Part shown: positions 1 to 64,000 of the stretch, piece by piece | Position numbering within the stretch: position 1 is the first letter of the stretch | How the letters are laid out: each line of letters opens with the position of its first letter | Program-made: the position numbers and the translations under genes | Source: an uncultured Clostridia bacterium | GTDB taxonomy: Bacteria > Bacillota > Clostridia > Oscillospirales > Acutalibacteraceae | Reading direction: 5' to 3' | NCBI GenBank assembly: GCA_945983355.1 | Contig: CAMFSU010000013.1 | Span: 1 to 64,000 of the forward strand | DNA length: 64,000 nt | The notes under the pieces: model-generated | Told to the model about the DNA's origin: nothing | What the model saw: the letters and a program-made list of their open reading frames with translations, nothing else | The model's database searches: none

Positions 1-15
1 TATATAATGTATATA

Positions 16-3000
16 TTAAAACATTGAAATTTGATTAGTTTCGGGTAAATCCTTAAATGCGCCCAAATCACTTAAATTTTGAATAATTGTTTTAGAAACG
101 CCCGCTTCTAACTGAAAATCTTCCTTTGAAATATAGTTACCCGCCTGCGCTGCTTCATAAATTGCATAAGCCGCCTTTTCGCCAACACCCGAAAGTGCGC
201 CAAACGGCAAACGCATTTTGCCATTTTCGGGCACATATTTCATAGCGTGTGACTTGCTTATATCAATTGGCAATATTTCAAGCCCGCGGGAGAACATTTC
301 ATTAAAAATAAGCATATTTTCATAAACATCAAGCTCCTTTTGGGTGGCGTCCTTTCCCTTTGCCTTTATATCACGAAGATAGCGGCGGACCGCTTCCTTG
401 CCACCCATAAGTGTCGGAACATCAACATCTTCGGGACGGGCGGTGAAATAAGCACAGTAAAATTCAAGCGGATAGTAAACCTTATACCACGCAAGTCTGA
501 GAGCACCGATAACATAAGCCGCCGCGTGTGCTTTTGGGAACATATACTTAATTTTACGGCAGGAGTCAATATACCATTCGGGTACATTTACCTTGCGCAT
601 ATCATCAGCCATTTCATCCCAAACCTCTTTGGGAACTGCACCCTTTGCAATAAGACCCTTACGCACGGTTTCGGTAATTTTAAATGCGCGCCCCTCTTCC
701 ATACCCTGATGTATTAAATACACCATAATATTGTCACGGGTACCGATAACCTCCGAAATGGTACAGGTGCCGTTGTCGATTAAGTCCTTGGCGTTGCCAA
801 GATACACGTCAGTACCGTGGGAAAGACCCGAAATTTGAAGTAAATCGGCAAAGTTTTTAGGTTTGCAGTCTTCAAGCATGCCACGAACAAAGGATGTACC
901 AAATTCGGGTATACAGTAAGTGCCTGTGTTAGAATCGATATCCTCAGGTGTGACACCCAATGCCTCGGTTGAAGTAAACAAACTGTAAATCTTGGGGTCG
1001 CTCATTGAAACATCGGCAACAGGTATGCCGGTATATTCCTCTAAATACTTATATGTAGTAGGAACAACATGACCCAATTCGTCAAGCTTTAAAATTGTAT
1101 CGTGAATTGAATGGAAGTCGAAGTGGGTTGTGGTAACCCCCGCTTCGGGCTTGTTTGCGGGATATTGAATGGGGCAAAAATCGTAAATTGTTTCGTTTCT
1201 TGGCACAACAATCATACCCGCAGGGTGCTGACCTGTTGTCGCCTTAATTTTGCTTTTTTCAACCAGCTTTGCCAAACGGTCAAGTTCGGCATTTGAAAGG
1301 GTGATGCCCTTCTTTTCGGCATACGCCTTTGCAAAACCATAGGCGGTTTTTTCGGCGATGGTTGAAATTGTACCCGCTTTAAACACATTTTCACTGCCAA
1401 AAAGCTCTTCGGTGTAGCGTTGTACCTCGGTTTGAAATTCATCCGAGAAGTTAAGGTCAATATCAGGCACCTTGTCACCTTTAAAGCCCAAAAAGGTTTC
1501 AAAGGGAATATCGTGACCGTCGCGAACTAACATTTTGTCACAATACGGGCATTTCTTTTCGGGCAAGTCAAAGCCCGAGCCAACTTCACCCTTTAAGAAA
1601 AATTCGCTATATTGACATTCGGGGCAAACATAGTGCGGTGGCAAGGGGTTAACCTCTGAAATACCTGCCATTGTAGCAACAAAGGATGAGCCAACCGAAC
1701 CACGCGAGCCAACAAGATAGCCGTTTTCTTCGCTAAACGCCACTAACTTTTGCGCCGAAATATACATTATAGAAAATCCGTTGGAAATAATTGCGTTAAG
1801 CTCTTTTTCAAGGCGCTTTACAACAACCTCGGGCACAACCTCGCCATATTTTTTGCGGGCGTTTGCCCAACAAATTTCACGCAGCATTTCATCCGAGCCC
1901 TCAATTACAGGGGGGTGGCTTTCTTCGGGAACGGGGATAATGTCACCGCTTACCATTTCGGCGATTTTGTTTGGATTTTCCACAACAAATTCATACGCCC
2001 TGTCACCGAAATATGAGAAATCGTCAAGCATTTCCTGTGTGGTTTTAAGATAAAGCGGTGCTTGGTGGTCGAAATCGTCATAATTTTGACCCGCAAGTAA
2101 AATTTTACGGATGATTTCATCGCTCTTTTTAAGAAAGTGTACATCCCCTGTTGCGACAACAGGTTTATGAAGCTCGTCCGCAATTTCAACAACCTTGCGG
2201 TTGTATGCTTTAAGCATTTCAACGCTTGTTACATGGCGGTAAGGATTCGGGATAACCTCGCCCTTTTTATTCTTTTCATCCGGCTCGGTCGATTTTCTAA
2301 CCATAAAGTCGTTATTGCCAAGCGGTTGAATTTCAAGATAATCATAATAGCTTGCAATTCTTAAAAGCTCTTCGTGGGGCTTACCCTCAAAAATGGCTTG
2401 ATAAAGCTCGCCCGCTTCACAGGCCGAGCCGATAATCAGTCCCTCACGCAGCTCATCTAATTTGCTGCGAAGGGTTAGCGGTCTGCCCTTAAAATTATTT
2501 ATGTGTGCATCCGACACAAGCTTGTAAAGATTTTTAAGGCCAACCATATTTTTAACCAAAATAATTTGGTGATAGCGTTTAATTTGTTTGGGTGCAAGAT
2601 TTGTTATATCGTTGTTTATGTCATCAACGAAATATCCCTCAACACCGTAAATAACCTTAAAATCGCCACCCGCTTTTCTAATTTTCTTAACCGCACCTGC
2701 AGCGGCGGGGTATGCCTGCACAACACCGTGGTCGGTAATGGCGATTGCCTTGTGTCCCCATTTATACGCCTGTTCGATAAGCGCTTCGGCAGGGCAAACG
2801 GCATCCTTGTCCGACATATTGGTGTGGCAATGAAGCTCAATTCGCTTTTCGCCCTCATACTCATCCATTTCAAAATATGGTTGTAAAAGTGCCATTGCGG
2901 TTGGCTTTATAATATGCTCTTTTTTATAATTATCAAATTCATAACTACCGTTTATAAGGATGAAATTACCATTTTTAAGGTTTTTAATATCATCCATTTT

Positions 3001-3822
3001 ATTTATATCAATAAAAAGCGATGCGCTGATAGAATTTGTATAGTCCGAAACGGCAAAATTGACAATATTCATCTCGCCGCGGCGGGTGTTAATTTTGCGT
3101 GTTTCAAGACCAAAAACCTCACCCCAACAGGAAACCATTGTATCATCGGGGGTGACATCAATCATTCTTTTTACATTGTTATCAATTCTTCTGCCGTAAA
3201 AAAGCTTGGGGTTATCAAGATAAAGCACACCGTTTTCGGGCTTTTCTTTTCTTGCTTCAAACTTAATTTGCGGCTTTTCATCTGCCTTTTTGGGCTCTGA
3301 TTTTGGGGCGGCGTTGATAATTGGTTTTGGCGCTTCAATTTCAATATCTTTAAGCTGTCCGTCAAATTTAATGTTAAATTTCTTATTAAAACGGTTTTGA
3401 CAAATGGATGAAAACTTTTTGTCAAAGTCACAATTTTCAATCTTTTCAAAACCGCCGTGCTTTAAGGTTATGGTTACCTCATCGCCATTTATACCGTAAT
3501 CGGCACCGTTAAAATATCCGTTTAAAACCGCACTTTTGCATCTGATTTCGTTTATTATATCTTCACAAGCGGCAACACAAAACGCATCTGCCGAAAAGCA
3601 GATGTCAATTTCGCATTTTGTAAGCTTTAAATAGGTTTTAAGGGCGTTTGAAATTTCCCCCAAAACCGACCGTTTTATGTATTTATCAGAATTTAAAGAA
3701 ACCAAAAGTGTTCTGCTTTCAATATCAAGGCTGCATTTATCCATAACCGCCAAAGACAAATCGTCTTTAAGTTCATCACCAAAATATTCGCCAAACACAT
3801 CCAAAAACAAAGGGGTAGCCAA
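16..3822 (-). CDS. polC: DNA polymerase III alpha subunit, PolC type, apparently without the embedded exonuclease domain
   Basis: 1268 aa ORF; OB-fold region, PHP motif HCHTNMSDKDAV...ITDHGVVQAYP, polymerase motif GFKGDKVPDIDLNFSDEFQ, C-terminal NQISMF. No DxE-type exonuclease segment between the PHP halves. Confidence 0.95.
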   Translation of the reverse strand: MATPLFLDVFGEYFGDELKDDLSLAVMDKCSLDIESRTLLVSLNSDKYIKRSVLGEISNALKTYLKLTKCEIDICFSADAFCVAACEDIINEIRCKSAVLNGYFNGADYGINGDEVTITLKHGGFEKIENCDFDKKFSSICQNRFNKKFNIKFDGQLKDIEIEAPKPIINAAPKSEPKKADEKPQIKFEARKEKPENGVLYLDNPKLFYGRRIDNNVKRMIDVTPDDTMVSCWGEVFGLETRKINTRRGEMNIVNFAVSDYTNSISASLFIDINKMDDIKNLKNGNFILINGSYEFDNYKKEHIIKPTAMALLQPYFEMDEYEGEKRIELHCHTNMSDKDAVCPAEALIEQAYKWGHKAIAITDHGVVQAYPAAAGAVKKIRKAGGDFKVIYGVEGYFVDDINNDITNLAPKQIKRYHQIILVKNMVGLKNLYKLVSDAHINNFKGRPLTLRSKLDELREGLIIGSACEAGELYQAIFEGKPHEELLRIASYYDYLEIQPLGNNDFMVRKSTEPDEKNKKGEVIPNPYRHVTSVEMLKAYNRKVVEIADELHKPVVATGDVHFLKKSDEIIRKILLAGQNYDDFDHQAPLYLKTTQEMLDDFSYFGDRAYEFVVENPNKIAEMVSGDIIPVPEESHPPVIEGSDEMLREICWANARKKYGEVVPEVVVKRLEKELNAIISNGFSIMYISAQKLVAFSEENGYLVGSRGSVGSSFVATMAGISEVNPLPPHYVCPECQYSEFFLKGEVGSGFDLPEKKCPYCDKMLVRDGHDIPFETFLGFKGDKVPDIDLNFSDEFQTEVQRYTEELFGSENVFKAGTISTIAEKTAYGFAKAYAEKKGITLSNAELDRLAKLVEKSKIKATTGQHPAGMIVVPRNETIYDFCPIQYPANKPEAGVTTTHFDFHSIHDTILKLDELGHVVPTTYKYLEEYTGIPVADVSMSDPKIYSLFTSTEALGVTPEDIDSNTGTYCIPEFGTSFVRGMLEDCKPKNFADLLQISGLSHGTDVYLGNAKDLIDNGTCTISEVIGTRDNIMVYLIHQGMEEGRAFKITETVRKGLIAKGAVPKEVWDEMADDMRKVNVPEWYIDSCRKIKYMFPKAHAAAYVIGALRLAWYKVYYPLEFYCAYFTARPEDVDVPTLMGGKEAVRRYLRDIKAKGKDATQKELDVYENMLIFNEMFSRGLEILPIDISKSHAMKYVPENGKMRLPFGALSGVGEKAAYAIYEAAQAGNYISKEDFQLEAGVSKTIIQNLSDLGAFKDLPETNQISMF

Positions 3823-3834
3823 TTTTAAATCTCC

Positions 3835-4896
3835 TTACATTTTTTCAATTTCCTCAATAAGTGCATCTAAAAGCTGCTCTTCAGGCAATTTGGCAATAAT
3901 TTCACCCTTTTTGAAAAGCACGCCGCAGCCCTTACCGCCTGCAATGCCAATATCCGCCGCCGATGCTTCACCCGGGCCGTTTACCACACAGCCCATTATA
4001 GCAACGGTAAGGTTTTTATTAACATTTGAAAGCCGTTTTTCAGCATCCGCCGCAATTTTTATTAAATCAATTTGTGTTCTGCCACAGGTGGGGCAAGAAA
4101 CAAGCTTTATTCCGTCATTTCTAATGCCTATCGCCTTTAACAGCTTGATGCCCGCTTCTACCTCTTTTACAGGGTCATCAGTTAACGAAATACGAAGTGT
4201 GTTGCCAATACCGCGAAGCAAAAGACCGCCAATACCCGCCGCTGATTTTATAACACCCATATTTTCAGTGCCGGCCTCGGTCACACCAAGATGCAAGGGG
4301 TATTGGCATTTTTCTGCCGCTAATTCGTATGCTTTATACATTTTAAAGGTGTCGGACGATTTTAAAGACAACACAATATCATTAAAATCAAACTTTTCTA
4401 AAAGTGAAATGTGGTAAAGACCGCTTTCCACCATTGCTTCGGGGGTTACACCGCCGTATTTTGCCAAAATCTCCTTTTCAAGCGAGCCGGAATTTACACC
4501 GATTCTAATCGGCACACCCGCTTGTTTACAAGCATCGGCAACCGCTTTAACGCGGCTGTCATCACCGATATTACCCGGGTTTATACGCACCTTGTCAACC
4601 CCTGCGGCAACACTTTCAATGGCAAGTCGATAATCAAAATGTATATCTGCAACAAGGGGGATTTTAATTGCTTTTTTAAGTGCTTCAACTGTTTTAAGCG
4701 CTTCCATATCGGGCACAGTGACACGCACAATGTCACAGCCTGCTTTTTCTAAACGAAGCGCCTGTTCAACATTACCCTTAATATCGTGGGCTTCAGCGCA
4801 AAGCATTGACTGAACGCTTATTGGCGCACCGCCACCGATAAAAATATTGCCAACTGCAACCTTTTTAGTAATATCATTTGTAAACATTTTCATCAT
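3835..4896 (-). CDS. ispG: 4-hydroxy-3-methylbut-2-en-1-yl diphosphate synthase (flavodoxin)
   Basis: GcpE-type sequence (VAVGNIFIGGGAPISVQSMLCAEAHDI; CPTCGRTQIDL; MGCVVNGPGEA); operon context. Confidence 0.96.
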   Translation of the reverse strand: MMKMFTNDITKKVAVGNIFIGGGAPISVQSMLCAEAHDIKGNVEQALRLEKAGCDIVRVTVPDMEALKTVEALKKAIKIPLVADIHFDYRLAIESVAAGVDKVRINPGNIGDDSRVKAVADACKQAGVPIRIGVNSGSLEKEILAKYGGVTPEAMVESGLYHISLLEKFDFNDIVLSLKSSDTFKMYKAYELAAEKCQYPLHLGVTEAGTENMGVIKSAAGIGGLLLRGIGNTLRISLTDDPVKEVEAGIKLLKAIGIRNDGIKLVSCPTCGRTQIDLIKIAADAEKRLSNVNKNLTVAIMGCVVNGPGEASAADIGIAGGKGCGVLFKKGEIIAKLPEEQLLDALIEEIEKM

Positions 4897-4901
4897 CCTA
4901 A

Positions 4902-5954
4902 TTAAAACAGTCCAATAATATCCTTAAATGTAACCAGCAGCATTATGCCGATTAAAACCATAAAACCAACCGTGTGAATAATATTTTCATATTTTTCGGG
5001 CACTTTTCTTCTGAAAATCATTTCAAACAAAATGAAAACTAACCGCCCACCGTCGAGCGCGGGTAGAGGCAAGAGATTAAATATACCCAAATTAACTGTG
5101 ATTAGCGCCATCATTGGCAATAAATCCATAAAGTTTTGTCTTGCCGCATCAGCAATGGTAACCGTCATACCCACAGGGCCCGAAATTGCGCTGATGCCAT
5201 ATTTACCCGAAAGCAAATCCAAAAGACTGCGCCAAATTATAACACAGTATGAGGCAGTGGTTGAAAAGGTTTGCTTTATATAATTTCCCACCGTTTTTTT
5301 AATGCCATAAACCTTAAAATCCCACTTAATGTATGAAATGCCTTCCATTTCATCGGTTTCAAATTTTACATTTTCAAGCTCTACCTTTTTACCGTCACGA
5401 AGCACAGTTATATCTAAACTGCCGTCCTCTACATTTGTAAAAGCATAGTTCATATCGTAAATGCCAAAAATTCTTCTGCCGTCGATTTCAACTATTTTAT
5501 CATCTGCCATAAGTCCGCTTTGGTGGGATAGGGCGTTTTCGCTGAATTCGGCAATGGTGGTGGAGCCAAACATTTTTTGAGGTGCTAAAATTATTGCAAC
5601 AATAATAAGCCCCAAAATTAAGTTGAAAACCGCACCCATTATAACAATTAAAAACCGTCTCCAAGCCGCTTTGTTACAAAACGCACGGCTGTCGTCACTG
5701 TTTTCATCCTCGCCCTCCATAGCGCAGTAACCGCCAAGTGGCACAAGATTAAATGAGTATTTGGTCTCTTTTCCCTGAAAACCGAAAAGGCGCGGGCCAA
5801 AGCCAACTGCAAATTCGTTAACCTTTACACCCAAAAGCTTTGCGGCAATAAAGTGGCCGAATTCGTGAATAATTATTAAAATTAAAAAAAGTGAAATTGC
5901 TGCAAGATAGGGCCAAACTGCGCCCCAAATTTCCGAAATAGTAATATCTATCAC
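4902..5954 (-). CDS. rseP: RIP/site-2 metalloprotease with PDZ domain
   Basis: HEFGH zinc motif, PDZ region, LDGGR motif; between dxr and ispG. Confidence 0.94.
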   Translation of the reverse strand: MIDITISEIWGAVWPYLAAISLFLILIIIHEFGHFIAAKLLGVKVNEFAVGFGPRLFGFQGKETKYSFNLVPLGGYCAMEGEDENSDDSRAFCNKAAWRRFLIVIMGAVFNLILGLIIVAIILAPQKMFGSTTIAEFSENALSHQSGLMADDKIVEIDGRRIFGIYDMNYAFTNVEDGSLDITVLRDGKKVELENVKFETDEMEGISYIKWDFKVYGIKKTVGNYIKQTFSTTASYCVIIWRSLLDLLSGKYGISAISGPVGMTVTIADAARQNFMDLLPMMALITVNLGIFNLLPLPALDGGRLVFILFEMIFRRKVPEKYENIIHTVGFMVLIGIMLLVTFKDIIGLF

Positions 5955-7091
5955 CTAAATATAAGAATTTACCGCGGCGCGACTTAATTTGTCGCACTCT
6001 AAAACATCCTCTAAACCAAAGTCCTTAATATTATTAACCGAATATGCCGCTTTTTCAACAAGTTCGGCAATTTGTAAAAATTTAATTTTACCCTCTAAAA
6101 ACAGTCTTACCGCTTCCTCATTTGCACCATTTACGGCAGTTGGGCGAAGTCCGCCTTCGTTTATTGCCTTTATGCAAAGGGGTAGTAGGCGGAAGGTTTC
6201 GGTGTCCGGCTTTTGAAAGGTCAGGGTGCCGATATCCGAAAGGGATAACTTTTCAAACGCATAATTACTTCTTTCGGGATAGGTTAAAGCATACTGTATG
6301 GGAAGTCGCATATCGGGTGTGCCTAATTGACCGATTACTGCGCCATCAGAAAGCTCAACCGCCGAGTGTAAAATGCTTTGGCGGTGGACTAAAACCTCGA
6401 TATCATCCGCCGAAATATCAAAAAGATGCACCGCTTCAATTACCTCAAGCCCCTTGTTCATAAGGGTTGCCGAATCAATTGTAATTTTAGCACCCATTGA
6501 CCAATTGGGGTGGGCAAGTGCCTCTTTAACAGTTACATTTTCAAGGTCTTTACGGGTTTTTCCAAAAAACGGACCGCCCGACGCGGTAAGCAAAATCTTT
6601 TTAAGCGATTTTTCAGGCGCACCTTGAAGTGACTGAAAAATTGCTGAATGCTCACTGTCGACAGGCAAAATTTTAACACCCTTTTCCTTGGCGGCTTTTT
6701 TAACAATGTCGCCACCCGTAACCAAGGTTTCTTTATTCGCCAGAGCAATGTCGTGACCGCTTTCAATGGCGGCAAGTGTTGGGCGAAGCCCTGCAATACC
6801 CACAATAGAATTAAGCACAATGTCGGCATCCATTTGGGCAATTTCGCAAACACCATCTTGACCCGATAAAACCTTTATATCGGTGTCTTTTAATTTAATT
6901 TTAAGCTCTTCGGCTTTTTGTGTGTTAAAAACCGCAACGGCTTTTACCTTAAATTTCCTTGCCTGCTTTTCAAGAAGCTCAATATTTCCGCCTGCTGCCA
7001 AGGCAACAACGGCATAACCGTCGCGGCGGCAAACCTCAAGCGCTTGTGTGCCGATAGACCCTGTCGAGCCCAAAATAATAAGCTTTTTCAT
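5955..7091 (-). CDS. dxr: 1-deoxy-D-xylulose-5-phosphate reductoisomerase
   Basis: GSTGSIGTQALEV N-terminus, NKETLVTGG, VDSEHSAIFQ motifs. Confidence 0.97.
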   Translation of the reverse strand: MKKLIILGSTGSIGTQALEVCRRDGYAVVALAAGGNIELLEKQARKFKVKAVAVFNTQKAEELKIKLKDTDIKVLSGQDGVCEIAQMDADIVLNSIVGIAGLRPTLAAIESGHDIALANKETLVTGGDIVKKAAKEKGVKILPVDSEHSAIFQSLQGAPEKSLKKILLTASGGPFFGKTRKDLENVTVKEALAHPNWSMGAKITIDSATLMNKGLEVIEAVHLFDISADDIEVLVHRQSILHSAVELSDGAVIGQLGTPDMRLPIQYALTYPERSNYAFEKLSLSDIGTLTFQKPDTETFRLLPLCIKAINEGGLRPTAVNGANEEAVRLFLEGKIKFLQIAELVEKAAYSVNNIKDFGLEDVLECDKLSRAAVNSYI

Positions 7092-7948
7092 TACAACACC
7101 CCAAGACTGATTAAAATGAGGTAAATGGGTGAAATAAGCAAAATGCTGTCAACACGGTCAAGCACACCGCCGTGACCCGGGATTAAGCTGCCGTAATCCT
7201 TAATGCCAACCGAACGCTTAATGGTAGAGGCGAACAAATCACCAAGCATACCAACAATACAAAGGGGCAAGGTTAAAACAAGGCAGGATATTAGCTTTTC
7301 GGTCATACCGAAGGCAAAGCTGAATATGAACGAAAACAACACGCTTGTTAAAATACCGCCGACTGCACCCTCAATCGTTTTCTTAGGTGAAATTTCGGGG
7401 CATAATTTATGCTTGCCGATGGTAACGCCGACAAAATAAGCGCCCATATCACAAATTGAAGAAAAATTAAGCATCATCAGTAAATAATATATTCCCTGTG
7501 AGGTGGAAATAGGACTTATTTCAAAGCCATAAGCCGCACCGAAGTTTGCAATTTTTTCTAAGCTGCCAAAAGCACAAACCATAATAAAGGGCATAACACA
7601 AAGGGACAAAATTGCCGCCAAATCAAATTCCTTGTGCTTATTAAGAGTTAGGAAGACAGCGATTAAAACATAAACCACCGCTATATGATAGGTTGTAATG
7701 GTGTAATTTGAAATTTTAAAGCCATCTAATGCAAAGTTTACAACACCGACTGCGGTGTAAAGCATTGAAACAATTATTGCGGTTTTGCTTTTGATTTTTG
7801 CAACATTGTGTATAAGCTCATAGGTTGCAATGGGTGCTATAATCGCCACAAAAACCGTAATAATCATTGGGTTTACGGTATAGCCAAGCGCCAAAACCGA
7901 AAGCACAATAACTCCCATTATAAGACCTGATATAATTCGTGTTTTCAT
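7091..7948 (-). CDS. cdsA: phosphatidate cytidylyltransferase
   Basis: C-terminal SxxKRxxGIKDYGxLIPGHGGVLDRxDS signature; membrane protein; operon context. Confidence 0.96.
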   Translation of the reverse strand: MKTRIISGLIMGVIVLSVLALGYTVNPMIITVFVAIIAPIATYELIHNVAKIKSKTAIIVSMLYTAVGVVNFALDGFKISNYTITTYHIAVVYVLIAVFLTLNKHKEFDLAAILSLCVMPFIMVCAFGSLEKIANFGAAYGFEISPISTSQGIYYLLMMLNFSSICDMGAYFVGVTIGKHKLCPEISPKKTIEGAVGGILTSVLFSFIFSFAFGMTEKLISCLVLTLPLCIVGMLGDLFASTIKRSVGIKDYGSLIPGHGGVLDRVDSILLISPIYLILISLGVL

Positions 7949-7951
7949 TTT

Positions 7952-8656
7952 TTAAATTCCTCCGAAACGGCGGTTTCGTTTATTAAAATCCGCTATCGCT
8001 TTTTCTAAATGCTTTTCGGTAAAGTCGGGCCACAAAATGTCAGAATACCAAAATTCAGAATATGCCGACTGCCAAATAAGATAATTTGAAATGCGATATT
8101 CACCGCTTGGGCGAATAATAAAATCGGGGTCGGGGCAGTCATAGGTATAAAGCATATCTGATATTAACTGCTCGTTAATATCGTTGGGCTTAACACCGCT
8201 TTTAACGATTTTTTGCACCGCTTTTACAATTTCGTCCCGTCCGCCGTAATTTATGGCAATATAAAGGGTAAGCCCTGTGGCATTTTTAGAATCGTTTTCG
8301 TTTTTTGCCATAAGCTCTTTAATATCGTCAGCCAAGGGGGTGCGGTCACCTATAAAACGCACGCGGATGTTTTCATCCTTAAAATTTTCGGCATCCTTTA
8401 AATAATCACGAAGCAGGTTCATAATACCCTCTACCTCGTCGGCGGGTCTTTTCCAATTTTCCGTGGAAAAGGCATAAACCGTTAAATATTTAAGACCGAT
8501 TCTATTACAGTATCTTGCAATGTTTTTAAAGGTTTTAGCCCCCGCAATGTGACCTGCGGTGCGCGGAAGCCCTTTTTTCTTTGCCCAACGGCCGTTACCG
8601 TCCATTATTATTGCAATGTGCTGTGGCAAAATGCGGTTTTCATTATTTTTTTGCAT
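7952..8656 (-). CDS. uppS: undecaprenyl diphosphate synthase
   Basis: HIAIIMDGNGRWAKKKG, FSTENWKRP, PDFIIRPSGEYRISNYLIWQ motifs. Confidence 0.97.
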   Translation of the reverse strand: MQKNNENRILPQHIAIIMDGNGRWAKKKGLPRTAGHIAGAKTFKNIARYCNRIGLKYLTVYAFSTENWKRPADEVEGIMNLLRDYLKDAENFKDENIRVRFIGDRTPLADDIKELMAKNENDSKNATGLTLYIAINYGGRDEIVKAVQKIVKSGVKPNDINEQLISDMLYTYDCPDPDFIIRPSGEYRISNYLIWQSAYSEFWYSDILWPDFTEKHLEKAIADFNKRNRRFGGI

Positions 8657-8727
8657 TTTATAATCACCTTACCCTTTGGGCTGTGTCTAAAAAGCGGTCC
8701 CGTATAGAGACCGCTATTTACAATAAA

Positions 8728-9282
8728 TTAAATTTCTAAAATTTCCTTTTCCTTATCGCCTGCCATACTGTCAATTTCCTTGCAGTATTTGTCGGTAAGG
8801 TTTTGAATTTTCTTTTCGCCGTTTGCTTCGTCATCCTCGGTAATAGAGTTTGCCTTTTTAAGACCCTTTAATTTTTCAAGGGCATCACGGCGGGTGTTGC
8901 GAATAGCAACCTTTGTGTCTTCGGCAATCTTTTTAACCTCTTTAACGATTTCTTTTCTGCGTTCTTCGGTAAGAGGTGGGAAAGCAAGACGAATAACACG
9001 ACCATCATTTTGTGGGTTAATGCCAATATCAGAGGTTAAAATTGCCTTTTCAATTGCCTTTAAGGTGGTTGCATCCCAAGGTTGAATCATTAAAATTCTG
9101 GGCTCGGGCACAGAAACCGCAGCCATTTGCTGAATGGGTGTGGGGCAACCGTAATAGTCAACATTTATTCTGTCTAAAACCGCAACATTTGCACGACCTG
9201 CGCGAATAGATTTATAATCTCTTTCCAAAACGCCAAGGGTTTTAATCATTTTTTCTTCGGTATTTTTAATAAGCTCGTTCAT
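8728..9282 (-). CDS. frr: ribosome recycling factor
   Basis: 184 aa RRF: LKSIRAGRANVAVLD-like segment, PPLTEERRKEIVKEVKK. Confidence 0.97.
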   Translation of the reverse strand: MNELIKNTEEKMIKTLGVLERDYKSIRAGRANVAVLDRINVDYYGCPTPIQQMAAVSVPEPRILMIQPWDATTLKAIEKAILTSDIGINPQNDGRVIRLAFPPLTEERRKEIVKEVKKIAEDTKVAIRNTRRDALEKLKGLKKANSITEDDEANGEKKIQNLTDKYCKEIDSMAGDKEKEILEI

Positions 9283-9300
9283 AACTAATCTCCTTAAAAA

Positions 9301-10014
9301 TTACTTAACAATAGTACCGATGGGCTCGCCCACCATAGCAGAAACGATATTTTGTGGGTTGTCTAAATTGAAAACTAAAATCTTAATGTCGTTATCCATA
9401 CAAAGTGAAGCGGCGGTAGCATCCATAACATGAAGCTCTTTTTGCAACACTTCGTGATGGGTAAGTGTGTCAAACTTTTTGGCATTGGGGTTTTTCTTGG
9501 GGTCACTGTCAAACACACCGTCAACATTGGTGGCTTTAAAGATAACATCCGCACCGATTTCAGCAGCCCTAAGCGCAGCGCCTGTGTCGGTTGAGAAAAA
9601 GGGGTTACCTGTACCGCAACCGAAAATTACAACCCTGCCCTTTTCCAAATGGCGAACTGCCTTGTTTCTGATATATGGCTCTGCCACCTGGCGCATTTCG
9701 ATAGCGGTTTGCACACGGGCATTAACGCCAAGCTGTTCAAGACCGTCAGCCAATGCAAGTGCATTGATAGAGGTTGCAAGCATACCCATGTGGTCAGCTC
9801 TGGTACGGTCCATCTTACCACTTGAACGGCCACGCCAGAAGTTGCCGCCGCCAACAACGATAGCAATCTGAACGCCCATATCAACACAGTCCCTTACTTT
9901 TTCGCAAACTTCAAGCACCTTGTCAAAGTCAAGACCAACGCCCTTTTCACCGGCAAGCACCTCGCCGCTTAATTTTAAAAGCACACGCTTGTAAACAGGT
10001 TTCATTTTAAACAC
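9301..10014 (-). CDS. pyrH: UMP kinase
   Basis: [46 protein letters not shown] motifs. Confidence 0.97.
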
Positions 10015-10040
10015 CCTAACTTTAATATATTATTATAAAC

Positions 10041-10069
10041 ATTTTACATTATAAGCGATATAAAGTCAA
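10041..10069 (-). promoter_or_regulatory. sigma-A type promoter for the pyrH...polC operon
   Basis: On the minus strand TTGACT (10069-10064), 17 nt spacer, TAAAAT (10046-10041). Confidence 0.6.
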
Positions 10070-10156
10070 TTACAAAATTTCTAACAAACCCCTTGAATTA
10101 TGTTGAAAATATGTTAAAATAAAGGCAAAGAAATAACTTTAAGGAGTTTTTTAAAA

Positions 10157-10729
10157 ATGGCAAAAGAAGTATTAGTTGAAATTTCGGCCCGTCACGTTCA
10201 TGTGTCCCAAAAGGATTTAGAAATTCTTTTTGGCGAGGGATACACACTTACCCCTAAAAAAGACCTTTCACAACCCGGTCAATTTGCTTGTGAAGAAAAG
10301 GTTACTATAGTTGGTGCAAAGTCTTCATTAAAGGCATCTATCCTCGGTCCTGTTCGCCCTGATACTCAGGTTGAGCTTTCTTTAACCGACGCACGCGCTA
10401 TCGGTGTTACTGCCCCCATTCGTGAATCAGGTGATGTTGCAGGCAGCGGCGCTTGTAAAATTGTTGGCCCTAAGGGCGAAGTAGAACTTACACAAGGTGT
10501 TATCGCTGCAAAGCGCCACATCCACATGACCCCTGCCGATGCTGAAAAATACGGCATTGCTGATAAGCAAATCGTTTCAGTTAAGGTTGAAACCAACGGC
10601 CGTTCACTTGTTTTTGGTGATGTTATTGCCCGTGTAAGTCCTTCTTACGCACTTGCAATGCATATCGACACCGACGAAGCAAACGCTGCATTAGTTGGCC
10701 CCAACCAAATGGGTGAAATTCTTGACTAA
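10157..10729 (+). CDS. pduL: phosphate propanoyltransferase / PduL-like phosphotransacylase
   Basis: EISARHVHVSQKDLE and AAKRHIHMTPADAEKYG histidine-containing repeats. Confidence 0.93.
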   Translation: MAKEVLVEISARHVHVSQKDLEILFGEGYTLTPKKDLSQPGQFACEEKVTIVGAKSSLKASILGPVRPDTQVELSLTDARAIGVTAPIRESGDVAGSGACKIVGPKGEVELTQGVIAAKRHIHMTPADAEKYGIADKQIVSVKVETNGRSLVFGDVIARVSPSYALAMHIDTDEANAALVGPNQMGEILD

Positions 10730-11816
10730 TTTAGGGTTACCCTTGGGTCTTTACCTACATATTCCCTTTTGTAACGGCAAATGCGCTTATTGTGATTTTT
10801 ATTCGGCTTTTACAAATGAGGAACTTTTAGACAGTTATTTAACTGCACTTATAAGAGAAATAAAACAATGGGGCGGCAAAATAAACCGTCCCATTGATAC
10901 TATTTACCTTGGTGGCGGCACACCGTCGCTTTTAAACCACCGTTTAGTTCCGCTTTTAAAGGCGGTTTATGAAAGCTTTACGGTTTTGGACAATGCCGAA
11001 ATCACCCTTGAATTAAACCCTGCCGACAATGTTTTAGAAATTTTGCAAAACGCAAAGGCGGCGGGTATAAACCGCATATCTATCGGCGCACAAAGCGGTG
11101 ATGATGAAGAACTTTCGCTTCTTGGTAGGCGGCACACCGCGGCCGACACCGAAAATGCCGTTAAAACTGCAAGGGAATTGGGCTTTGATAACATTTCACT
11201 TGATTTAATGTTGGGGCTTCCAAACAGCAACACTGAAACCTTTAAAAAATCGCTTGACTTTGTGCTTTCATTAAGCCCGAAGCATTTGTCGGCTTATATT
11301 TTAAAAATTGAAGAAAACACAAGGTTTTTCAAAATAAAAGACACGCTTAATTTGCCCGATGATGACAGCATTTGCGACCAATATCTTTTAATGTGTGACA
11401 CCCTTGAAAAAGCGGGCTTTTGCCATTATGAAATTTCAAATTTTGCCAAAAATTCCTTTGAAAGCAAGCACAATTTAAAATATTGGGACTGTGAGGAATA
11501 TTTGGGCCTTGGTCCGTCAGCCCACTCGTTTTTAAATAGCAAGCGCTTTTTCTATCCACGCGACCTTAAACAATTTATTAAAGGCAACACTCCTATTCCC
11601 GACGGTGACGGCGGTGATTTAAACGAACAAATTATGCTGTCCCTTCGCCTTAAAAAAGGTATTAAAACCGACACTTTACCCCCAAAAGCCATTAGAAAAT
11701 GTAAGCTTTTTGCCCAAAACGGTTTAGGGGTTTTAAATGACGATATTTTTTCTTTAACAGACCAAGGAATGTTACTTTCAAACACAATTATCAGCGAAAT
11801 TTTGGAGGAATTTTAG
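10722..11816 (+). CDS. hemW: HemW-like radical SAM protein
   Basis: LGLYLHIPFCNGKCAYCDFYS radical SAM motif, GGGTPS; probable TTG start at 10722 overlapping the pduL stop (track ORF starts 10695). Confidence 0.9.
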   Translation: MTNLGLPLGLYLHIPFCNGKCAYCDFYSAFTNEELLDSYLTALIREIKQWGGKINRPIDTIYLGGGTPSLLNHRLVPLLKAVYESFTVLDNAEITLELNPADNVLEILQNAKAAGINRISIGAQSGDDEELSLLGRRHTAADTENAVKTARELGFDNISLDLMLGLPNSNTETFKKSLDFVLSLSPKHLSAYILKIEENTRFFKIKDTLNLPDDDSICDQYLLMCDTLEKAGFCHYEISNFAKNSFESKHNLKYWDCEEYLGLGPSAHSFLNSKRFFYPRDLKQFIKGNTPIPDGDGGDLNEQIMLSLRLKKGIKTDTLPPKAIRKCKLFAQNGLGVLNDDIFSLTDQGMLLSNTIISEILEEF

Positions 11817-11819
11817 ATA

Positions 11820-12422
11820 ATGAGAACACTTAAAATTCATCTTATCCGCCACGGCGCAACCGATGCTAACACAAAAGGGCAATACATCGGCTGTAAAACC
11901 GATATGCCGCTATCGCCCGAGGGCTTAAACGAACTGCGCACCTTAAAGGATAATGTCGATTATCCCGAAATTGACCGACTTTATTCAAGCCCAATGCTTC
12001 GTGCGAAGCAGTCAGGCGCGGTTTTATACCCCAATATGCCAATTTACCCCGTTGATAATTTAAAAGAATATGACTTTGGCGATTTTGAAGGCAAAACCGC
12101 CGAGGAATTGGACTTAGATAGCCGTTTTGCTGAATGGGTGGCAGGCAAAATCCCTGCCCCAAACGGTGAAAGCAACGCCGAATTTATTAAACGCTTATGC
12201 GTTGGGCTTTATCAGGTTGTAAACGATATGCTTGAAAACAACCTTGAAAGCGGTGCGGTAATTATGCACGGCGGCGCAATGATGATGCTGCTGGGTGCTT
12301 GTGCAGTTCCCCAACACAAGCCGGTTGAATGGACCGCCGACAGCGGACAGGGTTATTCACTTTTAATAACCCCATCCCTTTACCACAAAAGCGGTATTGT
12401 TGAAGTTTATGACATAATATAA
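11820..12422 (+). CDS. histidine phosphatase family protein (phosphoglycerate mutase-like)
   Basis: LIRHGATDANTKGQYIG, YSSPMLRAKQS, VIMHGGAMMMLLG. Confidence 0.9.
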   Translation: MRTLKIHLIRHGATDANTKGQYIGCKTDMPLSPEGLNELRTLKDNVDYPEIDRLYSSPMLRAKQSGAVLYPNMPIYPVDNLKEYDFGDFEGKTAEELDLDSRFAEWVAGKIPAPNGESNAEFIKRLCVGLYQVVNDMLENNLESGAVIMHGGAMMMLLGACAVPQHKPVEWTADSGQGYSLLITPSLYHKSGIVEVYDII

Positions 12423-12462
12423 AAAGAAATACCACACGATATTGCGTGTGGTATTTCTTTTT
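12421..12462 (+). terminator. intrinsic terminator
   Basis: AAAGAAATACCACAC...GTGTGGTATTTCTTTTT. Confidence 0.85.
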
Positions 12463-12469
12463 CGGCATA

Positions 12470-12760
12470 GCTCTAAACGATACTGACGGCGCATAAGTGC
12501 GTTCTACATATAAACGGGTCAAGGGGCAAAGCCCTTGTCGTTTAAGGGGGTTATGGTGACAGAGTAGATACCATAAAACACACGAAACTTGCCGACAAAT
12601 TGAAAACGCAGTTTTCACTCTTTGGCGGCGGTTTTATGTGGCTTTTTTGTCTGTCACCTAAGGGGGAAATCGAAATTCCCCCTTGGGCGAATCTTTTCGC
12701 CCTTTCTTTTCGCCCACACAAGAAAGGGCGTGCCCGTCGCGGCATGAGCGACAATATATA
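12470..12760. repeat. structured non-coding segment, possible dispersed repeat
   Basis: Several inverted repeats in ~290 nt (CAAGGGgCaaaGCCCTTG; AAGGGGGAAATcgaAATTCCCCCTT; GGGCGAAtctTTTCGCCC) and no convincing coding. Confidence 0.4.
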
Positions 12761-12821
12761 AAATTGTTTATCTTTAACCTGTATAAACCATGCGATAATC
12801 GTGCAGTTTTCGTTATATAAC

Positions 12822-12855
12822 AAAAAGCAGACTGAAAATTCAGTCTGCTTTTTTA
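12822..12855 (-). terminator. intrinsic terminator (bidirectional in sequence)
   Basis: AAAAAGCAGACTGAAaaTTCAGTCTGCTTTTTT. Confidence 0.85.
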
Positions 12856-13203
12856 TTACTTATTTAATTTTACAAAGCCATAGCTTTCAAGTATTTTAAA
12901 ATACTGTGCAAGGCGGGGATAAAGCGGTTCGGCCTTGTCGCCAAAATGCTCTTTAACCAAAACACCAATTTCGGTTATATCACGCTTGCCGTCAATAAAC
13001 GGCCAAACAAAGCTGCCCATTTCGTCAAGGTGGATATAACTGATTTTTGGCTTTTTGAAAAGCTTTTGCGCCACCTTGTTGAAAATGCCTTTGTTTTCAA
13101 TTTCAAGAGTTATTACACCCTTTTCGTCGGTAGAAAAGCGTTCGATTTTACGCTGTGGCACAAATTCAAGATAGTTTTTACTGTTTTTATTACTCATTTT
13201 CAT
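12856..13203 (-). CDS. PqqD-like (RRE-type) small protein
   Basis: 115 aa; IHLDEMGSFVWPFIDGKRDITEIGVLVKEHFGDKAEPLYPRLAQYFKILESYGFV resembles PqqD family; overlaps the downstream end of the OPT gene. Confidence 0.75.
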   Translation of the reverse strand: MKMSNKNSKNYLEFVPQRKIERFSTDEKGVITLEIENKGIFNKVAQKLFKKPKISYIHLDEMGSFVWPFIDGKRDITEIGVLVKEHFGDKAEPLYPRLAQYFKILESYGFVKLNK

Positions 13204-15097
13204 TTACACGCTTTTTCCAAACGGTGAATTTTAAAAGTGTAAGAACAATAACCGCAAACAATGCGATACCACCAAGATTTGAAACAGTTGCAGGAACATA
13301 TTTTGAAAGGTCGATAACCTTATCAACACCAAATACAGCCAAAAGTGCGAGTGCGATACCAACAAGCCCCTCACCCGCAATCATACCTGATGAGAAGAGG
13401 ATACCGTCGTTAACAACTGCGTCCTTATTCTTCTTGCAAAGCTTGTCAAGTGCCAAGCGAACAAGACCGCCCACCATAATGCAAGCATTAAGCTGAACAG
13501 GAAGATAAATACCGATTGCAAAGGGCAATACGGGAATACCGACAACTTCAACAACAACTGCAATAGCAGCGCCTGTGAACACAAGAGCCCACGGCAAATT
13601 AGCGTCCATAACGCCTTCAACAATAAGCTTCATAAGGGTTGCTTGGGGAGCTGCCAACTGTTCAGAGCCAAAGCCCCACGCCTTATCAAGAAGATAAAGT
13701 GTGCCGCCGATAGCCAAAGCAGAAGCAACAACACCGATAACCTCGGCATACTGCTGTTTCTTAGGTGTTGCGCCTAAAAGGAAGCCGGTTTTAAGGTCTT
13801 GCGAGGTGTCGCCCGAAATTGCGGCAACAATACAAATAATAGAACCAATAGCAATGGCACTGGCCATACCTGCTGCACCTGTGCTGCCTGTTAATTTAAG
13901 AATTAAGGTTGCAATCAAAAGTGTTGCAATAGCCATACCTGAAACAGGGTTATTTGAGCTACCAACAATGCCAACCATACGTGAAGAAACGGTTGCAAAG
14001 AAGAAGCCAAATACAACAATAATAATTGCACCAATGGGATTAACAGGGATTGCAGGAACAAGCCAAATAAGAAGGGTTAAAACTGCAATAACAATTAAAA
14101 CAACCTTCATATTCATATCTCTTGCAGTGCGATCGGTAGAATTTGCGCCTGCACCCTTAATGCTCTTTAAAGCACCCGAGAAAGTGCTGATAATAAGCGG
14201 TAACGATTTAATAAGGCTTATAATACCGCCTGCTGCCAAAGCACCTGCACCGATGTAACGGATGTAGCTGCTCCAAATAGCACCGGCCCCTCCCTCGGCA
14301 AACATTTCACCGATAGTTTGGTCAACACCGGGATAAAGAATGCTGTTTTCACCGAAAAGCACGATTAAGGGGATAAGCACCATCCAGCTTAAGATACCAC
14401 CTGCGAACATGTAAGAAGAAATTCTTGCACCGCAGATATAACCAACTGACATAACAGCGGGGTAAATTTGTGTACCGATAGTACCCTTAAAGCCCTTAAT
14501 AGTATAGGAAACCTCACCCGCAACAAGCTTTAAGCCATCAATAATAAACTTAAAGAGAGCCGCAAAGCCCATACCTGCAAAAACAGTTGATGCATTTGCA
14601 CCGCCCTTTTCACCTGCCAAAAGAACCTCTGCACAAGCGGTGCCTTCGGGATAAGGAAGGGTTGCATGTTCTTTAACAATTAAAGCGTTGCGAAGGGGCA
14701 CCATAAAGAAAACACCCAAAAGACCGCCGATTAAAGCGATAAGTGTGATTTCTAAAATGCCGGGCTTGTCCATTTTACCTTCAGCAGCCCAGAGAAAAAG
14801 TGCGGGCAAGGTAAAAATTGCGCCTGCTGCCAAGGATTCACCTGCCGAGCCGGCAGTTTGAACGATGTTACTTTCCAAAATTGAGTTTCTACGCATAATA
14901 ATGCGAATAACACCCATTGCAATAACGGCTGCAGGAATTGATGCCGACACTGTCATACCAACACGCAAACCAAGATATGCATTTGCTGCGCCGAAGACTA
15001 CCGCCAACAAAACACCCATAATAATAGATGTAACGGTAAGCTCTGCTGTTACCTTTTCGGCGGGAATATAAGGCTTAAATTCATTTTTGTTGTCCAT
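13190..15097 (-). CDS. OPT family oligopeptide transporter
   Basis: 635 aa polytopic protein; AANAYLGLRVGMTVSASIPAAVIAMG, TLPYPEGTACAEVLLAGEKGG motifs. Confidence 0.93.
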   Translation of the reverse strand: MDNKNEFKPYIPAEKVTAELTVTSIIMGVLLAVVFGAANAYLGLRVGMTVSASIPAAVIAMGVIRIIMRRNSILESNIVQTAGSAGESLAAGAIFTLPALFLWAAEGKMDKPGILEITLIALIGGLLGVFFMVPLRNALIVKEHATLPYPEGTACAEVLLAGEKGGANASTVFAGMGFAALFKFIIDGLKLVAGEVSYTIKGFKGTIGTQIYPAVMSVGYICGARISSYMFAGGILSWMVLIPLIVLFGENSILYPGVDQTIGEMFAEGGAGAIWSSYIRYIGAGALAAGGIISLIKSLPLIISTFSGALKSIKGAGANSTDRTARDMNMKVVLIVIAVLTLLIWLVPAIPVNPIGAIIIVVFGFFFATVSSRMVGIVGSSNNPVSGMAIATLLIATLILKLTGSTGAAGMASAIAIGSIICIVAAISGDTSQDLKTGFLLGATPKKQQYAEVIGVVASALAIGGTLYLLDKAWGFGSEQLAAPQATLMKLIVEGVMDANLPWALVFTGAAIAVVVEVVGIPVLPFAIGIYLPVQLNACIMVGGLVRLALDKLCKKNKDAVVNDGILFSSGMIAGEGLVGIALALLAVFGVDKVIDLSKYVPATVSNLGGIALFAVIVLTLLKFTVWKKRVNENE

Positions 15098-15186
15098 ATT
15101 CTCTCCATTCCTGTCGACATAAATCGACCAAAAAATTTTCAGTGACCAAGTTATAATACCATAAAAAGCGCTTTAAAGCAACAAAT

Positions 15187-16629
15187 TTATTTAAGGTCGC
15201 CTAAAATTTCCAATAAAAGCTTATAGGTGCGGTCGATAGAATAAACATCGGCTTTTTCGTTAACGGTGTGCACATCACAAAGTGTTGGGCCTATTGCGAT
15301 GCAGTCGATATCCTCAATGCGGGATGCAAACACCGCACATTCAAGCCCTGCGTGAATTGCCTCGCATTTGGCATCTTTATTATATAAACGCTTATAAACC
15401 GCCTTGTAGGTTTCGCGAAGAGGTGAATCTGTGCGGTATTCCCAAGGGGGATAATAACCCGAAACATAGCTTTCGGCATTAGTTTTTTCAGCAAAAGAAA
15501 CCATTTCAGCCATTAGCTTTCTTAAATCGGCCTCTTTGTTACTGCGAAGTGCAGAATTGAAAATTATCGCGTTTTCTTCGGTTTTTAAAACGCCCAAATT
15601 AAGCGAGGTTTCAACCAAGTTTTCAATATCCTCGCTCATTTTAACAATGCCGTTCGGTATAAAGCAGAGTGTGAAAATTACGGCATTTGTTGATGGCCTG
15701 TCCATAACATTAAATTCACCGCTACCGACTGATAAAATGTCATATTCGAATCCGTTTTCCAAAACGGGAATTTCGGTTTTTATTGCCTTTAAACAGGTGT
15801 TAAATTCTTTTATAAGCTCATCTTTGTTTTGTGTTAAAACAACTGCTTGACAGCGGTTTGTAATGGCGTTTACTTTATCACCGCCGTTTACTGAAATTAT
15901 ATCAAACTGGGCCTTTTCGGCAATTTCATTTAAAACCCTGCCCATTAAAATGTCGGCATTACAGCGGTTTTTGTTGATATCAACGCCCGAATGACCGCCC
16001 AAAAGACCGCAAAGTGTAAGCTTTAAGGCAGTACCGTTTTTCTTTTCGTATGAAAACGGCAGAGTGATTTTAACATCAGCGCCGCCCGCACAGGAAACGG
16101 TTACGACACCCTCATCCTCAGAGTCGAGATTTATCATTCTTTTAGCATTTAGCTTTGACATATCAAGTGCCGCAGCGCCAAGCATTCCGATTTCCTCATC
16201 AGTTGTGAAAACTGCCTCAATTTCAGGGTGAGAAATATCATCGCTTTCCAAAATACTTAAAATCATCGCAACAGCAATACCATTATCAGCGCCAAGTGTT
16301 GTGCCTTTGGCTTTCAAAAAATCACCGTCAAGGTAAAGCTCTAACCCGTCACGCAAAAAGTCTGTTTTACTGTCAGCGGTTTTTTGGCACACCATATCTA
16401 AATGCCCCTGTAAAATAACCGGTTCGGCGTTTTCAAAACCCTTTGTGGCAGATTTGTAAACTATTACATTTTTTGCATCGTCTAAATAATATCTAAGTGA
16501 GTGCTTTTTGGCAAAATTCACACAATAATCGGCAATTTTTCCCATATCACCCGACCCGTGCGGGATTTTTGAAATTTCATTAAAATAATAAAAAACGCGG
16601 TTGCTGAAAAGCTTTTCTAAAGTTTGCAT
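15187..16629 (-). CDS. pepD: aminoacyl-histidine dipeptidase (M20 family)
   Basis: FNEISKIPHGSGD, LQGHLDMVCQK, GADNGIAVAM, HAGLECAVF motifs. Confidence 0.93.
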   Translation of the reverse strand: MQTLEKLFSNRVFYYFNEISKIPHGSGDMGKIADYCVNFAKKHSLRYYLDDAKNVIVYKSATKGFENAEPVILQGHLDMVCQKTADSKTDFLRDGLELYLDGDFLKAKGTTLGADNGIAVAMILSILESDDISHPEIEAVFTTDEEIGMLGAAALDMSKLNAKRMINLDSEDEGVVTVSCAGGADVKITLPFSYEKKNGTALKLTLCGLLGGHSGVDINKNRCNADILMGRVLNEIAEKAQFDIISVNGGDKVNAITNRCQAVVLTQNKDELIKEFNTCLKAIKTEIPVLENGFEYDILSVGSGEFNVMDRPSTNAVIFTLCFIPNGIVKMSEDIENLVETSLNLGVLKTEENAIIFNSALRSNKEADLRKLMAEMVSFAEKTNAESYVSGYYPPWEYRTDSPLRETYKAVYKRLYNKDAKCEAIHAGLECAVFASRIEDIDCIAIGPTLCDVHTVNEKADVYSIDRTYKLLLEILGDLK

Positions 16630-16777
16630 AAATTTTCAGTTTCTCCAAAGATTTAATAGTTGTAAAATATAATACCATTTTTAGGCAAATTTTTCAAGAT
16701 TTATAATACACCTCTTATATGTATTGTTGACTAAACCTTAATTTAAAACAATTTAAATATTAACCCCCTAAAACAGC

Positions 16778-17611
16778 TTAGGGGGTGTATTTATTTAATA
16801 TATTTTTTACAACCTTTATACACACCGTAATTTTTATAACTGCGGCAACAAAATAAATAAAGTAAGAAAAACCGTCTAACCGCGAAAAAAGGTTGCCAAA
16901 GGTGACGGTGCTTATTGCCGAGCCGTAAGGGTATGAAAGCTTGCCCGAAAAGGTTGTGCCAAAAAGCAAAATTGAATTAAAAATTGTGATAAGCAAAAAC
17001 AAGTTGCCGACCAAGACACCGCCAAAAGCCGATTTTTTAGATGCCCCGATTTGCTTTGCATAAAGTGCCAAAACCGAAATTGGCAAAGTGACCGATTTTA
17101 TATACATAATGCTTTGCGAAAAAAGATTTTTTATATTTGGAAAGCTGTAAATATAAATGTTTTCGAAATTAAAATCCTTAAAGGTGGCAAAGAAAAAGAA
17201 AATAATAAGCCCACCGCACAAAAGCCCCGAAATAAGCGAAAAATTTAAAATTTCGTTTTGCTTTTTAAAGCAAAAATACAAAAGCGGAATTAAAAAAATC
17301 GTTAAAATGAAAAAATTTGGTGTTTTGGTTAACAGGTTTTTTGAAATGAAATTTAAAAAGGTTATAAAAGTATTGCCCACAGTATATAGGGCAACAAAAA
17401 GTACGGGATATTTTAAAAGGTCAACCCTTAACACCGCATAAAACACCAAAAGTGACAGCAAAAGCGAAATTATAAAGCCCAAAAAGGTAAGCTTATTTGC
17501 ATTTTTAAGGGGTAGATTTATAATGCTTTCGCCCAAAACAAAAAGAACAGCAAGCATTATAAAATGAAGTGAAAAGGATTTAGTATTTTTCAAAATAATA
17601 CCCCGTTTCAT
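16778..17611 (-). CDS. GerAB-like germination permease (short)
   Basis: 277 aa polytopic protein in an operon with GerAA- and GerAC-like genes. Confidence 0.75.
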   Translation of the reverse strand: MKRGIILKNTKSFSLHFIMLAVLFVLGESIINLPLKNANKLTFLGFIISLLLSLLVFYAVLRVDLLKYPVLFVALYTVGNTFITFLNFISKNLLTKTPNFFILTIFLIPLLYFCFKKQNEILNFSLISGLLCGGLIIFFFFATFKDFNFENIYIYSFPNIKNLFSQSIMYIKSVTLPISVLALYAKQIGASKKSAFGGVLVGNLFLLITIFNSILLFGTTFSGKLSYPYGSAISTVTFGNLFSRLDGFSYFIYFVAAVIKITVCIKVVKNILNKYTP

Positions 17612-18143
17612 TGGTTTTAATTGTTGGCAAGATGGGGCTTAACTGCTCGTAAATTTCAAAAAGGCGGTTTTTAATATCTTTGTTTTGCTGTTTTTGTGCA
17701 TCAAACAAAGACATTAAATCATACCCAACGCTAACCGATGAAATTGGCTCGGTCTTTAAAAGCTCGGCCGCATTTTCGGTTTTTAAAAACCGAATTGAAA
17801 GGGTTATATCCTTTTCCTCTTTACAATACCGCATAATGCCCCCAAGCTTTTGTTGGCTTATACCCTTGCCAACCGCAACCACACCGCAATGTGAAAGTAA
17901 AAGGGGCTGTGTGGTTTGCTTTTTTACTTCATCAATGGCTTTTATGAGGGTGCGCCCCTGACCTGTCAGTAAAACTCGCTGTTGTCCCTCGGCTTCAGTA
18001 TTCACCACCACCGCCTCAAACGAAACGGTATAAAGCGCTTTATCATAATCTACACCGATAGCGGTAACCAAATATTCCTGCGGTTTATCCCCACAACCGC
18101 AAAGAAAAAGTGTAAGCATTAGCATAATAATTATTTTTTTCAT
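17580..18143 (-). CDS. GerAC-like lipoprotein, short (apparently N-terminal portion only)
   Basis: 187 aa, lipobox LFLCGCGDKPQEYLVTAIGVDYD; TQPLLLSHCGVVAVGKGIS. Confidence 0.75.
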   Translation of the reverse strand: MKKIIIMLMLTLFLCGCGDKPQEYLVTAIGVDYDKALYTVSFEAVVVNTEAEGQQRVLLTGQGRTLIKAIDEVKKQTTQPLLLSHCGVVAVGKGISQQKLGGIMRYCKEEKDITLSIRFLKTENAAELLKTEPISSVSVGYDLMSLFDAQKQQNKDIKNRLFEIYEQLSPILPTIKTNETGYYFEKY

Positions 18144-19624
18144 TTTTTGCCCCGCCTTATAAGATTTTTGTTAAAAAACGGGCGGGTTTTCATATACTGC
18201 CACGGCACCCGCCACAAGCTGTCTTTAAGTGACTGAAAATTTGTGCGGTTTAGCGATAGCACCGCATTTTCACCAAAGGAATTTAGCGACACAATATACA
18301 TTAAAAGCATTATTGCACCACCAAAAAGGCCGTAAAGCCCAAAAAATGCCGACAAAATTAAAAATATAAGCCGTAAAAAGAAAACCGCCGCACGAAGTTT
18401 GGGCAGCATTAACCCCGCAATGCCCGAAAGGGCAACAATTATCAGAGTTGGGGCGCTTATGATTTTGGCCTCTACCGCCGCTTGTCCCACAACAAGACCG
18501 CCCACAATACTTAAAGCAGGGCCAATGTTTTGGGGCATTCTTACCCCTGTTTCCTTTAAAATTTCAAAAATTAAAATCATACCCACCGTTTCGCCCACAA
18601 TAGAAAACGGCACCGCCGACCGCAAACTCATAACCGTTATTAAAAAGCTTGTGGGCAAAAATTCGGGGTGGAGGGTGGTTATTGCCACAAAAAGTGCAGG
18701 TAAAATAATGCTTAAACCAAAGCAAAAATACCGCATTATTCTGCCAAGCGTTCCCATCCAAAAGGTTTGGTAATAATCCTCGTCCGACTGAAAATTTTCC
18801 GAAAATAAATAAGGTATTGTTGCAACCATTGGTGTGCCGTCAACAAAAATGGCAATTCTGCCTTCTAAAAGCCGTGCGGCAACTACATCGGGGCGTTCGG
18901 TCAGTCCGCTTGTTTTAAAAAGCGAAAAGGGGTGGGGCGAAATTTGCTCGGTTATATAATTTGTATCTAAAACCCCGTCGATATCAATTTTTTGAAGCTT
19001 TCCTTTTAACTTTTTAAGCGTTTTTTTATTTATAAGTGTGTCTAAATAGCAAATAAACACCCTTGTACCCGACCGACTGCCCATTTTTAGCATTTCAATT
19101 GATAAATCGGGTGTTTGAAGCTTTCGGCGAAGCATTGCAAGGTTTAAAAGCCCCGCCTCCTCGAACCCCTCACGCGGACCTTGTAAAATACGCTCGTTTT
19201 CGGGCTCGGATATACCCCTTGTTTTAAAGCCCTTAACATCAACCGACAAGGCGCTTTTACTGCCGTCTATCAGCAGGGCTGCCTCGCCGTAGATTATCCC
19301 CTCTAAAATTTGGGATAAATCGCTTTGAATTTTAACCGTGCCCGCAAAAAGCAGCTGCCTATTAACATATTCGGTAATATTGGGGCTATCATTTGGGACA
19401 TCCATTTCAACAAGGGGACTTATAACCGCATCGTGCAACTGTTCGGTGTTTACCATACCGTCTATAAACAAAACCGCCGCATTAAAGCCAACACTTTTTC
19501 GTGCGGTTATCCGCTTTATGCGAAGGGTAACATCGTTTTTAAAAATTTGCTGAAAGGTTTTAATATCTTCTTCTAAATTGCCTGTTATGAAAACATTTTC
19601 ATAATCCTTTAAAGTGGCTGCCAT
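18140..19624 (-). CDS. GerAA/SpoVAF-type spore germination protein
   Basis: LRIKRI..., LFIDGMVNTEQLHDAVISPL, RPDVVAARLLEGRIAIFVDGTPMVATIPYLF typical of GerA family; probable start at MAATLKDYENVF. Confidence 0.92.
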   Translation of the reverse strand: MAATLKDYENVFITGNLEEDIKTFQQIFKNDVTLRIKRITARKSVGFNAAVLFIDGMVNTEQLHDAVISPLVEMDVPNDSPNITEYVNRQLLFAGTVKIQSDLSQILEGIIYGEAALLIDGSKSALSVDVKGFKTRGISEPENERILQGPREGFEEAGLLNLAMLRRKLQTPDLSIEMLKMGSRSGTRVFICYLDTLINKKTLKKLKGKLQKIDIDGVLDTNYITEQISPHPFSLFKTSGLTERPDVVAARLLEGRIAIFVDGTPMVATIPYLFSENFQSDEDYYQTFWMGTLGRIMRYFCFGLSIILPALFVAITTLHPEFLPTSFLITVMSLRSAVPFSIVGETVGMILIFEILKETGVRMPQNIGPALSIVGGLVVGQAAVEAKIISAPTLIIVALSGIAGLMLPKLRAAVFFLRLIFLILSAFFGLYGLFGGAIMLLMYIVSLNSFGENAVLSLNRTNFQSLKDSLWRVPWQYMKTRPFFNKNLIRRGKK

Positions 19625-19674
19625 AATTTTCACCTCAATAAGTTTATTATGGCAAAAATTATCCCTTAAATACA

Positions 19675-19707
19675 AAAAACTAACTGCACTTGGCAGTTAG
19701 TTTTTTT
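19675..19707. terminator. bidirectional intrinsic terminator
   Basis: AAAAAACTAACTGCacttgGCAGTTAGTTTTTTT. Confidence 0.8.
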
Positions 19708-20557
19708 CCTCTAAATATTCTTCTAAACAATAACCCTTGGCATTTATTTCCTTTGCGGCGTTGATACCGACAAAGCGCCAATGCCACGGCTCGTAAATAA
19801 TGCCGCCTGTTATATCCATTTTATCCTTTGCATAGCGCATTATAAAGCCGTAATCTTCGGCATTTTCTTTGAGCCACTTAAACGCCTTTGTGTTTTCAAA
19901 GGATTCGTTTGTGGTGTTAAAATCTACCGCTAAACCCGTGTGGTGCTCGCTTGTGCCGGGTATGGCCACGCGGGAGGCGGCTTCTTTATAGGCGTTTTCA
20001 TCAGAATAGCCCTTGTCCTTCCACTTTTTAACCTGTGCATCGAAAAGTGTTTTTTGTGTGCCGTAATCGCGCCAAGCCGAAATAATGCCAATTTCCTTTT
20101 CGCCGATTTCGGCACGGCAGGCATCCATCATTGCTTTAAGATATGGCCACATATCCTTATCAAGCTTTCGATAAACCTCTGCCTGAGAAAACCACTTGTA
20201 TTCGCTTGGGAAAACCATTAAATTTTCGTTATAATTATGGTCTTCGGGCAACGGATTTTTAACATTTACCAAAAGCATTCTTTCATAAGTTGCGTCCCCC
20301 TCAAAATTGCCGAGTGTCACCTTTTGGGGCGTTGGTTCGGAGCTTATTTGTTCTTCACTTTGTTGTGTTTCACTGTTGACCGACTGATTTTGCGAGCTGC
20401 TTTGGTTGTCGCTGTTATTATTTTTATCATCGCCGCCCATTATAGATGTAACGATAAACACCGTTAAACTAATTGCGGCAATAAGCACAACCGACACAGC
20501 AGCTAAAAACAAATTTCGGCGCAAAATTGCCTGTTGGCGTTTAGATTTTGTTGCCAT
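19697..20557 (-). CDS. M15/VanY-like D-alanyl-D-alanine carboxypeptidase
   Basis: N-terminal TM; SEHHTGLAVDFNT, EPWHWRFVG metallopeptidase motifs. Confidence 0.92.
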   Translation of the reverse strand: MATKSKRQQAILRRNLFLAAVSVVLIAAISLTVFIVTSIMGGDDKNNNSDNQSSSQNQSVNSETQQSEEQISSEPTPQKVTLGNFEGDATYERMLLVNVKNPLPEDHNYNENLMVFPSEYKWFSQAEVYRKLDKDMWPYLKAMMDACRAEIGEKEIGIISAWRDYGTQKTLFDAQVKKWKDKGYSDENAYKEAASRVAIPGTSEHHTGLAVDFNTTNESFENTKAFKWLKENAEDYGFIMRYAKDKMDITGGIIYEPWHWRFVGINAAKEINAKGYCLEEYLEEKN

Positions 20558-20565
20558 ATTATCAC

Positions 20566-22377
20566 CTATTCGTCTAATTTTAATACCGCCATAAATGCCT
20601 CTTGCGGAACTTCAACATTGCCTAAGCGGCGCATACGTTTTTTACCCTCTTTTTGCTTTTCAAGAAGCTTCTTTTTACGGGTAATGTCACCGCCATAGCA
20701 TTTTGCAAGTACATCCTTACGCATTGCCTTTACGGTTTCACGAGCGATAACCTTGCCCGAAACCGCAACCTGAACAGGCACCTCGAAAAGCTGACGGGGG
20801 ATAAATTCCTTTAACTTTTCGGCAATTTTACGGGCACGGGTATAAGCGTTATCACTGTGAACAATAAACGATAAAGCATCCACATTATCACCCGCAAGTA
20901 AAACATCCAATTTTACAAGCTTTGACTTTTCATAGCCCTTCATTTCATAGTCATAGCTGGCATAACCCTTTGTGCGCGATTTTAACGCGTCAAAAAAGTC
21001 GTAAACAATTTCGCCCATTGGCATTATATAATGTATATCAACACGGTCACCCATATATTTCATATCGGTATAAACGCCGCGGCGTTCTTCACAAAGTTGC
21101 ATTATTGTGCCGACATAACCGCTTGGTGAATAAATGTGCACATCCGCCACCGGCTCAAGCGCGTCTACAATAATTGCGGGGTCGGGGTAGTTTGTGGGGT
21201 TATCAACCGTGATAGTTTCACCCGTTGCCAAGGTGAATTTATATTCAACGCTGGGTGCGGTGGTAACAAGGTCAAGGTTATATTCACGCTCTAACCTTTC
21301 TTGAATAATTTCCATATGCAAAAGCCCCAAAAAGCCGCAACGAAAACCAAAGCCCAATGCGTTTGAGGATTCGGGCTCAAACATAAGGGAAGCATCGTTA
21401 AGCTGCAATTTATCCAAAGCATCTCTTAAATCGGGGTATTTTGCGCCGTCGGCGGGGTAAATACCGCAAAAAACAACAGGGTTTACCTTGCGGTAGCCGT
21501 CAAGCGCTTTTTTGGTTGGGTTTTCAGCAAGGGTAATAGTGTCGCCCACACGGGCTTCGCTAACGGTTTTAATTGATGCCGCAAGATAACCAACCTCGCC
21601 CGCCTCTAAAACCTCGCAGGGCTCAAGTGCGGTTGCACTTTTACGGCCAAGCTCAACAATGCCGAACTCGGCGCCGGTTGCCATCATTTTAATAACATCG
21701 CCGCTTTTAATCTTACCGCTAACCACACGGAAATATACAATAACACCCTTGTAAGAGTCATAATAAGAGTCAAAAATAAGTGCTGAAAGGGGTGCGTTTC
21801 TATCACCCTTAGGCGCGGGGATTTCGGTAACAATTTTTTCCAAAACCTCTTCAATATTTATGCCCGTTTTGGCAGAAATTAAAGGCGCATTGTCAGCAGG
21901 GATGCCGATAATATCTTCAATTTCGGCTTTTACCCTGTCCGGCTCGGCAGAAGGCAAGTCAATTTTATTTATAACCGGCAAAATTTCAAGCCCGTGGTCA
22001 ACCGCCAAATATGTGTTTGCCAAGGTTTGCGCTTCAATGCCCTGACTTGCATCAACAATTAACACCGCACCCTCGCAAGCGGCGAGCGAGCGTGAAACCT
22101 CATAATTAAAGTCAACGTGACCGGGGGTGTCGATTAAATTAAGCTCGTACTTTTCGCCGTCGGCGGCATTATAATAAAGGGTAACTGCGTGCGCCTTAAT
22201 GGTAATGCCGCGTTCCCTTTCCAAATCCATACTGTCAAGAATTTGTTCCTCCATATCGCGACTTGCAACCGATTCGGTATGCTCTAAAAGTCGGTCAGCC
22301 AAGGTGGATTTACCGTGGTCGATATGGGCAACAATGCAAAAATTTCTAATTTTGTCAAGCGGAAATGACACTTTCAT
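20566..22377 (-). CDS. lepA: elongation factor 4
   Basis: [45 protein letters not shown]; 603 aa. Confidence 0.97.
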
Positions 22378-22450
22378 TTCTCCTTATTGCGTAGTTTATA
22401 GTATTGTAACATAAAATTTTAAAATTTACAATTTATTTCTTTTATATTTC

Positions 22451-22479
22451 TTGACATTATATATATTAAGTGATAAAAT
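22451..22479 (+). promoter_or_regulatory. promoter of the pyr operon
   Basis: TTGACA (22451-22456), 17 nt, TAAAAT (22474-22479). Confidence 0.8.
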
Positions 22480-22485
22480 ATCTAT

Positions 22486-22604
22486 AATCTTTAAAGCGGT
22501 GCTGTGACACCGGCAAGGTTGAAATTTAAAAATAAAACGGCATAGTGGCTTTCTATGTCATTATATTTGTGCATTTCGGTCTTGCCCTTGGGCAAGCTTT
22601 TTTT
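22486..22604 (+). promoter_or_regulatory. PyrR-type transcription attenuator leader
   Basis: Hairpin AATCTT...GCGGTG-CTGTGA-CACCG-GC...AAGGTT (22486-22520), antiterminator pairing GGCAAGGTTGAAA (22512-22524) with TTTCGGTCTTGCC (22574-22586), terminator CTTGCCCttGGGCAAG + U-tract (22581-22604). Confidence 0.85.
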
Positions 22605-22630
22605 ATATCTTAAAACAGGCGGTGGCAAAA

Positions 22631-23836
22631 ATGACAATTAAAAACGCAATGGTTTATGAAAATAATAAATTCGTTTGTAAAGATTTTTCTGTTCCATTTT
22701 CATCTGTTGCCCCTTCATTTAATAATTTATTTATTTTACCGGCTTTTTGTGATGTACATGTACATTTACGTGAGCCGGGTTTTTCTTATAAAGAAACAAT
22801 TAAAAGCGGTACCGCGGCGGCAGCCCACGGCGGTTTTTCGGATGTGTGCAGTATGCCAAACCTAAACCCCGTGCCCGACAGTAAGGAAAATTTACAAAAA
22901 CAGCTTGATATTATTGAAAACGATGCTGTTATAAATGTTCACCCTTATGCCGCAATTACGGTAGGGCAAAAGGGCGAAGAATTAACACCGTTTGACGATT
23001 TAAAGCACGCCTTTGCTTTTTCGGATGACGGACGGGGCGTACAGTCGAGAGAACTTATGAAATCCGCTATGCAAAAATCCAAAGCGCTTGACAAAATAAT
23101 TGTTGCCCATTGTGAAGAAAATTCGCTGCTTCGTGGTGGATATATCCACGACGGTGAATATGCTAAAACCCACGGTCACCGTGGCATTTGCAGTGAAAGT
23201 GAATGGCTGCCCATTAAACGCGATTTAGAGCTTGCAAAGGAAACCCATTGCAAATACCATGTCTGCCACATTTCCACAAAGGAAGGTGTTGAGCTTATAA
23301 GAAAAGCCAAGGCCGAGGGGGTTGATGTTACCTGCGAAACCGCACCCCATTACCTTGTATTTAATGATATGGATTTACAGGAAGACGGCAGGTGGAAAAT
23401 GAACCCGCCGATAAGAAGCGAGGCCGACCGCCTTGCTTTGATAGAGGGTGTGAAAGACGGCACTATTGATATGATAGCGACCGACCACGCACCGCACAGT
23501 AAGGATGAAAAATCAAAGGGACTTGAAAACAGCGCCTTTGGTGTGGTGGGAATTGAAACCTCATTCCCTGTTATGTATACGCACCTTGTGAAAACGGGAA
23601 TAATCACATTAGAAAAGCTTGTTGAAATTATGGCTATAAACCCAAGAAAGCGCTTTGGCATTAAAGAAAGCGGCTTCACAGTTTGGGATTTAGATAAAAA
23701 ATTCACAGTAACCCCGTCAGAATTTATATCGCTTGGAAGAGCAACACCATTTAAGGACTGCCAGCTTTTCGGCGAATGTATTATGACGGTTGCAAACGAC
23801 AAAATTGCCTATTTGAAAGAGAATTTGGGGGAATAA
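22631..23836 (+). CDS. pyrC: dihydroorotase
   Basis: DVHVHLREPGF, IATDHAPHS, NPRKRFGI motifs; first gene of pyr operon; start among MAK/MTIK codons uncertain. Confidence 0.93.
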   Translation: MTIKNAMVYENNKFVCKDFSVPFSSVAPSFNNLFILPAFCDVHVHLREPGFSYKETIKSGTAAAAHGGFSDVCSMPNLNPVPDSKENLQKQLDIIENDAVINVHPYAAITVGQKGEELTPFDDLKHAFAFSDDGRGVQSRELMKSAMQKSKALDKIIVAHCEENSLLRGGYIHDGEYAKTHGHRGICSESEWLPIKRDLELAKETHCKYHVCHISTKEGVELIRKAKAEGVDVTCETAPHYLVFNDMDLQEDGRWKMNPPIRSEADRLALIEGVKDGTIDMIATDHAPHSKDEKSKGLENSAFGVVGIETSFPVMYTHLVKTGIITLEKLVEIMAINPRKRFGIKESGFTVWDLDKKFTVTPSEFISLGRATPFKDCQLFGECIMTVANDKIAYLKENLGE

Positions 23837-23839
23837 TTT

Positions 23840-26800
23840 ATGGCAAAGAGAACAGACATTAAAAAGGTTTTAATTATTGGCTCGGGCCCGATTGTTATTG
23901 GCCAAGCAGCCGAATTTGACTATGCCGGCACACAGGCCTGCCTTGCTTTAAAGGAGGAGGGCTATGAGGTTGTGCTTTGCAACTCGAACCCGGCAACCAT
24001 TATGACCGACACCACCATTGCCGACAAGGTTTATATGGAACCCTTGACACTTGAATTTGTAGCAAAGGTTATCCGCTACGAACGCCCCGATGCTATTGTT
24101 CCCGGTATCGGCGGACAAACAGGTCTTAACCTTGCAATGCAGCTTGAAGAAAAGGGCATTTTAAAGGAGTGCGGTGTTGAGCTTTTGGGTACAAGCAGTG
24201 AAAGTATTCAGCGTGCCGAGGACCGCGAAATGTTTAAAGAGCTTTGCCAATCTATCGGCGAGCCGACAATTCCGTCTGAAATCACCTATAACCTTGATGA
24301 TGCAAAGCGTGCGGCAGCTGAAATCGGCTACCCTGTTGTTTTGCGCCCTGCCTTTACCTTGGGCGGTACAGGCGGCGGCTTTGCCAATAACGAGCAGGAG
24401 CTTGTAGAAATTGGTCTTAATGCGTTTAAGTTATCCCCCGTTCATCAGGTTTTAATTGAAAAAAGCGTTAAGGGCTATAAAGAAATTGAATTTGAGGTTA
24501 TGCGCGACGGTAAGGACAACGCCATCACCATTTGCGGTATGGAAAATATCGACCCCGTTGGTGTTCACACAGGCGACTCTATCGTTGTTGCCCCTATTAT
24601 GACACTTAACGACCACGACCTTAAAATGCTTAACGACAGCGCAATTAAGCTTATTCGTGAGCTTAAAATTGAAGGCGGATGTAATGTTCAGTTTGCTTTA
24701 AACCCCAACAGCTCGGAATATTATCTTATTGAAGTTAACCCCCGTGTTTCTCGCTCGTCCGCACTTGCATCAAAGGCAAGCGGATACCCTATTGCGCGTG
24801 TTACTGCCAAAATTGCGGTTGGTATGACCTTGGAGGAAATTAAAATTGCCAACACCACCGCTGCTTTTGAGCCACAGCTTGACTATGTAATTGCAAAATT
24901 GCCCCGCTTCCCCTTTGATAAGTTTACCACCGCGTCAAACACACTTGGTACACAAATGAAAGCAACGGGTGAGGTTATGGGCATTGGCTCTACATTAGAA
25001 GAATCACTTTTAAAGGGCACACGCTCACTTGAAATTGGTGTAAACCACCTTTACCACCACAAGTTTGACAATATGAGCGATGATGAATTGCGTGAATATA
25101 TCAGCGAATTCCGTGACGACAATCTTTTTGCTATTGCCGAGCTTTTGTATAGAGGTGCAACAGTTGAAGAAATTCACGAAATCACCAAAATCACCGCATT
25201 CTTCCTTGAAGCAATTAAACGCATTATCGATATGGAGCAAACCCTTAAAGATAACGCCTTCAACCTTGAAATTTTAAAAAGCGCAAAAAAAATGGGCTTT
25301 TCGGACAAGTATGTTGCTCGTTTGTGGGACTGCACCGAAATTGAGGTTTATAACTTCCGTAAAGAGCATAAGCTTTTCCCCGTTTTCCGTATGGTTGACA
25401 CCTGCCACACAGGTGCATATATCCCTTACTTCTATTCATCCTACACAGGTGAAAATACATCGGTTTTAACAAACAAAAAGAAAATTGTGGTGCTGGGTGC
25501 AGGTCCTATCCGTATAGGTCAGGGTGTTGAATTTGACTATTCAACCGTTCACGCCGTAACCACCATTAAAAATTCGGGCTATGAAGCAATTATTATAAAC
25601 AACAACCCCGAAACCGTTTCGACCGACTATACCACAGCCGACAAGCTTTATTTCGAGCCCTTAACCCCCGAAGATGTAATGAACATTATCGATTTTGAAC
25701 AACCCGACGGTGTAATTGCATCCCTTGGCGGTCAAACTGCAATTAACCTTGCCGAGCCACTTCGTGACAGAGGCGTTAAGCTTATCGGTACCGACTGTGA
25801 CGCTATTGAACGCGCCGAAAACCGTGACAGCTTTGAAAAAATTCTTAAAGAACTTGATATTCCCCAACCCAAAGGTCGCGCAGTTACCAAAATTGAAGAC
25901 GGCATAAAAGCCGCAACTGAAATTGGTTATCCTGTGCTTGTTCGCCCCTCCTTCGTTTTGGGTGGCCGTGCAATGCAAATTGTTGCCGATGAAGAACAAC
26001 TTCGCAAATACCTTAAAACTGCGGTTGAAATTGATGAAGACCGTCCCGTTTTGGTTGACAAATATATCCAAGGTAAAGAGGTTGAGGTTGACGCTATTTG
26101 CGACGGTGTAAATGTGTTTGTGCCCGGTATTATGGAGCTTGTTGAACGCACAGGTATCCACAGCGGTGACTCGATAAGCGTTTACCCTGCATTCAGCATT
26201 TCCAACAAGGTAAAGGGTACAATTTTACAGTATGCTAAAAAATTGGGCCTTGGCATTGGCATTGTTGGTCTTTACAACATTCAGTTCATTGTTGATGAAA
26301 ACGAAAATGTTTACATTATCGAAGTTAACCCCCGTTCATCCCGTACTGTGCCTTTCCTTTCAAAAGCCACAGGTTACTCGCTTGCCGACATTGCGACCGA
26401 GGTTATTTTGGGCAAAACCTTAAAAGAACAGGGCATTTTCGACCTTTACCCCGAAGAAAAGAACCGTTGGTATGTAAAGGTGCCTGTATTCTCATTCAAT
26501 AAAATCCGCGGTCTTGATGCATATTTATCCCCCGAAATGAAGTCGACCGGTGAAGCCATTGGTTATGACGATAAATTAAACCGCGCACTTTCAAAGGCAT
26601 TGCAGGCAAGCGGTATGAAGGTGCAAAATTATGGTACAGTATTTGTTACCATTGCCGACAAGGATAAAGAAGAGGCATTACCACTTGTTCGCCGTTTCTA
26701 TAACCTTGGCTTTAACATTGAAGCAACCAGCGGTACTGCAAAATTTCTTAAAGAAAACGGCATAAACACCCGCGTTTTGAAAAAAATAAGTGAAGATGCC

Positions 26801-27013
26801 GACGAAATCCGCGATGCACTTCGCCAAGGTCATATTGCTTATGTAATTAACACAAGCGATATTGCTTCCCGCGGTCAAGCAAACGATGGTCACCAAATTC
26901 GTGCCTTTGCAACCGAAAATAATGTGACTATCTTTACCGCACTTGACACCGTTCGTGTGCTTTTGGATGTTTTAGAGGAAACAACTCTTACAATTTCTAC
27001 TATTGATGCATAG
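23840..27013 (+). CDS. carB: carbamoyl-phosphate synthase large subunit
   Basis: 1057 aa, duplicated ATP-grasp halves; KKVLIIGSGPIVIGQAAEFDYAGTQAC. Confidence 0.98.
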   Translation: MAKRTDIKKVLIIGSGPIVIGQAAEFDYAGTQACLALKEEGYEVVLCNSNPATIMTDTTIADKVYMEPLTLEFVAKVIRYERPDAIVPGIGGQTGLNLAMQLEEKGILKECGVELLGTSSESIQRAEDREMFKELCQSIGEPTIPSEITYNLDDAKRAAAEIGYPVVLRPAFTLGGTGGGFANNEQELVEIGLNAFKLSPVHQVLIEKSVKGYKEIEFEVMRDGKDNAITICGMENIDPVGVHTGDSIVVAPIMTLNDHDLKMLNDSAIKLIRELKIEGGCNVQFALNPNSSEYYLIEVNPRVSRSSALASKASGYPIARVTAKIAVGMTLEEIKIANTTAAFEPQLDYVIAKLPRFPFDKFTTASNTLGTQMKATGEVMGIGSTLEESLLKGTRSLEIGVNHLYHHKFDNMSDDELREYISEFRDDNLFAIAELLYRGATVEEIHEITKITAFFLEAIKRIIDMEQTLKDNAFNLEILKSAKKMGFSDKYVARLWDCTEIEVYNFRKEHKLFPVFRMVDTCHTGAYIPYFYSSYTGENTSVLTNKKKIVVLGAGPIRIGQGVEFDYSTVHAVTTIKNSGYEAIIINNNPETVSTDYTTADKLYFEPLTPEDVMNIIDFEQPDGVIASLGGQTAINLAEPLRDRGVKLIGTDCDAIERAENRDSFEKILKELDIPQPKGRAVTKIEDGIKAATEIGYPVLVRPSFVLGGRAMQIVADEEQLRKYLKTAVEIDEDRPVLVDKYIQGKEVEVDAICDGVNVFVPGIMELVERTGIHSGDSISVYPAFSISNKVKGTILQYAKKLGLGIGIVGLYNIQFIVDENENVYIIEVNPRSSRTVPFLSKATGYSLADIATEVILGKTLKEQGIFDLYPEEKNRWYVKVPVFSFNKIRGLDAYLSPEMKSTGEAIGYDDKLNRALSKALQASGMKVQNYGTVFVTIADKDKEEALPLVRRFYNLGFNIEATSGTAKFLKENGINTRVLKKISEDADEIRDALRQGHIAYVINTSDIASRGQANDGHQIRAFATENNVTIFTALDTVRVLLDVLEETTLTISTIDA

Positions 27014-27026
27014 GAGATAAAACACT

Positions 27027-27755
27027 ATGACACAAGGAATTTATAAAATTCTTTACAACTTTGCATTGACCGACACCGTTTACAGTATGGTGCTTGAGGG
27101 CAATACTTCCGCCCTTATTGCCCCCGGTCAATTTGTAAACATTAAGCTTGAGGGCAAATTCTTGCGCCGACCTATTTCGGTTTGTGATTTTAACGATAAA
27201 ACCATTACCATAATTTACAAGGTGGTGGGTGAAGGCACTGCCCAAATGTCAAAAATGAAGGCGGGCGAAACGCTTGATGTTTTAGTTGGTCTTGGCAACG
27301 GCTTTAACCCCGAAAAAGCGGGTGAAAAACCACTTTTAATTGGCGGTGGTGTGGGTATTCCCCCGCTTTACAACCTTTGTAAAGAGCTTTTAAAAATGGG
27401 CAAAAAGCCCACCGTTATTTTGGGCTTTAACACAAAAAGCGAAATTTTTTACGACAAAGCATTTAAAGAACTTGGCGTCGATGTAATTGTTACAACAGTT
27501 GACGGAAGCCAAGGTGTAAAGGGCTTTGTAACCGACGCCTTCCCCGAAGATTATGACTATTTCTTCACTTGCGGACCAATGCCAATGTTTAAGGCCATTG
27601 AAAAGGTGGCAAAAACAAGCGGTCAGTACAGCTTTGAAGAGCGTATGGGCTGCGGCTTTGGTGCTTGTATGGGTTGCAGCTGCAAAACAAAATACGGCAA
27701 CAAGCGAATTTGCAAGGACGGCCCCGTTCTTTATAGGGAGGAAATTATATGGTAA
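27027..27755 (+). CDS. pyrK: dihydroorotate dehydrogenase electron transfer subunit
   Basis: FNR-like, C-terminal CGFGACMGCSCKTKYGNKRICKDGPV 2Fe-2S motif; adjacent to pyrD. Confidence 0.95.
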   Translation: MTQGIYKILYNFALTDTVYSMVLEGNTSALIAPGQFVNIKLEGKFLRRPISVCDFNDKTITIIYKVVGEGTAQMSKMKAGETLDVLVGLGNGFNPEKAGEKPLLIGGGVGIPPLYNLCKELLKMGKKPTVILGFNTKSEIFYDKAFKELGVDVIVTTVDGSQGVKGFVTDAFPEDYDYFFTCGPMPMFKAIEKVAKTSGQYSFEERMGCGFGACMGCSCKTKYGNKRICKDGPVLYREEIIW

Positions 27756-28666
27756 GCACAAAGGTTAATTTATGCGGTATCGAGCTTGATAACCCAATTA
27801 TCCCCGCAAGCGGCACCTTTGGTTTTGGTTATGAATTTGCCGACCTTTACGATATAAACCGACTTGGCACATTTTCCTTTAAAGGCACCACCCGTGATGA
27901 GCGTTTTGGCAACCCCACACCGCGAATTGCCGAATGCGAAAGCGGAATGCTTAATTCAGTCGGTCTCCAAAACCCTGGTGTTGAAAAGGTAATATCACAC
28001 GAACTACCAAAACTTCGGGAATGCTTTAACAAAAAGGTTATGGCAAATGTCAGCGGTTTTTCGATTGAAGATTATGCCTATACCTGTGAAAAATTAAACG
28101 ACCAAGACCAAATCGGTTGGTTTGAAGTTAATATTTCTTGCCCCAATGTTCACGGTGGCGGTTTGGCATTTGGTACAAACGCAAAAAATGCCGCTGAAGT
28201 AACAAAAGCGGTTAAAAAGGTGACAACCAAGCCCGTATTCATAAAATTATCCCCCAATGTTACCGACATTACCGAAATTGCAAAGGCATGTGAGGCCGAG
28301 GGTGCTGACGGTGTGTCGCTTATTAACACACTTTTGGGTATGCGAATTGATTTAAAAACCAAAAAACCAATTTTGGCAAACAAAATGGGTGGTTTTTCGG
28401 GTCCCGCAATTAAGCCGGTGGCACTTCGTATGGTTTATCAGGTTTACGATGCGGTAAAAATTCCAATTATCGGTATGGGCGGTGTTGAAACTGCCGAGGA
28501 TGTAATTGAAATGATGCTTGCAGGCGCAACCGCTGTGCAGGTTGGTGCGGCAAACCTTGTTAACCCCTATGCTTGTCGCGATATTATAAATATGTTACCA
28601 AAAACAATGGAAAAATATAAAATAAATGACTTAAAAGATATTATAGGAGGAGCACACAATGGGTAG
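27749..28666 (+). CDS. pyrD: dihydroorotate dehydrogenase (type 1B)
   Basis: [37 protein letters not shown]. Confidence 0.97.
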
Positions 28667-29357
28667 GGATGTAATTATCGCTTGCGATTTTGCAAGCAAG
28701 GAACAAGTTTTTGAATTTTTGGATAAATTTACAGGCAAAAAGCCCTTTGTTAAAATTGGTATGGAGCTTTTTTATGCCGAAGGCCCCGAAATTGTTCGTG
28801 AAATTAAAGCAAGAGGTCACAAAATCTTTTTAGACTTAAAGCTTCACGATATCCCAAACACAGTTAAAAAATCAATGGCGGTTTTATCTCGCCTTGATGT
28901 TGATATGACAAACCTCCACGCAGCAGGCACAGTTAATATGATGCAGGCAGCTTTGGAGGGGCTTACCCGTCCCGACGGTACCCGCCCAATGCTTATTGCG
29001 GTGACCCAGCTCACCTCTACCGACCAAGAAAGCATGGAAAACGACCTTTTGATTAAACAGCCGATTGATGAGGTTGTTATGCACTATGCCGCAAATGCTG
29101 CAAAGGCAGGTCTTGACGGTGTTGTTTGCTCACCTTTGGAAGCCGGTAAGGTACACGACCGTTGCGGTAAAAACTTTGTTACAGTTACCCCCGGTGTTCG
29201 CTTTGCTGATGGTGACATTGGCGACCAAAAGCGCGTTATGACACCCGCCGCCGCCAAGGAAATCGGCAGCGATTACATAGTTGTAGGCCGTCCAATTACC
29301 GCCGCCGCTGACCCTGTTGCAGCATATGAAAGATGCTGTAGTGAATTTATAGGATAA
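28659..29357 (+). CDS. pyrF: orotidine-5'-phosphate decarboxylase
   Basis: [38 protein letters not shown]. Confidence 0.97.
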
Positions 29358-29360
29358 TAT

Positions 29361-29394
29361 GTAATGCGTAATTCGTAATGCGTAATGCGTAATT
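29361..29394. repeat. short tandem/intergenic repeat (GTAATGCGTAAT units)
   Basis: gtaatgcgtaattcgtaatgcgtaatgcgtaatt between pyrF and pyrE. Confidence 0.7.
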
Positions 29395-29409
29395 AAAAGG
29401 AGAAGAAAA

Positions 29410-30063
29410 ATGGAAGGTTATAAAAGAGAGTTTATTGAGTTTTTAGAAAATGCAAGTGTTTTAAAATTTGGTGATTTTACTGCTAAATCAGGTAGAAAAA
29501 TTCCTTATTTCATAAACGCGGGCGACATTAAAACAGGCGACCAAATTTCAAAGCTTGGCGAATTTTATGCCAAAGCATATTTTGAAAAAATCGGCAACAA
29601 GAAAACCGTACTTTACGGCCCTGCTTATAAAGGTATTCCGATTGCTGTTTCAGTGGCTTGTGCCTTATCAAAAGACGGTTTAGATGTTCCGTTTTTCTTC
29701 AACCGCAAGGAAGAAAAAGACCACGGCGAAGGCGGTGTTTTCGTTGGTTACAAACCCCAAGGCGAAGACATTGTAATTGTTGAGGATGTTATCACCGCAG
29801 GTACCGCTATTAGAGAAAGTATGGAAATTTTGTCAAGCGTCAAAGACAGCAAGGTTTCCGCAGTTTTCGTTATGGTTGACCGCAAGGAAAAGGGTAAAAC
29901 CGAAAAGAGCGCAATGGCCGAGGTTGGCGAAGAATTTGGATTCCCTGTATATTCGGTTGTTGATGTTTATGATATTATCGAATACCTTGAAGAAGACCCC
30001 AAAAACGCCGAAAATGTAGAAAGAATTAAAAATTATCTCGCTATTAATGGTGCAAAGGAATAA
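29410..30063 (+). CDS. pyrE: orotate phosphoribosyltransferase
   Basis: PRPP loop [17 protein letters not shown]; operon context. Confidence 0.96.
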
Positions 30064-30068
30064 TTAAA

Positions 30069-30980
30069 ATGAGAAGTTTAATTGATATTGCAGAACTTTC
30101 AGTCAAGGAAATTGACAAATTACTTGCCACCGCAAACGATATTATCGAAAACCCCGCAAAATATGCCGAAAAATGCAAGGGCAAGAAGCTTGCAACCCTG
30201 TTTTTCGAGCCCTCAACCCGTACTCGTTTAAGCTTTGAAGCCGCAATGTACGAGCTTGGCGGTAATGTTTTGGGCTTTTCCGAAGCACAAAGCAGCTCGG
30301 CCTCAAAAGGTGAAAGCGTTGCCGACACTGCAAAGGTTGTTTCTTGCTATGCCGACATAATTGCAATGCGCCACCCCAAAGAAGGTGCACCGCTTGTGGC
30401 TTCTATGAACGCAAGTATACCCGTAATTAACGCGGGTGACGGCGGTCACAACCACCCAACACAAACCTTGGCAGATTTACTTACCATTAAGCGCGAAATG
30501 GGCCGACTTGATAACCTAACCGTTGGTTTTTGCGGCGACTTAAAGTTTGGCAGAACTGTGCACTCGCTTATAACTGCGCTTCGCCGTTATGAAAACATAA
30601 AATTTGTTCTTATTTCACCAAATGAATTAAAGCTTCCAACCTATGTTAAGGAATCACTTAAAAAGGATAACTTTGAAATTATTGAAACCACCGATTTAGA
30701 AGCCGTTATGCCTGAGCTTGACATACTTTATATGACACGCGTACAAGGTGAGCGCTTCTTTAACGAGGAAGACTATTTACGCCTTCGTGACAGTTATATT
30801 TTAACCCCTGAAAAAATGCAGCTTGCAAAGGAAAAAATGGCGGTACTTCACCCGCTACCCCGTGTAAATGAAATCAGCGTTGCGGTTGATAAGGACCCCC
30901 GCGCTTGTTATTTCAAGCAGGTGCTTAACGGCAAATATATGCGTATGGCACTTATCTTAATGCTTTTGGAGGTGGAATAA
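30069..30980 (+). CDS. pyrB: aspartate carbamoyltransferase catalytic subunit
   Basis: [28 protein letters not shown]. Confidence 0.97.
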
Positions 30981-31397
30981 ATGACAGTTGACACCATTAA
31001 AAACGGAATTGTAATTGACCATATCACCGCAGGGCTTGGTATGAAAATTTATTCACTTTTAAAGCTTGAAGAGCTTGATTGCTCGGTAGCACTTATTAAA
31101 AATGCACCAAGTCGCAAAATGGGCAAAAAGGACATTATAAAAATTAACGAAGCCATTGACTTAAAGGCGGATATTTTGGGCTATGTTGACCCCGATGTTA
31201 CGGTTAACATTATAAAAGACGGTAAAACCGTTGAAAAAAGACAAATTGCATTGCCCGAAAGGTTGGAAAATGTAATCACCTGCAAAAACCCACGCTGTAT
31301 TACCACCACCGAGCAGGAGCTTCCCCAAATATTCAAATTAACCGATAAGGAAAACCGTATTTACCGCTGTATTTACTGCGAAAGCAAGGCGAAATAA
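30981..31397 (+). CDS. pyrI: aspartate carbamoyltransferase regulatory subunit
   Basis: IKNGIVIDHITAG, C-terminal zinc ligands CKNPRC...CIYCE. Confidence 0.96.
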   Translation: MTVDTIKNGIVIDHITAGLGMKIYSLLKLEELDCSVALIKNAPSRKMGKKDIIKINEAIDLKADILGYVDPDVTVNIIKDGKTVEKRQIALPERLENVITCKNPRCITTTEQELPQIFKLTDKENRIYRCIYCESKAK

Positions 31398-31405
31398 CCT
31401 TTTAA

Positions 31406-31438
31406 AACACGAAGGCAACAATGCTTTCGTGTTTTTTT
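31406..31438 (+). terminator. intrinsic terminator of the pyr operon
   Basis: AACACGAAggcaacaatgcTTTCGTGTTTTTTT. Confidence 0.8.
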
Positions 31439-31533
31439 ATTTTTTTAAAATTTACGGACATTTTTCTATCATTTTTTCATTTGCTTTTTAATATAATTTT
31501 ATTAAATGAGCTTAAAAGAAAGGTGATATTTAA

Positions 31534-32460
31534 ATGAACGGATTTTACCCCGAAGGTAAACTTTACAACACACAGGAAAATAAAAGGTATATGCTTTCCC
31601 CCGCAACCCTTTTAGATGCCCAAATAAGAGGGGTGGTTTTGGAGGCGCCCGTTATTATGTGTGACACCGACCACAACCTTATTGTTAATTTAGGATGTAT
31701 GAAAGGTGTTATTCCACGGTGCGAGGGTGCGATAGGTATTGACAGCGGTACCACCCGCGATATTGCGCTTATATCCCGCGTTGGCAAGCCGGTTTGCTTT
31801 ATTATAACCGAAATAAAAAGCGATGACGACGGCGAATTATACGCTTTGCTTTCACGCAAAAAGGCACAAACCCTTTGTAAAAGCTATATTGAAAGCGAGT
31901 ATAAAATCGGTCAGGTAATTGACACGGTTGTAACCCACCTTGAAAGCTTTGGCGCTTTTTGTGATATCGGTTGCGGTAATATTGCACTTTTACCCATTGA
32001 TGCCATTTCGGTTTCCCGCATTTCACACCCCAAAGACCGATTTTATGTGGGCGACAAAATTAAAGCGGTGATAAAAAGCATTGCCGATGACGGCAAAATC
32101 ACCCTTTCCCACAAGGAGCTTTTGGGCACTTGGGAGGAAAACGCCCGTGAATTTTCACCGGGGCAAACGGTTACGGGTGTGATTAGAAGCGTTGAGGATT
32201 ACGGCATTTTTGTAGAAATTACCCCCAACCTTGCAGGCCTTGCCGAGCCGAAAGAAAATGTTAGGGTTGGCCAACAGGCAAGTGTTTTTATTAAAAGCAT
32301 TTTAAAGGACAAAATGAAAATTAAGCTTATCATTATTGACAGCTTTGAATCAAGCTATATTCCCAAAATTAAATATTACAGCACCGACGAGGTTATTACC
32401 GAATGGGAATATTCCCCCAAGGACTGCCGAAAGCAAATTACAACTAAATTTTGCGGTTAA
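31534..32460 (+). CDS. S1 RNA-binding-domain protein (ribosomal protein S1-like)
   Basis: Two S1-like motifs: IGQVIDTVVTHLESFGAFCDIGCGNIALLP and GQTVTGVIRSVEDYGIFVEITPNLAGLAE. Confidence 0.85.
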   Translation: MNGFYPEGKLYNTQENKRYMLSPATLLDAQIRGVVLEAPVIMCDTDHNLIVNLGCMKGVIPRCEGAIGIDSGTTRDIALISRVGKPVCFIITEIKSDDDGELYALLSRKKAQTLCKSYIESEYKIGQVIDTVVTHLESFGAFCDIGCGNIALLPIDAISVSRISHPKDRFYVGDKIKAVIKSIADDGKITLSHKELLGTWEENAREFSPGQTVTGVIRSVEDYGIFVEITPNLAGLAEPKENVRVGQQASVFIKSILKDKMKIKLIIIDSFESSYIPKIKYYSTDEVITEWEYSPKDCRKQITTKFCG

Positions 32461-32463
32461 ATT

Positions 32464-32496
32464 AAAGCGATATGGTATGTGCCATATCGCTTTTTT
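32464..32496 (+). terminator. intrinsic terminator
   Basis: AAAGCGATATGGtatgtgCCATATCGCTTTTTT. Confidence 0.85.
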
Positions 32497-32507
32497 AATT
32501 ATTAAGG

Positions 32508-32536
32508 TTGCACTAAAAACAAAGCTGTGATATACT
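32508..32536 (+). promoter_or_regulatory. promoter of the HprK-like/PqqD/S26 cassette
   Basis: TTGCAC, 17 nt spacer, TATACT. Confidence 0.6.
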
Positions 32537-32558
32537 TTTAAAAAGGAGTGTGAGAAAA

Positions 32559-33440
32559 ATGCGTACAATTTGTGTTGCGGGCTTAAATATAAATATTAAA
32601 AGCGCTGATGAAGCATTTTTTTCATCACGCTTTAGGGATTACGAATGTGAATTTTCACAAAACCCCGATATGACAATGAAAACCGAGGTTTTAAACAATA
32701 TAACCGCACCAGAGGGTGAAATTTGCTTTCAGCAAAATCGCGTTTGCCTTTTAAAGCTGCCTGACGGGCGCTTTTGCCGATATTTGAAACACACAAAAAC
32801 AAACGAAATTGTTTTTATGGTGACATACACCGCTGATTACAGCGATGTTTTAATTGAAATTTTAAACACCCTAAACATTGATGGGCTTGGCCCCACTAAT
32901 TACGAATATATGTACACCGGCTTTATGTTTGCAAACCGACTGACCGTACTTGGCGGTACTGTGCTTCACGGCTCAAGCATTGCACTTGACGGCGAGGGTT
33001 TGGTCTTTTCGGCAGATTCGGGCACGGGAAAATCTACCCACACTAATTTGTGGCGGCAGCACTTTGGCAAGCGTGTAGAAATTATAAACGATGACAAGCC
33101 CGCCATAAAAATTGAAAACGGAAAAGCGTTTGTTTACGGCACCCCTTGGAGCGGTAAAACCCCCCTTAACAACAATGTTAAGCACCCCTTAAAAGCCGTT
33201 GTGTTTTTAAGCCGAGGGGATGAAAACAAAATAAAGAAAATGGACGCTTTAAATGCAGTTTTAAACCTTTCTCATCAACTGCCCAACCCGTTTTATGACA
33301 GTGAAATCGGTACAAAAACGGTTAATTTTATTAAAAAGCTTTACGAAATAAACACCCCTGTTTACGACCTTGAATGTAATATCAGTGATAATGCAGTTGA
33401 GGTTTCATATAACGGTATTTTTAAAGGAGAACTTTTATGA
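32559..33440 (+). CDS. HPr-kinase-like (PEPCK-fold) P-loop protein
   Basis: LHGSSIALDGEGLVFSADSGTGKSTHTNLWRQ Walker A, IINDDKPAI acidic motif, YGTPWSGK. Confidence 0.8.
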   Translation: MRTICVAGLNINIKSADEAFFSSRFRDYECEFSQNPDMTMKTEVLNNITAPEGEICFQQNRVCLLKLPDGRFCRYLKHTKTNEIVFMVTYTADYSDVLIEILNTLNIDGLGPTNYEYMYTGFMFANRLTVLGGTVLHGSSIALDGEGLVFSADSGTGKSTHTNLWRQHFGKRVEIINDDKPAIKIENGKAFVYGTPWSGKTPLNNNVKHPLKAVVFLSRGDENKIKKMDALNAVLNLSHQLPNPFYDSEIGTKTVNFIKKLYEINTPVYDLECNISDNAVEVSYNGIFKGELL

Positions 33441-33703
33441 AAATTAAAGATGGCTTTATAAAAACCGAAATTGCCGACAAAATTGTTGCTATTCCTGTTG
33501 GGGCAAATACGGTTGATTTTTCAGGCGTTATTGTGCTTAACGAAACTGCTTCTTTTTTGTGGGATTTAATGCAAACCGATACCGACAAGCAAGCACTTTT
33601 AAAAGCAGTTTTAAATGAATATGACACCGATGAAGAAAGCGCCCTTTCTGACATCGATGCGTTTTTACAAAATTTAAGGGATAAAGATTTTTTATGCGAA
33701 TAA
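33437..33703 (+). CDS. PqqD family protein
   Basis: 88 aa; VLNETASFLWDLMQTDTDKQALLKAVLNEYDTDEESALSDIDAFLQNLRDKDFL; overlaps neighbours on both sides. Confidence 0.85.
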   Translation: MKIKDGFIKTEIADKIVAIPVGANTVDFSGVIVLNETASFLWDLMQTDTDKQALLKAVLNEYDTDEESALSDIDAFLQNLRDKDFLCE

Positions 33704-34170
33704 ACAAAAAGTACGAGGCGTTACCCTTTTCAATGCAGGAAATAGGTCCCTTAATTAAAGATTTTATTTCCAAGGAAAAGCAGGTTGCAATAACCGTTAC
33801 AGGCAATAGTATGAGCCCCTTTTTAAAGGACAAACGCGACAAAGCAGTGCTCTCCCCAATAACAAGAACGCCTCAAAAAGATGATGTGGTTTTATATTTA
33901 AGAGATAACGGCACATATGTTTTGCACCGCATTTTTAAGGTTAAAGAAAATGAGTATATTATGCTTGGCGATGCACAGGTTTATCTTGAAAAAGGAATAA
34001 CCGACAGGCATATAATCGCAGTTGCCACCGCCTTTGAACGCAAAGGCAAACAGCTTAACCGCAACAATTCTTTATACATTTGCTATATTAAGCTTTGGCG
34101 GTTTTTATATCCATTTCGCCTTTTAAAAACAAAGGGTGTGAATTTTTTAAAACGCACCTTTAAAAATTAG
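33694..34170 (+). CDS. S24/S26 family peptidase (signal-peptidase-like, Ser-His type)
   Basis: VTGNSMSPFL (Ser), DDVVLY, VLHRIFKVKENEYIMLGDAQ (His, GDA). Confidence 0.85.
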   Translation: MRINKKYEALPFSMQEIGPLIKDFISKEKQVAITVTGNSMSPFLKDKRDKAVLSPITRTPQKDDVVLYLRDNGTYVLHRIFKVKENEYIMLGDAQVYLEKGITDRHIIAVATAFERKGKQLNRNNSLYICYIKLWRFLYPFRLLKTKGVNFLKRTFKN

Positions 34171-34180
34171 CTGTCACTTA

Positions 34181-34209
34181 TTGACAATATTTTTAACGGG
34201 TGTTATAAT
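34181..34209 (+). promoter_or_regulatory. consensus sigma-A promoter
   Basis: TTGACA, 17 nt, TATAAT upstream of the TM2-like gene. Confidence 0.8.
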
Positions 34210-34240
34210 TATAATATAAAATTTGAGAGGAGATGTCCCC

Positions 34241-34465
34241 ATGCAAGATATGTACAAATCAGAAAATAAAATTATTTTGGTGCTTATCATCTTATTTGCC
34301 GGTACTTTTGGCATACATAATTTTATTTTAGGCGAAACCAAGAAAGGTATTGTTAAAATCGTTCTTGCTGTTCTTTGCAGCATCGCAAGCGTTGTTTTAG
34401 CATTTATGGACCTTATCAAAATCGTTAAGGAAGAATACACTGTTAATCCTGACGCATTTATCTAA
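34241..34465 (+). CDS. TM2-domain-like small membrane protein
   Basis: Two hydrophobic spans, FGIHNFILGETKKGIVKIVL; start MQDMYK after ggaggagat RBS. Confidence 0.75.
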   Translation: MQDMYKSENKIILVLIILFAGTFGIHNFILGETKKGIVKIVLAVLCSIASVVLAFMDLIKIVKEEYTVNPDAFI

Positions 34466-34470
34466 TGTAA

Positions 34471-34512
34471 AAAATAAAAACCTCGATGCATAGCATCGAG
34501 GTTTTTATTTTT
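34471..34512. terminator. bidirectional intrinsic terminator
   Basis: AAAATAAAAACCTCGATGCatAGCATCGAGGTTTTTATTTT. Confidence 0.85.
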
Positions 34513-34515
34513 TTA

Positions 34516-35160
34516 TTAAAGCTTTGAAAAACCGTGGCTATTTATAAGCGCATCAATTTTTTCACCTTTTTTACAAAGCGGACATTCGTGGGATGAAAGC
34601 GAGAAGTAACCGGACAAATCCGAAGGGTTGAATACTGAATTAACACTATATCCATAGCAGGTTTCTTTGGTTGAAAACATTGCTGCAATACCAACAGTAG
34701 TACCACCGTAATAATTTATTGCTTCAATAGCGTTTGCAACAGTGGCGCCGGTCGCAACCGAAACCGCCAAAACAAGCACATGCTTACCCTTTATCATAGG
34801 GACAATATTATCTCTGAAAATAAGCTGTGAATTATTTACCACTTCGGGTGTAACAACATAAATTGTTTGGTGTGAATTTATATTAACAAAGCTGTTTTTT
34901 GTAAGCTCGTTTGCAAGACAAGTGCCAATAACCTCAGTACCGTCAAGGCAAAGAATAGTGTCAATTATCGTTGTGGCATAGTTATAACCGCTGCAAAGCT
35001 TGTGCGCAACCGCTTTTGCTTCGGTTAAACGGGATTTTTGCGCCGTAACATCAATATAATAATTAGTGTGTGCGTGGGGAGATGCAAAGTGTCCCTTTGC
35101 AACGCGAAGATAAAGATTATCTACACCGGTTTTAATTTTTATTATTTCATTTGATGGCAT
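34516..35160 (-). CDS. phosphoribosyltransferase-fold protein, OPRT-like with degenerate PRPP loop
   Basis: VLVLAVSVATGATVANAIEAINYYGG at the PRPP-loop position; C-terminal CPLCKKG. Confidence 0.65.
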   Translation of the reverse strand: MPSNEIIKIKTGVDNLYLRVAKGHFASPHAHTNYYIDVTAQKSRLTEAKAVAHKLCSGYNYATTIIDTILCLDGTEVIGTCLANELTKNSFVNINSHQTIYVVTPEVVNNSQLIFRDNIVPMIKGKHVLVLAVSVATGATVANAIEAINYYGGTTVGIAAMFSTKETCYGYSVNSVFNPSDLSGYFSLSSHECPLCKKGEKIDALINSHGFSKL

Positions 35161-35315
35161 ATTATTGACCTCCCTGTTAACTTTAATTAAATTATATCTT
35201 AAATGGCGAAATTTTACAAGAAAATATTAAAAATCTATTGCAAAAAAATGTAGTAATACTTAAAATATATAAATGTAAAACCATATCTTAACAAAATGAT
35301 GAGAAGAAATTTAAA

Positions 35316-36428
35316 ATGACAGCTTTAAGATTTTTAAAAAACAACATTGTAATGACTGTGGCGCTTATTGCCGCTATCGTTACCTCAATATTAGTGCCGC
35401 CCGACAAAAATTATGTTGGGTATTTCGACTTTAAAACGCTGACCTGCCTTTTTTGTGTCTTGGCGGTGGTTTGTGCCTTAAAAAATATACGGTTTTTCTA
35501 TATTTTAGCACGAAAAATTGTCGAAGCGGGCGGAAATATCCGCGCCTGTGTTTTAATGCTTGTCTACATAACCTTTATCGGCTCTATGCTTATTGCAAAC
35601 GATATGGCGCTTTTAACATTTTTGCCACTTGGTTATTATGTGCTTTCCACCACCAAAATGGAAAAATATATGGAGGTAACTTTTATTTTACAAAACATTG
35701 CGGCAAATTTGGGTGGTATGTTAACCCCCTTTGGCAACCCGCAAAATCTTTATCTTTATTCATTTTTCAAAATTAACACCGCCAAATTTATGGGTATAAT
35801 GGCACCCTGCTTTGTGGTTGCAATAATTTTAATTACCCTTTGCTGTCTTATTTTTATAAAACCTGAAAAGGTGCTTTTACAAAGACAACGGGTCAATTTG
35901 CCGCCAATTAAAACCGTTTTGTATTTGTTGCTTTTCGCCTTTTCGATTTTAATTGTTTTCAGGGGCATACCTTATTGGACAGGGCTTATTGTTATTCCGA
36001 TTTTCTTAATTTTTATGGACAAAACCGCTTTAAAAGCAGTGGACTATCCGCTTCTTTTAACCTTTGTCTTTTTCTTTATTTTTGCGGGTAATATGGCACG
36101 AATTGAAGTAGTAAGAACTGCATTTTCGTATCTTTTATCAAAAAGTACTTTGCTATTTTCGGTGCTTTCCTGCCAGATTATCAGCAATGTTCCGTCGGCG
36201 GTTTTACTTTCACAGTTTACCGAAAATTATGCCGATTTGCTTGTTGGTGTAAACATTGGCGGTGCGGGAACGCTTATTGCCTCCCTTGCAAGTCTTATCA
36301 CTTTCCGCGAGTATGCACACCACAACCCCAATAAATTTAAGCACTACATAATAACCTTTTCAGCATTTAATTTTGGGTTTTTGGCTGTGCTGACTTTATT
36401 TGCACTTGTTTGGAACGCAATTTTTTAA
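35316..36428 (+). CDS. anion/citrate-type permease (SLC13/ArsB-like)
   Basis: 370 aa polytopic; MLIANDMALLTFLPLG, NLGGMLTPFGNPQNLYLYS, SNVPSAVLL. Confidence 0.85.
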   Translation: MTALRFLKNNIVMTVALIAAIVTSILVPPDKNYVGYFDFKTLTCLFCVLAVVCALKNIRFFYILARKIVEAGGNIRACVLMLVYITFIGSMLIANDMALLTFLPLGYYVLSTTKMEKYMEVTFILQNIAANLGGMLTPFGNPQNLYLYSFFKINTAKFMGIMAPCFVVAIILITLCCLIFIKPEKVLLQRQRVNLPPIKTVLYLLLFAFSILIVFRGIPYWTGLIVIPIFLIFMDKTALKAVDYPLLLTFVFFFIFAGNMARIEVVRTAFSYLLSKSTLLFSVLSCQIISNVPSAVLLSQFTENYADLLVGVNIGGAGTLIASLASLITFREYAHHNPNKFKHYIITFSAFNFGFLAVLTLFALVWNAIF

Positions 36429-36486
36429 CGATTTATGTATTACCACATAAATTATTAAAGGAGAAATAATAAAATTTATTCTTTAA

Positions 36487-36515
36487 TTGCAAAAGTTTGC
36501 AATATATGCTAAAAT
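36487..36515 (+). promoter_or_regulatory. cysK promoter with overlapping dyad
   Basis: TTGCAA, 17 nt, TAAAAT; TTGCAAAagTTTGCAA dyad 36487-36502. Confidence 0.55.
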
Positions 36516-36549
36516 ATAAATTACATAATTGTTTGAGGAGATTTTTTAC

Positions 36550-37479
36550 TTGATTTATAATAATGTTTTAGAGGCGGTTGGCAACACACCGCTTATTCGA
36601 CTTCAAAAAATTGTGCCCAAAGACAGCGCGCAGGTGCTTGTCAAATACGAGGGCGTTAATATCGGCGGGTCAATTAAAACCCGCACCGCTTTAAGTATGA
36701 TTGAATGTGCCGAAAAAAGCGGTAAAATAACCAAAGACACCATTATTGTAGAGCCAACAAGCGGTAACCAAGGCATTGGCCTTTCGCTTATTGGTGCAGT
36801 TAAGGGGTATAAGGTTAGAATTATTATGCCCGACTCAGTAAGTGAAGAACGCCGAAAGCTTATTAAGGCTTACGGTGCCGAGCTTGTGTTAATTCACGAT
36901 GACGGTGATATTGGAAAGTGCATTGAGCAGTGCCTTGAAACCGCACTTAAAATGCAGGAAGAAGATGAAAACGTTTGGGTGCCACAGCAATTTGTAAACC
37001 CTGATAACCCCAAAATTCACCGCAACACCACCGCAGTTGAAATTTTAGAGCAAGCCGCCTGCCAAATTGACGGCTTTTGCTCGGGCGTGGGCACAGGCGG
37101 TACACTAACCGGCATTGGCGAGGTTTTAAAGCAGCACAACCCCAACATTAAAATTTGGGCAGTAGAGCCCGAAAACGCCGCTATTTTATCGGGCGGAAGC
37201 ATTGGCACGCATTTACAAATGGGCATTGGCGACGGCATTATACCTGAAAACCTAAACCTTGACATATTTAGCGAAACCGCCATTGTAACTGATGATGAGG
37301 CGATTGAAACTTCGAAACGGCTTATTTGTGAAGAAGGTATTTTGTGCGGAATTTCAAGCGGTACAAACGTTGCCGCAGCGCTTCGTATGGCAAAGCTTTT
37401 AGGTAAAGGCAAAACCGTTGTGACCGTTTTGCCCGACACAGGCGAAAGATATTTCAGCACCGAGCTTTTTCAGTTTTGA
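36550..37479 (+). CDS. cysK: cysteine synthase (O-acetylserine sulfhydrylase)
   Basis: VGNTPLIRL, EPTSGNQGIGLSLIGA, GVGTGGTLTGIGEVL; probable TTG start at 36550 after aggag. Confidence 0.93.
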   Translation: MIYNNVLEAVGNTPLIRLQKIVPKDSAQVLVKYEGVNIGGSIKTRTALSMIECAEKSGKITKDTIIVEPTSGNQGIGLSLIGAVKGYKVRIIMPDSVSEERRKLIKAYGAELVLIHDDGDIGKCIEQCLETALKMQEEDENVWVPQQFVNPDNPKIHRNTTAVEILEQAACQIDGFCSGVGTGGTLTGIGEVLKQHNPNIKIWAVEPENAAILSGGSIGTHLQMGIGDGIIPENLNLDIFSETAIVTDDEAIETSKRLICEEGILCGISSGTNVAAALRMAKLLGKGKTVVTVLPDTGERYFSTELFQF

Positions 37480-37497
37480 TAAAAAGGAATGATTTTT

Positions 37498-38031
37498 ATG
37501 TCAAACATCTGGCACGACATATCACCCAAACGCATAACCCCCGAAGAATTTATTTGCGTAATTGAAATTCCAAAGGGCAGTAAAAAGAAGTACGAGCTTG
37601 ACAAAGAAACCGGCTTTATAATGCTTGACCGTATTTTGTACACATCAACCCATTACCCAGCAAACTATGGATTTATCCCCCGTACCTACGGTGATGACGG
37701 CGACCCATTGGATGTTCTCTTGCTCTGCGCACAAACCCTTGACCCACTAACGCTTGTTAATGCATATCCTATTGGTGTTATTACTATGATTGATAACGGC
37801 CGAAATGACGAAAAAATCATTGCCATCCCCTGCAACGACCCAACATATAACCACTATACCGACATTGACCAGTTACCAAAACACATTTTTGATGAAATGC
37901 GCCATTTCTTTACGGTTTACAAAAACCTTGAAAACAAGGAAACTGCCGTTAATGAGGTAGAGGGCAGAGAGGCAGCAATAAAAATTATAAAACAAGCAAT
38001 TGACCATTATATTGAATGCTTTTGCAAATAA
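37498..38031 (+). CDS. ppa: inorganic pyrophosphatase (family I)
   Basis: CVIEIPKGSKKKYELDKETG, YPANYGFIPRTYGDDGDPLDVLLL. Confidence 0.95.
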   Translation: MSNIWHDISPKRITPEEFICVIEIPKGSKKKYELDKETGFIMLDRILYTSTHYPANYGFIPRTYGDDGDPLDVLLLCAQTLDPLTLVNAYPIGVITMIDNGRNDEKIIAIPCNDPTYNHYTDIDQLPKHIFDEMRHFFTVYKNLENKETAVNEVEGREAAIKIIKQAIDHYIECFCK

Positions 38032-38038
38032 AAATTTA

Positions 38039-38072
38039 ACGGAGATAACCTTAATCGGTTATCTCCGTTTTT
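38039..38072. terminator. intrinsic terminator
   Basis: ACGGAGATAACCttaatcGGTTATCTCCGTTTTT. Confidence 0.85.
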
Positions 38073-38073
38073 A

Positions 38074-38880
38074 TTATGGTATAAAATATTCAAAAATCGA
38101 AATCCAATTTTTTGATTTTGCAATGTCGTTGTCTTGCTTTGTTCTTATAGTCCAGCCAACCATTTGCATTTTCCAAAGCTTTTGGCAAATTTTATTTGAA
38201 AAAACATTGCGGTCCGAAAATTCGTATGCCACAAAATCGGGCTTTGTTAAGAAATTTAAAAGGTTGTTTGTCATTAAAAACCTAATTATTACATTAACCT
38301 TTACCTTTCGTTTTAAAGAATTTTCAGCAAGCTGTCCCCTTAAAACTTCGGGATTGTTCTTTTTGAACCAATAAACACACCTTGGGTCAAAGCTTTCCAC
38401 ACAGTAAACACCGTTGTAATTTTCTAACAATGCATTTGCTTTTTCGCAAAGCATTTTATGGTTGCCGTTTACTGCTTTTAGTTCAACAATTAAGGGAACT
38501 GCACCGTTAAAAAGCTTTAAAGCATCTTCGAACAAGGGAATTGTATCCCCCGTATTAGAAAGATAATAATTTTCAAGGTCTGCGGTTTGCAAATCCTCAA
38601 TTTTGCCACTTTTGCCTGTTACGCGGGTTAGGTCAGAATCGTGAATAACCGCAAGATTGCCATCTTTTAAAAGGTGAACATCAAGCTCAACCCCATAACC
38701 ATTTTCTTTTGCAAGGCGAAAGGCGGTTAGCGAATTTTCACAAACACCGTTGCCATGAAGACCGCGGTGAGCATAATCAAAGCCCCTTATTTTTGAAAGG
38801 TCTTTATTGCCTACTCGGCCACGAACAGCCAAAAGATATAAACCAAAAATTAAAACAATTACAATAATTGCGATATACAA
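38074..38880 (-). CDS. glycerophosphodiester phosphodiesterase
   Basis: FDYAHRGLHGNGVCENSLTAFRLAKENGYGVELDVHLLKDG. Confidence 0.93.
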   Translation of the reverse strand: MYIAIIVIVLIFGLYLLAVRGRVGNKDLSKIRGFDYAHRGLHGNGVCENSLTAFRLAKENGYGVELDVHLLKDGNLAVIHDSDLTRVTGKSGKIEDLQTADLENYYLSNTGDTIPLFEDALKLFNGAVPLIVELKAVNGNHKMLCEKANALLENYNGVYCVESFDPRCVYWFKKNNPEVLRGQLAENSLKRKVKVNVIIRFLMTNNLLNFLTKPDFVAYEFSDRNVFSNKICQKLWKMQMVGWTIRTKQDNDIAKSKNWISIFEYFIP

Positions 38881-38883
38881 AAA

Positions 38884-40203
38884 TTAATCCTCCACATCAA
38901 AGGCCTCAAGACCCTTTTTAGCTTCAATTTTGTTGTCGCCGTGCTTAACAAAGGTCATTGTTATAAAGGAAGCGAACACGAAGATGGTGGCGTATGGGAA
39001 AAGGGTTTTATAGTCTACATTTTCAAGCAGCCAGCCCGCAATAATTGGGGTTACAATTTGCGCCGACATTGAAAATGTGTAATAAAGACCTGTGAATTTG
39101 CCAACCTCACTGCCCTTGCACATTTCAACAACCATTGGAAGTGAGTTTACATTTATTGCCGCCCAAGCAACGCCTACTAAAACAAATAACGCATATAAAA
39201 TTGGGCTGAATTTATTTGAAAGCACTGTGTAAACAAAGGCCGCACCAAAGCTTGCCGATAACAATAGTGTGCCAAAGCGAATTGTCTTGCGGCGACCGAT
39301 TTTACTTGCAATATTACCAATGGGGATATAGCTTACAATAGCGCCTGCCGTTGCAATAGTAAGGCAGGTGTTTGCTTGGCCAAGTGTCATAGACCAGCTT
39401 TTTGTAGCATAAACCGAAAACCAAGTGGTAACACCGTTATAACCGATAAACCAAAGTGCGATGGAGCAAAGTAAAAAAGCAAGACTTTTCTTAACATCCT
39501 TTGGCAGCTTTTCACCGTTTTCGGTGGCCTTAGCCAAATTATCTTCGGGGTGCGCCTCTTCGTATGCTTTTTGTTCAATAGCAAGCTTGGGCTCGTTTAC
39601 AAAGAGCAAAAGTATAATAAGTGCCGCAAGCATTATAGCACCGACAATTATAAACAAAGGCAAATAAGAAACATATATTTCGGAATCCGTTTTATATAAA
39701 AATGTGGTAAGTATAAGATAAATTATACCGCCAACTGCACCCATAAGGTTTATAATTGCATTTGCTTTGCTGCGTAAGGGTTTGGGTGTAACATCAGGCA
39801 TTAAGGCAACGGCAGGGCTGCGATAAGTACCCATTGCAATAAGCAAAAGCCCAAGGGTAATTATGAAGGTAACTGTTTTCCAGCTTGCAGGGGAGGCGTG
39901 GAAGCTGTCAGTCAAAATTGGCAACACCATCATAAGCGCCACCGCCGCAAGTGTGCCAAACAAAATAAATGGACGCCTGCGACCGAGACGGCTTTTGCAT
40001 TTATCCGAAAGACCGCCGAAAAGCGGCAAAAGGAAAAGCGCTAAAACATTATCAGCCGCCATAATAACGCCCGAAACACTTTCACCAATATTAAAGGTTT
40101 CGGTTAAGATTTTGGGCACCAAATTATCATAAAGCTGCCAAAAGGCACAAATTGATAAAAAGGCAAAACCCACAAGAAAGGTTCGTTTATTATTTAGTTT
40201 CAT
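38884..40203 (-). CDS. MFS transporter (GPH/SLC45-like sugar symporter)
   Basis: 439 aa, LFGGLSDKCKSRLGRRRPFILFGT, second MFS motif ASKIGRRKTIRFG. Confidence 0.88.
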   Translation of the reverse strand: MKLNNKRTFLVGFAFLSICAFWQLYDNLVPKILTETFNIGESVSGVIMAADNVLALFLLPLFGGLSDKCKSRLGRRRPFILFGTLAAVALMMVLPILTDSFHASPASWKTVTFIITLGLLLIAMGTYRSPAVALMPDVTPKPLRSKANAIINLMGAVGGIIYLILTTFLYKTDSEIYVSYLPLFIIVGAIMLAALIILLLFVNEPKLAIEQKAYEEAHPEDNLAKATENGEKLPKDVKKSLAFLLCSIALWFIGYNGVTTWFSVYATKSWSMTLGQANTCLTIATAGAIVSYIPIGNIASKIGRRKTIRFGTLLLSASFGAAFVYTVLSNKFSPILYALFVLVGVAWAAINVNSLPMVVEMCKGSEVGKFTGLYYTFSMSAQIVTPIIAGWLLENVDYKTLFPYATIFVFASFITMTFVKHGDNKIEAKKGLEAFDVED

Positions 40204-40272
40204 AATATTCTCCCAAATTATTATTTACAACTATTATACTATTATTTAAAAGAAATTGCAATAATTGGGAAA

Positions 40273-40305
40273 ATTAAAACCGCAACCTTTTAGTTGCGGT
40301 TTTAA
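40273..40305 (-). terminator. intrinsic terminator
   Basis: ATTAAAACCGCAACcttttaGTTGCGGTTTTAAT. Confidence 0.8.
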
Positions 40306-41165
40306 TCGGTTTTTTCCCAGTTTGACATACGCTTTGCGTATTTTTTTGTCATAACATTTATTTTATTAAGCACAGTATCAACAGTCAGTCGCGGCTTATA
40401 TTCGGCCTGTTGGGCCTCGTTATTTTCCTTAATGGCTGCCATAATTTGCGCTTTATCATCAGTAGCGAAAACCTTTTTTAAGGTTTTAAGGGTGTAATCG
40501 TACCCGTATTTTGACATTTCATCAAAGCTTTCGGGGGTGAAAACCAAGGTTTCAAGACGTTTATCATTTGGAAAATCATAAAGCTTTAAAATTTTGCTAT
40601 CAAACGCCTCGTTTTCAAAGAAATATTTATGGTTATCGAAATAAACGCAAAGGATATAATCTAAATCCTTGTCCATTAAAGGATAAGCAGGGATGTTATC
40701 CACAAAAGCGCCGTCTAAAATGCGGTCACCGTCGATTATTTCGCCCTTTACCAAAATTGGAATAGCAATGGCACCCTTTATATATTGTTGAAGCTTGTCA
40801 TAAGGTTGGTCGTGAAAGGGTATATATTCAACCTTGGATTTTGTAAAGTTCCAAACAGCAACATAATGCTCGTAACAAAGGGTATCGTCAGGGGTGAAAA
40901 CCTTACAAATTTCATCGCGAATTGGCCCCGGACCGCCGTAAGACAAAAACAACCGACCGTGTTTTTTGGGGTTAATGCTTTTCCAAATGCGTTCAAATTC
41001 GTGTGGCTTGCCAATACCGAGTGTTTGACCTGCAAGCATACCGATAGAGGCAGAGCTTACACATTTAATGCTGTCAATACCGAAAAATTCACTGGCCGCC
41101 TTTAAAAAGCCGTATTCATAAGCGCCCTTGCTTGCGGCGCCTGAAAGAACAATACCAATTTTCAT
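40302..41165 (-). CDS. patatin-like phospholipase family protein
   Basis: GIVLSGAASKGAYEYGFLKA oxyanion loop, SSASIGMLAG nucleophile elbow, DGAFVDNIP. Confidence 0.85.
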   Translation of the reverse strand: MKIGIVLSGAASKGAYEYGFLKAASEFFGIDSIKCVSSASIGMLAGQTLGIGKPHEFERIWKSINPKKHGRLFLSYGGPGPIRDEICKVFTPDDTLCYEHYVAVWNFTKSKVEYIPFHDQPYDKLQQYIKGAIAIPILVKGEIIDGDRILDGAFVDNIPAYPLMDKDLDYILCVYFDNHKYFFENEAFDSKILKLYDFPNDKRLETLVFTPESFDEMSKYGYDYTLKTLKKVFATDDKAQIMAAIKENNEAQQAEYKPRLTVDTVLNKINVMTKKYAKRMSNWEKTD

Positions 41166-41253
41166 TATTAGCTCAACCCCCTTTTGTTCTTTATAATTAT
41201 AACACACAAAACTTTTGTTTTCAACACCTATAACCACCCTTTATATTAACATA

Positions 41254-41282
41254 TTGACATTTTTTGATTTTACTTTTATAAT
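41254..41282 (+). promoter_or_regulatory. consensus sigma-A promoter upstream of bioY
   Basis: TTGACA, 17 nt, TATAAT. Confidence 0.75.
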
Positions 41283-41312
41283 AATTATATATCTACAAAA
41301 ACGAGGTTTAAA

Positions 41313-41831
41313 ATGAAACATAATCTTAAACATTTAACTTTTGCCGCACTTTTTACCGCGATAATCGCTGTTTTTGCTCAGCTTGCAATTCCAACACCCG
41401 CCATTGTGCCGGTTTCCTTGCAGGTTTTTATAATTTGCCTTTGCGGTTTTTTCTTGCATTTAAGATATTCGTCACTTTCGGTTGTTTGCTATATTCTTGC
41501 AGGCATTATGGGTGTCCCCGTTTTTTGCGGCTTTCAAGGCGGCCCGCAACATGTGCTTTCTTACACAGGCGGTTTTATAATTGGCTTTATCCCGCTTGTG
41601 TTTTGCTGTGGCATTGCCCATCTTTTTAAAACCGACCTTTTAAAAATTTTGGTTGGTGTTATTGGTGTTATTATTTGCCACTGCATTGGCGTTTTGCAAT
41701 ATTCTGCCCTTTCGGGAAACGATTTTTCTACAAGCGCACTTTTGGTGTCAATACCCTTTTTACTTAAAGATATTCCCCTTTGCATTTTAGCGTATTATAT
41801 TTCAAAGCCATTAAAAAAGAAATTTTTATAA
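41313..41831 (+). CDS. bioY: BioY-family biotin transporter S component
   Basis: 172 aa polytopic; IPTPAIVPVSLQVFIICLCG, GVPVFCGFQGGPQHVLSYTGGFIIGF. Confidence 0.9.
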   Translation: MKHNLKHLTFAALFTAIIAVFAQLAIPTPAIVPVSLQVFIICLCGFFLHLRYSSLSVVCYILAGIMGVPVFCGFQGGPQHVLSYTGGFIIGFIPLVFCCGIAHLFKTDLLKILVGVIGVIICHCIGVLQYSALSGNDFSTSALLVSIPFLLKDIPLCILAYYISKPLKKKFL

Positions 41832-41864
41832 ATTGGGCACACTAATTGCGGAGATGATTTTTTA

Positions 41865-42812
41865 ATGTGCACCGCAATTAGCTTTAACGCAAAAAACCAT
41901 TATTTTGGCAGAAATTTAGATTTGGATTTTTCTTATAATGAAAGTGTTGTAATAACACCGCGAAATTTTACCTTTAAAATGCGGTGCATTGATGATATTA
42001 CCACACACTTTGCCATAATCGGTATGGCAACCGTTGTTGACGGTGTTCCGCTTTATTATGAAGCAACAAATGAAAATGGCTTAAGTATTGCAGGGCTTAA
42101 CTTCCCCAATAACGCCCATTACAACCATAAAAAAGGCGGTGTGAATAATATCACACCGTTTGAATTTATACCCTATATTTTAAGCTGTTGTCAAACGGTT
42201 GATGATGCAATTAAGCTTTTGCAAAACCTTAACCTTGTAAATATAAATTTTAGTGATGCTTTGCCACTTTCCCCCTTGCACTTTTTTATTTGTGACAGTA
42301 AAAAAGCAATTACAGTCGAGCCGTTAAAAACAGGGCTTAAAATTTATGAAAACCCTGTGGGTGTGCTTACAAACAACCCAACTTTCGATTGGCATTTACT
42401 GAATTTGCAAAATTACACCGCACTTCACAGCGGCATAGCGGAAAATAAGCTTCTTAAAAGCTTTAATCAACACAACTTTTCATTAGGTCTTGGCGCTGTG
42501 GGACTTCCGGGTGATTTTTCATCCCCCTCCCGCTTTGTTAGAGCAGTTTTTGTGAAAGAAAATTCACCAACCGACCTTGAAAACGACAGTGCCATCACCC
42601 ACTTTTTTCACATTTTATCATCTGTTGCAATGCCAAAGGGGTGTGTACAGACCGAGCGCGGCGAATTTGAATATACCCGTTACACCTGTTGCTGTGACAC
42701 CAAAAAGGGCGACTATTATTACACCACCTATGAAAACCCGAAAATTACAAAAATTTCAATACGCGATTTTGATTTAAACAGCAGTGAAATTTATAAAATT
42801 GAAGCACAGTAG
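41865..42812 (+). CDS. choloylglycine hydrolase / bile-salt-hydrolase-like Ntn hydrolase
   Basis: Catalytic Met-Cys N-terminus MCTAISF, GRNLDLDFSYNE, LTNNPTFDWH, SRFVRA. Confidence 0.9.
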   Translation: MCTAISFNAKNHYFGRNLDLDFSYNESVVITPRNFTFKMRCIDDITTHFAIIGMATVVDGVPLYYEATNENGLSIAGLNFPNNAHYNHKKGGVNNITPFEFIPYILSCCQTVDDAIKLLQNLNLVNINFSDALPLSPLHFFICDSKKAITVEPLKTGLKIYENPVGVLTNNPTFDWHLLNLQNYTALHSGIAENKLLKSFNQHNFSLGLGAVGLPGDFSSPSRFVRAVFVKENSPTDLENDSAITHFFHILSSVAMPKGCVQTERGEFEYTRYTCCCDTKKGDYYYTTYENPKITKISIRDFDLNSSEIYKIEAQ

Positions 42813-42822
42813 AATACAAAAC

Positions 42823-42870
42823 AACAAAAGCAACCGCAAATCACAAGTGGATTTGCAGTTGCTTTTGTTA
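42823..42870. terminator. intrinsic terminator
   Basis: AACAAAAGCAACcGCAAATcacaagtgGATTTGCaGTTGCTTTTGTT. Confidence 0.8.
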
Positions 42871-42883
42871 ACGTGTATTACTA

Positions 42884-43933
42884 TTACACCATATCCCAAG
42901 TCAATATAGTATCTTCTTTAAGGTCTTTGATAACCTTTCTTCCAAGAATAATTTCAGTATATTGGGGCGAAATACCTGTGCCAGGCCTTTTGGGCATTAT
43001 ATCCTCTTTCTCTATAACCTCGCCCATCTTCATATCCCTTGTCAGCACAAGTGAACGTCTTGCCTCTCTTCTTGGCACCTCTTCACAAGGAAGTATTGTT
43101 TTTTCGGACGAACCCAAAACATTATCAATCCACTTGAAATTATCTATTGCCTTTTTAAAATCGGAAGGGTCGCCCGCATGATAATGGTCATTACCGGTAA
43201 GGGTTTTATCTAAAGTGAAATGCTTTTCTATAACTTCAGCACCTAATAAATAAGCGGTTGCCAAGGTCATCATTGTTTCATCAGGCGCCACATGATCGCT
43301 AAATCCAATGCGTGCATCAGGGAAATTTTTCTTTAATGTTTCAATAATTCGAAGATTTGCATCAGACGGCTTAGTAGGATATGAAAGTACACAGTGGAAC
43401 AAAACAACATCATCACACCCTGCAGATTTTATAGCTCGGTACGCTTCGTCAATTTCAGAAATATATGATGCACCGACCGAAATATAAACTGGTTTTCCTT
43501 TAGAGGAGATATGTTTTATAAATGGAATATTTGAAAGGTCCGATGAAGAGATTTTATAAAAATCAACCATATCTGCCAAATAATCCGCCGAAGCATAATC
43601 AAAGGGTGTAGAAGTAAAATCCATACCTTTTGAATGTGTGTAATTACAAAGTTCTCGATACTCTTCCTCACCAAAACTGTCGTGTTTTAAGAAAAGTTCG
43701 TACTGTGTTTTTGTAGGTTCTTTTGTTGTATCCCAATAAGCAGGTGAATTTTTAGAAACTATCGTTCCCGCCTTATAGGATTGAAATTTTGCACAGTCTA
43801 TCCCTGCATCTGCGGCAGCATCGATATAAAGTTTTGCCGCCTCTAACGGAGAAATAGACAATGCTTTGGCTGTGTCATAAAAATTAACACCCATTTCAGC
43901 AATTACATACGGTTTTTTCATAATTCCCTCCAT
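42884..43933 (-). CDS. NeuB/PseI/LegI-type nonulosonic acid synthase with SAF domain
   Basis: VIAEMGVNFYDTAKA, GIDCAKFQSYKA, IGFSDHVAPDE, SAF tail RRSLVLTRDMKMGEVIEKEDI. Confidence 0.92.
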   Translation of the reverse strand: MEGIMKKPYVIAEMGVNFYDTAKALSISPLEAAKLYIDAAADAGIDCAKFQSYKAGTIVSKNSPAYWDTTKEPTKTQYELFLKHDSFGEEEYRELCNYTHSKGMDFTSTPFDYASADYLADMVDFYKISSSDLSNIPFIKHISSKGKPVYISVGASYISEIDEAYRAIKSAGCDDVVLFHCVLSYPTKPSDANLRIIETLKKNFPDARIGFSDHVAPDETMMTLATAYLLGAEVIEKHFTLDKTLTGNDHYHAGDPSDFKKAIDNFKWIDNVLGSSEKTILPCEEVPRREARRSLVLTRDMKMGEVIEKEDIMPKRPGTGISPQYTEIILGRKVIKDLKEDTILTWDMV

Positions 43934-43934
43934 A

Positions 43935-45536
43935 TTATAAATTATTAATTATTCCAACAACTCTTTTTCTTCCGTTGCGCAAATCATGCTCTAATAACTG
44001 ATTTTGAAAACGCTGTCGTGCTTCTTTAGAAAATGAAAGATACATCTTTAAAGTACTTTCAATAATTTCATCATTAGGGTTAAGACCAATATAGGTGAAA
44101 CCATTTTCATTGCAAACAAATCCGTGTTTTTCCTCACGATGATTCTGTGCCATAGCAATCGAAGGAACCCCTAATAAAGCAAGTTCATATCCTGTTCTTC
44201 CCCGTGATGTTACGGCAATATCACAAGAGCTCATAAGCTCTGGCATATTGGAAACGTCATAAAGCACTTCTATATTAGGATACTTGTTATATCCCAACAA
44301 CTCATCAACATTATGCTTAGCTCTGCCCAAAACCACAACAAAGTGATATTTTGAATACTCTGGTTTGGAAACAATAGAAAGCAACCTATCTGAATAATTT
44401 TGCGGGTCTGCACCACCAAAAGAAATGAACACCCTTTCAACATCGTTCTTGATTTCTATCGGGTCGTAAAACATAAATAGCTTCCCGCAAATATAATATT
44501 TTTCTCCAGCCCTTATCTGAGACATTGGTTCATCGTGATAAAGCGCATTAAATACCAAGTCAGCTTTTAAGATTCCTTCACCATCATCTTCAAAATTAAC
44601 AATTTTAGCATCTGGCAAAACTGTTTTTAAACCAATCATATAATCTATAGATGTTGTAAGTATATCATTAATAAAAATAGTATACTGCTTTTCTTTACAT
44701 CTATCAAATAATTCCGATATACCATTTACAGGTATCAAATTGTGGGTAGTTGTTCCGAAAATTTTGGGGTCTGTCTGATTTATATCATAATAGATATCAG
44801 GCCTTGTATAAAATTCATCCGCTAATTCAAGAGCGCGATAAATATGCCCTACCCCTCTTTTATTGTTGCCGTTAACATAAATAGCAACCTTTTGTTTGTT
44901 TAAGGATGCCGCTACGCTTTGAAGGTCAGAGAAAGTATCAACGTCCTGTGATTCATTTTCAGGCACTTCAAACACATCAACCTTACTTCCTATTCGGGTT
45001 TTGGGGGTTATAATTTCAGCTTTCGAAATTACAAAAGCACCTGTTTCCATATAACACGGAGGTAGATACTGACGATTAAGTCGTTCGGTATAATTCGGAA
45101 CTTTTTTTCCATCTTTTTCACCCCACGAGAGATGAGGAGCATTGATTGCAGATATTAATGTATCCAAGTCATTCTTAATTGCATATTGAATGGCATTATC
45201 AAGCGTTTCCACCGAAAGTGTCGGTGATGTGGGTTGCATAGTCACAACATAATCCCATTGCTGCTCTTGTGGAATAGCATCATATATAACCGCATCCAGC
45301 GTTACCACGTCACCACAAAGTTCCGCATCTCTCCAATGACATTTGGCGCCCATTCGTTTTGCTATAATAGCAACCTCTGGCGAATCGGTTGATACTATAA
45401 CATCTGTAATGCATTTAGAAGCAAGAGCGTTCTTGATTGAATAATAAATCAATGGATGTCCGCCTATAATTCTGATGTTTTTATTTGGGATTCCTTTAGA
45501 ACCCGCACGGGCAGGAATAATAGCTAATATTTTCAT
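43935..45536 (-). CDS. fusion: CMP-nonulosonate cytidylyltransferase (NeuA/PseF/LegF-like) + PseG-like domain
   Basis: N-terminal ILAIIPARAGSKGIPNKNIR; C-terminal NKRGVGHIYRALELAD...FISFGGADPQNYS...SRGRTGYELALLGVPSI. Confidence 0.88.
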   Translation of the reverse strand: MKILAIIPARAGSKGIPNKNIRIIGGHPLIYYSIKNALASKCITDVIVSTDSPEVAIIAKRMGAKCHWRDAELCGDVVTLDAVIYDAIPQEQQWDYVVTMQPTSPTLSVETLDNAIQYAIKNDLDTLISAINAPHLSWGEKDGKKVPNYTERLNRQYLPPCYMETGAFVISKAEIITPKTRIGSKVDVFEVPENESQDVDTFSDLQSVAASLNKQKVAIYVNGNNKRGVGHIYRALELADEFYTRPDIYYDINQTDPKIFGTTTHNLIPVNGISELFDRCKEKQYTIFINDILTTSIDYMIGLKTVLPDAKIVNFEDDGEGILKADLVFNALYHDEPMSQIRAGEKYYICGKLFMFYDPIEIKNDVERVFISFGGADPQNYSDRLLSIVSKPEYSKYHFVVVLGRAKHNVDELLGYNKYPNIEVLYDVSNMPELMSSCDIAVTSRGRTGYELALLGVPSIAMAQNHREEKHGFVCNENGFTYIGLNPNDEIIESTLKMYLSFSKEARQRFQNQLLEHDLRNGRKRVVGIINNL

Positions 45537-45556
45537 ATTTTCACCCTCAATTGAAA

Positions 45557-46957
45557 TTAAAAAATACTTTTATTTTTATAAACTTTCCATACGGTTAAAA
45601 TAGCCGCAACAAAGAAAATAGACCATCTAATTATAACCATATCAACTATAAGATAGAATACCGCCACAAATATAATAAATATCGCAAGATACAAATAAAA
45701 GAATTTGTATGGATAATGGTATTCTTGTTTTATAATAACCTTTGCTATAAACGAATGGAACAGATATAACAATATATATGAAATCATTGTTGCTAATGCT
45801 GCGCCAAACATACCCACAGCGCGTATTAAGAAATAATTTAAAACAATATTAACCACACAAGCTAACGCTGTGCCGATGGCTATCATTTTGGTTTTCTTGT
45901 GATAAAATTCAAAGTTGACAGGAAAAGTATACAAGAAAACAAAATATGTTCCAACAATCAAAATAGGTATGATTTTTATACTGGGCCAAAAATCGCTTTG
46001 TGCAAAAAGTTTTACAACTTCGGGCATCGCCATTATAAACCCAATTGAAAGGCAGGTGTAAAGGAAAACATAGTTTTTCGTTTTTTGTTTTAAGCGTTCC
46101 TTTTGGTTAGCTTTAATATCATCATGATAAAATGGAACCCAAGTGGTATTTAAAGCATTGAATATTATATTCATAACATTGGCAAATGCAACTGCAAATC
46201 CATAAATACCCGTTTCTGAGTCGTTAACGATTTTCTGAATCATTACTTTATCACATTGATGCAAAACCGTATTTGAAAGCCCGTGAAAAACTATTGGCAA
46301 ACAAAGCGTAAGACAAAATGCCCATTCTTTTTTTGAAAAAAAGCTTTTACCCTTATATAAAAAATAAATAAAAAACCCTGTTCCCGCTATTATATATGGA
46401 ATAGCATGTCCTAATGCATATCCAAAATATGATTCTTGATGTTTTAAAACGCCTTTAATAAATAAAAACGAAAGTGCCACCCCAGACAAAGCAATAACTA
46501 TTGAAAAAACAAAATTGGTTTTTGCTTGTTTATCATAGGTGAACTTAAACAATGCCCATTGTGTTGCAACCATTCCGGCAGAATGTAACATCATTACAAC
46601 AATCATACCTACAGATAGCTCTACAATTTGTGAAATGGGTATTATTAGAATTCCTATTATAAGCGAAAACAACAAGCTCGAAATAAGCGAAATTGTTAAC
46701 GCATTAGAAAAACATTTGTCCCGATTTTCGCCATCATAATATATACTTGTGGGTGCAATAATCGACTGAGTCTGCAATCCCATAAGTATAACTAATATAG
46801 ATAGATATGATGCGTATATAGTATAAACGCCATAATTTTCCGTCCCTAAAATTCGGGTGAAAATTGGAATTGTAAAAAAATTTATACCATTTAAAATTAT
46901 AGGACCTAATAGATTAAAAAAAACCACCTGGTTTAATTTTTTTGTATCGTTTTTCAT
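45557..46957 (-). CDS. Wzx-like polysaccharide flippase
   Basis: Polytopic MATE/PST-type protein (GPIILNGINFFTIPIFTRILGTENYGVYTIY); probable start MKNDTKK. Confidence 0.9.
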   Translation of the reverse strand: MKNDTKKLNQVVFFNLLGPIILNGINFFTIPIFTRILGTENYGVYTIYASYLSILVILMGLQTQSIIAPTSIYYDGENRDKCFSNALTISLISSLLFSLIIGILIIPISQIVELSVGMIVVMMLHSAGMVATQWALFKFTYDKQAKTNFVFSIVIALSGVALSFLFIKGVLKHQESYFGYALGHAIPYIIAGTGFFIYFLYKGKSFFSKKEWAFCLTLCLPIVFHGLSNTVLHQCDKVMIQKIVNDSETGIYGFAVAFANVMNIIFNALNTTWVPFYHDDIKANQKERLKQKTKNYVFLYTCLSIGFIMAMPEVVKLFAQSDFWPSIKIIPILIVGTYFVFLYTFPVNFEFYHKKTKMIAIGTALACVVNIVLNYFLIRAVGMFGAALATMISYILLYLFHSFIAKVIIKQEYHYPYKFFYLYLAIFIIFVAVFYLIVDMVIIRWSIFFVAAILTVWKVYKNKSIF

Positions 46958-46958
46958 T

Positions 46959-49481
46959 TTATTCTCCGAATTTGGACAACAATCCCCGCAATTCATCCAA
47001 ATCTTTTACTATAATTATCTTATCTGGGTTTTTATACATAGTGCGAAGCTTTTGAACCATATCTTCGGCATTTTCAAAAAAATCACCAAATAACTCATAC
47101 GTGAAAACAATTGTGGGCTCTTTGTTAAAAAGCATTTTAGGGGTGAATTGCGCAGTAGAAAAAGCACTGACAAGAACGTGTGAATCGGTCAGTTGTCTTG
47201 CGCATTCGATTTCCCACAAATTTCCTACGTCATCAATGCTATAACAACTAAACTTTTCTTTGTCCTGTCTTGGGTGCACACGCAAAACCACACTGTCCTT
47301 AATAACACTTAAGATCTCATTTTCGATTATGTCTGCCTTTTCACCTATGGCAGTTTCTCGCAAGGGTTGTGTTAAATACACGAATTTGCTGTTTTTATAT
47401 AAATCATTTTCCTTGTAATCAAAAACCTTTTCCAAAATCTCACTTTTCGCAAAAGCCGGCATAGGTTCAACTGTTTCGAATGAATTCCCGTCATAACATT
47501 CAGGATGATTAAGATAAAGCTTGTCAATATTGTATGACATTTTACCGTTTAATATAAAATTATTTACAAATTTAAAGATGTTTGAACGAAACTTCTTCTC
47601 TAAATCTTCGATATAATAAGACCCCAATCCATCTTCGTACTGAACAAATTCGGCTTGTGGATTAGAAAGTCGCACAAGGTCTGTGAACTGGGTGAAAAAG
47701 CTGACATACACCGTTTTATAGTTGGTTCTAAAACCTTTCGCGCCTATGTGTTTTTTTAGTGTGTATTCTGGAGCAAAAATTCTGAACAAGGTAAGTAATT
47801 TGTTAACAGCCCCATTTAAATGCTTATATTTTTTAACCAATATAACATTATTAAAAATATTCGTTTCTTTAAGGTTTTTAGCAATAGACTTTGCGGTAGA
47901 AAATTGGTCATAAATATAAATATCCGAATTTTTATTATCTTTTGCAAGATTAATGGCATTTACAACCTGATAAGGAGTGTCACAAACGAACAAAGACTCG
48001 TCCGTTTTCTTGTGATTTTCCTTGTAAATACAAAACATTGCAAACCCTAAATACAGCCAAAATGTTATCGCATGTGGAGATTGTCTGCAGAAAAGCATAT
48101 GAGATTCGCTAACCATTTGAGAAATAAAAACGGTTAATAAAACAAATATTGAAGCAATTATATTGTATGTCTTTGTTCCGTAAAACTTTTTAAGCGCTAC
48201 TATATATCCCTTTGCAATAGATACAGCGAATATTAGAAATATAAGTAATCCAATTATTCCGGAACAAACCAAAATCTGAATAATTGCATTATGTAAGTAT
48301 CCATCTACCCTCTTTAATTCACTAATATCGAGTTCGGTCAACTTGCTTTCATCTATGTTTCCAATTAACGTATCTCCATTATAAATATCCGCCTCTGCAA
48401 CGCCGAATAATGGATTGTCTTTTAATAACGCTATTCCCGCGCTCCAAATAGTAAGTCTTCCGTTAGTCGCATCTCCGTCTTGTTCCACACGCTCTAATGA
48501 AATTTCTGAATCCTCACTGTCGAAATCTCCAATAAAATCGTTTCCGTTGCCATCATTGCCTGAAGAATATTTATTGTCGACAAATCTAACAAAATTTGCT
48601 ATTTTCGGTAAAAACAACATGGTTTTCCGTGAAGCAAATGTTGCGCCTTGCAAAACCAATAAAGATGAGGCCAAACAAACAACAATTAAACAAATAGCAA
48701 TTATACTTTTAAAACGCTTAAATAAATAAGGGGATACAAATAATGCTATTACAGCTGAAATTCCAATAAAAATTGCCAAATATCCGCCTTTAGATAATGT
48801 GGCAGAATAATATAAAAACTGTATAACAGCATTTATGATATAGAACCACTTGAATTTTAAAAAATGTTTTTTATCTAATATGTAGGTAATAAACGATAAA
48901 AATATTGCGACAACACTAAAAACAGCACCTATATTGGCGCTGGTATAAACACCATGCAAACGATTATAATATACACCTATTGCTAATGTGGTTTCGCCCC
49001 TTGTAAAAACAAGAGAATACTGTATCGCGTACATTAATATAGATATAGCCGATGCAATAAATATAATCGCAACAAAAATATCATTAATAATAATAAAAGC
49101 TTTTTTGTAAACTTTATCATCTTTTTCATAATCTAAAGGATAAATTACAAACAACAAAATGCTGTTATATATTAAATGCTTAATACCTCCGTACATTCGG
49201 TCCATATTAAACAGTATAGTCACCACAAACATTGCGCTGAATAAAACTAACCACCAAGATTTATATCCTTTAAAGCATATTCTTTTGGTTAATATATCAT
49301 ATCCTATTAGCACAATACCCCAAACAAATAATATCTTTTTGGGATAATCAAAAATTGCCCCCAATGTCGGAAAATACCATAATATTGCCATAATAAGATA
49401 TATTGCCGAAAAAAGCATTCTGTTGGTAAAAATATTCACCATCTTACCTATGAAATTTTCCTTTTTTTTCGCTAAATTCAA
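46959..49481 (-). CDS. fusion: Wzy/O-antigen-ligase-like membrane polymerase + C-terminal GT52-like (sialyltransferase-type) domain
   Basis: 840 aa; N-terminal polytopic with NGRLTIWSAGIALLKDNPLFGV; C-terminal SLFVCDTPYQVVNAINLA...VYVSFFTQFTDLV...VLRVHPRQ...VLVSAFSTAQFTPK. Confidence 0.85.
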   Translation of the reverse strand: MNLAKKKENFIGKMVNIFTNRMLFSAIYLIMAILWYFPTLGAIFDYPKKILFVWGIVLIGYDILTKRICFKGYKSWWLVLFSAMFVVTILFNMDRMYGGIKHLIYNSILLFVIYPLDYEKDDKVYKKAFIIINDIFVAIIFIASAISILMYAIQYSLVFTRGETTLAIGVYYNRLHGVYTSANIGAVFSVVAIFLSFITYILDKKHFLKFKWFYIINAVIQFLYYSATLSKGGYLAIFIGISAVIALFVSPYLFKRFKSIIAICLIVVCLASSLLVLQGATFASRKTMLFLPKIANFVRFVDNKYSSGNDGNGNDFIGDFDSEDSEISLERVEQDGDATNGRLTIWSAGIALLKDNPLFGVAEADIYNGDTLIGNIDESKLTELDISELKRVDGYLHNAIIQILVCSGIIGLLIFLIFAVSIAKGYIVALKKFYGTKTYNIIASIFVLLTVFISQMVSESHMLFCRQSPHAITFWLYLGFAMFCIYKENHKKTDESLFVCDTPYQVVNAINLAKDNKNSDIYIYDQFSTAKSIAKNLKETNIFNNVILVKKYKHLNGAVNKLLTLFRIFAPEYTLKKHIGAKGFRTNYKTVYVSFFTQFTDLVRLSNPQAEFVQYEDGLGSYYIEDLEKKFRSNIFKFVNNFILNGKMSYNIDKLYLNHPECYDGNSFETVEPMPAFAKSEILEKVFDYKENDLYKNSKFVYLTQPLRETAIGEKADIIENEILSVIKDSVVLRVHPRQDKEKFSCYSIDDVGNLWEIECARQLTDSHVLVSAFSTAQFTPKMLFNKEPTIVFTYELFGDFFENAEDMVQKLRTMYKNPDKIIIVKDLDELRGLLSKFGE

Positions 49482-49503
49482 AGATTAAACCACCTTTTTG
49501 AGC

Positions 49504-50577
49504 TTACTTTAACATCTTTAATAATTCCAAATCTTTCTCTCTGCAATTATTTATATCATAACCGCCTTCAATTATTTTGGATGAAGTATCTTCTCTAACT
49601 TTATTTTCAAAAACTGACAAAAGTTTTTCTGCCCAAAATTCATCCGTTTCTTTTAAAGGCACAAACGAAACCTCACCCGTTATATCAACTTCCTTTGAGA
49701 TTTCAGAGCTAACCACACAGTGAAGACCTGCGGCTTGTGCTTCCAATGCAACAATTGGCAAACCTTCAAAAAGAGAGGGGAGAAAGAAAATATCTGACGC
49801 CTGTAAAATTTCGGGAATATCCGTCCTCTTGCCAAGAAACATAACCTTATCCTTAATGCCCAACTGTTCAGCATAACTATGAACATCCTGTTCCATCTCA
49901 CCTGTGCCCACCGAAACAAGAACAGCATTATTTTGTTTTTCTAAAACCGCCTTGAATATATCTAACATTCTAATTGGATTTTTCTGAGGGGATAATCTTC
50001 CGATATGGCATACAACCATTTTTTCGCTTACCCCTAACTCTTCTCGTTTCTTTTGCCTTAATTGCGGGTTGTAAACAAACTTTTTTGCATCGATAGCATT
50101 TGGGATCACTAATGCCTTATTGGCGTTTCCAAACATATATTCAGAAGCAATTTTAGAACACGCAACATATTCTTTTGTAAAAAAACTGAGAAACGGCTTG
50201 CACAAACGGTGCAAACGCACCTTTTGGGTGGAACCGTTATGGCTATGGGTGACAATTTTTCTTCCCATAAGCCACGGTACAAATTCAGTTATTGCCGCCC
50301 CCGCGTCAAGAATATTAAAATATACGGTATCATATTCGGGGTGATTTTTTAATATTTCCCATAATTTTTTCCAATGGGCTAATAATCCCTTGCTTTTTGC
50401 AGGAATATGATAAACCTTGCTGCCCATACTTCCAATAAATTCGCTGTGAGCAATCGTTTTAAAATCAATCACATAGTCAAAAATAATATCCTCTTTTAAC
50501 CGTTGTGCGAGATTAATTACATACGCTTCTATCCCGCCGGGGTTATCGGTCATCCCATATACCAAAACACGTTTCAT
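49504..50577 (-). CDS. glycosyltransferase family 4
   Basis: GMTDNPGGIEAYVINLAQRL, CHIGRLSPQKNPIRMLDIF, FLPSLFEGLPIVALEAQAAGL. Confidence 0.92.
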   Translation of the reverse strand: MKRVLVYGMTDNPGGIEAYVINLAQRLKEDIIFDYVIDFKTIAHSEFIGSMGSKVYHIPAKSKGLLAHWKKLWEILKNHPEYDTVYFNILDAGAAITEFVPWLMGRKIVTHSHNGSTQKVRLHRLCKPFLSFFTKEYVACSKIASEYMFGNANKALVIPNAIDAKKFVYNPQLRQKKREELGVSEKMVVCHIGRLSPQKNPIRMLDIFKAVLEKQNNAVLVSVGTGEMEQDVHSYAEQLGIKDKVMFLGKRTDIPEILQASDIFFLPSLFEGLPIVALEAQAAGLHCVVSSEISKEVDITGEVSFVPLKETDEFWAEKLLSVFENKVREDTSSKIIEGGYDINNCREKDLELLKMLK

Positions 50578-50606
50578 TTGACACCTCGAAAAAACGGCTT
50601 TAAAAT

Positions 50607-51665
50607 TTATTTCATTTTATCAAAAAGTTTGCTGTTTCTTGAAAAACATATAACCTTTGCAAAAAGAAAACACAGCCACACACTATTGGTTTTTAAAATA
50701 ATATTCATTATTTTTTGCGCCTTTGAACCACCTTGAGCCAATGCAATTGCTTCTTTTGTTATAGAATCCTCAAGGGTGGCCTTTATATCGCAGCGAATAT
50801 CCTTTCCTTTTAAACCTGAATATCTTGAACAATTATTTGAAAAATGGCTAAATATGTGCTTAATATGTGTGTTAGCCGCATTTGCAGCAATCTCGCCATG
50901 ATAAACCTGTCGGCTTTTTAGAATATTTTGCATAGCTAGGTATCGGTCGGTTATAAGTTTGTAAAAATTCTTTATATACGGCTGATTAGTTAATGTTTCA
51001 CGCGGCGATTTAACATAATGATAAATTGGCTTATCTATTACAGACAAAGAATTAACATGGTAAAATAGGTCTATATAGAAAAAATAATCCTCGCTATGCA
51101 TACGTTTAGAAAAAACTATATCATTTTCTAAAATTAAGTCTCTTTTTATTGCTTTGTTACAAGCGAAAGAAAAAACTTTATTTTGATCTAACGCGGAAAC
51201 TTTTGAAACTATAAACTTATTATCAGTTAAAAGTTGGCTTTTGGGGACAACCGTAACCGTATGGTCAATTTTAGTTTCACTGGTGTAAAAGTCCTGAAAA
51301 TATCCAAAAAGAATCACATCTGCCATTGTGTTTTCAGCATTGCTTATTAAAATTTCAATGGCGTTAGGTTCTAAATAGTCGTCAGCATCGACAAACAAAA
51401 TATAATTACCCGATGCGCATTTTATCCCGTTATTTCTGGCTTCTCCCGGACCGGCATTCTCTTGCGAAAGAACTTTATACTTAAAAGTTGCTTGTTGTAA
51501 CTTTAAATTAAGTTTTTCAAGCGTGTTATCCTTAGAACCGTCGTTTACAAATATTACTTCAAAACTCTTTACTGTTTGCTTATTTAAATTGTCGACCGCT
51601 TGATTAACTAAATCTTCACAATTATATACCGGCATGATAACGCTGAAAAATGGTGTTTTGTTCAT
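50607..51665 (-). CDS. glycosyltransferase family 2
   Basis: FSVIMPVYNCEDLVNQAVDNL, VNDGSKDNT, NYILFVDADDYLEP. Confidence 0.92.
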   Translation of the reverse strand: MNKTPFFSVIMPVYNCEDLVNQAVDNLNKQTVKSFEVIFVNDGSKDNTLEKLNLKLQQATFKYKVLSQENAGPGEARNNGIKCASGNYILFVDADDYLEPNAIEILISNAENTMADVILFGYFQDFYTSETKIDHTVTVVPKSQLLTDNKFIVSKVSALDQNKVFSFACNKAIKRDLILENDIVFSKRMHSEDYFFYIDLFYHVNSLSVIDKPIYHYVKSPRETLTNQPYIKNFYKLITDRYLAMQNILKSRQVYHGEIAANAANTHIKHIFSHFSNNCSRYSGLKGKDIRCDIKATLEDSITKEAIALAQGGSKAQKIMNIILKTNSVWLCFLFAKVICFSRNSKLFDKMK

Positions 51666-51666
51666 T

Positions 51667-52731
51667 TTATCTTCCTGCCTTTAATTTAGCAAAGAGCTTT
51701 GTGTTTGATGATTTTACCTTTGAAATAACACAGCTCATCATATACATAAGGCAAACGCTTTTCCATTTTATTGGCAAAAGAAGCACCTTCATATAAAGCG
51801 AGCCAGGCTTTGCAAGTTTAACCGCCCTTTGTGCAGTTTCAGAGCATATCATGTTCTTGATTTGTGCTTTCTTTTCATTAGTTGGCAGGTCGCAATTTTT
51901 GTTGGTAACATTTTCAACACAGCCGATAATTCTTTCAATATATCTTCTTGAAATAAATTCATCAATTTCGCCGTTCATAATGCCCCAATGAGCATAAAGG
52001 TCACGCATCCAACCGTTTTCTTCTTCGCGCTTATCAAACATATCGCTTCTGTAACGTGCAGTTTCGCTTTCGGCACGCTTTCTTATGAAGTGATAATACT
52101 TATTATCGGTAACGGCAACCCTTTCAATATCTCTTACAACACTTAAATTAAAGGGGAAATCATCCCAAAAGGTATTTGGGAAATAAAGCTTATTTTCCTT
52201 TATATATTCAGAAGAGAAAAGCTTGTTCCAAGGTGTATAAAGAAGATTTTTATCAAAAAGCTTGTGTGCATTTTCTCTAAATTCTTTTTGGGTTTTGTAA
52301 ACGACCGACGGCACAACCTGTTCTTGAGTAAACTTTTCCTCATCGGTATAGTAAGTATCAATATAATAACCTGCCACAACAAGCTGGCGGTCATTTTGTT
52401 GGGCTATGTTATACATATCTTCAAGCATAGTCGGCTCTGCCCAGTCATCAGAATCCATAAAATACATATACTCGCCAACCGCCAAATCAATAGCAACATT
52501 TCGGGCTGCGGGTGCGCCTGCATTTTCCTGGTGAATAACCTTAATGCGAGAATCATTTTTAGCGTATTCGTCACAAATTGCGCCGCTGTTATCGGGAGAG
52601 CCGTCATCCACTGCAAAAAGCTCCCACTCGCTAAGGGTTTGCGCCTGAATACTTTCAATCGCCTTACCTACATAATCTTCAACCCTGTACACAGGCATTA
52701 TTACACTGATTTTTACATTATTTTCCGGCAT
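51667..52731 (-). CDS. glycosyltransferase family 2
   Basis: ISVIMPVYRVEDYVGKAIESI, DDGSPDNSG, YMYFMDSDDWAEP; probable start MPENNVK. Confidence 0.92.
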   Translation of the reverse strand: MPENNVKISVIMPVYRVEDYVGKAIESIQAQTLSEWELFAVDDGSPDNSGAICDEYAKNDSRIKVIHQENAGAPAARNVAIDLAVGEYMYFMDSDDWAEPTMLEDMYNIAQQNDRQLVVAGYYIDTYYTDEEKFTQEQVVPSVVYKTQKEFRENAHKLFDKNLLYTPWNKLFSSEYIKENKLYFPNTFWDDFPFNLSVVRDIERVAVTDNKYYHFIRKRAESETARYRSDMFDKREEENGWMRDLYAHWGIMNGEIDEFISRRYIERIIGCVENVTNKNCDLPTNEKKAQIKNMICSETAQRAVKLAKPGSLYMKVLLLPIKWKSVCLMYMMSCVISKVKSSNTKLFAKLKAGR

Positions 52732-52732
52732 T

Positions 52733-53845
52733 TTAATTCTCCTCTTTAAAGCTCTTCTCAATAAGTGAAAAGGCCGATTCTATAACCTTGTCCATATCGT
52801 AATATTTATATTCCGCAAGTCTGCCGCCGAAAATTACATTTTTTTGTTCTTTCGCAAGCTCGGCGTACTTTTTATAAACCAACTGATTTTTTTCATCGTT
52901 TACGGGGTAATACGGCTCCATCCCCTCCTGCCAATCAGCAGGATATTCACGGGTGATAACAGTCTTTTCCTGTGTGCCGTATTCAAAATGCTTATGCTCG
53001 ATAACACGGGTATAGGGTGTTTCCCTGTCGGTGTAATTAACCACCGCAACGCCCTGATAATTTTCTTCGTTTAAAATTTCCGACTCGAATTTAAGACTTC
53101 TGTACTCAAGCTTTCCGAATTTATAATCAAAAAAAGAATCAAGCGTGCCGGTATAGAGAATCTTTTCACCAAGCGCATTATATTTTTCACGGTTTTGGTT
53201 ATAGTCGGTGTTAAGCTCGACATCGCATCCTTCAAAAAGGGCGTTTATGAGAAGATTATATCCACCTATCGGAATGCCTTGATAAAGGTCGTTAAAATAA
53301 TTGTTATCATAGGTGTATCTGACAGGAAGTCTTTTAATTATAAAAGCAGGAAGCTCTTTGCAATCTCTGCCCCATTGCTTTTCGGTATACCCTTTAACAA
53401 GCTTTTTGTAAATATCCTCACCAACTAAGCTTATTGCCTGTTCCTCTAAATTTTGGGGCTCGCCTTTAATTTTAGCTGTTTGCTCGGCAATTTTGGCTTT
53501 TGCCTCGGCAGGTGTTCTGACATCGCTCCACATTTTTGAAAAGGTATTCATATTAAAGGGCATATTGTAAATTTCACCCTTATAATTTGCTATTGGAGAG
53601 TTGGTATAACGGTTAAATTCCACCAAGGAATTGACAAAATCCCACACCTTACGATTGCTTGTATGGAAAATATGCGCACCGTATTTATGCACATTTATGC
53701 CTTCAATATTTTCACAATAAATATTACCGCCCAAGTGGTTTCTTTTTTCAATTACAAGGCACTTTTTACCCTGCTTCACAGCAGCGTGGGCAAAGGTTCC
53801 CGCAAAAAGTCCACCGCCAACAATAACATAGTCATACTTTCGCAT
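52733..53845 (-). CDS. glf: UDP-galactopyranose mutase
   Basis: YDYVIVGGGLFAGTFAHAA, HKYGAHIFHTSNRKVWDFV, GYTEKQWGRD; probable start MRKYDY. Confidence 0.95.
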   Translation of the reverse strand: MRKYDYVIVGGGLFAGTFAHAAVKQGKKCLVIEKRNHLGGNIYCENIEGINVHKYGAHIFHTSNRKVWDFVNSLVEFNRYTNSPIANYKGEIYNMPFNMNTFSKMWSDVRTPAEAKAKIAEQTAKIKGEPQNLEEQAISLVGEDIYKKLVKGYTEKQWGRDCKELPAFIIKRLPVRYTYDNNYFNDLYQGIPIGGYNLLINALFEGCDVELNTDYNQNREKYNALGEKILYTGTLDSFFDYKFGKLEYRSLKFESEILNEENYQGVAVVNYTDRETPYTRVIEHKHFEYGTQEKTVITREYPADWQEGMEPYYPVNDEKNQLVYKKYAELAKEQKNVIFGGRLAEYKYYDMDKVIESAFSLIEKSFKEEN

Positions 53846-54012
53846 AAAATCTTCTCCTATAATTATTCGCACAATACAGTTATTCGTTATATAGTATACC
53901 ATTTGTAATTATTAATTTCAAGTATTATATATTATTACATTATATGCCCCGCAAAATTCACACTAATAGCTTGCCGTGTCTAATACGGTTAAAATATAAC
54001 TGTTATTGAAAC

Positions 54013-54054
54013 AAAAAAGAAAGCACCAACCACTAAGGGTTGCTGCTTTCTTTT
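54013..54054. terminator. intrinsic-terminator-like hairpin
   Basis: AAAAAAGAAAGCaccAACCactaaGGGTTgctGCTTTCTTTT. Confidence 0.6.
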
Positions 54055-54172
54055 GGCTGGGGAATAGGGATTATTCAGGTGCGACGCGCCTTCCGCCTCG
54101 CTTACGCTCGTTGCCGCGCCTACCCAACAGTCCACTAGACTGTTGGGCTTAACGGCTTGTTCGAATCCCCTT
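54053..54172. other. structured, tRNA-like-ended segment at the edge of the integrated element (candidate attachment region)
   Basis: tggctggggaatagggatt ... perfect hairpin CCCAACAGTCcactaGACTGTTGGG ... GTTCGAATCCCC, immediately beside the recombinase gene. Confidence 0.4.
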
Positions 54173-55703
54173 ATTTTTTATTAAAAACAAAAACCAACCA
54201 TAAAGGTCGGTTTTTCGTTTCTGGTGGAGCAAGATTGCTCAAATCCGAACCCTGCCCCGAAGAGATACGAAAAGTGTTGGTCTTGTTCGATGTGAGGTTA
54301 TAGATAGAGGTTATCTTGAACCACCCATCGGGTTCATCCCACACAGTAACGGAGTTTACGAGCAGGTCGATAATGTGCCTACGGAAGTTCTCATCCTCGA
54401 TGTCTCCGTTGCAGAACTCAGTCAACCACCATATAATATGTTCCTTTTCTAAAACAATAATATCATCCTGTGCAACAACGAGTCGCTTTTCGGTGGCTCG
54501 TTTTTGTTTTTCTAATTCTATCAGACGAGCGGTGAGTGCATCGGAATCTGCACCTTTCTCTACCATCTTGATAAGGTTGGCGATGCTTTTCTCGATTTCT
54601 CGAAGTTCTTGCGTGAGTGCCGGAACAAGGCTCTCATTCTCAATGTCGATTCTGTTCTGTCTCACGGCGGCTTCTGCGAGTTCCTCAATGACTTCGGGCG
54701 TGAGGATTGTTAAAGCATCTTCGACCACGGCTCTCTCAATGAAATCTTTCTTCAAAGGTGTTTTATCACAGGAACGAAATCTCTTCCTTGTGGAGCAAGT
54801 GTAGTAGTTGTACTTTGCTCCTGTATGGCTCGTTCCACTCTCACCTGTCATAGAAGCCCCACAATGACCGCAGAAGAGCTTTTGTGCTAAGAGGTAATCT
54901 ACCTTAGCCTTTCCCCTCGCAGGGGCTTGTGCGTTGACTGAGAGCCGTTTCTGCACAATCTCGAATGTCTCTTTATCTACGATGGCAGGAACGCCGCCCT
55001 CGATACGCATATCCTTATATTTATAGATGCCGATGTACCGCTCATTCTTGAACATCGACTTGAAACTGTTCTTGTTAAAATCTACGCCCTTTGCGGTCTT
55101 GTACCCTTTGTTATTAAACTTCTCGCATATCTCGGCAACTGTGGCACCGTTGGCGTAGAGGTCAAATGCTTCTCTTACAATGACTGCTGCCGCTTCATCG
55201 ATGACGAGTTTCTTATCCTCGATGCGATAACCCAACGGGATATGACCGCCGATACTATGGCATTTATGAGCAGACTCATACATACCTCTCGTAATCTTTT
55301 GGGACAGTTCCTTAGAGTAGAACTCAGCCATACCTTCGAGAACTGCTTCGAGAATTACGCCCTCCGGGTTATCCGATATGTTCTCCGTGGCAGAGATGAC
55401 CCGAACGCCATTCTTTTTGAGTCTCGCCTTGTAGGTGGCAGAATCGTATCTGTTTCGAGCGAACCTGTCGAGCTTGTAAACCACGACCGCTTCCCACAAC
55501 TGCTTCTCGCTATCCTTTATCATCTTTTGGAACTGAGTACGCTTGTCGGTGTCCTTGAACGCCGATGTAGCCCTGTCGATATACTGCTCGACAACATTGT
55601 AGCCCTCTCGTTTACAGAACTCCATACAGACTCTACGCTGACCCTCTATGGACTGTTCTGTCTGCCGGTCGCTACTATACCTCATATATAAACAAACATC
55701 CAT
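54171..55703 (-). CDS. large serine recombinase / site-specific integrase
   Basis: YMRYSSDRQTEQSIEGQRRVCMEFC, YKLDRFARNRYDSATYK, zinc ribbon CGHCGASMTGESG...CSTRKRFRSCDKT; 510 aa. Confidence 0.95.
   Translation of the reverse strand: MDVCLYMRYSSDRQTEQSIEGQRRVCMEFCKREGYNVVEQYIDRATSAFKDTDKRTQFQKMIKDSEKQLWEAVVVYKLDRFARNRYDSATYKARLKKNGVRVISATENISDNPEGVILEAVLEGMAEFYSKELSQKITRGMYESAHKCHSIGGHIPLGYRIEDKKLVIDEAAAVIVREAFDLYANGATVAEICEKFNNKGYKTAKGVDFNKNSFKSMFKNERYIGIYKYKDMRIEGGVPAIVDKETFEIVQKRLSVNAQAPARGKAKVDYLLAQKLFCGHCGASMTGESGTSHTGAKYNYYTCSTRKRFRSCDKTPLKKDFIERAVVEDALTILTPEVIEELAEAAVRQNRIDIENESLVPALTQELREIEKSIANLIKMVEKGADSDALTARLIELEKQKRATEKRLVVAQDDIIVLEKEHIIWWLTEFCNGDIEDENFRRHIIDLLVNSVTVWDEPDGWFKITSIYNLTSNKTNTFRISSGQGSDLSNLAPPETKNRPLWLVFVFNKK
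54189..54215 (-). terminator. intrinsic terminator overlapping the 3' end of the recombinase CDS
   Basis: Minus strand AAAAACCGACCtttatGGTTGGTTTTT. Confidence 0.6.
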
Positions 55704-55772
55704 TATTCTAACTCCCTCAATCTTCCGTATAACTGAACCACTTCAAAAGGAATGACCTTACGGTCCGTTGGC

Positions 55773-56183
55773 TCAGCCAACAGAAGCCGTATTCTCTCCT
55801 GTATTCTTTTTTTCTATGGTATCACGGATATTGAGGATGTTCTGAATCATCAACAATCTACCTTCTTCTGTCGTTGCTCTAAAAACGCTGAGGAGGGCTT
55901 TTTCTTGTTCGGAGAGATTGGAATACCTTTCTCTTTCGATAGTATCGTGGCTCTCGTTGACTATGTTCAAAGCTCGTTTCATAAGGTCATCGTTACCCAA
56001 AAGGTAATCGGTCGATACACCAAAGTATTGTGCTAACTTAACGAGAGTTTTGCCATCGGGTGCAGAATCCTTATCCTCCCAATATTTCTGTTGATTCTTT
56101 CCGATAGAAAGCTCCTTACTTACCTGCTGCCAATTAACACCTTTGGCTGAGAGAAGTCCTTTAAGTCTTGCTGAAAACACCAT
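55773..56183 (-). CDS. HTH XRE/cI-like transcriptional repressor
   Basis: RLKGLLSAKGVNWQQVSKELSIGKNQQKYWEDKDSAPDGKTLVKLAQYFGVSTDYLLGNDD; start MVFSARL with ggaggt RBS. Confidence 0.88.
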   Translation of the reverse strand: MVFSARLKGLLSAKGVNWQQVSKELSIGKNQQKYWEDKDSAPDGKTLVKLAQYFGVSTDYLLGNDDLMKRALNIVNESHDTIERERYSNLSEQEKALLSVFRATTEEGRLLMIQNILNIRDTIEKKNTGENTASVG

Positions 56184-56193
56184 AATGATACCT

Positions 56194-56281
56194 CCAAATC
56201 CCGAAGTTCGGGAAAATTTCAAAAATAAATCCCTAAATTTTATAAAAAACTCTTGACAATCCCTAAATTGGGGATTATAAT
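56194..56281 (+). promoter_or_regulatory. divergent control region: TTGACA-N17-TATAAT promoter with three operator-like dyads
   Basis: AAATCCCGAAGTTCGGGAAAATTT, AAATCCCTAAATTTTA, AATCCCTAAATTGGGGATT (last one inside the promoter spacer). Confidence 0.75.
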
Positions 56282-56451
56282 GAGTAATGTAAACAACAAA
56301 TGGCAACACGAAAGGAAGCCCCAGCAGTTACTTTTCTGTCGGAGTTGTCTCCAATGGTCTTATGTATTGTAGCGAATCCATTATACCATTGAATCTCCTT
56401 TTTGTCAACCTTTGTTGTAATACAAATTCAAAAAAGAGAGGAGGTTTCCCA

Positions 56452-56676
56452 ATGAGAGAAGAAAGGGACAGAATCCGATTGATGCTCTATCGGAACACCC
56501 TTACAAACGCTTGGCTTGTAAATCGTCTCGAAGAAAAAGGCATTAACACCGAAAAAACTGAGATGAGTTCTGTCCTTCGTGGTGTTCGTAAGGGAGCGAA
56601 AGCAGAGAGCATCATAAAGACTTCCGTGGAGATTCTCGATTATTACGAGAAATGCTTTCCGGGAGCAAGGGACTGA
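56452..56676 (+). CDS. small phage protein (putative DNA-binding)
   Basis: MREERDRIRLMLYRNTLTNAWLVNRLEEKGINTEKTEMSSVLRGVRKGAKAESII; RBS gagaggagg. Confidence 0.7.
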   Translation: MREERDRIRLMLYRNTLTNAWLVNRLEEKGINTEKTEMSSVLRGVRKGAKAESIIKTSVEILDYYEKCFPGARD

Positions 56677-56678
56677 GT

Positions 56679-56864
56679 ATGGCTCATATAGAGAGTCCAA
56701 CTCGAAACAGTCTTGGTCGTATTCTCGCTCGTACAGTCTCACAGTATTTTGAAGATAAAGAGCATCGCCGTGAGTTTGAAGCGTGGTACGAAAAAACCTA
56801 TGGCAAAAAGTATGTTTGGAAGAAAGGAAGTAGATTAAATGATACCCAACCGCAAACGCTCTAA
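56679..56864 (+). CDS. small hypothetical protein
   Basis: ORF between phage genes; start MAHIES inferred. Confidence 0.55.
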   Translation: MAHIESPTRNSLGRILARTVSQYFEDKEHRREFEAWYEKTYGKKYVWKKGSRLNDTQPQTL

Positions 56865-57543
56865 CCCCATAAAGAAATGGTTTAGGAAGAACCTGTTTTG
56901 GTTCATTCTGTTGTCGATTGTCCTTGTGAGTATGGGCGTAGGTGTGGTTATCGGACACGCTCTACCATCTAATTCAGATTGCCCGAAAGAAACCGCATCT
57001 GCGACTACCTCGAATGAGACTATCGGAGCAACTGATTCCGAACAACCTGCACTTAACACCGACCCCGTAAAAGAGGAAACAGAACCCGTACTCGTGTATT
57101 GGGATGTACCGCTTTCCGAAGCGATGCAGGACTATATACGGATGCTGAGTGTGGAGTATTCCGTTCCCGAAGAACTCATCCTCGCAATGATTGAGGTCGA
57201 AAGTTCTTTTAGACCATCTGTTGTAAGCTCCACAGGTGATTACGGGTATATGCAGATTAACGAGTGCAATCACGAATGGCTCAAAGACGAACTCGGTGTT
57301 ACCGATTTCCTCGACCCATACCAAAACATTCTATGTGGCGTTTATATCCTGTCCGGGCATCTCGAAAAGACCGATGGCGATATTGCTAAGGCACTAATGA
57401 GATATAACAACGGTCCCACGGGTGCTTATCGTTTATGGCAAAAAGGCGTGTTTGAAACATCCTACACCAAAAAGATAACGACCGCTTATGAGTCCTACAT
57501 AGAAAAAAGCCGCCCCGATGGTGCAACATCGAAAGCGGCATAG
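56839..57543 (+). CDS. membrane-anchored lytic transglycosylase (SLT domain)
   Basis: N-terminal TM, then EELILAMIEVESSFRPSVVSSTGDYGYMQIN...NILCGVYILSGHLEKTDGDIAKALMRYNNGPTG. Confidence 0.88.
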   Translation: MIPNRKRSNPIKKWFRKNLFWFILLSIVLVSMGVGVVIGHALPSNSDCPKETASATTSNETIGATDSEQPALNTDPVKEETEPVLVYWDVPLSEAMQDYIRMLSVEYSVPEELILAMIEVESSFRPSVVSSTGDYGYMQINECNHEWLKDELGVTDFLDPYQNILCGVYILSGHLEKTDGDIAKALMRYNNGPTGAYRLWQKGVFETSYTKKITTAYESYIEKSRPDGATSKAA

Positions 57544-57588
57544 GTATAAACCCTATCGAAATTATAACACAGAGGAGCGAAAAAGTCA

Positions 57589-57732
57589 ATGTGCGATGTA
57601 ATTTGCTTGTGCTGCCAATGTGGTCGAGAAATCCACAAAGGAGAGGGCATACACGATGTCAACGATGAGAAATGGTGCGACAGATGTGTAGAAGGTTGTT
57701 ATACCTTCCCCGAAGAAAGCGATGAAGACTAA
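57589..57732 (+). CDS. 47-aa Cys-rich zinc-ribbon-like protein
   Basis: Read manually: MCDVICLCCQCGREIHKGEGIHDVNDEKWCDRCVEGCYTFPEESDED. Confidence 0.65.
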   Translation: MCDVICLCCQCGREIHKGEGIHDVNDEKWCDRCVEGCYTFPEESDED

Positions 57733-57889
57733 CCCTTGTAAACATTGTGTTCCACCGAAGAGAACACCGACCTGTCATTCCACCTGCAAAGACTACAAAG
57801 ATTGGAAAGCAGAATGGGATGCAATGCGTGAGAAGCAACGCAAAGAAAACGACTTCAACAATTCATTCAGATTTAGGAGGAAATACTAA
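57722..57889 (+). CDS. 55-aa Cys-containing phage protein
   Basis: Read manually: MKTNPCKHCVPPKRTPTCHSTCKDYKDWKAEWDAMREKQRKENDFNNSFRFRRKY; overlaps both neighbours. Confidence 0.7.
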   Translation: MKTNPCKHCVPPKRTPTCHSTCKDYKDWKAEWDAMREKQRKENDFNNSFRFRRKY

Positions 57890-58437
57890 TGGCATTTTCT
57901 AATGACAAGCTCAATATTGGTGAGCATTTTATCTACAACGGAATCGAGTTTATCTGTCTCGATATTATTGACGGGAATTACCTCGCTATGACCGCAAAGC
58001 CGTGGGCTGAGATTCCCTTTGATACCAACAATCATAACGATTGGCGTAAGTCCTCTCTTCGTAGAGTTCTTAACACCGACTTCCTCGAACTGCTCGATAA
58101 GAAGCATCTCGTAATGCAGACTTCCGACCTCATCGCAGATAACGGCGATAAGGCATATGGTACGAGCGAGGACTATGTAACGATTCTCTCCTGCGACCAA
58201 TACCGCAAGTACAGAGACATCGTACCGCTCTTCGAGGAATGGATGTGGACTCTTACTCCGTGGAGTTGCAACACCTCGTACTCGAGCATTGTGCGTAGTG
58301 TGTATACCGCGGGCAATGTCTACAGCAGCATTGCGTACCACAGTAACGGTGTTGCCCCGGCTTGTTTATTCTCATCTCAGAATCTTAAATTGTGCCGACA
58401 GGCACATCTCGTAGGAATTTCCGATGAGAACGATTAA
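57889..58437 (+). CDS. DUF6273-like / C-type-lectin-fold-like protein
   Basis: LRRVLNTDFL, WTLTPWSCNTSYSSIVRSVYTAGNVYSSIAYHSNGVAPACLF. Confidence 0.55.
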   Translation: MAFSNDKLNIGEHFIYNGIEFICLDIIDGNYLAMTAKPWAEIPFDTNNHNDWRKSSLRRVLNTDFLELLDKKHLVMQTSDLIADNGDKAYGTSEDYVTILSCDQYRKYRDIVPLFEEWMWTLTPWSCNTSYSSIVRSVYTAGNVYSSIAYHSNGVAPACLFSSQNLKLCRQAHLVGISDEND

Positions 58438-58606
58438 ACCCACGGATAGCACGAAATGTATTGAGTGCGGAGAACTCATCGGAGAAGAGGAACATTATTG
58501 GAGCAAATCACGAGGTTATCCACCCGTATTTATCCATAAGAGATGTTGGGAATCTCTTCTTCCGAAGAAAGGAGCGAAGACCGATGAGCAACAAAAAAAT
58601 CGGTAA
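58424..58606 (+). CDS. small zinc-ribbon protein
   Basis: STKCIECGELIGEEEHYW...FIHKRCWESLLPKK. Confidence 0.6.
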   Translation: MRTIKPTDSTKCIECGELIGEEEHYWSKSRGYPPVFIHKRCWESLLPKKGAKTDEQQKNR

Positions 58607-58985
58607 TGACTTTGAAGCCGAACTCTGTGAGATGCTTAGTCTCTACGGCTTTTGGTGTCATAATCTCGCCGTAAAAAGCGAAGGGCAACCTGCCGATGTT
58701 ATCGCCGCCCGTAACGGCAAGGCATACCTCATAGACTGCAAGGTGTGTAGCACTAACAAAGGCTTCGCCCTCTCCCGTATGGAAGAAAATCAAGAACTTG
58801 CGATGACTCTGTGGAAGGAGTGCGGTAACGGAGACGGATGGTTCGCCATTCTCCTCGCAGGAATCGTCTATATGATACCTCACTTCACCATAGAAGCCTT
58901 TGCTAATAGTCAAGCCTATCTTTCCCCGAAAGAGATATTCGAGTACGGAAAACCGCTTGATAAATGGGTGAAGAAATGCAAGTAA
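58584..58985 (+). CDS. RecU/VRR-NUC-like nuclease (Holliday-junction-resolvase-like)
   Basis: KKIGNDFEAELCEMLSLYGFWCHNLA...GQPADVIAARNGKAYLIDCKVC; start inferred from the overlap. Confidence 0.75.
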   Translation: MSNKKIGNDFEAELCEMLSLYGFWCHNLAVKSEGQPADVIAARNGKAYLIDCKVCSTNKGFALSRMEENQELAMTLWKECGNGDGWFAILLAGIVYMIPHFTIEAFANSQAYLSPKEIFEYGKPLDKWVKKCK

Positions 58986-60370
58986 CAATCGGCAGCACCA
59001 TAGCAGTCAAAGACCCGTCAGTAGAATTGGTGTCTTGGTGCAAAAGCAATCTGATACTTCGGAATCCCGACTACACCAAAAAGGTTCGTATGCACCTGTG
59101 GGTCGGGAATACTCCGAAAGACCTATATCTTTACGAGGTTGACGGAGATACGCTTATCCTTCCATTCGGTACGCTGAGAGAAATACTCCCAATGATTGCC
59201 GGAGCGAAAGTGTATAAGAGTTTCGCAGAACCTCGCAGGGTTGATTACAGTTGCGACATTCCTCTGTATGACTATCAGCAGGTCGCAGTCGATGAAGTAG
59301 TCAAGGAGCATTATGGCATCCTTCAAAGTCCGGCAGGTAGCGGTAAGACCCAAATGGGAATTGCCGTTGCCGCTCGGCTCGGTTGCCGAACCCTATGGCT
59401 CACTCACACGCAGGACCTTCTTACACAGAGTATGAATCGAGCAAAAATGTATATGAACCCTAAGACCATTGGAACGATTACCAACGGTAAGGTGAATATC
59501 GGAAGCGGTATCACCTTTGCGACAGTACAAACGATGTGCCGCTTAGACCTGCCATATTACAAGCACTTTTGGGATGTAATCATCGTTGATGAGTGCCACC
59601 GTTGTGCAGGTACTCCCACGGCAATATCGCAGTTCTCAAAGGTTCTAAGCAACCTCTCGGCTCGTCATAAGTACGGACTGTCTGCTACTGTGCATCGTTC
59701 TGATGGAATGATAAGAGCGACCTACGCTCTACTCGGTAATGTGATTTACACAGTTCCCGATGAAGCCGTTGCTGACAAGATTATGACAGTCGGCATCCGA
59801 CCTACGAGTACAGGTGTGAAGATTTCCCGTGAGTGCCTTAACACGGATGGAACGCTGAATTATACGAAGCTCATTTCTTATCTCTGTGAGAACTCATACC
59901 GAAATAACCTCATCAGTTCTTGGATAGTGTCGGAAGCAGAACACTCGTCTCTCATCCTTTCAGACAGGCTCGAACACCTCGAAGCACTTATGGCTACTCT
60001 CCCACGCTCGATGCGTGAACAAGCCGTAATGATAAGCGGTAAGATGACCTCGAAGAAAGGCAAGGCTGAGCGAGAACAGGCTATCGAGGATATGCGACAG
60101 GGTAAGAAGAAATACCTGTTCGCAACATATTCTCTCGCAAAAGAGGGTTTGGACATTCCTCGATTGGAACGATTGTATCTCACTACGCCACAAAAAGACT
60201 ATGCCGTTATCACGCAGAGCATCGGTCGTATCGCCCGAACCTTTGAGGGTAAGCAAGACCCCGTGTGCTTTGACTTTGTGGATGACATCGGGTATCTCAT
60301 CAAGGCTTATAAGAAGAGATGCACGACCTACAAAAAGAACGGCTGCTATTTCGTAGGAGGTGCAAAATGA
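58964..60370 (+). CDS. superfamily 2 DEAD/DEAH helicase
   Basis: LQSPAGSGKTQMGIAVA Walker A, VIIVDECHRC, GLSATVHRSDG, QSIGRIARTF. Confidence 0.93.
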   Translation: MGEEMQVTIGSTIAVKDPSVELVSWCKSNLILRNPDYTKKVRMHLWVGNTPKDLYLYEVDGDTLILPFGTLREILPMIAGAKVYKSFAEPRRVDYSCDIPLYDYQQVAVDEVVKEHYGILQSPAGSGKTQMGIAVAARLGCRTLWLTHTQDLLTQSMNRAKMYMNPKTIGTITNGKVNIGSGITFATVQTMCRLDLPYYKHFWDVIIVDECHRCAGTPTAISQFSKVLSNLSARHKYGLSATVHRSDGMIRATYALLGNVIYTVPDEAVADKIMTVGIRPTSTGVKISRECLNTDGTLNYTKLISYLCENSYRNNLISSWIVSEAEHSSLILSDRLEHLEALMATLPRSMREQAVMISGKMTSKKGKAEREQAIEDMRQGKKKYLFATYSLAKEGLDIPRLERLYLTTPQKDYAVITQSIGRIARTFEGKQDPVCFDFVDDIGYLIKAYKKRCTTYKKNGCYFVGGAK

Positions 60371-61942
60371 TACGACTTGGAAGTTTGTTTGACGGAGCAG
60401 GTACATTCCCGTTCGCAGGTAAACAGTACGGCGTGAAGCCTGTATGGGCGAGTGAGATTGAACCTTTCCCCGTCAGCGTAACAAGCAAACGATTTCCGAA
60501 GATGAAACACCTCGGAGACATTACCAAAATCAACGGTGCCGACATAGAACCCGTTGACATCATCACCTTTGGTTCACCCTGTCAAGACCTGTCTGTTGCA
60601 GGTAAACGAGCAGGACTCGATGGTGAGAGGTCGGGGTTGTTTATGGAAGCAGTAAGAATCATCAAAGAAATGCGAGGTGAAACCAATGGAGAGTACCCAA
60701 AAATCGCAATATGGGAGAATGTTCCCGGTGCGTTTAGTTCCAATGAGCGAGAAGACTTCCGGGTTGTCCTCGAAGAACTCTGCAAAATTAAAGGAGGTAA
60801 CACCTCTATTCCTCGACCTCCGAAACGGGGGGGGGAGACCTGCTTGGAACGATGCAGGACTTATCTTGGCAGACGAGTTTTCAATCGCTTGGCGAGTCCT
60901 CGATGCTCAATTTTGGGGAGTACCCCAACGCCGTAGAAGAATCTTCCTTGTGGTCGATTTTGGAGGACAATGTGCCGGAGAAATACTCTTTGAGCGAAAA
61001 GGCTTGTCAAGGAGTTTTGCGGAGAGCCGACAGGCGTGGCAAGGATTTACCCATTCTCTTGCGTGTCGCTCTGATGCAAAAGTGTGGGATGCCCGTGGAA
61101 ATGGCGATGGCGAGACTTGTTCCACTATCACAGGAGACCACGAAAACCGAATAACCGATTACACCAACATCCTTGTTACAGGGGTCGATTGCTTCAATCA
61201 GTCTCTTACGGGTGATAAAGCAATGACGATGTGTGCCGCAAATGGAGATTACAACCACTCCCCGTGCGTTGCGATTTACGGCAAAGGTACACGCCCTCAC
61301 AACAAAGACGAAGCACAGGTGTGGGAGGATAAGGACATTGCGAACTGTCTCAACATAAACGATATGAGCGAAGCTCGTGTCAACGAGATAATCGTAATGG
61401 CTACTCAGCAGGGCGGCTCGGAAATAGCCGTTGACCTCTGTCCCACAATTACGGCTTCCGCAGGAATGAGCGGTAATAATCAGCCCGTAATGTTCTATGC
61501 CCTTGACAGAGCATCGTTCAATCAAGGCATCAACGCCCAATACGACATCGGCATCGATGATAGCGGCATCGCCCAAACTCTCGTGGCGAAAGGTCCGGGT
61601 GCGGTGGCTTTCGGAGTACCGCTTGGATTTCGACCCGAAAACACTCGACTATACGAAGAGGTCTCAACGACCATCTGTAACGGCACGAATCCGGGACACC
61701 ATCAAGGAGTCCTCATTCTTGACCGACTCATTACAGAACTTCGCCGCTTAACCCCTATCGAGTGCGGCAGACTTGATGGTATGCCCGATTGGTGGTGCGA
61801 TGACATACCTCACTCTGATAGTGCTGAGTACAAGATGTGGGGTAACGGAATGGCTCTACCTTGTGTGATGTATGTAATGGAAGGGTGTGTCAAGGTACTC
61901 ACTCGCCGTTGGCTCGAAAGCGTTATGGGGGTGGGTGTATGA
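60367..61942 (+). CDS. C5-cytosine DNA methyltransferase, interrupted by a frameshift at a G9 tract (60827-60835)
   Basis: Frame 1: RLGSLFDGAGTFPFAG, FGSPCQDLSVAG, WENVPGAFSSN, SIPRPPKRGG; continues in another frame: RPAWNDAGLILADEFSIAWRVLDAQFWGVPQRRRRIFLVVDF...YKMWGNGMALPC. Confidence 0.9.
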
Positions 61943-63774
61943 TACAGATTTTCGACTGCGAGGTTTTTGCTTACGATTGGTTTTTCGTCTTCAAAGACCT
62001 CGAAATAAAGGAGTACACCGTAGTTCACAACGATAACGAAGCGGTCATTGAGTTTATGAAAATCGACCCTCTGCTTGGCGGTTTCAACAATAAGCACTAC
62101 GACCAATTCATTCTCAAAGCGGTACTCGCAGATGCGACTCCTCAGCAGATAAAGCAGGTCAACGATTACATAATCGAGCAAGACGGGAACGGATGGGAAC
62201 ATCCTCTCGTTCGTGAATGTAAGACCTACTTCGAGCAATTCGATTTATTCGATGATTGCCAAATGGGTCTGTCGCTGAAAGCCATAGAAGCTCATCTCGG
62301 AATGGATATTCGAGAGACAACTGTTGACTTCACTATCGACAGACCGCTCACCGAAGAGGAAATCGAGGAGGTAATCTTTTACTGTAAGCACGATGTCGAT
62401 GCGACAGAGCGGCTCTATTACCTCAGACAAAACTACCTCGATAATAAACTCTTCCTCGGTCGTGCAAAGGGTATAGACGATGGCAGAGCCTTGTATATGA
62501 CAAATGCCAAACTCACGGCAGCATACCTCGATGCTCAAATGAAAGAGCATAACGATGAGCGTGAGTATCAATACCCGACCAACCTGCTACGGCAGTATAT
62601 CCCCGATGATGTATTCGTGTTCTTCGACCGATTACACGACAAGACCATAAGTGATTACGAGGTCTTTTCAAGTAAGTTGAATTTCAACATCGGAGACTGC
62701 CAATGCACAATCGGTTATGGTGGAATCCACGGGGCTATCCCGACATACAGGGAGAAGTCCACGGATAACCGCTCTATCCGAAACAGAGATGTGGCGAGTT
62801 ACTATCCTCACCTTATGACCCTCGATGGTTATTGCTCTCGTAATATGCCGAACCCACAGGTCTATGCAGATATGTTGGAACGCAGAATGAAGGCGAAGAA
62901 ATCGGGAGACAAGGCACTCGCAAACGCTTTGAAGCTCGTAGCCAATACGACCTACGGCGTTATGCTGAACAAGTACAACGATATGTACGACCCTCTTATG
63001 GGTAGGTCGGTATGTATCACGGGGCAGTTGAGACTCTTAGAGTTGGCTAACCACCTCGTTGCCGACTGTCCTACACTCAAAATCGTTCAGTTGAACACCG
63101 ATGGTATTATGGTTTCTCTTGATAACTGCGACCTCGAAACATACGACCAAATATGTCAAGAGTGGCAGGATAGAACGGGCTTCGAGTTGGAAGAAGACTG
63201 CATCTCTGAAATCATCCAAAAGGATGTAAACAACTACATTGAGATTGCCATAGATGGTAGCACAAAGATAAAGGGCGGTCAGTTGGTGCGTGGTATCGCT
63301 CCGGCAGGTGCGTTCAATATCAACAACAATGCGACCATCGTGGCAAAGGCACTACTCGATTATTTTGCAAAAGGAGTCTCGGTTGAAGAGACAATCGAAA
63401 GTTGTAACGACCTACTCTCCTTCCAACTTATCGCAAAAGCATCGAGTAAATATGCGGCGGCGTATCACATTATTGCAGGTGAAAAGGTTCTCGTGCAGAA
63501 GTGCAATCGTGTGTACGCCACAACAGAACGGGAATACGGAACTCTCGTCAAGACCCATTCCGAAAAAGGCAATGATGTGAAAATTGGCGGTCTGCCGGAG
63601 CATTGCCTTATCGACAATAACAATGAGTTGAGTATCGAACGAGTGGATAAGAAGTGGTATATAAAACTCGCTAAGAGGTATATTAACGACTTCCTCGGAA
63701 TCAAACCTCCGAAGAAAAATACTCGTAAGATTAACTCACTCGCAAAACAAGCACTAAAATTATTGGAGGTATAA
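61939..63774 (+). CDS. phage family-B-like DNA polymerase with 3'-5' exonuclease
   Basis: Exo motifs FDCEVFAYD, GFNNKHYDQFIL, YCKHDVDATE; motif A RDVASYYPHLM, motif B ALKLVANTTYGVM, motif C QLNTDGIMV. Confidence 0.82.
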   Translation: MIQIFDCEVFAYDWFFVFKDLEIKEYTVVHNDNEAVIEFMKIDPLLGGFNNKHYDQFILKAVLADATPQQIKQVNDYIIEQDGNGWEHPLVRECKTYFEQFDLFDDCQMGLSLKAIEAHLGMDIRETTVDFTIDRPLTEEEIEEVIFYCKHDVDATERLYYLRQNYLDNKLFLGRAKGIDDGRALYMTNAKLTAAYLDAQMKEHNDEREYQYPTNLLRQYIPDDVFVFFDRLHDKTISDYEVFSSKLNFNIGDCQCTIGYGGIHGAIPTYREKSTDNRSIRNRDVASYYPHLMTLDGYCSRNMPNPQVYADMLERRMKAKKSGDKALANALKLVANTTYGVMLNKYNDMYDPLMGRSVCITGQLRLLELANHLVADCPTLKIVQLNTDGIMVSLDNCDLETYDQICQEWQDRTGFELEEDCISEIIQKDVNNYIEIAIDGSTKIKGGQLVRGIAPAGAFNINNNATIVAKALLDYFAKGVSVEETIESCNDLLSFQLIAKASSKYAAAYHIIAGEKVLVQKCNRVYATTEREYGTLVKTHSEKGNDVKIGGLPEHCLIDNNNELSIERVDKKWYIKLAKRYINDFLGIKPPKKNTRKINSLAKQALKLLEV

Positions 63775-63780
63775 ACCAAA

Positions 63781-64000
63781 TGGCTACTAAGAAAACAGAA
63801 ACCCCTATCGAAACCGCCACTATGAATGTGTGGCAAAAACTTCTCGCTTCAAGGATGGATTTCTTGAAACAGAAGGTCAAGCAATCCGGCGTAAATCTTC
63901 ACGCTGAATTTACCTACTTCGAGTTGAAGGACATCGTGCCGGTCGCAACGGACATTTTCGCAAAGTACAACTGCGTGTTCTTAACCACTTTCCCCGAAGG
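63781..64000 (+). CDS. ERF-like single-strand annealing protein (5' part only, runs off window)
   Basis: MATKKTETPIETATMNVWQKLLASRMDFLKQKVKQSGVNLHAEFTYFELKDIVPVATDIFAKYNCVFLTTFPEG. Confidence 0.55.

Follow-up and report, generated by a model that had tools for sequence, protein, structure and literature searches.

A candidate slipped-strand G tract at the overlap of a phage C5-cytosine methyltransferase gene and a predicted conserved +1-frame gene in an uncultured Clostridia bacterium

In this study, we analyzed a window of 64,000 nucleotides (positions 1 to 64,000 of contig CAMFSU010000013.1 from an uncultured Clostridia bacterium) that carries an integrated element whose C5-cytosine DNA methyltransferase gene is split between two reading frames at a run of nine G. 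We conclude that this run is probably (at a probability of about 0.74) a hypermutable slipped-strand tract in a phage replication module, situated where the methyltransferase gene overlaps a second predicted gene in the +1 frame, here called Alt. The recurrence of the tract, the variation in its length, the constraint on both genes and the ORFs that result are read directly from the sequences compared, and these data support a candidate slipped-strand contingency locus.

In the window, GAAACGGGGGGGGGAGACC holds nine G at 60827-60835 on the plus strand, a putative slippage site that is translated as Gly whichever frame is read. All of motifs I, IV, VI, VIII and IX-X of C5-cytosine DNA methyltransferases were found. 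The N part of the enzyme (60367-60936, plus strand; PF00145, E 2.7e-30) contains motifs I-VI with the catalytic PCQ; it runs from an ATG at 60367, enters an unrelated frame after the tract and reaches a stop at 60936, giving a product of 189 aa. In the C part (60836-61942, plus strand), motif VIII (GVPQRRRR) is followed by the target-recognition region and motifs IX-X; this part stays open up to its stop and at G9 is the continuation of the upstream Alt frame. Each part exceeds the Pfam cut-off for PF00145, although they sit in two frames, and the original prediction that the catalytic half starts at 60367 and that the remainder lies in a different frame was confirmed, the frames parting at the G9. 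In an alignment to M.HhaI, the N part corresponds to residues 13-136 and the C part to residues 144-169 and 270-315, placing the tract between motifs VI and VIII. The closest relative, IMGVR_UViG_3300031555_010637 (L003; L-numbers are our labels for the homologous loci or contigs compared), is 98% alike at the amino acid level and has G8 with an intact gene of 522 aa, in agreement with the expectation that one G less would rejoin an enzyme of ~525 aa; the ATGA overlap with the polymerase gene that had also been predicted is located at 61939-61942. In a structure model of L003, the Gly residues of the tract follow a helix (126-140) and precede a strand (163-167), an area modeled confidently within an otherwise poor model whose methyltransferase C part (pLDDT ~30) is unreliable. 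The window's G9 is the only run of at least 8 G in the 1.57-Mb assembly, although dinucleotide shuffling leads one to expect ~1 such run in the 64-kb window by itself. The two flanking genes use GGG less than any other Gly codon (5 of 65).

The methyltransferase gene is embedded in phage replication genes. A phage helicase (58964-60370, plus strand; ResIII/Helicase_C, phrog_16) lies directly 5' and overlaps its start, and a phage DNA polymerase (61939-63774, plus strand; phrog_1252, E 6e-148) has a start that overlaps its stop. The element also encodes a large serine recombinase as its integrase (54171-55703, minus strand; PF00239, PF07508, PF13408) and a repressor-like HTH protein (55773-56309, minus strand; PF12844, with Phage_CI_repr just under the cut-off). 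No restriction nuclease family was found among the tested ORFs directly adjoining the methyltransferase, the neighbors being the ResIII-type helicase and the DNA polymerase. Glycosyltransferase and UDP-galactopyranose-mutase-like genes adjoin the element (window positions 49504-53902, minus strand). Elsewhere the host genome encodes MutS and, at G000:C14:36978-43357 (L328:3978-10357), an operon-like cluster on one strand with two intact C5 methyltransferases, an AAA_5 protein (McrB-like, 908 aa) and a McrBC-family protein. A further C5 methyltransferase fragment is present at G000:C48:93166-93556; one of the stretches matched there has a TGA within it.

Comparison with homologs revealed that long G runs recur at this site. 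The interval between motifs VI and VIII was compared in 174 distinct homologous stretches: its longest G run was 2-5 in 147 and 7-11 in 27, with none of length 6, and runs of A, C or T were no longer than 6. The reading frame was assessed in 105 stretches with stricter motif placement, selected blind to their tracts: all 78 homologs without a G7+ run were in frame, whereas 16 of the 27 with such a run were out of frame (Fisher 4e-12). Five loci considered as tract-free out-of-frame homologs (L148, L207, L210, L219 and L221) were motif mismatches that disappeared once a PCQ in the same frame was required. A pattern scan for G7+ ahead of codons for DAQ(Y/F)WGVP retrieved 58 viral contigs, and of 65 distinct tract-bearing stretches that were read, 41 were in frame and 24 out of frame at the VI-VIII site. 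The tract occupies several different positions within the interval, and its presence implies at least 18 changes on a tree that is poorly resolved. In other searches, a pattern specific to the window's tract matched only two already known relatives, a Toutatis-specific tract pattern had no match among viral contigs, a phylum-wide pattern scan found nothing besides the window itself, and no close DNA copy of the locus was present in 99 related genomes searched.

Comparing tract length across related elements, as the original prediction had proposed, revealed variation, in and out of frame, between near-identical phages. In three near-clonal groups of contigs, 99.94-99.97% identical over 4.9-10.3 kb, the tract differs by one G and is the only indel: L068/L070 (G8/G7; 4923 bp, 2 mismatches), L267/L262 (G8/G9; 8546 bp, 2 mismatches) and L258/L292 (G8/G9; 10,288 bp, 4 mismatches). 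L006 (G8) and L007 (G9) have identical flanks. Over a shared 5.3 kb, the Faecalibacterium phages Lelie (G14) and Toutatis (G9) are 98.5% identical and have no internal indel besides the tract, and they are annotated differently there, Toutatis with two methyltransferase genes and Lelie with one ORF that starts inside the methyltransferase gene; methyltransferases go unmentioned in the papers on these two phages. A further pair, L008/L009, was rejected since its tracts are of equal length and differ by internal substitutions. These near-identical pairs are related phages, and the comparison for the window's own tract is with L003 only, a diverged relative. In that comparison (G9 versus G8), dS and dN are 0.225 and 0.003 for the N part and 0.37 and 0.009 for the C part, whose dN/dS of 0.024 indicates that it is not drifting; N-half ratios were dropped for the misframed pairs L300/L301, L131 and L073/L258. 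The postulated slipped-strand type of tract gains support from both the variation between near-identical phages and the preserved downstream half. Neither chance nor simple decay accounts for the G9 frame break in the window.

The tract lies within what we predict to be a second conserved protein-coding gene, Alt, of ~130-150 aa, which spans motifs VI-VIII in the +1 frame. In the window, its N part (60686-60835, plus strand; positions 1-53 of profile A1) begins at an ATG at 60686, 8 nt 3' of a Shine-Dalgarno-like GAGG (60674-60677, plus strand), and its conserved C part, a three-helix domain (60836-61154, plus strand), gives a profile match at 60828-61094 (E 8.7e-38). Over the entire VI-VIII region, the +1 frame is open in 65 of 65 tract-free homologs, versus 9 for the +2 frame, and synonymous-codon shuffles matched the observed length in 5% of draws or fewer for 34 genes in +1 and for 6 in +2. 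An ATG with a Shine-Dalgarno site was found for Alt in 54 of these 65, compared to none in the +2 control frame. In addition, frame-0 dS is four-fold lower inside the overlap (0.33-0.34) than on both flanks (~1.4), being below the flanks in 33/33 and 36/36 pairs, counts that are inflated by pairs sharing sequences and so not being independent. Third-position differences fall from ~0.55 to 0.08-0.12 at 70-115 codons past motif VI and first-position differences rise to 0.18-0.42, which is the pattern expected if the +1 frame is constrained. Between the window and L003, third positions changed in 2 of 150 overlap codons, as against 86 of 369 outside.

The predicted Alt product has a variable N part, probably disordered, followed by the three-helix C-terminal domain (model pLDDT >90), and is marked by the motif K-Y-Y-L-S-x-K-A-C-x-G-I-L-R-R-A. 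Profile searches of Pfam, NCBIfam and PDB sequences found no match, and a fold search against the PDB found none better than E 1.7. Alt is also present under other phage methyltransferase genes: it matches 46 of the 79 members of PHROG 16143, labeled DNA methyltransferase, and occupies the +1 frame of the annotated methyltransferase gene in Vibrio phage CP-T1, Mycobacterium phage Porcelain, Pasteurella phage Pm86, Enterobacter phage CobraSix, Akkermansia phage Chantilly and Providencia phage PSTRCR_117lys, as well as in P1 dmt, where the methyltransferase gene is uninterrupted and the Alt ORF is at the same place, and in Caulobacter DMCA, Pseudanabaena Pan4 and Pseudomonas D14E. In the records examined it is not annotated, except as the stand-alone hypothetical gene gp104 of Mycobacterium phage Thibault (L353), in which the methyltransferase is broken around HNH endonuclease genes and the Alt C domain survives as gene 104. 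Porcelain and Dove have the same Alt core at sites where the methyltransferase frame varies. Of 148 genomes from the host's class, 13 contain Alt, at a constant distance and in +1 relative to the methyltransferase motif wherever the latter was found; in another genome of this class, Alt is split into two parts next to a G8 run (G509:C16:7306-7691; L345, L351). In the window's own genome, Alt occurs at this locus only, as two pieces joined at the tract, and it was not found in the host's other C5 methyltransferases. A natural two-ORF arrangement is seen at L269:126-1598, where Alt continues in frame through the recognition region and motifs IX-X for 491 aa.

Since poly-G encodes Gly in every frame, the tract could grow within the linker of both proteins without introducing stops, and the gain or loss of one G would exchange the downstream frames of the methyltransferase and Alt. 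In the G8 phase, as in L003, both genes are complete. In the +1 phase, which is that of the window's G9 and of most broken relatives, the methyltransferase ends after motif VI (at G9, ~33 residues beyond the tract), and Alt would be deprived of its conserved helical C domain. The same phase, and only this one, opens an ORF of 418 aa (60686-61942, plus strand) that fuses the Alt N part to the methyltransferase C part behind its own ATG and Shine-Dalgarno site; orf49 of phage Lelie is an annotated counterpart. The -1 phase, seen in phage Toutatis, joins the methyltransferase N part to the Alt C domain. The original prediction of G8 as ON and G9 as OFF thus holds in that the gene is intact at G8 and broken at G9, but it is incomplete in that G9 also cuts Alt and creates the fusion ORF; with the tract inside the conserved Alt overlap, G9 would be more than an off-switch for the methyltransferase. 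We infer that switching would be reversible through replication slippage and that G9 phages would be without methyltransferase activity. Potentially, the variation is retained since methylated and unmethylated phage DNA would survive different host defenses, namely type II restriction that is blocked by methylation and restriction that depends on 5mC. As 5mC helps against the former and hurts against the latter, progeny of mixed ON and OFF phase would hedge between them; the host's McrBC-like cluster described above fits with this idea.

Many homologs have 2-8 G7+ runs within the methyltransferase gene. In the pattern-selected loci, extra G7+ runs numbered 64 in the gene (58.7 kb) versus 13 elsewhere (284.7 kb; p ~1e-36), and frame maps made from ungapped matches with a permutation test placed 64 of 129 frame switches within 30 nt of a run, where 19 were expected. 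Close to the end of Alt, 375-425 nt past motif VI, the runs form another cluster. The genes of L140/L276, L250, L255, L277, L249, L256, L270 and L272 have 5-8 separate G7+ runs, nearly all confined to the methyltransferase gene, and their frames change at many of the runs. With up to 8 tracts, a whole gene would seldom be in frame, so that a simple on/off switch is insufficient. A more elaborate reading, which we regard as tentative and rather unlikely, is that the tract acts as a frame-crossover switch in which each phase yields a different functional protein pair: the complete methyltransferase with the complete Alt, the fusion of the Alt N part to the recognition domain, or the fusion of the methyltransferase N part to the Alt C domain, with several tracts in some phages shuffling frames through the target-recognition region. 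As a separate observation, the C part in many homologs (e.g., L073, L169, L191 and L277) ends with a second copy of an N-terminal motif, LFDGIGGFPL...WASEIEEFPIAVTK, as if the gene had undergone a circular permutation.

Homopolymers are prone to sequencing and assembly error, and the tract lengths given here all come from assembled consensus sequences, the window being one contig of a MAG whose closest relative has G8. It is nonetheless improbable that the real tract is a fixed G8 in an intact gene, as the out-of-frame state of 16 of 27 tract homologs was found in independent assemblies and the G14 of Lelie is from an induced phage sequenced by Illumina, and error leaves unexplained both the recurrence of G7+ at this site and the concentration of the extra runs in the gene when there is five times more flanking DNA. 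Even less probable is a programmed event, the alternative named in the original prediction, in which transcriptional slippage or ribosomal frameshifting on the G9 would produce a fixed ratio of products. G runs are able to slip in transcription and two overlapping frames would give defined fusion products, but a programmed site is expected to have one phase and no such single fixed phase was seen among the relatives; close relatives occupy all three (e.g., L006 G8 and L007 G9, L068 G8 and L070 G7), and most homologs provide Alt with a separate ATG and Shine-Dalgarno site.

Two other explanations are somewhat less improbable, though still unlikely. The tract may be a hot spot of neutral mutation, where the GGG codons of a Gly-rich linker slip without advantage in a gene heading for loss, consistent with the location of tracts at Gly-rich loops, with the appearance of genes with 3-8 tracts as frame-shredded and with the decay of some tract-bearing alleles, such as L083, a relative of the window lineage with G9 in which the recognition half and the Alt core are gone just past motif VIII (L083:3001-3700). 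Set against neutrality are the strong purifying selection that, in the window lineage, acts to either side of the tract and on Alt, the persistence of tracts over dS ~0.3-0.7 between relatives, and the share of Gly-Gly pairs lying within G7+ runs, 104/683 in in-frame methyltransferase alleles versus 8/334 in the other ORFs of the loci. Alternatively, the +1 phase may itself work, either as a two-subunit enzyme of the methyltransferase N part with the Alt-N/methyltransferase-C fusion or by making a regulatory fusion protein. Out-of-frame alleles do favor +1 over -1 (14 versus 2 in the unselected set; 10 versus 2 families, p 0.04), the fusion ORF has a start and Shine-Dalgarno site, and in L269 Alt is in frame with the recognition region and motifs IX-X. 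C5 methyltransferases of two polypeptides also exist, as in M.AquI and M.EcoHK31I, whose second polypeptide is encoded in a different frame, inside the gene or overlapping it, and carries methyltransferase motifs; Alt would likewise be a polypeptide of another frame, but is without such motifs. However, the N part in the +1 phase stops at motif VI, short of the QRRRR motif, and the excess of +1 may reflect either selection or a bias of slippage, which could favor gain or be weak in runs below 7.

A slipped-strand contingency tract, the reading that we prefer, has partial precedents. Bacterial phasevarions are governed by phase-variable type I or III restriction-modification methyltransferases (PMC12707154, PMC13076061); they too have a simple repeat inside a methyltransferase coding frame, with ON/OFF expression expected, whereas the enzyme here is a phage-borne orphan C5 methyltransferase with no restriction partner found adjoining it. 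In group B Streptococcus, a prophage Dcm (PF00145) has in some strains a frameshift with a stop after 165 aa (PMC10746215). That gene is likewise a prophage C5-cytosine methyltransferase and, by its description, is shifted at about the same place; no homopolymer was reported and its reversibility was called unknown by the authors (PMC10746215). In Campylobacter phages, polyG phase variation affects receptor-binding proteins (Sorensen et al. 2021, as cited in PMC11868660). As far as that citing account describes it, the likeness is a hypermutable polyG within a phage gene as a source of phage diversity, and the difference is that the gene there is for a tail receptor-binding protein, whereas here a replication-module DNA methyltransferase and an overlapping gene are concerned, as judged from sequence alone.

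To our knowledge, phages have seldom been considered as carriers of phase-variable methylation. The signature of the tract recurs in phages of gut Firmicutes, one of which was induced and sequenced, and a methyltransferase that is present in some members of a phage population and absent from others could serve as a hedge against opposing host defenses and could alter host gene expression in lysogens. Alt is the more general surprise, as its +1 signal lies under methyltransferase genes of phages that range from P1 to those of Vibrio, Mycobacterium, Caulobacter, cyanobacteria and the gut, and a single slippery tract could control both proteins together.
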